Shown here: one piece after another, positions 1-22,122 of the stretch
Position numbering within the stretch: position 1 is the stretch's first letter
Layout of the letters: the number at the start of each line of letters is the position of its first letter
NCBI RefSeq assembly: GCF_000003605.2
Contig: NW_003143807.1
Coordinates: forward strand, 51,316 to 73,437
Direction: 5' to 3'
Source of the DNA: Saccoglossus kowalevskii
Lineage: Eukaryota; Hemichordata; Enteropneusta; Harrimaniidae
Length of the DNA: 22,122 nt
The notes under the pieces: model-generated
What the model was told of the DNA's origin: nothing
Databases searched by the model: none
The model's input: only the letters and a program-made list of their open reading frames with translations
Made by a program: the position numbers and the translations under genes

Positions 1-1180
1 CAATTTACTGTGTAAATGAAATGCCCTGGTTGTGCATATGCAACATATGCCAATATCATTGGTACCGGGGGTTCTCACATTGAAGTGCTATTTGTATATG
101 TGTCGCCAAAAGGGGTTCCAAATTCACCACTTCTGCCTGAAAAGATGTATGTTATTTTACCCTGTCTTTTTGAAAAGAGGTTCCCTTTTTTCATTATTTC
201 TGTCTGAAAAGGAGTCCATATTGTCTCTAGAGCTTGAGTGATCAAACAATCAGGAGATTGAAGCTGATTTTTTTCTTTCTGTAATTTCATTTCGATTTGA
301 ACGATTTAGATTTGAAGTTTATAACTATAGCTTGCAGTTTATAGCTTATTCAATATGACTAAAGATATGGATGGGAGCTAAGTGACGGGCGAATATCGTA
401 ATATACTACTGTGCCAACACTGAATAGATGGATCGACGTGACTTACTTATGAGTCATGTGTTTCAAGTGTTGTGAACACTAGCGTTGTGTTCGGGGGGAA
501 CTGTGCTCGCTAAGCTGATAACACTTACACGTAGAAACACCAGATTCGACCCTAAGGAATACATATAAGTTCATTACAGATAGTCCAGCTTTATTCATTC
601 AGACAGTCAGCTGAGGTAACGCCTCGCTGTTCATTTCTTTCCCACCTCCCTTACAAAATCTAAAAAAAATCTATTCTAAATCTCTTAGGCGTGGCAGAGT
701 AAATATGCGACCAGACAATCGCTGCAGTCGTTGACACTATCACGTGATTACCAGGGGTGTGTCTCACACTTAAAGCATGTATAGTTACCACTATTAAATA
801 CAATTAGTAAACAATCTATTTATTAAATTTCCGTAATATATGTTATTATGTCTATCCTAAACATGCAAGTAGTTGATTCTAAACAATACTGCAACGGCGT
901 GTAAACACAGTGTGCGTACATATATCGTTATGGTAACACATGTCTGATGCTCAGAAGTCGTATCCTCTTAGATACTCTTCTCCAATTATGGAGAATAAAA
1001 CTGTCGTCAGCGGACCCCAATAGTATTTTTTATTATGCGTGCTCAAACGACAGTGCTCAGTCGCGGCCTGTGGCGAAATACTGCTCGAAGTAGTTTGTGG
1101 AAAATCATGTTGATTTATTTTGGCTGTTAATACATATTTCTGCATGACTGTCCTGTGATTGTAATTCTACGAATACATAT
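1..1180. other. Gene-free stretch, left edge
   Basis: I see no exon with recognisable protein similarity here. Short open frames exist on both strands but lack splice context and look like chance. The only structure I can point to is a degenerate direct repeat near 109-215. No tRNA-like fold or histone 3' stem-loop was recognised by eye. Confidence 0.5.
109..218. repeat. Degenerate direct repeat, two units
   Basis: Two imperfect units follow each other about 65 bp apart. Each begins like AAAAGRGGTTCC, near 111 and 175, and each later carries a CTGYCTGAAAAG block, near 136 and 202. The similarity is partial and was aligned by eye. It could be a decayed minisatellite or a fragment of a dispersed repeat. 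Confidence 0.35.
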
Positions 1181-1183
1181 TTC

Positions 1184-1250
1184 CTAGCTTCACGTATGAT
1201 TTCATATGAAAATGATTTTTGCATCCACTCTCTTGAAACTTGGTTGAAGG
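1184..1250 (-). pseudogene. Relic of a DSTYK-like exon 2 (fifth copy)
   Basis: About 50 bp (1185-1235) matches gene A at about 3389-3438 with roughly 90% identity by eye. On the minus strand it reads FKRVDAKII in one frame and, after a one-base insertion, YEIIREARKY in the next. In gene A the corresponding peptide is LKRVDAKIISNEIIRQAKK, which lies in the helical region before the kinase domain. The frameshift and the absence of flanking exons show a dead remnant. It has the same orientation as gene A, so it may be the tail of an earlier duplication or a small templated insertion. Similarity beyond these limits fades, so the true extent is unknown. Confidence 0.75.
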
Positions 1251-1261
1251 CTGATATCAAC

Positions 1262-1670
1262 AAAATGAGAACAAGAACAATCGTATCGGATCTGTCGAAC
1301 GCAGAACTAAAGTCAACTCTTCGAGCAGTACTTTGTACACTTTGATTTGTAATATCTGCACACGTTATTACCAGCGAACTTGTGCTTTGATTTGATACTG
1401 TGGTCAACATTGGAAAGTATTATTTCTTGTCGAGCGTGCAGTGATGTACAATTTTGGATATGAGTACGGCAAAAAAATAAATATAGAGCCAGAGCATATA
1501 TATTTATTTATGTAACATGAGTCAAGCATCTTATTGCGTGCACTGTAAACAAATTAACGGATTATATTTATCAGCGAAAATAGTGAAAACAACACAAGAG
1601 AAAACACAGTTGTTTAGGTTTTTTTTCATTCAAAGTGTTCATTGCCATTGTTGAGGCGCTGACTGAATGC
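1262..1670. other. Gene-free stretch between DSTYK relic and histone promoter
   Basis: AT-rich sequence with no recognised gene. Part of it (1262-1410) may be further decayed DSTYK-like exon, because an open minus-strand frame runs through it. I cannot align that part convincingly to any of the four intact copies. Confidence 0.4.
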
Positions 1671-1679
1671 TATTCATCT

Positions 1680-1807
1680 CGATCCTCAATTCTGATTGGA
1701 AGTATATATTTGCAATCGGAATCCGGGTCGGGTGTATAAAAACAGCCAGTGAGATACCCGCAGTATCATTCTCGTCCTAGTTCGAGCCGAATAGTTAACA
1801 TACAATC
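1680..1807 (+). promoter_or_regulatory. Replication-dependent histone-type promoter and leader
   Basis: The elements lie in the order and spacing classical for invertebrate core histone genes: a GATCC block at 1681-1685, an inverted CCAAT (ATTGG) at 1695-1699, a TATA box (TATAAA) at 1735-1740, and a cap-site motif TCATTC at 1766-1771, about 31 bp after the TATA box. A leader of about 40 nt then leads to the ATG at 1808. The TCATTC cap motif fits the YCATTC consensus known from sea urchin and other histone genes. The promoter looks complete, whereas the gene behind it is not. Confidence 0.75.
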
Positions 1808-1924
1808 ATGTCTGGTCGTGGAAAAGGTGGTAAGGCAAAGGGCAATGTTACCTATTTCAATAATAAAAATTTCAATTTCAGTACATATCACGTCATTACT
1901 TTAAAACCCACATTCATCATTTAA
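1808..1924 (+). pseudogene. Truncated histone H2A gene, N-terminal 12 codons only
   Basis: The ATG at 1808 starts MSGRGKGGKAKG, the N-terminus of core histone H2A. From codon 13 the frame leaves H2A (N-V-T-Y-F-N-N-K) and stops at 1922-1924 after 38 codons. No histone fold sequence and no histone 3' stem-loop was seen before gene A's 3' end. Core H2A is normally about 125 aa and intronless, so this is a 5' fragment cut by a rearrangement or insertion near 1844. A weak donor-like GTAAGG lies inside the histone codons, but I do not favour splicing. A tiny 38-aa peptide driven by the promoter cannot be excluded. Confidence 0.7.
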
Positions 1925-2235
1925 CATTGAACTCATAATTAGTTATTTTTCAACACAAATTAATCTCCAACACAGCTTACCATGCACACACCATTGTCCC
2001 GTCCGTCCAAAATACACATTTTATCAGACCATAAATCGAAGTTAGTTCAAACATTGTGACAGTAAAATGAAAGAGAACAAATTCTTGTTTGTTTTTGCTT
2101 AGTTTGGTAAATAGTGATACCACTCAACTAAGTTATTAGATATTATACGAATATAACATGCACAAATGTATAATTAACACTTTTTTACTGCAAATATTAT
2201 GTAAGCATTTAATAATTTGAAAGACTAAAAATAAA
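1925..2235. other. Interval between histone relic and gene A stop
   Basis: AT-rich; presumably holds the 3' UTR of gene A on the minus strand. The only poly(A)-like signal I see on that strand near the stop is the variant ATTAAA at 2213-2208. No further H2A sequence is visible. Confidence 0.45.
2208..2213 (-). terminator. Possible poly(A) signal of gene A (ATTAAA)
   Basis: The variant hexamer ATTAAA lies on the minus strand, 23 bases past the stop codon of gene A. No canonical AATAAA was seen close by, so this is a weak assignment. Confidence 0.25.
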
Positions 2236-5200
2236 TTATTTCTTCTGAGGGTCAATACGCCTGACGATGTCCTGTAATTGCGTTTTAATTTCACTGAAGC
2301 TTGGCCTTTGACGGGGATCGGTTTTCCAGCATTTATTCATCAGTTTCCAGCAGTCATCGTCAAACTTCTGCAGTCTCTCGGGTCGCACGACAAGTACACG
2401 TACTATAACCGGCACAGCAATCATCCCGAGGACGAGCTGTGTTGGTAATTCGCCTGTCCCGTCACATATAAACCACAATAGAACACCAAATGCATACACA
2501 TCCACTGCCTTGTCGTAATCAAATCCTAGCGTGATTTCAGGAGGCATATATAATGGGGTACCACATACAGTATCACCTACGAATCCTTCTGCTTTACATA
2601 AACCCATGTCTGCTATTTTTACCTGTCCCTGCTCATCCAACTGAAAATACAATAACAAATAAAAAAAATAAAAATGTTGATAGTACAGCAATGTTGTATC
2701 TTAGTTGTATATGTTGCTTTGAATGATCTATTAAAAATTTCGATCTTACCAATATGTTGTGAGTTTTTATATCTCTATGTACAATCCCCTTTCCATGCAG
2801 AAACTCCATGCCTTCTGCTATCTGCAGAGCAATATTCAGCCTATCTTTCAAATACGAAATATCCGCCAGACCCGTAGACAGGTCACATCTCATCCGTGGC
2901 ATTACTAAATAGACCTGATCATTGTGTACAATACTTGCAAATAACTTCACGATTCTTTCGTGGTTATGGAGCGCCCTATAAAAACGAGTTGAAAATTATA
3001 AGGGAGGCACACAGTTAAAATGTAATTCACTATGATTTAGACCTGGGTAAGATGAATAGATGAGTTACCTTGTATAGTGGACTTCCATTGCAGTTTGTTT
3101 ATTCAATTCCAATTCTTTGAAAACACATGGAGTTTTACCAGGACCCATTTTACCACAGTCGTACACACTGCCCTGACCACCTTTGCCAATCTCTTCTCCC
3201 TTAACAGGAAATCCAAATTCTCGTTTGTCGATGACCGAGTAAGTTCGTAGTTCTAATTCTGCAATTGCAGGCGTTCTATCGCGTATTTTCAGCCTTTCTT
3301 TCTCACTTAGTTCAATGTCCGAAGTGAGCAACGTCTTCAACTTATCCATGGCTTTCGCGAACTTGCGACGACATGTTTCAAGGTGTTTCTTAGCTTGACG
3401 TATGATTTCATTTGAAATGATCTTTGCGTCCACTCTCTTGAGTGCCTTCAATGCTTCGGCTTCTTTCCAACTCTTGTCAATCGTGACTACAGCCTCGTAC
3501 CGTTTTGTCTCTGAGGTAAAACTCTTTCTGAACCATTCGAGTAATCGTGACAAAACAGAATCTTTTCGAAATGAAACAACACTTTCAGCTCGATATGAAC
3601 TCATGGTGCACTGTCTAATTATATCTGATACGTCAGAGCCAGTCCCCGTTTCTTCCAATCTTTTGACAACTTCGGCCAAATCTGTCAAAATACTATCTTC
3701 GTCTGTGAAAATGTCTGCAAGTGTTTGTTCGACCCCAGCGCTGATTTTGTCTAGAACGAGTTGCTGAATGCTTTCGCTACATTTGTCTATGGCTTGGTTT
3801 CGTTTAATATAATCGTCAACTGGAATTTCTGGTAGACTAAACTCTCTGGCACTTTCAATTATATCAGGGGTATCTCTTTCTATTGTGGATGATATTTTAC
3901 GGTGAATGTAATTTTTTCTTTCTTCGAGTTTTTCTATGGCGTCAGTAAAAACCTTTTTCTCTGATTCTTTGCAGCTTCTGAACGTATCTTCACTCAATGT
4001 CATCTTTTCTTTTGCGCCGGTTGCATGTGTTATAAAGAAATCAATGCAGTGTGTGTGAGAAGCTAAGAGAATTCTAGCGGCCTTTATGATTATACCATCC
4101 AGTGATGACTCTACGAAGGTGCAGATGCTTCGCTGTAATCTTTGAAAATCAGCTACGAATGGATCATGACCACATTTCTTGGCTCGTCGGTATTCTTTAA
4201 CTTTCCAATTAGAAATACCATGGAATCGAACACACTCTTCCATTCTCACTCCATGCGGTAGAAGGCCATCTTTAACCAAACTGTCGTAAGCCCGACGTTT
4301 CTTTTCTTCAGCAGAGATTTCCACCTCATCATTATCTGCATCACTATCCACTTTGGTTACAACAAAGAATATAGTATCTGTTTGGTCTTTAATTTTCTTT
4401 ATGTCTTTTCTGTCCTGAAAAATAAAAGTAATTAAAAATGTGTTATCGCATTATATTTATGAAAATATAATTTGAATTTGAAGATATACCTATATTTATA
4501 AAAATATAATTTGAATTTGAAGATATATTTGAAGATATATATATTTGAAGATATACCTATATTTGAAGCATATATTTTCAACATACCATACAATTTTAAA
4601 ATGAAATTATCTTAGGAAGTTCTGATCGAACTGAAGATTATATCTAATCTACACATGATTTCATTATTAGGCTTTATTACCATTACCGAAAATGAACTGA
4701 ATTCTTGTTGTTGTTAGATTTAAAACCATTTAATTTAGAGAGTTTTTCATTGTGATAATAGTTATACAATGGGAATTTCTTTTTTATAATAATAATTTAT
4801 TCAGTATGCACCCTAGGCCTCCGGCCCTTTGTGCTAAAGGGAATTGAAACAACAATTTAGTGACCTTAATTAGAAATACATAAATGCATGCGTATAAAAA
4901 GTATTGTTCTCTCTGTTTGAAAGCAAAAAATAAAAATGTGGCTAAATTTCTCACAGTGTCCACATTGGATGAGGACATAAGCTGAACAAACTTCTCTATA
5001 TCAGGGTTAATAAAATATTGTCTAGGAATATACTTTGCTCTCAAAGACTGGTAGGAAGTACATATCAAAAGAAAATGGTACTCGTTGTCTATGTTGCCAT
5101 CATGACAACTGTGACATGACCTATTTTCCCGTGGAAGATTTACACGTCTTCCCTGTTCAATATTTAGAGTGTGGCTGGACACACGAAAAGAAGTTAAACA

Positions 5201-7035
5201 ATTTATAAGTATCAAGTCTACTAAAGCTGTTTATGTCTTTACATAAGTCTTTACATCGTTTTCTAAACGGGTTCATTTCCAACTCAGTGGTTATACCAAG
5301 CCTCAACAAAACCGTTATTCAATAGAATATTTTTTAGTTCATTGCTCTAGATAACATTAATGTACAATTCTGTTTGTATCCATTTTTAACATTTTTATCC
5401 AATATTTTACCATTCCGGGTAGCCTTAATGCACGTAAACTAAATATTCCAAGGCCCCCCCGTACTGCAGCATTAGTTGCTGATATATTATGTTTCAGGAT
5501 ATATTTACAGAATTTGGTATGTACGCGTTCTATGTTCGGGGCTGGGTGGTAGCCCCATATTTCACCACCATAGCTAAGAATGGGAAATATTTTGGAGTCA
5601 TAAATTTTGAAACAGGTTTGAACAGGGACGTCTTCGTGGGCTTTTAGTGGGGCAATAACTGTGAACATTGCTTTTTTGGCTTGTTCGGCAAGAACCGACT
5701 GGGCTTTTGTCCATGGTTCGCTGCAGGATAATACCACACCCAGGTATTTGAAATATGAAACTACTTTAACGGGATTGCCTTTATAGTGCCATTTTTCGTA
5801 GCCGCGCAGTGTTCTCCCCTTTCTAAACACCATTAAATTTGTCTTTTCCAAATTAACTTTGAGTTTGTACTTTGCACAGTAAGTTTCTAATTGATTTAAT
5901 ACTCATTGTAGTCTCTGCTGTCAGAACTAAATCGTCTGCAAAAAAAAGGTAGAGTATTTCTAATTGCCCAACAGAACAACCGCTAACCCATTCATCTTTT
6001 AGAAGTTCCTCGTGAAGGTCATTCAAGAAAAAAAAGGAAAGGTGAAAGGGTACATTTTTACTAATGCATTGCTCAACTAGCAAAGAGGGACATGTTGGGT
6101 GAACGAGTGAGTAAGTAAGTAAACTGCCTTAAAGACAATAATATTCAAACACTATGGTTATTAAACGGACACTATATTTAGAACTGCTCATGCAATTTGA
6201 TGTAAGCTGAAAACCTAAATGTGTATTTAGATCAGTCGGTCAGTCATGCATGACTTTAGTTGTACAATTCATTTAAGAGACCGACCGACAACACCTGGAT
6301 AATTAGTAAACGTATAAAATATATACGTACCTGCTCAGTCAACTGGTTGTTTCCATCTAATACATATACTACAAATGGAACTGTATTTTTCAGTTCACCC
6401 AGTACTATATTATCTAGATTTTCATCTTCTTGTAATCCAGGCGAATCAATTAGTTTAATGCCAGATTTCAGGAAATCATTATCTATTTCTGCTTCCACAT
6501 GGCTTCCAATATATATCGGATCATGTCGTTGTTCTTCTGTTAAGTCAACAAGATCTCTTGGTATTGTCTTCTTCTTTATGGCTCGCTCTTCTAGAACTTC
6601 CCCACTTTTGGAAACCACTCGGACTAGTTGTTTCTTTCCATATTTCAGTTTTACCAGTCGTGCTGTACATGGTATTTGTCTCATTGCAACAACGGTTCCA
6701 CCCAGTAACTCGTTGATGAGGGAACTTTTCCCTGAATTAGTCTGTCCGATAACAATGAGACTAGGATTTTGTTTCACTTTATCAATATCCAGCTGGTCCT
6801 CAGCATCAAGCAATGTGATAGCACCAGCGTCCATCTCGGTCTGTGTTGTCTTTGAAAGAACCGTTTTAATGCATTCGTACTCTTCTACGGTGGACGCCTT
6901 TAAATCTAAGAGCCTTCGTGAATCTTGTGAATATGCGGTAAATGCATTCTTCAGTGACACAATGCGTGTTTGTGTTTCCTGTGGGTTAAGCTTTGTAGTG
7001 GTGTTCGAAATACTTGCTTCTTTCGATGCCGCCAT
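2236..7035 (-). CDS. Gene A: DSTYK-like dynamin-type GTPase/protein kinase
   Basis: Four coding exons, read from 7035 downward: 7035-6331, 4414-3069, 2975-2750, 2640-2236. All introns are GT/AG with phases 0, 2, 0, and the product is 893 aa. The start ATGGCGGCA follows an A-rich stretch that favours initiation. The GTPase domain shows G1 GQTNSGKS (97-104), G2-like PCTAR, G3 DSPG (197-200) and, across intron 1, G4 TKVD (255-258). A long helical middle region carries HGISNWKVKEYRR and QCTMSSYR. The kinase shows glycine loop GKGGQG (645-650), beta-3 Lys668, HRD (Asp752), Asn757, DMG in place of DFG (770-772) and PPE (793-794 end). All core catalytic residues are present, so it is probably active. 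Length and order match DSTYK, a cytoplasmic kinase linked in vertebrates to FGF/ERK signalling and cell death. Intron 1 holds a LINE fragment. A hydrophobic stretch before RPERL in the C-lobe differs from C and D. It is divergent from gene B. Confidence 0.88.
4452..4575. repeat. 39-bp tandem repeat and AT-rich derivative
   Basis: Two nearly identical 39-bp units (4452-4490 and 4491-4529) contain AAAATATAATTTGAATTTGA. They are followed by shorter repeats of ATTTGAAGATATA up to about 4575. The array lies within 40 bp of the exon 2 acceptor of gene A. Confidence 0.8.
4775..6066 (-). mobile_element. 5'-truncated, decayed non-LTR retrotransposon (LINE)
   Basis: On the minus strand the fragment begins inside the reverse transcriptase palm. 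A block reading LSPFLFFL runs by frameshift into FLNDL, then the catalytic YLFFADDLVL near 5960-5935. After another frameshift come YKLKVNLEKTNLMVFRKG, the thumb region with FKYLGVVLS, and ILSYGGEIWGYHP. A third frame (5215-4784) holds the C-terminal block FRVSSHTLNIEQGRR with a CHSC...H...C zinc-knuckle-like pattern. The 3' end is an A-rich tail with TAA repeats, seen as T/A-rich sequence at 4780-4801. The pattern is that of jockey/CR1-like LINEs common in invertebrates. Several frameshifts and the missing 5' half make it inert. It shares gene A's orientation. I could not identify target-site duplications. Confidence 0.85.
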
Positions 7036-7292
7036 TTTTTTTAGGTTGTTGTAACACTATAATTGCCTTCTAGTCGGTGCTACATAATATGGTCCCTGGG
7101 AATGAGACTTAAGCACTTAAGTTTACCTGGGCAGCCAGTACTATTTGCATAAGTTGGATGACGTGCCGTGTCACACATGAAGCTATAATATCTTTCTTTA
7201 CCAATAACTGGTCTCCGTCAAAACGGTCGACTTATGTGAGTATTTAAATTCATAGCTTAGCTATATATGCAGCAAAACCATCACTAGCAATT
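7036..7292. promoter_or_regulatory. Putative bidirectional promoter of genes A and B
   Basis: Only 257 bp separate the divergent start codons of A and B. Visible elements are a near-palindrome with two CTTAAG blocks (7107-7122), an octamer-like ATTTGCAT (7143-7150), a CRE-like half site TGACGTG (7159-7165), CCAAT at 7201-7205 and a TATA-like TATTTAAA at 7241-7248 placed suitably for gene B. Both 5' UTRs must also fit here unless there are upstream noncoding exons. Assignment of individual factors is not possible from sequence alone. Confidence 0.6.
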
Positions 7293-10200
7293 ATGTCTCT
7301 CAGCTTAGAACAAGTGTACAGCGAGTTCAAATTGAAACAGAAGAAATTGGGTCAATTATACCAAGATACCAATGGATACGTTCAACGGGTTCAGAGTGTA
7401 ATTCGCCGTCCCCTCCGAAAGAAGCTACAGCCAATTCTACTGTCTGAACAAGATGATTTGAATGTGAAGCGTGTAGTGGAATGTAGCCCTAAACTATATG
7501 TACTTGGCCACACGAGATGCGGAAAGAAGTCATTTATTAACAAACTATTGGGTAGGAAATTGTTACCACCATCTGATTTACCATGCACTACTACATTCAT
7601 CAAAATATCCTACTGTGAGTCAGGCTACATTCAAATGCTTGATACAAAGGGTACAGTTGTGAAACGGGATACAGTGGGAGAGGAGAGTATTCCCGATGGC
7701 TACACTAACTCAAGCCCCGTATTTACAACAGCCAATGAAATTGAGATGATAGAGATAGGAATTAACCACCCGCTTCTAGAAAATGGCGTCACTATATGTT
7801 ATCTTTCCACATCGGACCTGGATTGTGCTGCAGATATAATCAGAAAGGAGTGCAAAGAAAGTATACTGCTACCAATCATTTATCTTGTTGATAGCAATTA
7901 TGGAATTCGTCGCAGAGTAAGTAAACAATGCTTGAATTATTAAGAAAAGGAAACTTAATTAGAGATTACTGATTACTTGTTATAGAATGTGTATTATATG
8001 TGAATTGTTTTGAGACCCTGTATTGAAATACTCACATAAGTGTCGTCTGATCGCATGTACATTGCTAAGTATATGACATACAATAATTTCACACTAACTG
8101 CAACTTTTCGTTTTCAATCCATTGATAGGATCAACAGATGCTATGTACAATAAACAACTTATCAGCTGACTTGTCAATAATTTACGTCGGCAATAAAGTA
8201 GATGTTGACAGAGTTGCCGAAGCTATGGATATGCCATCAGACGACAGTGACGAAGAAAGTGGCGAGGAGTTATCAGTCGATAAAAAAAGAATAACGTTTA
8301 AAACGCTCCTTGATCATGGTTTTATAAGTGGCGATGCAGACAGTGTTGAATCATGCCGTGATTTTTATGGTGTTTCTAGCAAGACAGTCACTGGATTTGA
8401 TAATGAGTTTCAGAGGTTGAAGGCAACCATTGCTTCACTAACACAAAACATACTCAATGAGTACACAGTCCAAGCCTCAATAACGCTTCATTCTACACTG
8501 GTTGGATTGTTTCTTTCCATTGGTGTCCCAGCCTTGAGAAAATCTGATATCAACTCCAAACATACAGCGGCAAATAAGGAACTGTTTGTTCGTGGTATTA
8601 TAGCAGCTCATGAAAGGGTGGAGCATACAACTGAAAGTATGACAGAAATTATAGACGATGCACTTACGGGGAGTAAGTCAGTGATTACTACCCTGGCTGC
8701 TAATATGAAATACGACCCAATAAAGATCGAACATTCTGTCCACAAAGATGAAATGCTCATCCAATTGCGAAATCAAGTTCAACAACTTGTAATCATGAAA
8801 TTTTCACAGATAATGCAGATGAAATTAGGATATGAAATTGAGAATCTTGTGAAAAATGTTACCGGATTACTTGAACAAGGGACAAAGAGCCTCGGTAAAC
8901 TCCTTGCAAATTACACTTGTTCCATTATCCCGGTACCAAAGGTCAGCAACATGCAGGAGAAACTGCAATTCCATGTAAGATCTCACCTGATAGGCACGCA
9001 TAAAAAGCAGGGCTTACGACAGAAATTATCGTACATGTTAATGGGGCTGACGGTAAATGATAAATGGAGGGAGACTGTTGCTATGGAGATTTTGAATTAT
9101 ATATCTGTTAATGATATAATAGAAATTATTAGTAAGGATATACATAGGGGGATAAATTCATACGAGAAGAAAATGTTAACTTTGATCGGATGTCTGGATA
9201 CTATGAGTGAAGTCATGTCCCTGTCAAGTGATGTTAAAGATACCCCGGATGTGGTAACAAATATTTGCTATACTCTGCAGAGCAGCGAGGCCACGTTTGC
9301 TAGTTTGAACTATGGATTACTAGTGATAAGTGATGATGCATCAGAAGCAAAACAAGAATTCAGTGGTAAAAGGCACGCTATAAAGAGGTTGGAAGCGTGG
9401 GGAAAGTTCGGTGACGTTGTGGTGAGAATTGCGAAAGATAATAAATATCATAAGAGGGAAGCTGTTCTCGTGAGCATCGCAAGGTATGTTGAATTGTTTC
9501 ACGGATACTTTGCTTATTATGTGTCATGATTTCTATACTACAACATTACAGGTAAATATAATTACACAATTTTCTGTACAGGCACGTATTCAATTTGGAT
9601 AACATCATTGTTCCTGTCCTGGGTAGTGTTGACTGTGTTATCTATGGTGAAACACGTATTGCTACTATAGTACCATATATAGATCGTAATTTATGGACCA
9701 CATTATCCGATGGAAGTCTACAGAAAGAGAAAGTTAAAAGCAGGCTTCGGATTGCTCGACTTCTGTCCTTTGGCTGTGAATATCTCTCTGATCAAGGATT
9801 TCCAGTGGTTGATTTGCGTCCAACAAATATAATGGTATATAATTATATACATACATACATACGACATGCTAATTATGCGAATATACATGCAGACCAAATA
9901 CAAATAAACAAAATTACAAAACATAGTGTTCTTTTTTGTTCTAACAAGATGGTATTTCGTTTCTTTCAGTTAAAAGCAGATTGGACTCCCACGATCAACA
10001 TGCTCAAATCACGTGATGACAGCATTCCCTATCCTGATGGGAAAATTCCGTTCCATATCCCACCTGAAGAATATACAAACCCACCTTCGTCCGATATTTC
10101 CCCATTCATCACAACGAATGCTAGCGCTGTCTATTCCTTTGGAGTTCTACTTTGGCTATTGCTTCTCGGCAGGTTTCGGCGACCTACTTACGCAGATGTA

Positions 10201-10362
10201 GATGACGCACAGAAAATTGAGATACCGGAGAATAACATGGTCGAAAGTATCTGTCTAATTGACCACAAGGATAAAAAAATTCACAATGTTCTGAAGAGAT
10301 GTTTTTCCACTGATCCATTACAAAGGCCATCTTGGAGTAAAATAGTGTCCTTTCTTGCATAA
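7293..10362 (+). CDS. Gene B: DSTYK-like paralogue, predicted pseudo-GTPase/pseudokinase
   Basis: Four exons: 7293-7916, 8129-9483, 9582-9834, 9970-10362. Introns are GT/AG with phases 0, 2, 0, exactly as in A, C and D, and the product is 874 aa with no internal stops. The G1 loop is GHTRCGKK (72-79), with Lys replacing the Mg-binding Ser/Thr. The G3 DSPG is gone (aligned residues YLST). NKVD at 230-233 looks like an intact G4. The kinase has no glycine loop, Arg641 where the beta-3 Lys should be, VVD for HRD (Asp737 kept, Arg for the following Lys, Asn742 kept), and Met755 where the DFG Asp should be. PPE and VYSFGVLLW keep the C-lobe fold. An acidic linker DDSDEESGEE follows G4. The maintained frame and splice sites argue for a functional non-catalytic protein rather than a pseudogene. 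Confidence 0.85.
9848..9862. repeat. Short TACA microsatellite
   Basis: Just under four TACA units lie within intron 3 of gene B, a few bases after the splice donor. Confidence 0.7.
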
Positions 10363-11053
10363 TGATTTTATCGGAAAAGCTCTTTATCGTTAATAATATT
10401 TTTATAAAACCACAGTATATCTCAAGTTGAATATTATATTTATTCCACTGTTCCTGATGATAATGCACCTTGATAAGAACAATGGATGGAAGTTGTCTCT
10501 TCAAAAAATAGATCGCTATTGCATTGTGCAGGGTATTTTCTTAATTCGTAGTAATAGTGTATAGTTTTTGCTAGTTTTAGTACAAAGGAATGCAATATTG
10601 CGAGTTATTATCGACAGTTGCAACATTATGATTAAATCCGAAAAATATCTATACTAAATACTAATACACTACTAAGTATTATATATCTTTTTAATATATT
10701 TTCAATAATCATGTTTTCATCATCTCGTTTTAAAAACAAAGCTCCACGCCATCCACTAAAACAGCTGAGAGCAATAAACACTGCGATTGGTTACGAGAAA
10801 ATAATTTGAGTCATGTGATGTAATTAAAACTATGTCAAATGGACGGTTCTATTTGACTTCCACAGATATTTCTTTCAACGACGTATTCACTAACATCTGT
10901 GCAAAAATGTGTTTGTTGTTTTTTGTGTTTGTGAGCTTGTACATTTATTTTAAAACTACTAGAGTATCGGTATCATAGTAATCACTATGTCATCATATAT
11001 ATTATCTGTTTTTTCGCGTCAGATTCTCGTGAGATGTCATGTTTGATATAATA
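10363..11053. other. Intergenic, downstream of gene B
   Basis: AT-rich and without a recognisable gene. It presumably starts with the 3' UTR of gene B, but no canonical AATAAA is seen close to the stop. An inverted CCAAT (ATTGG) and an AP-1-like TGAGTCA lie near 10785-10815, with nothing obvious to drive. Confidence 0.4.
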
Positions 11054-11318
11054 AAGGGTGGTAGTCGCCACGACGCGCATGCGCGATATATGGGTCTCAG
11101 ATAAACAATGATGGCGGGAACAATCTAAGAGGTTACCAAGATTCAATTACGCATATTTTGTCGGTGTTTTGAATGTTTGAAGGAGTCGTCGGCGGTAATT
11201 AGTGCAAGTGCCGCCCAGCACAAAACTCGCACTCGTGATATCATGAGAAAATTGGATTATGGGAAAATGTTTATCAACACAAATGTTGCACATGCGTAGC
11301 GCGACGACTACCGCCCTT
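11054..11318. mobile_element. MITE-like element with 31-bp terminal inverted repeats
   Basis: The ends 11054-11084 and 11288-11318 are inverted repeats matching at 24 of 31 positions without gaps. They start AAGGGTGGTAGTCG on the left and AAGGGCGGTAGTCG on the right (read inward). The 265-bp element is more GC-rich than its surroundings and has no coding capacity. The left arm contains GCGCATGCGC, a perfect palindrome resembling an NRF-1 site. Flanks ATAA and TCAA could be decayed TTAA target duplications, but this is weak. The superfamily cannot be decided. A nonautonomous DNA transposon is the best reading. Confidence 0.75.
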
Positions 11319-13046
11319 CAACCGTGAATATTCTGATCACACACATCCATTTTAGTAGCAAAATATTATAGTATTTGATTTGTGAAAACTTGCACACTAA
11401 CATAACAAAATGACATGTTTTCAGACATCAAGGGGTTTTACAAAATTAGTCCGGGCGCTGTTTGGTCGGAATGTCAGTTCCATTTTAATGTATGATCAGC
11501 ATATCTGTAATATCATATATAATAAATTATAATTTTTAAAAACATTTCCACCGAATTGGTATAGATTTATATTTTTCAGACAGAGTTTCTACTCCATAGG
11601 TAATTATTGGGTCTATTATGCCTCTACTACACTATTTTGTACTTTGCGGTACTTTGGCGAAGATTATTATGCAACTGGTCATGACTACTCACACCTTGGC
11701 ACTTTTCTTACAATATTGCATTATAATAATTATTTACAATAATGAAATAACAGTCCAAAGTATTTTATTTTGAAGCAATAACATAAATCAAATTGATCTC
11801 GTGCGTCAGTCGACACGCCAAACGACAAACATGAATACAAAATTTAGACATTATTGTCACGTGACCTGTAATCCAGGGTTGTGTACAATGTATTACAAAC
11901 GCGGTGAATTGCCATGCCCTCCGCGTACATGTTGAAATTGGTACAATAGCCCAACACTCAATCACTGTGTGCTCAATTGTTCAGTTTTAGCAGAGCGATA
12001 ACGCCAGCGGAAAGGTCACACTGTCTAGACGGTCATGCTGTTTTCAGCCCAAACTCCTGAATGGTGAAGGAATGCAGTTGGCAATTTGCCATTGCTGAAG
12101 AGGTGGATATGGTGTGGGGTGTGAATGGTGGGGGTGTTTCAATTAGAAAGCTGCAATCGAATATGCCAACCCCTTTTCAGCCAAAGTGCTTGAAATAGGT
12201 TATCTTTCTGGGCCAAATTGTTTTCAGGAGGAATTTCAGCATTTATCACCGAAATTATAATCATGAATCACAAAAATCACCCACAAGCTTTGCTTAAACT
12301 ATACAATGGATCCAGTTATACATTAATCATGTAAAAATTCCATTTTTAGAAAATTGGTACTTTTTTTGCATTCTGGCTGTCGGGAAAGGGTAGGAGTTTA
12401 GAGGTGCTGGTGGTAGCCCCCTTTTGTTATGCCATATGCTATGTGGTCCTTCAGCATGTTGACTGTCTCACTTGTGGTACATATGACGTTGCACTCTGTG
12501 TGATATATTTGGTTTATTTATAGAACAGCAAGGCGATCATAGCTGAAACGCCACAGTATACAGTGTGTATCATACTTACCTTACGACTATTTGTTTCCCA
12601 TTGTTTTATTGTTGGTAGGAAAAAAAACATAACAACTATACGGACGAATGTGAATACAAACATTTTGACGTTAATGATTGCAGTTACTATGCTGATTGCA
12701 ACTATTAAAGCGGGGGAGTCGTCACCTGTGCCTGCGTCAGATGGCCATAGCGTGTCATTGTTTTTACAAACAAGCGTCTACCCATGAGCCTTTGCGTGTT
12801 TAGCGTGTGTTGTTATCGTCGCCTGGGACTCAATTCCAGCGCGTGCGCAGGTAACGACCCTCCCGCTTCATTGTGATATGATTTTTTAAACGCCCACAAT
12901 CAATGGACACATATTTTTTTCTCGAGTGGCCTAGTTAATTTTTACCTGAACCAACATTTTAAAGTCGTCGTTCAACATGAAACGGGAGTTATACAGTATA
13001 CAGTGAATACAGTGAGCAACATCCTGTACAAATCTAACGATTAAAA
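11319..13046. other. Intergenic, upstream of gene C
   Basis: About 1.7 kb with no supported gene. A 74-aa open frame at 12563-12787 has no recognised domain and weak start context, and I do not call it. The last 210 bp should contain the promoter of gene C. There a GC-rich NRF-1-like GCGCGTGCGC sits at 12839-12848. Confidence 0.45.
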
Positions 13047-16000
13047 ATGGCAACAGTTGCAGCAAAAAACGTTTCTACGCACATTACCTCATTGAAAGAA
13101 TCATTTTCGTTGTATCAGCGTGATTCTAATGAAATACAGGACGCACTAGAGAAAACAATAGAGGTGTACGACAAAATACGACGTACCCTGTCAGAAGAGG
13201 CACAGACTAAATTCGAGAGAAATGGAATTACACTACTCGATGAAGAAGACCAGCAACTAATTGAGAAGGTTCGTGTCAAACCTTGCATCATTGTCGTTGG
13301 CCAGACTAATTCTGGGAAGAGTTCGTTCATCAACGAGTTACTTGGTGGCACAGTGGTGACTGCAAGCGAGGTGCCATGTACAGCTCGTCTAGTCAAAATG
13401 AAGTATGGAGAAACCCAGAGAGTACGGGTAATTTCCAAAACCCGCAACGTCATACAAACGATAGACATGAAGGAAACAAGTAAAGCAATACCAAAAGCAA
13501 TAGTGGCACTCGCAGACAAAGAGCGAGAAGACGACGAAATGATCGGTAGTTATGTTGTCGCCGAACTTAACAACGACTTCCTGAAAAGTGGCATTGAAAT
13601 AATTGACTCTCCGGGTTTACAAGAAAACGAGCGCCTGAATAAACTTGTACTGGGAGCGGTTGATGACGATTTGAAGATCATTATATATGTGGTAGATGGT
13701 AGAAATCAATTGAACAGTCAGGTACGATAAACTGTATAATTATACCTTTATATAAACGGACTTTTGAAGATTTGAAATTACAATCAGTACATGAAAAAGT
13801 CAATATGTGTCTTTTCAAGCACGGAGAAGGGTCGTTGAACAGAATTGGTAATTTAATGTGATGATCATGAATCTCCCCTCAATTTGAGTTTATTCCATTA
13901 GAATAATTAAAGTGTATTCGCAAAATTTGTATTTGTGCGTTGTCTATTATCATGTAAACATTACTTGATATTTCAAGATTTTGCCAGTTGACATACTAAT
14001 ACTACCTTGTTTCAAACTTTTAAAAGTTCCAGCATTATTACGTCATATTCGCTAAAATTTTACAAGCAATATTACCGTAAATTAGGTGTGAATCCATGCA
14101 AAGTTCCTGTGTATTCAGTAGAGTATACTGTTTGTCTTTCACAGGATTTGACTGATATCAAGAAATTGTGCGATGGTAATAAGCGGAATGTATTTTTTGT
14201 AGTTACTAAACTCGACGAGCACAACACAAACAGCGGAGATGATATGAGTGCTGCGCAGACGAAAAAGGGTCGCGTCTACGACCGTCTGGTTGATGAGGGG
14301 TTTCTACCCGATTGTCCAATGGAGAATTGCAGCAATTTTCACGGAATTTCGAATTGGCGATTGAAATCGTACCGGAGAAAAAATAAGAATAACCCAGATC
14401 CGTTCGTGGCCGACTTCTTTAGATTACAAAAATGTATCTGTGATTTTATTGCACAGTCTCTCAATAACTTGATACTTGAGTCCAGCCGCATCCTTCTTGC
14501 TTCTCATACACGGTGTCTCGACTACTTCATTATGAAAACCACGGAGACGAAAACTCCAGAGTATAAAGAGAAAGAGTTGAAAGCATGCAGGGAAATTGTG
14601 AACGATGTATTCAAGAAAGCCATTTCAAAACTGGATCATACATCTGTGATTCTACAGCGTGACCTTAGAAACGTCATTGACAAAGAAAGAGAAAATATCG
14701 TGTCGTCCGCTCGAGAATATCAGATTACCGACGTGGCAGAAGTAGAAACCTGCAATAAAACGATACAGAAGTTAGTAATTAATATAATTAGCACAGCTGT
14801 GAATGAAGCAGTGGCAGACAGCTTCAAAAAAGAGGATGACATTTTAATTGATTTATATAATTCAGTTGCAGAGTTAGTGGACCACAGCGAACTTTCTGAA
14901 GTAGCCTCCATTATGAAACAATGCACAATGAGCTCGTACCGTACAGTCATGGCAACACCACTTCGTAGAGATTCAATACTTACCCGATTAAAAACATGGT
15001 TAGAAAATATGACTACTGCAGTTCAACCCCATAAAGATGATACTGTCATTATCGATAATAATTGGAAAGAGGATAGGGCTTTAGAGACCTTCAGTAAAAT
15101 CGACACGAAGGCCGTATCAAAAGACGCAATTAGTGAAGCCAAATGTCATCTTCGTAGTAGCAAAACGCAGTTCCAAAAAGCTATAAATCAAATAGAAAGC
15201 CTGATAAATTCAGATACGATGATCACAGAGATGGATGCAAAGAATATCAGAACGTTTGCACCTGATGTGGCATCACTGGAACTGAGGATTTACTCGATAC
15301 TTGACAGAAGAGAGTTTGGTATTCCTGAACGTGGTGAAGTGATTGGAACAGGCAGTCGGAGTGTCGTGTACGACTGTGGTGAAATGGGACGAGAAGCTTT
15401 ACCGTGTGCTGTGAGGGTTGTCAAATATGAAGTTGGAAGTAATGACCCAATGGAAGTACATTACACAAGGTGACCCGATATTCTTATTAATAAAATAAGT
15501 TGAGTAATACTACTCCGTAATATATACATAATGTTTATATTTTTTATTACAGACTTGTACATGAACATGAACGTATGCTACCTCTGCTGGCAACAATAAT
15601 ATACAATAACGAGTTATTGTTACTGACACCAAAAATGAGTTACAACCTTAAAAGCGCCCTGCCTAAATACAGATATTTGACTGACCGACTTCACGTCGCT
15701 CTCCAGGTATCACAGGGCATTGAATTCTTGCATAAAAAAGGAATTGTGCATAGAGATATAAAGCCTGAAAATATTTTGGTAAGTGTGCGCTTTATAAACC
15801 TCATATGCCAAGTATTTATTTTGAACATGCATTCAAATGTGGGACACCCTAATAACGTCATACTTGATTTTGTAATACAATCAGATAACCACACTTGGTT
15901 CGTGACTATCTTTCCGCAGCTAGACGAACATGGAAATGTGAAAATTGCAGATATGGGTTGCTGCAAGGCCGAAGGGTTTCTACAAGATACGTTCATAGGC

Positions 16001-16321
16001 ACACCAATGGTTATGGCCCCAGAGATGGCAATGGGCGCTGACTACGACAGGATGGTGGATGTATATGCATTCGGCATATTGCTGTGGTTTATATGTGATG
16101 GGACTGGATCCCTGCCAGAGACATATAAACATCATCAAGCTAACTCACACCTGCTAAATGTGTTTGGTGTACGACCAGAAAGATTGGACAAGTTTAATAA
16201 GCAGTGTTGGCGTCTTATGGAAAAGTGTTGGAGACAAGAATCTACAAGGCGAGTTACGTTCAGAGAAATAACTAAAGAACTTCAAAGCATCATTCAAAGT
16301 GTCGACCCCCTAGCAACATGA
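13047..16321 (+). CDS. Gene C: DSTYK-like GTPase/kinase with altered kinase ATP site
   Basis: Four exons: 13047-13721, 14145-15469, 15553-15778, 15920-16321. GT/AG introns have phases 0, 2, 0, and the product is 875 aa. The start is ATGGCAACA after an A-rich leader. The GTPase is intact by motif: GQTNSGKS (85-92), PCTAR, DSPG (187-190) and TKLD (246-249). The middle region carries HGISNWRLKSYRR, ILLASHTRCLDYFI and QCTMSSYR, shared with A and D. The kinase glycine loop reads GTGSRS (626-631), with its third Gly replaced by Ser. The beta-3 motif is CAVR, so Arg649 takes the place of the ATP-anchoring Lys. HRDIKPEN (Asp735) and DMG (753-755) are intact. It may be a weak kinase, use Lys652, or be catalytically dead with a working GTPase. 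Confidence 0.88.
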
Positions 16322-16422
16322 ATAAAATGGCGATTGTATATCTCTACAGTCTATACTCTGCTATATCAATGTTTGAACAGTGACAAGAACTTTATCAACA
16401 ACAAAGCCTAGCCAATACCGCA

Positions 16423-16428
16423 AATAAA
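16423..16428 (+). terminator. Probable poly(A) signal of gene C
   Basis: Canonical AATAAA about 100 bp after the stop codon of gene C. Another AATAAA overlaps the base after the stop (16321-16326) and is too close to be the likely signal. Confidence 0.5.
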
Positions 16429-16894
16429 ATATATTGAGACGTTGCTGTGACAACCATATCGGGACTGTGTCCTTTTACTTAATAATAAAATGTGTCACAT
16501 ATTTTAGTGATTCTGAATCTGAATCCTTGACCTAAGCACTAATTTATCTGTATAAAAAACAACCGCAGTCATCAAATTGCCATTGTAAATGACCCTCAAT
16601 AAAATAAATGTGTATGTTGAATATAATTGTGACAGAAAAGATTAAAATATTTAAAAACCTAATACAGTATCATATGTTGACCTATGCGTGAGTGCAAAGT
16701 ATTAACATCGCTAAGACAATACAGCGGTACAATATTCATTTCCAATTCGCGGTGTGTATTTAGAATCACAAAAATGTTCGATGAATCTGAGCTGCAAGTA
16801 CTAGTGCACATAATCGGGATGTGGAAGTATCCTTAATAGTTAATCGGGAGCTGTTTATCACAATATTTGAAAAAAATGAATCTTTCATATGATA

Positions 16895-16906
16895 CCCCCC
16901 CCCCCC
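16895..16906. repeat. Homopolymer of 12 C
   Basis: An uninterrupted C run in AT-rich surroundings. It is a likely length polymorphism or a site of sequencing error. Confidence 0.9.
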
Positions 16907-17318
16907 TGATCTTTGTGAAACGATTATGCAAGTTAAAGAATAACGTCATCATGGCACTAAACTGTGTGGGCGTTATGCCGACGAATACTGTAAGCCCGAT
17001 GATTATCTAACTGTGTACAAAGGTGAATGAGTCATTTGGTATTTATCATAGTTTGTGTTGTGTGTCGGTGGTCTGTTGAACATTTACTGATCTGCGTCGC
17101 TAAGGTAAAGTGGTAAGCTGTGATCATCTTGACTTTCACCATACTTGTCACGTCTTTTCATCTTCATAGGGAGAATTTGTACGTTCATTTTATGGTTACA
17201 GTTTCTACAATCTGTCTTCACACCAACCCTCCAAGTAAAGTCACAAAATACCTGTTGAATTGCACATAGTAACGGCCTCCCGCTGGATGTTATAGGGTGC
17301 CGAAACACGGAGACGGCG

Positions 17319-20300
17319 ATGGCAACAATGAAGGGAGCAGTTTCCAAATCGTTTATGAAAACACCGAAAGATGCTTTTTTAGCATACCAGCGTGATTCAA
17401 AAGAAATACTTGAAGTACTGCAAGGTACAAAAGATGTTTATGAACAAATTCAACAAATACTTTCCAGCAGTTCTCAGATGAACCTCATTAAAAGTGAAGT
17501 CACACTTTTGGACGACGAGGATCAGCAGAGGATAGAAACCGTCAGTCAAACTCCACAACTTGTTGTTGTTGGACAGACCAATTCTGGAAAGAGTTCGCTT
17601 ATTAACGAGCTATTAGGTGGCACAGTGGTCGCTATGAGTCAGGTTCCATGTACGGCTCGAGTGGTTAAAATTAAGTATGGCGAATCAAACAAAGTAAGAA
17701 TAAGGTCAAAAGATGGAAAAATCTTAGAAGAAAGAGCTATGAAGTCTAAGGTAATACCAAACGATATCATGGAGCTCAAAGAAGAAAAACGCCGAGACCC
17801 CGAGATTATCAATAGTTGGGTTGAAGCAGAAATAAATAATGACTTTCTTAAAAGTGGTATCGAAATAATCGATTCTCCTGGGCTACAGGAAAGTGAAATT
17901 CTCAATGAGATTGTTTTTGAAGCAGTCGACAACCAGAAGTCTTTCCTTATGTATGTCGTGGATGGCCGGAATCAATTTACGGACCAGGTATTGTGAATAC
18001 TAAACACGAATCCTGCAATTATTCATTACTTAGGACTTTCGAATGCTGAGTATTCAATCAACATCTTCCATGGGCACTATTTAGGAAATCTATAATTCAA
18101 TGTTTCATTTGAAACATAAAATTTAAAGAAAATTTAATTATTGCTTGAGTTTAATATACAAATGTACTTTACTGTAAACTATTATGTTTATTTGTATATT
18201 ATTTACATTACATAGGACTTGCTTGATATAACAAGACTATATCACACTACTACCGGCATTCGACGAAACATGTTGTTTGTAGTAACAAAAGTCGACGGGG
18301 ACACGAAGACAGATGGAGATAACAGAGACAAAGTTCAAGAGCGGAAACGTCGGGTTTACGACAGACTGGTCGATGAGGGATTTTTAACTAATGGACCAAT
18401 GGAAAAATGCGATATTTTTCATGGCATTTCATGCTGGAGAGTGAAATCATACCGGAGAGGTAAATGCAAAAATCGGGACACATTTGTTGACGACTTCCAT
18501 CACTTTCAGAAATGTGTTTATGAATTTGTTGAAAATTCACTCAATGCGGAGATAAAGAACTCCTGTAACATATTAATTGCTTCGCATTGTCGCTGCATTG
18601 ACTACTTTATCATGAAAGCCACAGAGGTGAAAGATCCTGAACACAGAGAGAATATCCTAAAAGAGTGCAAAGCAATTGAAGATGATGTATTCCAGAAGGC
18701 AATGTCAAAACTAAAAGCTAGAAAGAAGTTTCTACAACGTGAGATAAGAAACGTCATCGAAACAGAGACAGGAAATATTGTAGCATGCATTAGAGAATAC
18801 ACGTTGCTTGACACAGATGTAGAGAAGAATATGCAAACTCGCCATACAAGTGATGCTCAACTCTACAGTAAGAAAATAAAGCAACTAGTGACTGAAAAGG
18901 TTAGCATTGCTCTACGTAAAAGGATAGCTGACAGCTTTAAGGAAGAAGATGACTCTATAATTCAGTTATCAAAAGTCGTCAAAGATTTAGAAAATCAGAA
19001 ACAAGATTCCGAAGTTGCTGCTATTATCAAACAATGTACTATGGGTTCGTATCGCGTAGAGACAGCATTCTCAATATGCCGAAATCCATTACTCTCCAGA
19101 CTGAAGATATGGCTAACAAAATCATCTACCTGTGATGACATCAAAGACGATGTAATCACTGCTGATTGGAAAGAAGCAAGAGTATTGAAGACCCTCAGTA
19201 TGATAGATGCCAAATTTGTCGCCAAAGAATTAATAAGCGAAAGTAAAGCGCACCTCCAAAAAAGCAAAAAACAATTCCATAAAGCTATAGACCAATTGCG
19301 TAACCTAATGAAGATGGATACAACAATTACAAATAATGAAAGAATGAACATCAGAGAACTTGCTCCGTCCGTGGCGGACCTTGAGCTTAGATTACTGTCT
19401 ATCATATCCATGCAAGAATTCGGTGTACCAGAACTTGCAGACGAGATTGGACATGGTAGCCAAGGTACTGTGTTTGACTGTGGTAAAATGGGACCATATG
19501 GTGTAACATGCGTGACAAAACGCGTCAAACCGAACCATAGAGAGACTGTGGCAATGGAAGTACATTACACAAGGTAATTTTCAAAAAACAATAACATTTC
19601 ATATAGATGTTAGTGCAAAACGGACTCAATATAATATGAGGTTCTTACGAGAATACCTCAAAGTATGCACGAATACAGTACAGCTGCAGTATCTACCAAC
19701 TCCCAGTGTAGGTCGATGCGCGGCGTACTGTCTGAGTGCATACTTTGAGGTATTCTCGTAATAGCTATATTATTATACATCTTTTCCTTCCAAGGATACA
19801 TCATGGGAATGCCGAAATCCAAGAACTTATTTGTGGTGAAAGCCATGTTTGTTTGTTTTTATTATTGGAAGACGCTTACTCGCGTAACCATTCCATATTT
19901 GAATTCGCATTTCCTTATATGGTAGGATGAAAGTACCCCGTAAAATACTGCAAAATTACGTCACGTTGTAACTTATGGCGTTACGGTGACAGATGTATAA
20001 TGATACTGTTTCATTACAGATGCGTACATCAACATCAACGTATATTGCCTCTGTTAGCCACCATAATAGAAGGTGAAGAAGTATATTTAGTGACTCCAAA
20101 GATGAAATGTAGCCTTAACATTGCATTGCCAAATTATCCCTACCTGAAAGACAGATTGCAATTCGCTCTACAAATATCAGAAGGCCTCGAATTCTTGCAC
20201 AGGAGAGGTATCGTGCATAGGGACATAAAGGCAGCAAATATTCTGGTGAGTATGTATGTCAGTTCGTTTTCATTGGTGATTCTAGAAATTCTATAAATTG

Positions 20301-20741
20301 AGCATTTTGCATTGGTTTGACACTCTTATTTCGTGTTGTTTCTTTTAGCTCGACGAAAATGATAAAGTGAAAGTAGCAGACCTTGGATGCTGTAAAGCCG
20401 AAGGTTTTATAAACGATACTGTCATAGGCACGCCTTTGGCTATGGCCCCAGAAGTAGGATTGCGCACTGTGTATGATAAAATGGTAGACGTATATGCATT
20501 CGGTATTTTACTGTGGTTTATTTGTAATGGTACCGACACATTACCAGAAGCGTATAGACCATACCAGTCAACACTACCTCCTATTAGTGTTCGACCAGAC
20601 AGATTAGACAAGTTTGACAAGCACTGTTGGGAACTGATGGATAAGTGTTGGCGGAAAGATGCTGCAACCCGTCCTAGCTTCTTGGAGATCACGAAGGAAC
20701 TGAAATCAATCCTAAATAATGTGGACAGTGAAGCAAATTAA
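17319..20741 (+). CDS. Gene D: DSTYK-like dynamin-type GTPase/protein kinase
   Basis: Four exons: 17319-17987, 18216-19573, 20020-20245, 20349-20741. GT/AG introns have phases 0, 2, 0, and the product is 881 aa. The start context gcgATGG is strong. GTPase motifs are GQTNSGKS (85-92), PCTAR, DSPG (185-188) and TKVD (247-250). The middle region keeps HGISCWRVKSYRR, ILIASHCRCIDYFI and QCTMGSYR. The kinase has glycine loop GHGSQG (635-640), Lys658, HRDIKAAN (Asp744), DLG in place of DFG (762-764), GTP and APE. Together with gene A it has the most complete catalytic set. Exons 3 are 226 bp in A, C and D, which shows recent common descent. Intron 2 carries a perfect inverted repeat. The likely role is a cytoplasmic GTP-regulated kinase; substrate unknown. 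Confidence 0.9.
19645..19761. repeat. Perfect 26-bp inverted repeat, hairpin or small foldback element
   Basis: Arms 19645-19670 and 19736-19761 are perfectly complementary, starting TTACGAGAATACC. After a five-base mostly mismatched block, ACAGTAC at 19675-19681 pairs with GTACTGT at 19725-19731 in the same register, so the stem extends to about 37 positions. The unit is 117 bp and lies in intron 2 of gene D. Perfect arms suggest a recent foldback or MITE insertion. A hairpin RNA precursor is possible because the intron is transcribed. No clear target duplication is visible. Confidence 0.85.
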
Positions 20742-22122
20742 TATACAGGACCATTTCAAATCTACTGCGACACTGCAGTCAATTATAGTCTAATGCCAAA
20801 AACAAATATATTGAATATTTTTACTATTTCCATGTTTTATATAATGATATATTTCCTGTTTACTCAACATTTAATTTTTTTTTCCATGATCACACACACG
20901 TGATGCCTAATTTACATTTTTCGGTAACTCAAATGCTATAATGATAATAACGTTATTAACATTGTTTATTTTGAATACAACACAGTCCAAGGTTTTTCAA
21001 AAATCAAAAAATATTATTGATTTAAAAAGAAAACGTACGTTCCATACTTCAGATGATAATTATGTACAGATGAAACTATTTTAGAAAATTACACTTTCGT
21101 TAATATAACCGCAATTTCTATATGTGTGTTGTCAATAATATATATGAATATTGCATCATTGTCTTAAAAAAACATATAATAAACTATGGGATTTGTAGTG
21201 AGTAATTAATGCTTATTTATATTGTTACCATTCAATCAGGTAGGCAAATTCATCCCCAGTATCACACTTTTCACCAACTTTTGTTTGTTTGTTTTTATCT
21301 TGCGTGCCATCCTTTATCTATCATTGAATTGAAATCACTTATTTCGAGTTTGCATAAATTTCGGTTTTATATTGCTCAAGGTTCTTAATTTAGTATTTGT
21401 CCCAGATGGTATTTGGGTGACAGACATTCAAAGCTCAAGTCATGTGGGCTCAAAACACAACATTTTGGCTATAGTCTTGTTTGTATATGTTTTACAATGT
21501 AGTCAGTGTGTTTTTAATGCGCAATGACCAGAATTAGTAACAATTCAAAATTCTTTATTTACTTTCGAAATAGATTAACATTAAGCACAAATTTACAATA
21601 TTCTAGGCATAATTTGAGATCGAATTTGATACCATTGTTGAACCAATATCGCAGATCTGGAATCTCTCAAAACAAAGCATGGCCAAATATGTGCAAATAA
21701 CATAGGAGATCAATTTCTTTTGTTTTGTTTTTTTCGTCAGAATCACAAAATCCCGAATCACTGGACAATGTACAGATACTGATGTTCACAAATAAATTAT
21801 TGTTATCCCACCACACAGATTTTTGTATTACGTCCATTGCCACAAACTGACATCAAGAACTATAAATTCGGTCTTGAGGAATTCTGGGGGTAATTCACCA
21901 ATACACATTTAACATGTGGAATTGTTTTTATATTTATGAATATTCACCAATACATTGCATGGTTCATACAGTGAACAGTGAGTGGGTTTCAAGAAGGAAG
22001 TAAAGACGTTAAATACCTCGCACCACCTTTAACAAACTGACAGTTAAATTTATTAATTGCTATTCATATCTCTTCCACCTACACAAAGTGTCATTGTCCA
22101 TTTCTACCTTAGCGTTAATTAG
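20742..22122. other. Gene-free right edge
   Basis: AT-rich, with no supported exon. A plus-strand AATAAA at 21178-21183 could serve gene D, about 440 bp after its stop. A minus-strand AATAAA (TTTATT at 21554-21559) hints that a transcript or repeat on the minus strand ends here, with its body beyond the window. Confidence 0.45.
21178..21183 (+). terminator. Possible poly(A) signal of gene D
   Basis: This is the first canonical AATAAA noticed on the plus strand after the D stop. The distance is plausible for a 3' UTR of about 450 bp, but a noncanonical signal closer to the stop could be used instead. Confidence 0.3.

Follow-up and report, generated by a model that had tools for sequence, protein, structure and literature searches.

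The window analysed here is a stretch of 22,122 nucleotides from Saccoglossus kowalevskii (contig NW_003143807.1, here called C3472, C3472:51316-73437), and it holds four related genes, A to D. Their coordinates are collected in the table, together with the motifs of gene B and four further family members on the same contig. All four genes share a common plan of a dynamin-type G domain, a middle part and a C-terminal kinase, and Pfam detects Dynamin_N and a kinase family in each of them. Pairwise identity among A, C and D is 47-54%, and B shares 20-23% of its residues with them, or 18-21% when all eight genes are aligned. A profile built from A, C and D nevertheless matches B over its whole length at 120.9 bits; among 300 shuffled versions of B, the highest score is 4.3. 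A and B lie head to head, and the short space between their start codons is a possible shared two-way promoter. Their closeness may also be accidental, as G and H lie head to head too. A relic of gene A is found at 1180-1236 of the window.

Features of the window and related genes on the same contig (window positions, unless C3472 is given)
Feature	Position	Strand	Description
Gene B	7293-10362	+	Four exons, 874 codons, 2625 nt; sole stop terminal
Gene B exon 1	7293-7916	+	N-terminus, then dynamin-like G domain (first half), residues 1-208; Dynamin_N 33.0 bits
Gene B exon 2	8129-9483	+	G4, stalk and beginning of kinase N-lobe, residues 209-659
Gene B exon 3	9582-9834	+	Middle of kinase up to catalytic loop
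Gene B exon 4	9970-10362	+	Remaining kinase C-lobe and stop codon
G1/P-loop of B, residues 72-79	7506-7529	+	GHTRCGKK; Gly-Lys present, Lys79 in place of the Mg-binding Ser/Thr; GKSS in the seven others
G2/switch I of B, residues 97-101	7581-7595	+	PCTTT; Thr99 kept; Arg of the seven others lost at 101
G3 DxxG place of B, residues 170-173	7800-7811	+	YLST; motif lost; D[SAT]PG in 7/7 others
G4 of B, residues 230-233	8192-8203	+	NKVD; intact
Beta-3 strand of B, residues 638-644	9416-9436	+	VVVRIAK; catalytic Lys lost
Catalytic loop of B, residues 735-742	9805-9828	+	VVDLRPTN; H and R of HRD lost (VVD), Asp737 and Asn742 kept; ISDLRVTN in E
Pseudo-activation segment of B, residues 752-778	9991-10071	+	TINMLKSRDDSIPYPDGKIPFHIPPEE; no DFG; 19/27 identical to sister E
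A-B intergenic space	7036-7292	.	257 bp between start codons, from coordinates; A (-) and B (+) head to head
Gene A, 893 aa	2236-7035	-	Exons 7035-6331, 4414-3069, 2975-2750, 2640-2236; full set of GTPase and kinase motifs
Gene C, 875 aa	13047-16321	+	Exons 13047-13721, 14145-15469, 15553-15778, 15920-16321; GTPase complete, beta-3 Arg
Gene D, 881 aa	17319-20741	+	Exons 17319-17987, 18216-19573, 20020-20245, 20349-20741; full set of GTPase and kinase motifs
Gene E	C3472:32449-35887	+	Phases 0/2/0, no internal stop; model opens at splice acceptor
Gene F	C3472:123502-119997	-	Phases 0/2/0, no internal stop
Gene G	C3472:129857-126460	-	Phases 0/2/0, no internal stop
Gene H	C3472:130439-136417	+	Phases 0/2/0, no internal stop

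The gene models were built from the sequence of one assembly of one species. In gene B all three introns have GT..AG borders and phases 0/2/0, and their places and phases match those of A, C and D. An open frame of 874 codons would arise by chance with a probability of about 10^-26.6 at the composition of the gene, so that chance is not a sufficient explanation, and the five other frames contain between 31 and 80 stops. The coordinates, frame, length and three introns given in the initial annotation are confirmed, and its observation of an intact gene with motif losses in both domains holds overall, with the corrections described below. Intron 3 is itself open (135 nt), and we considered it as read-through coding sequence, but dropped this because the introns of A (109 nt) and D (103 nt) at the same place are not multiples of three in length. 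B is almost certainly a functional coding gene. Rfam and tRNA scans of the window gave no matches.

The 572-Mb assembly was searched with B, D and H as queries, and 11 stretches of C3472 were read for further family members. This resulted in at least eight genes of B's kind in the host genome (A to H), all on C3472. The count is a lower bound, with the best candidates scored, and the regions C3472:39676-51315 and 73438-118485 read N and may hide members. Dynamin_N is above its cut-off in E, F, G and H, and a kinase-family cut-off is exceeded by E, F and H, with G slightly under (23.8 vs 31.7 and 21.1 vs 23.1 bits). Among the best candidates for the three queries, matches on other contigs lay in the kinase part, apart from a match to D on contig C1523 that began before the kinase; the gene read there is an unrelated kinase gene. 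Viral contigs queried with the four-gene alignment gave 48 pattern matches and no relatives.

A gene on another contig, C1729, indicates the wider family to which the cluster belongs. Its kinase is complete (HRD, DLG and Lys) and is 47% identical to that of D over one exon of 74 residues. Both kinase introns of A to H are found in it at the same places and phases, one after ..HYTR (phase 2) and one after the catalytic loop, ..NIL/NVL (phase 0). The upstream exons read N (about 946,501 to 950,650), and the comparison with A to H covers the kinase part. We take this gene to be the probable host DSTYK orthologue, judging by its likeness to the human protein. By kinase homology, intron places and its end-to-end alignment with A, C and D, B is a member of a DSTYK-like family. 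B is not the DSTYK orthologue itself, as the DSTYK kinase is found in the separate C1729 gene and B groups with E.

In the G domain of B, two of the motifs of a working GTPase are absent: G1 (GxxxxGK[ST]) reads GHTRCGKK and G3 (DxxG) reads YLST. The G2 Thr and the G4 motif ([NT]KxD) are present as Thr99 and NKVD, and G77-K78, Ser80 and Asn83 are still found. The Dynamin_N score of B remains above the curated cut-off of 27, while the other seven genes score 55.8-93.3 bits. A Lys at the Mg-binding Ser/Thr together with loss of the whole DxxG usually ends Mg-GTP switching in P-loop GTPases, and in all likelihood B does not hydrolyse GTP. Judged by its motifs, B would be classed as a pseudoGTPase, apparently a GTPase without the Mg/gamma-phosphate/switch-II half that keeps the guanine-recognition half. 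The initial annotation was right about the G1 Ser/Thr and the G3 motif. Its broader claim, that nucleotide-handling residues are lost in both domains, is too strong for the GTPase, which keeps guanine recognition and the P-loop Lys.

In the kinase domain of B, the following features of an active kinase are affected: the glycine loop, beta-3 Lys, alpha-C Glu, HRD and DFG are lost, and only the catalytic-loop Asp and Asn are left. No glycine loop lies in register, in agreement with the initial annotation, and the alpha-C Glu is missing downstream of beta-3, where AVLVSIAR is found in its place. The PPE motif is retained. Two residue assignments proposed earlier hold in part. The beta-3 Lys is indeed lost and the numbering of Arg641 is right, but an alternative alignment puts Val640 at this position. 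For the Asp of DFG, the proposed Met755 is obtained with phmmer against a PDB kinase, but hhalign gives Asn754 and one MAFFT run gives Asp760; two of the three alignments thus have no Asp here, and the third has a shifted one, common to E. The Pfam family Pkinase scores 22.2 bits in B, below its cut-off of 31.7, and PK_Tyr_Ser-Thr scores 38.5, above its cut-off of 23.1. On these residues B would be classed as a pseudokinase, and it very probably carries out no normal phosphotransfer.

The guanine-recognition residues and the P-loop Lys that are kept would allow nucleotide binding without hydrolysis. This raises the question whether B binds a nucleotide as a structural or signalling ligand, GTP unhydrolysed and possibly ATP via the migrated Asp760/761, with only catalysis lost. 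We consider this rather unlikely, although it would be compatible both with B as a partner of its siblings and with B acting on its own. The Mg-binding Ser/Thr has become Lys and the whole DxxG is gone, and in the kinase the beta-3 Lys and the alpha-C Glu are both missing. On the other side, G77-K78, Thr99 and a perfect NKVD are kept, as are Asp737 and Asn742 in the catalytic loop, and the RDD pair is conserved in E. There is also a precedent in the N-terminal pseudoGTPase domain of p190RhoGAP, which according to excerpts of PMC10211241 binds GTP and does not hydrolyse it.

The comparison of all eight genes suggests an order for the losses. B alone has lost G1 and G3, both of which the other seven genes keep in full; E (NKIE) and H (SKID) have a weaker G4. 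Five genes (B, E, F, G and H) have a kinase that is degenerate by motif. Every kinase motif is retained in A and D, and C has an Arg at beta-3 (CAVRVVK), so that the description of the siblings in the window as active is safe for two of the three, by motif alone. The kinases of F and G have YNN for HRD and Gln for the loop Asn. H is the mildest case, with NIG for DFG and the beta-3 Lys, loop Asp and Asn kept. B and E have in common the motifs xxDLRxTNI and INMLKxRDDS and the absence of the beta-3 Lys, and E keeps G1 to G3. The two genes form a clade with support of 100/100 in the full-length eight-gene tree, 95/92 for the G domain and 100/99 for the kinase, and they group at 99-100% in a kinase tree that takes in the C1729 gene. 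E is the nearest sister of B at only 32% identity, and the B branch is consequently long. These common losses within one clade suggest, by parsimony, that the kinase set had already gone when the two genes diverged, and that the G1 Ser/Thr and G3 were lost later, on the B branch alone. The idea that both losses were one joint, B-specific change has to be abandoned, as the kinase loss is common to E, where G1 to G3 are intact, and the kinases of F, G and H are degenerate too.

Since the split from E, about 166 replacements have accumulated on the B branch and about 104 on the E branch. No stop codon is observed on the B branch, where 8.7-9.7 would be expected without selection (chance of none 6e-5 to 1.6e-4; frameshifts uncounted). 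This expectation refers to the whole branch since E and not to the time after the GTPase loss alone, so that selection on B might have ended recently. The changes in B are also clustered. Out of 31 G-domain columns that are invariant in the other seven genes, B has lost 14 and kept 17; nine of the lost columns are in the P-loop, switch I and G3/switch II, and five are elsewhere, some of them mild (V153I). When each other gene is left out in turn, 0-2 such columns are lost. The initial annotation took B to be under selection and not drifting, which the missing stops and the clustering bear out; what did not survive from its interpretation is the single B-specific double loss and the complete loss of nucleotide handling in the GTPase.

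The excess of change in B lies mainly in the G domain. Changes were polarised by the other six genes, with a residue required to occur in two or more of the groups ACD, FG and H. The resulting B:E counts are 32:7 for the G domain (p=7e-5), 12:10 for the stalk and 15:8 for the kinase. When each outgroup is used by itself, the G-domain counts become 41:17 (A), 34:11 (C), 38:21 (D), 35:18 (F), 32:22 (G) and 48:22 (H), with p values from 0.0008 to 0.22 that are above 0.05 with G only (p=0.22). For the stalk and the kinase, B exceeds E only when C or D serves as the outgroup (p 0.01-0.03). These single-outgroup tests share data, and their p values are uncorrected for the number of tests. Branch lengths for B and E are 1.64 and 0.63 over the full length, 2.11 and 0.53 in the G domain and 1.49 and 0.91 in the kinase, and no end branch is longer than that of B in either the full-length or the G-domain tree. 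Synonymous sites between B and E are saturated (Nei-Gojobori, all aligned codons; 860 residue pairs).

B and E resemble each other most in the dead activation segment, where 21 of 30 columns are identical within residues 748-782, a value matched by 9 of 2000 column shuffles. Over the region from HRD to APE, B and E are 61% identical, compared to 32% overall. This region is also the best kept in the C and D kinases (71% vs 54% overall), and the conservation in B and E is therefore suggestive and not unique, but it persists without catalysis. F and G are another pseudokinase pair in the cluster that is held by selection, with dN/dS of 0.22-0.35 by region and 0.35 in the pseudokinase (22 nonsynonymous and 16 synonymous changes). 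The F-G dS drops from 1.13 to 0.13 along the gene, which is a sign of gene conversion.

The concentration of change in the G domain could mean that B is a self-standing pseudoenzyme that works apart from its siblings on a ligand of its own, as an immune decoy or sensor or as a scaffold, and that its fast G domain is a new binding surface. The stalk and kinase evolve roughly at the pace of E, as this would predict, and the eight-gene cluster has expanded with repeated loss of catalysis, as is known from immune gene families. We nevertheless judge it unlikely: the activation segment conserved with E speaks for a role kept by both, and the sequence indicates no partner. It is far less probable that B is a decaying pseudogene whose frame is still open by luck, because the expected stops are absent and the losses are clustered and not random, in an intact frame with six of six splice borders preserved. 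The longest end branch and the many motif losses would fit such a decay, and the relic of gene A shows that copies do die in this window. Assembly or annotation artefacts, such as a wrong exon choice or sequencing errors, are hardly credible as the cause of the motif losses, for although the models come from DNA alone and a single assembly, the losses lie mid-exon in an open frame with conserved residues on both sides, and the kinase losses recur in E, which is a separate locus.

We favour the reading that B is a constrained two-domain pseudoenzyme of the DSTYK-like family, a fixed, non-cycling subunit that acts on its siblings, and consider its chances to be about even. Members of the dynamin superfamily use GTP to bring their G domains into contact, proximity of kinases allows mutual phosphorylation, and pseudokinases can set the state of a partner. 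In the DSTYK-like cluster, the G domains and stalks might gather the kinases by GTP-driven contacts, and E, F, G and perhaps H would gather such assemblies but phosphorylate little or not at all. B would fold and join the assemblies via its stalk and pseudokinase, without a GTP cycle and without phosphorylation. It might thus be a static subunit that caps or fixes the assemblies, and restrains or allosterically sets the catalytic siblings. That B is a non-catalytic partner of its siblings is, taken by itself, a tentative suggestion in which our confidence falls a little short of even. The likeliest partner would be gene A, judging by its position head to head with B at 257 bp. The decoy, scaffold and dominant regulator roles offered by the initial annotation are three alternatives that are not separable on the present data. 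A more far-reaching and doubtful possibility is that catalysis was lost stepwise and that the dead activation segment of B (INMLKxRDDSxxYPDxKxPFHIxPE, common to E) became a new conserved surface that locks or docks onto the sibling kinases. If this is true, B would be a nucleotide-independent master subunit made of two dead enzymes.

Among the listed papers that name both pseudoGTPases and pseudokinases, no title deals with one protein that is both. The listed papers that combine DSTYK with 'GTPase domain' or 'dynamin' showed no account of such an architecture, and those with 'dynamin' were, by title, reviews or papers on other subjects. In excerpts of PMC10492769, which mentions DSTYK, 'GTPase domain' occurs once, in a reference on Roc. 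The N-terminal part of this little-understood kinase seems to be little discussed. By its motifs B appears to belong to a DSTYK-like dynamin-kinase family and to be dead in both domains, and we do not claim that such a protein is absent from print. The cluster joins a dynamin-type GTPase to a DSTYK-like kinase and contains intact, half-dead and doubly dead versions in one genome. This natural series can help to address the purpose of each domain, and whether shape alone can preserve a protein after two enzymes are lost.

The comparison with known systems starts from DSTYK, also called Dusty protein kinase or RIPK5, which in vertebrates presumably has a degenerate P-loop. DSTYK is described in excerpts of PMC2100071 as a single-copy kinase in vertebrates, whereas at least eight related genes are clustered here; the kinase of the C1729 gene is complete and that of B is not. 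The profile of the eight G domains has its best PDB match in BDLP (2j68, E 1.7e-18), followed by GTPase Der (9.1e-16), the two-chain bacterial dynamin-like 5owv (1.5e-14), Fzo1 (2.6e-14) and MFN1 (4.4e-8). BDLP and the mitofusins are working GTPases without a kinase; the G domains of A to H are like theirs by profile, but B has neither the G1 Ser/Thr nor G3. The full sequence of B has domain-wise PDB matches only, with the Roco4 kinase among them (E 0.00018). Like B, the Roco/LRRK proteins combine a GTPase and a kinase on one polypeptide, but their GTPase is the Ras-like Roc with COR and not dynamin-like. The presence of ROC and COR is stated in excerpts of PMC10492769.

Excerpts of PMC5593906, PMC8141879 and PMC10211241 show that pseudoGTPases and pseudokinases are each known separately. 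Passages of PMC10211241 present Rnd1/Rnd3 and CENP-M as allosteric partners or scaffold, and PMC8141879 reports, in part, on non-catalytic roles of pseudokinases. B has weak PDB matches to PTK7 (E 0.00045) and ILK (E 0.0024), beside many active kinases. In p190RhoGAP, integrin-linked kinase and PTK7 domains are kept without catalysis, as in B, but one kind of domain is dead in these proteins, whereas B has lost motifs in the GTPase and the kinase of one chain. In IRGM the change is from Lys to Met, compared to Ser/Thr to Lys and loss of G3 in B. The IRG proteins have no kinase domain, and a comparable regulation by B is a proposal. The closest working precedent for B would be the IRG system of immunity GTPases with its regulatory GMS members, in which an altered paralogue restrains the canonical ones: Irgm1, according to excerpts of PMC4837601, restrains activation of the IRG system of its paralogues.

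The 3' half of F and G, neighbouring minus-strand genes of the DSTYK-like dynamin-kinase type lying outside the window (G000:C3472:119997-129857), has probably been converted between the two genes, because their synonymous distance drops from 1.13 in the N-terminus and G domain to 0.38 in the stalk and 0.13 in the kinase. The relic of gene A exon 2 is a dead gene copy inside the same cluster. Both of the head-to-head pairs, A/B and G/H, couple members whose kinase states differ.

Gene C (window 13047-16321) holds Arg in the place of the beta-3 Lys (CAVRVVK) and has a weakened glycine loop, GTGSRS, its motifs being otherwise complete. These residues suggest that gene C may itself be becoming a pseudokinase. 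The third introns of B and C are both open in frame, and therefore a retained intron would extend the kinase without disrupting it.

The spacing from the activation segment to VYAFG is 21 residues in B and 13-15 in the six genes other than B and E. In gene E, the sister of B, exon 4 (C3472:35297-35887) encodes 58 residues over this interval, which follows its pseudo-activation segment, and the stretch is rich in Arg and Ser.

On visual inspection alone, the open pieces in the first intron of gene A resemble remnants of a non-LTR retrotransposon. An AT-rich tandem repeat adjoins the splice acceptor of the same intron, and the inverted repeat in intron 2 of gene D is perhaps the footprint of a small mobile element.

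Features in the window and on its contig (C3472)
Feature	Position	Strand	Description
A/B head-to-head pair	window 7036-7292		257 bp between start codons
G/H head-to-head pair	C3472:129858-130438		581 bp between start codons
Gene A exon 2 relic	window 1180-1236	-	57 bp, 89% identity
Third intron of B	window 9835-9969		135 nt
Third intron of C	window 15779-15919		141 nt
Open pieces, gene A intron 1	window 4784-6128	-	181, 148 and 91 aa
Tandem repeat	window 4452-4529		39-nt unit
Inverted repeat, gene D intron 2	window 19645-19761		arms 37 nt, 92% complementary, spacing 43 nt
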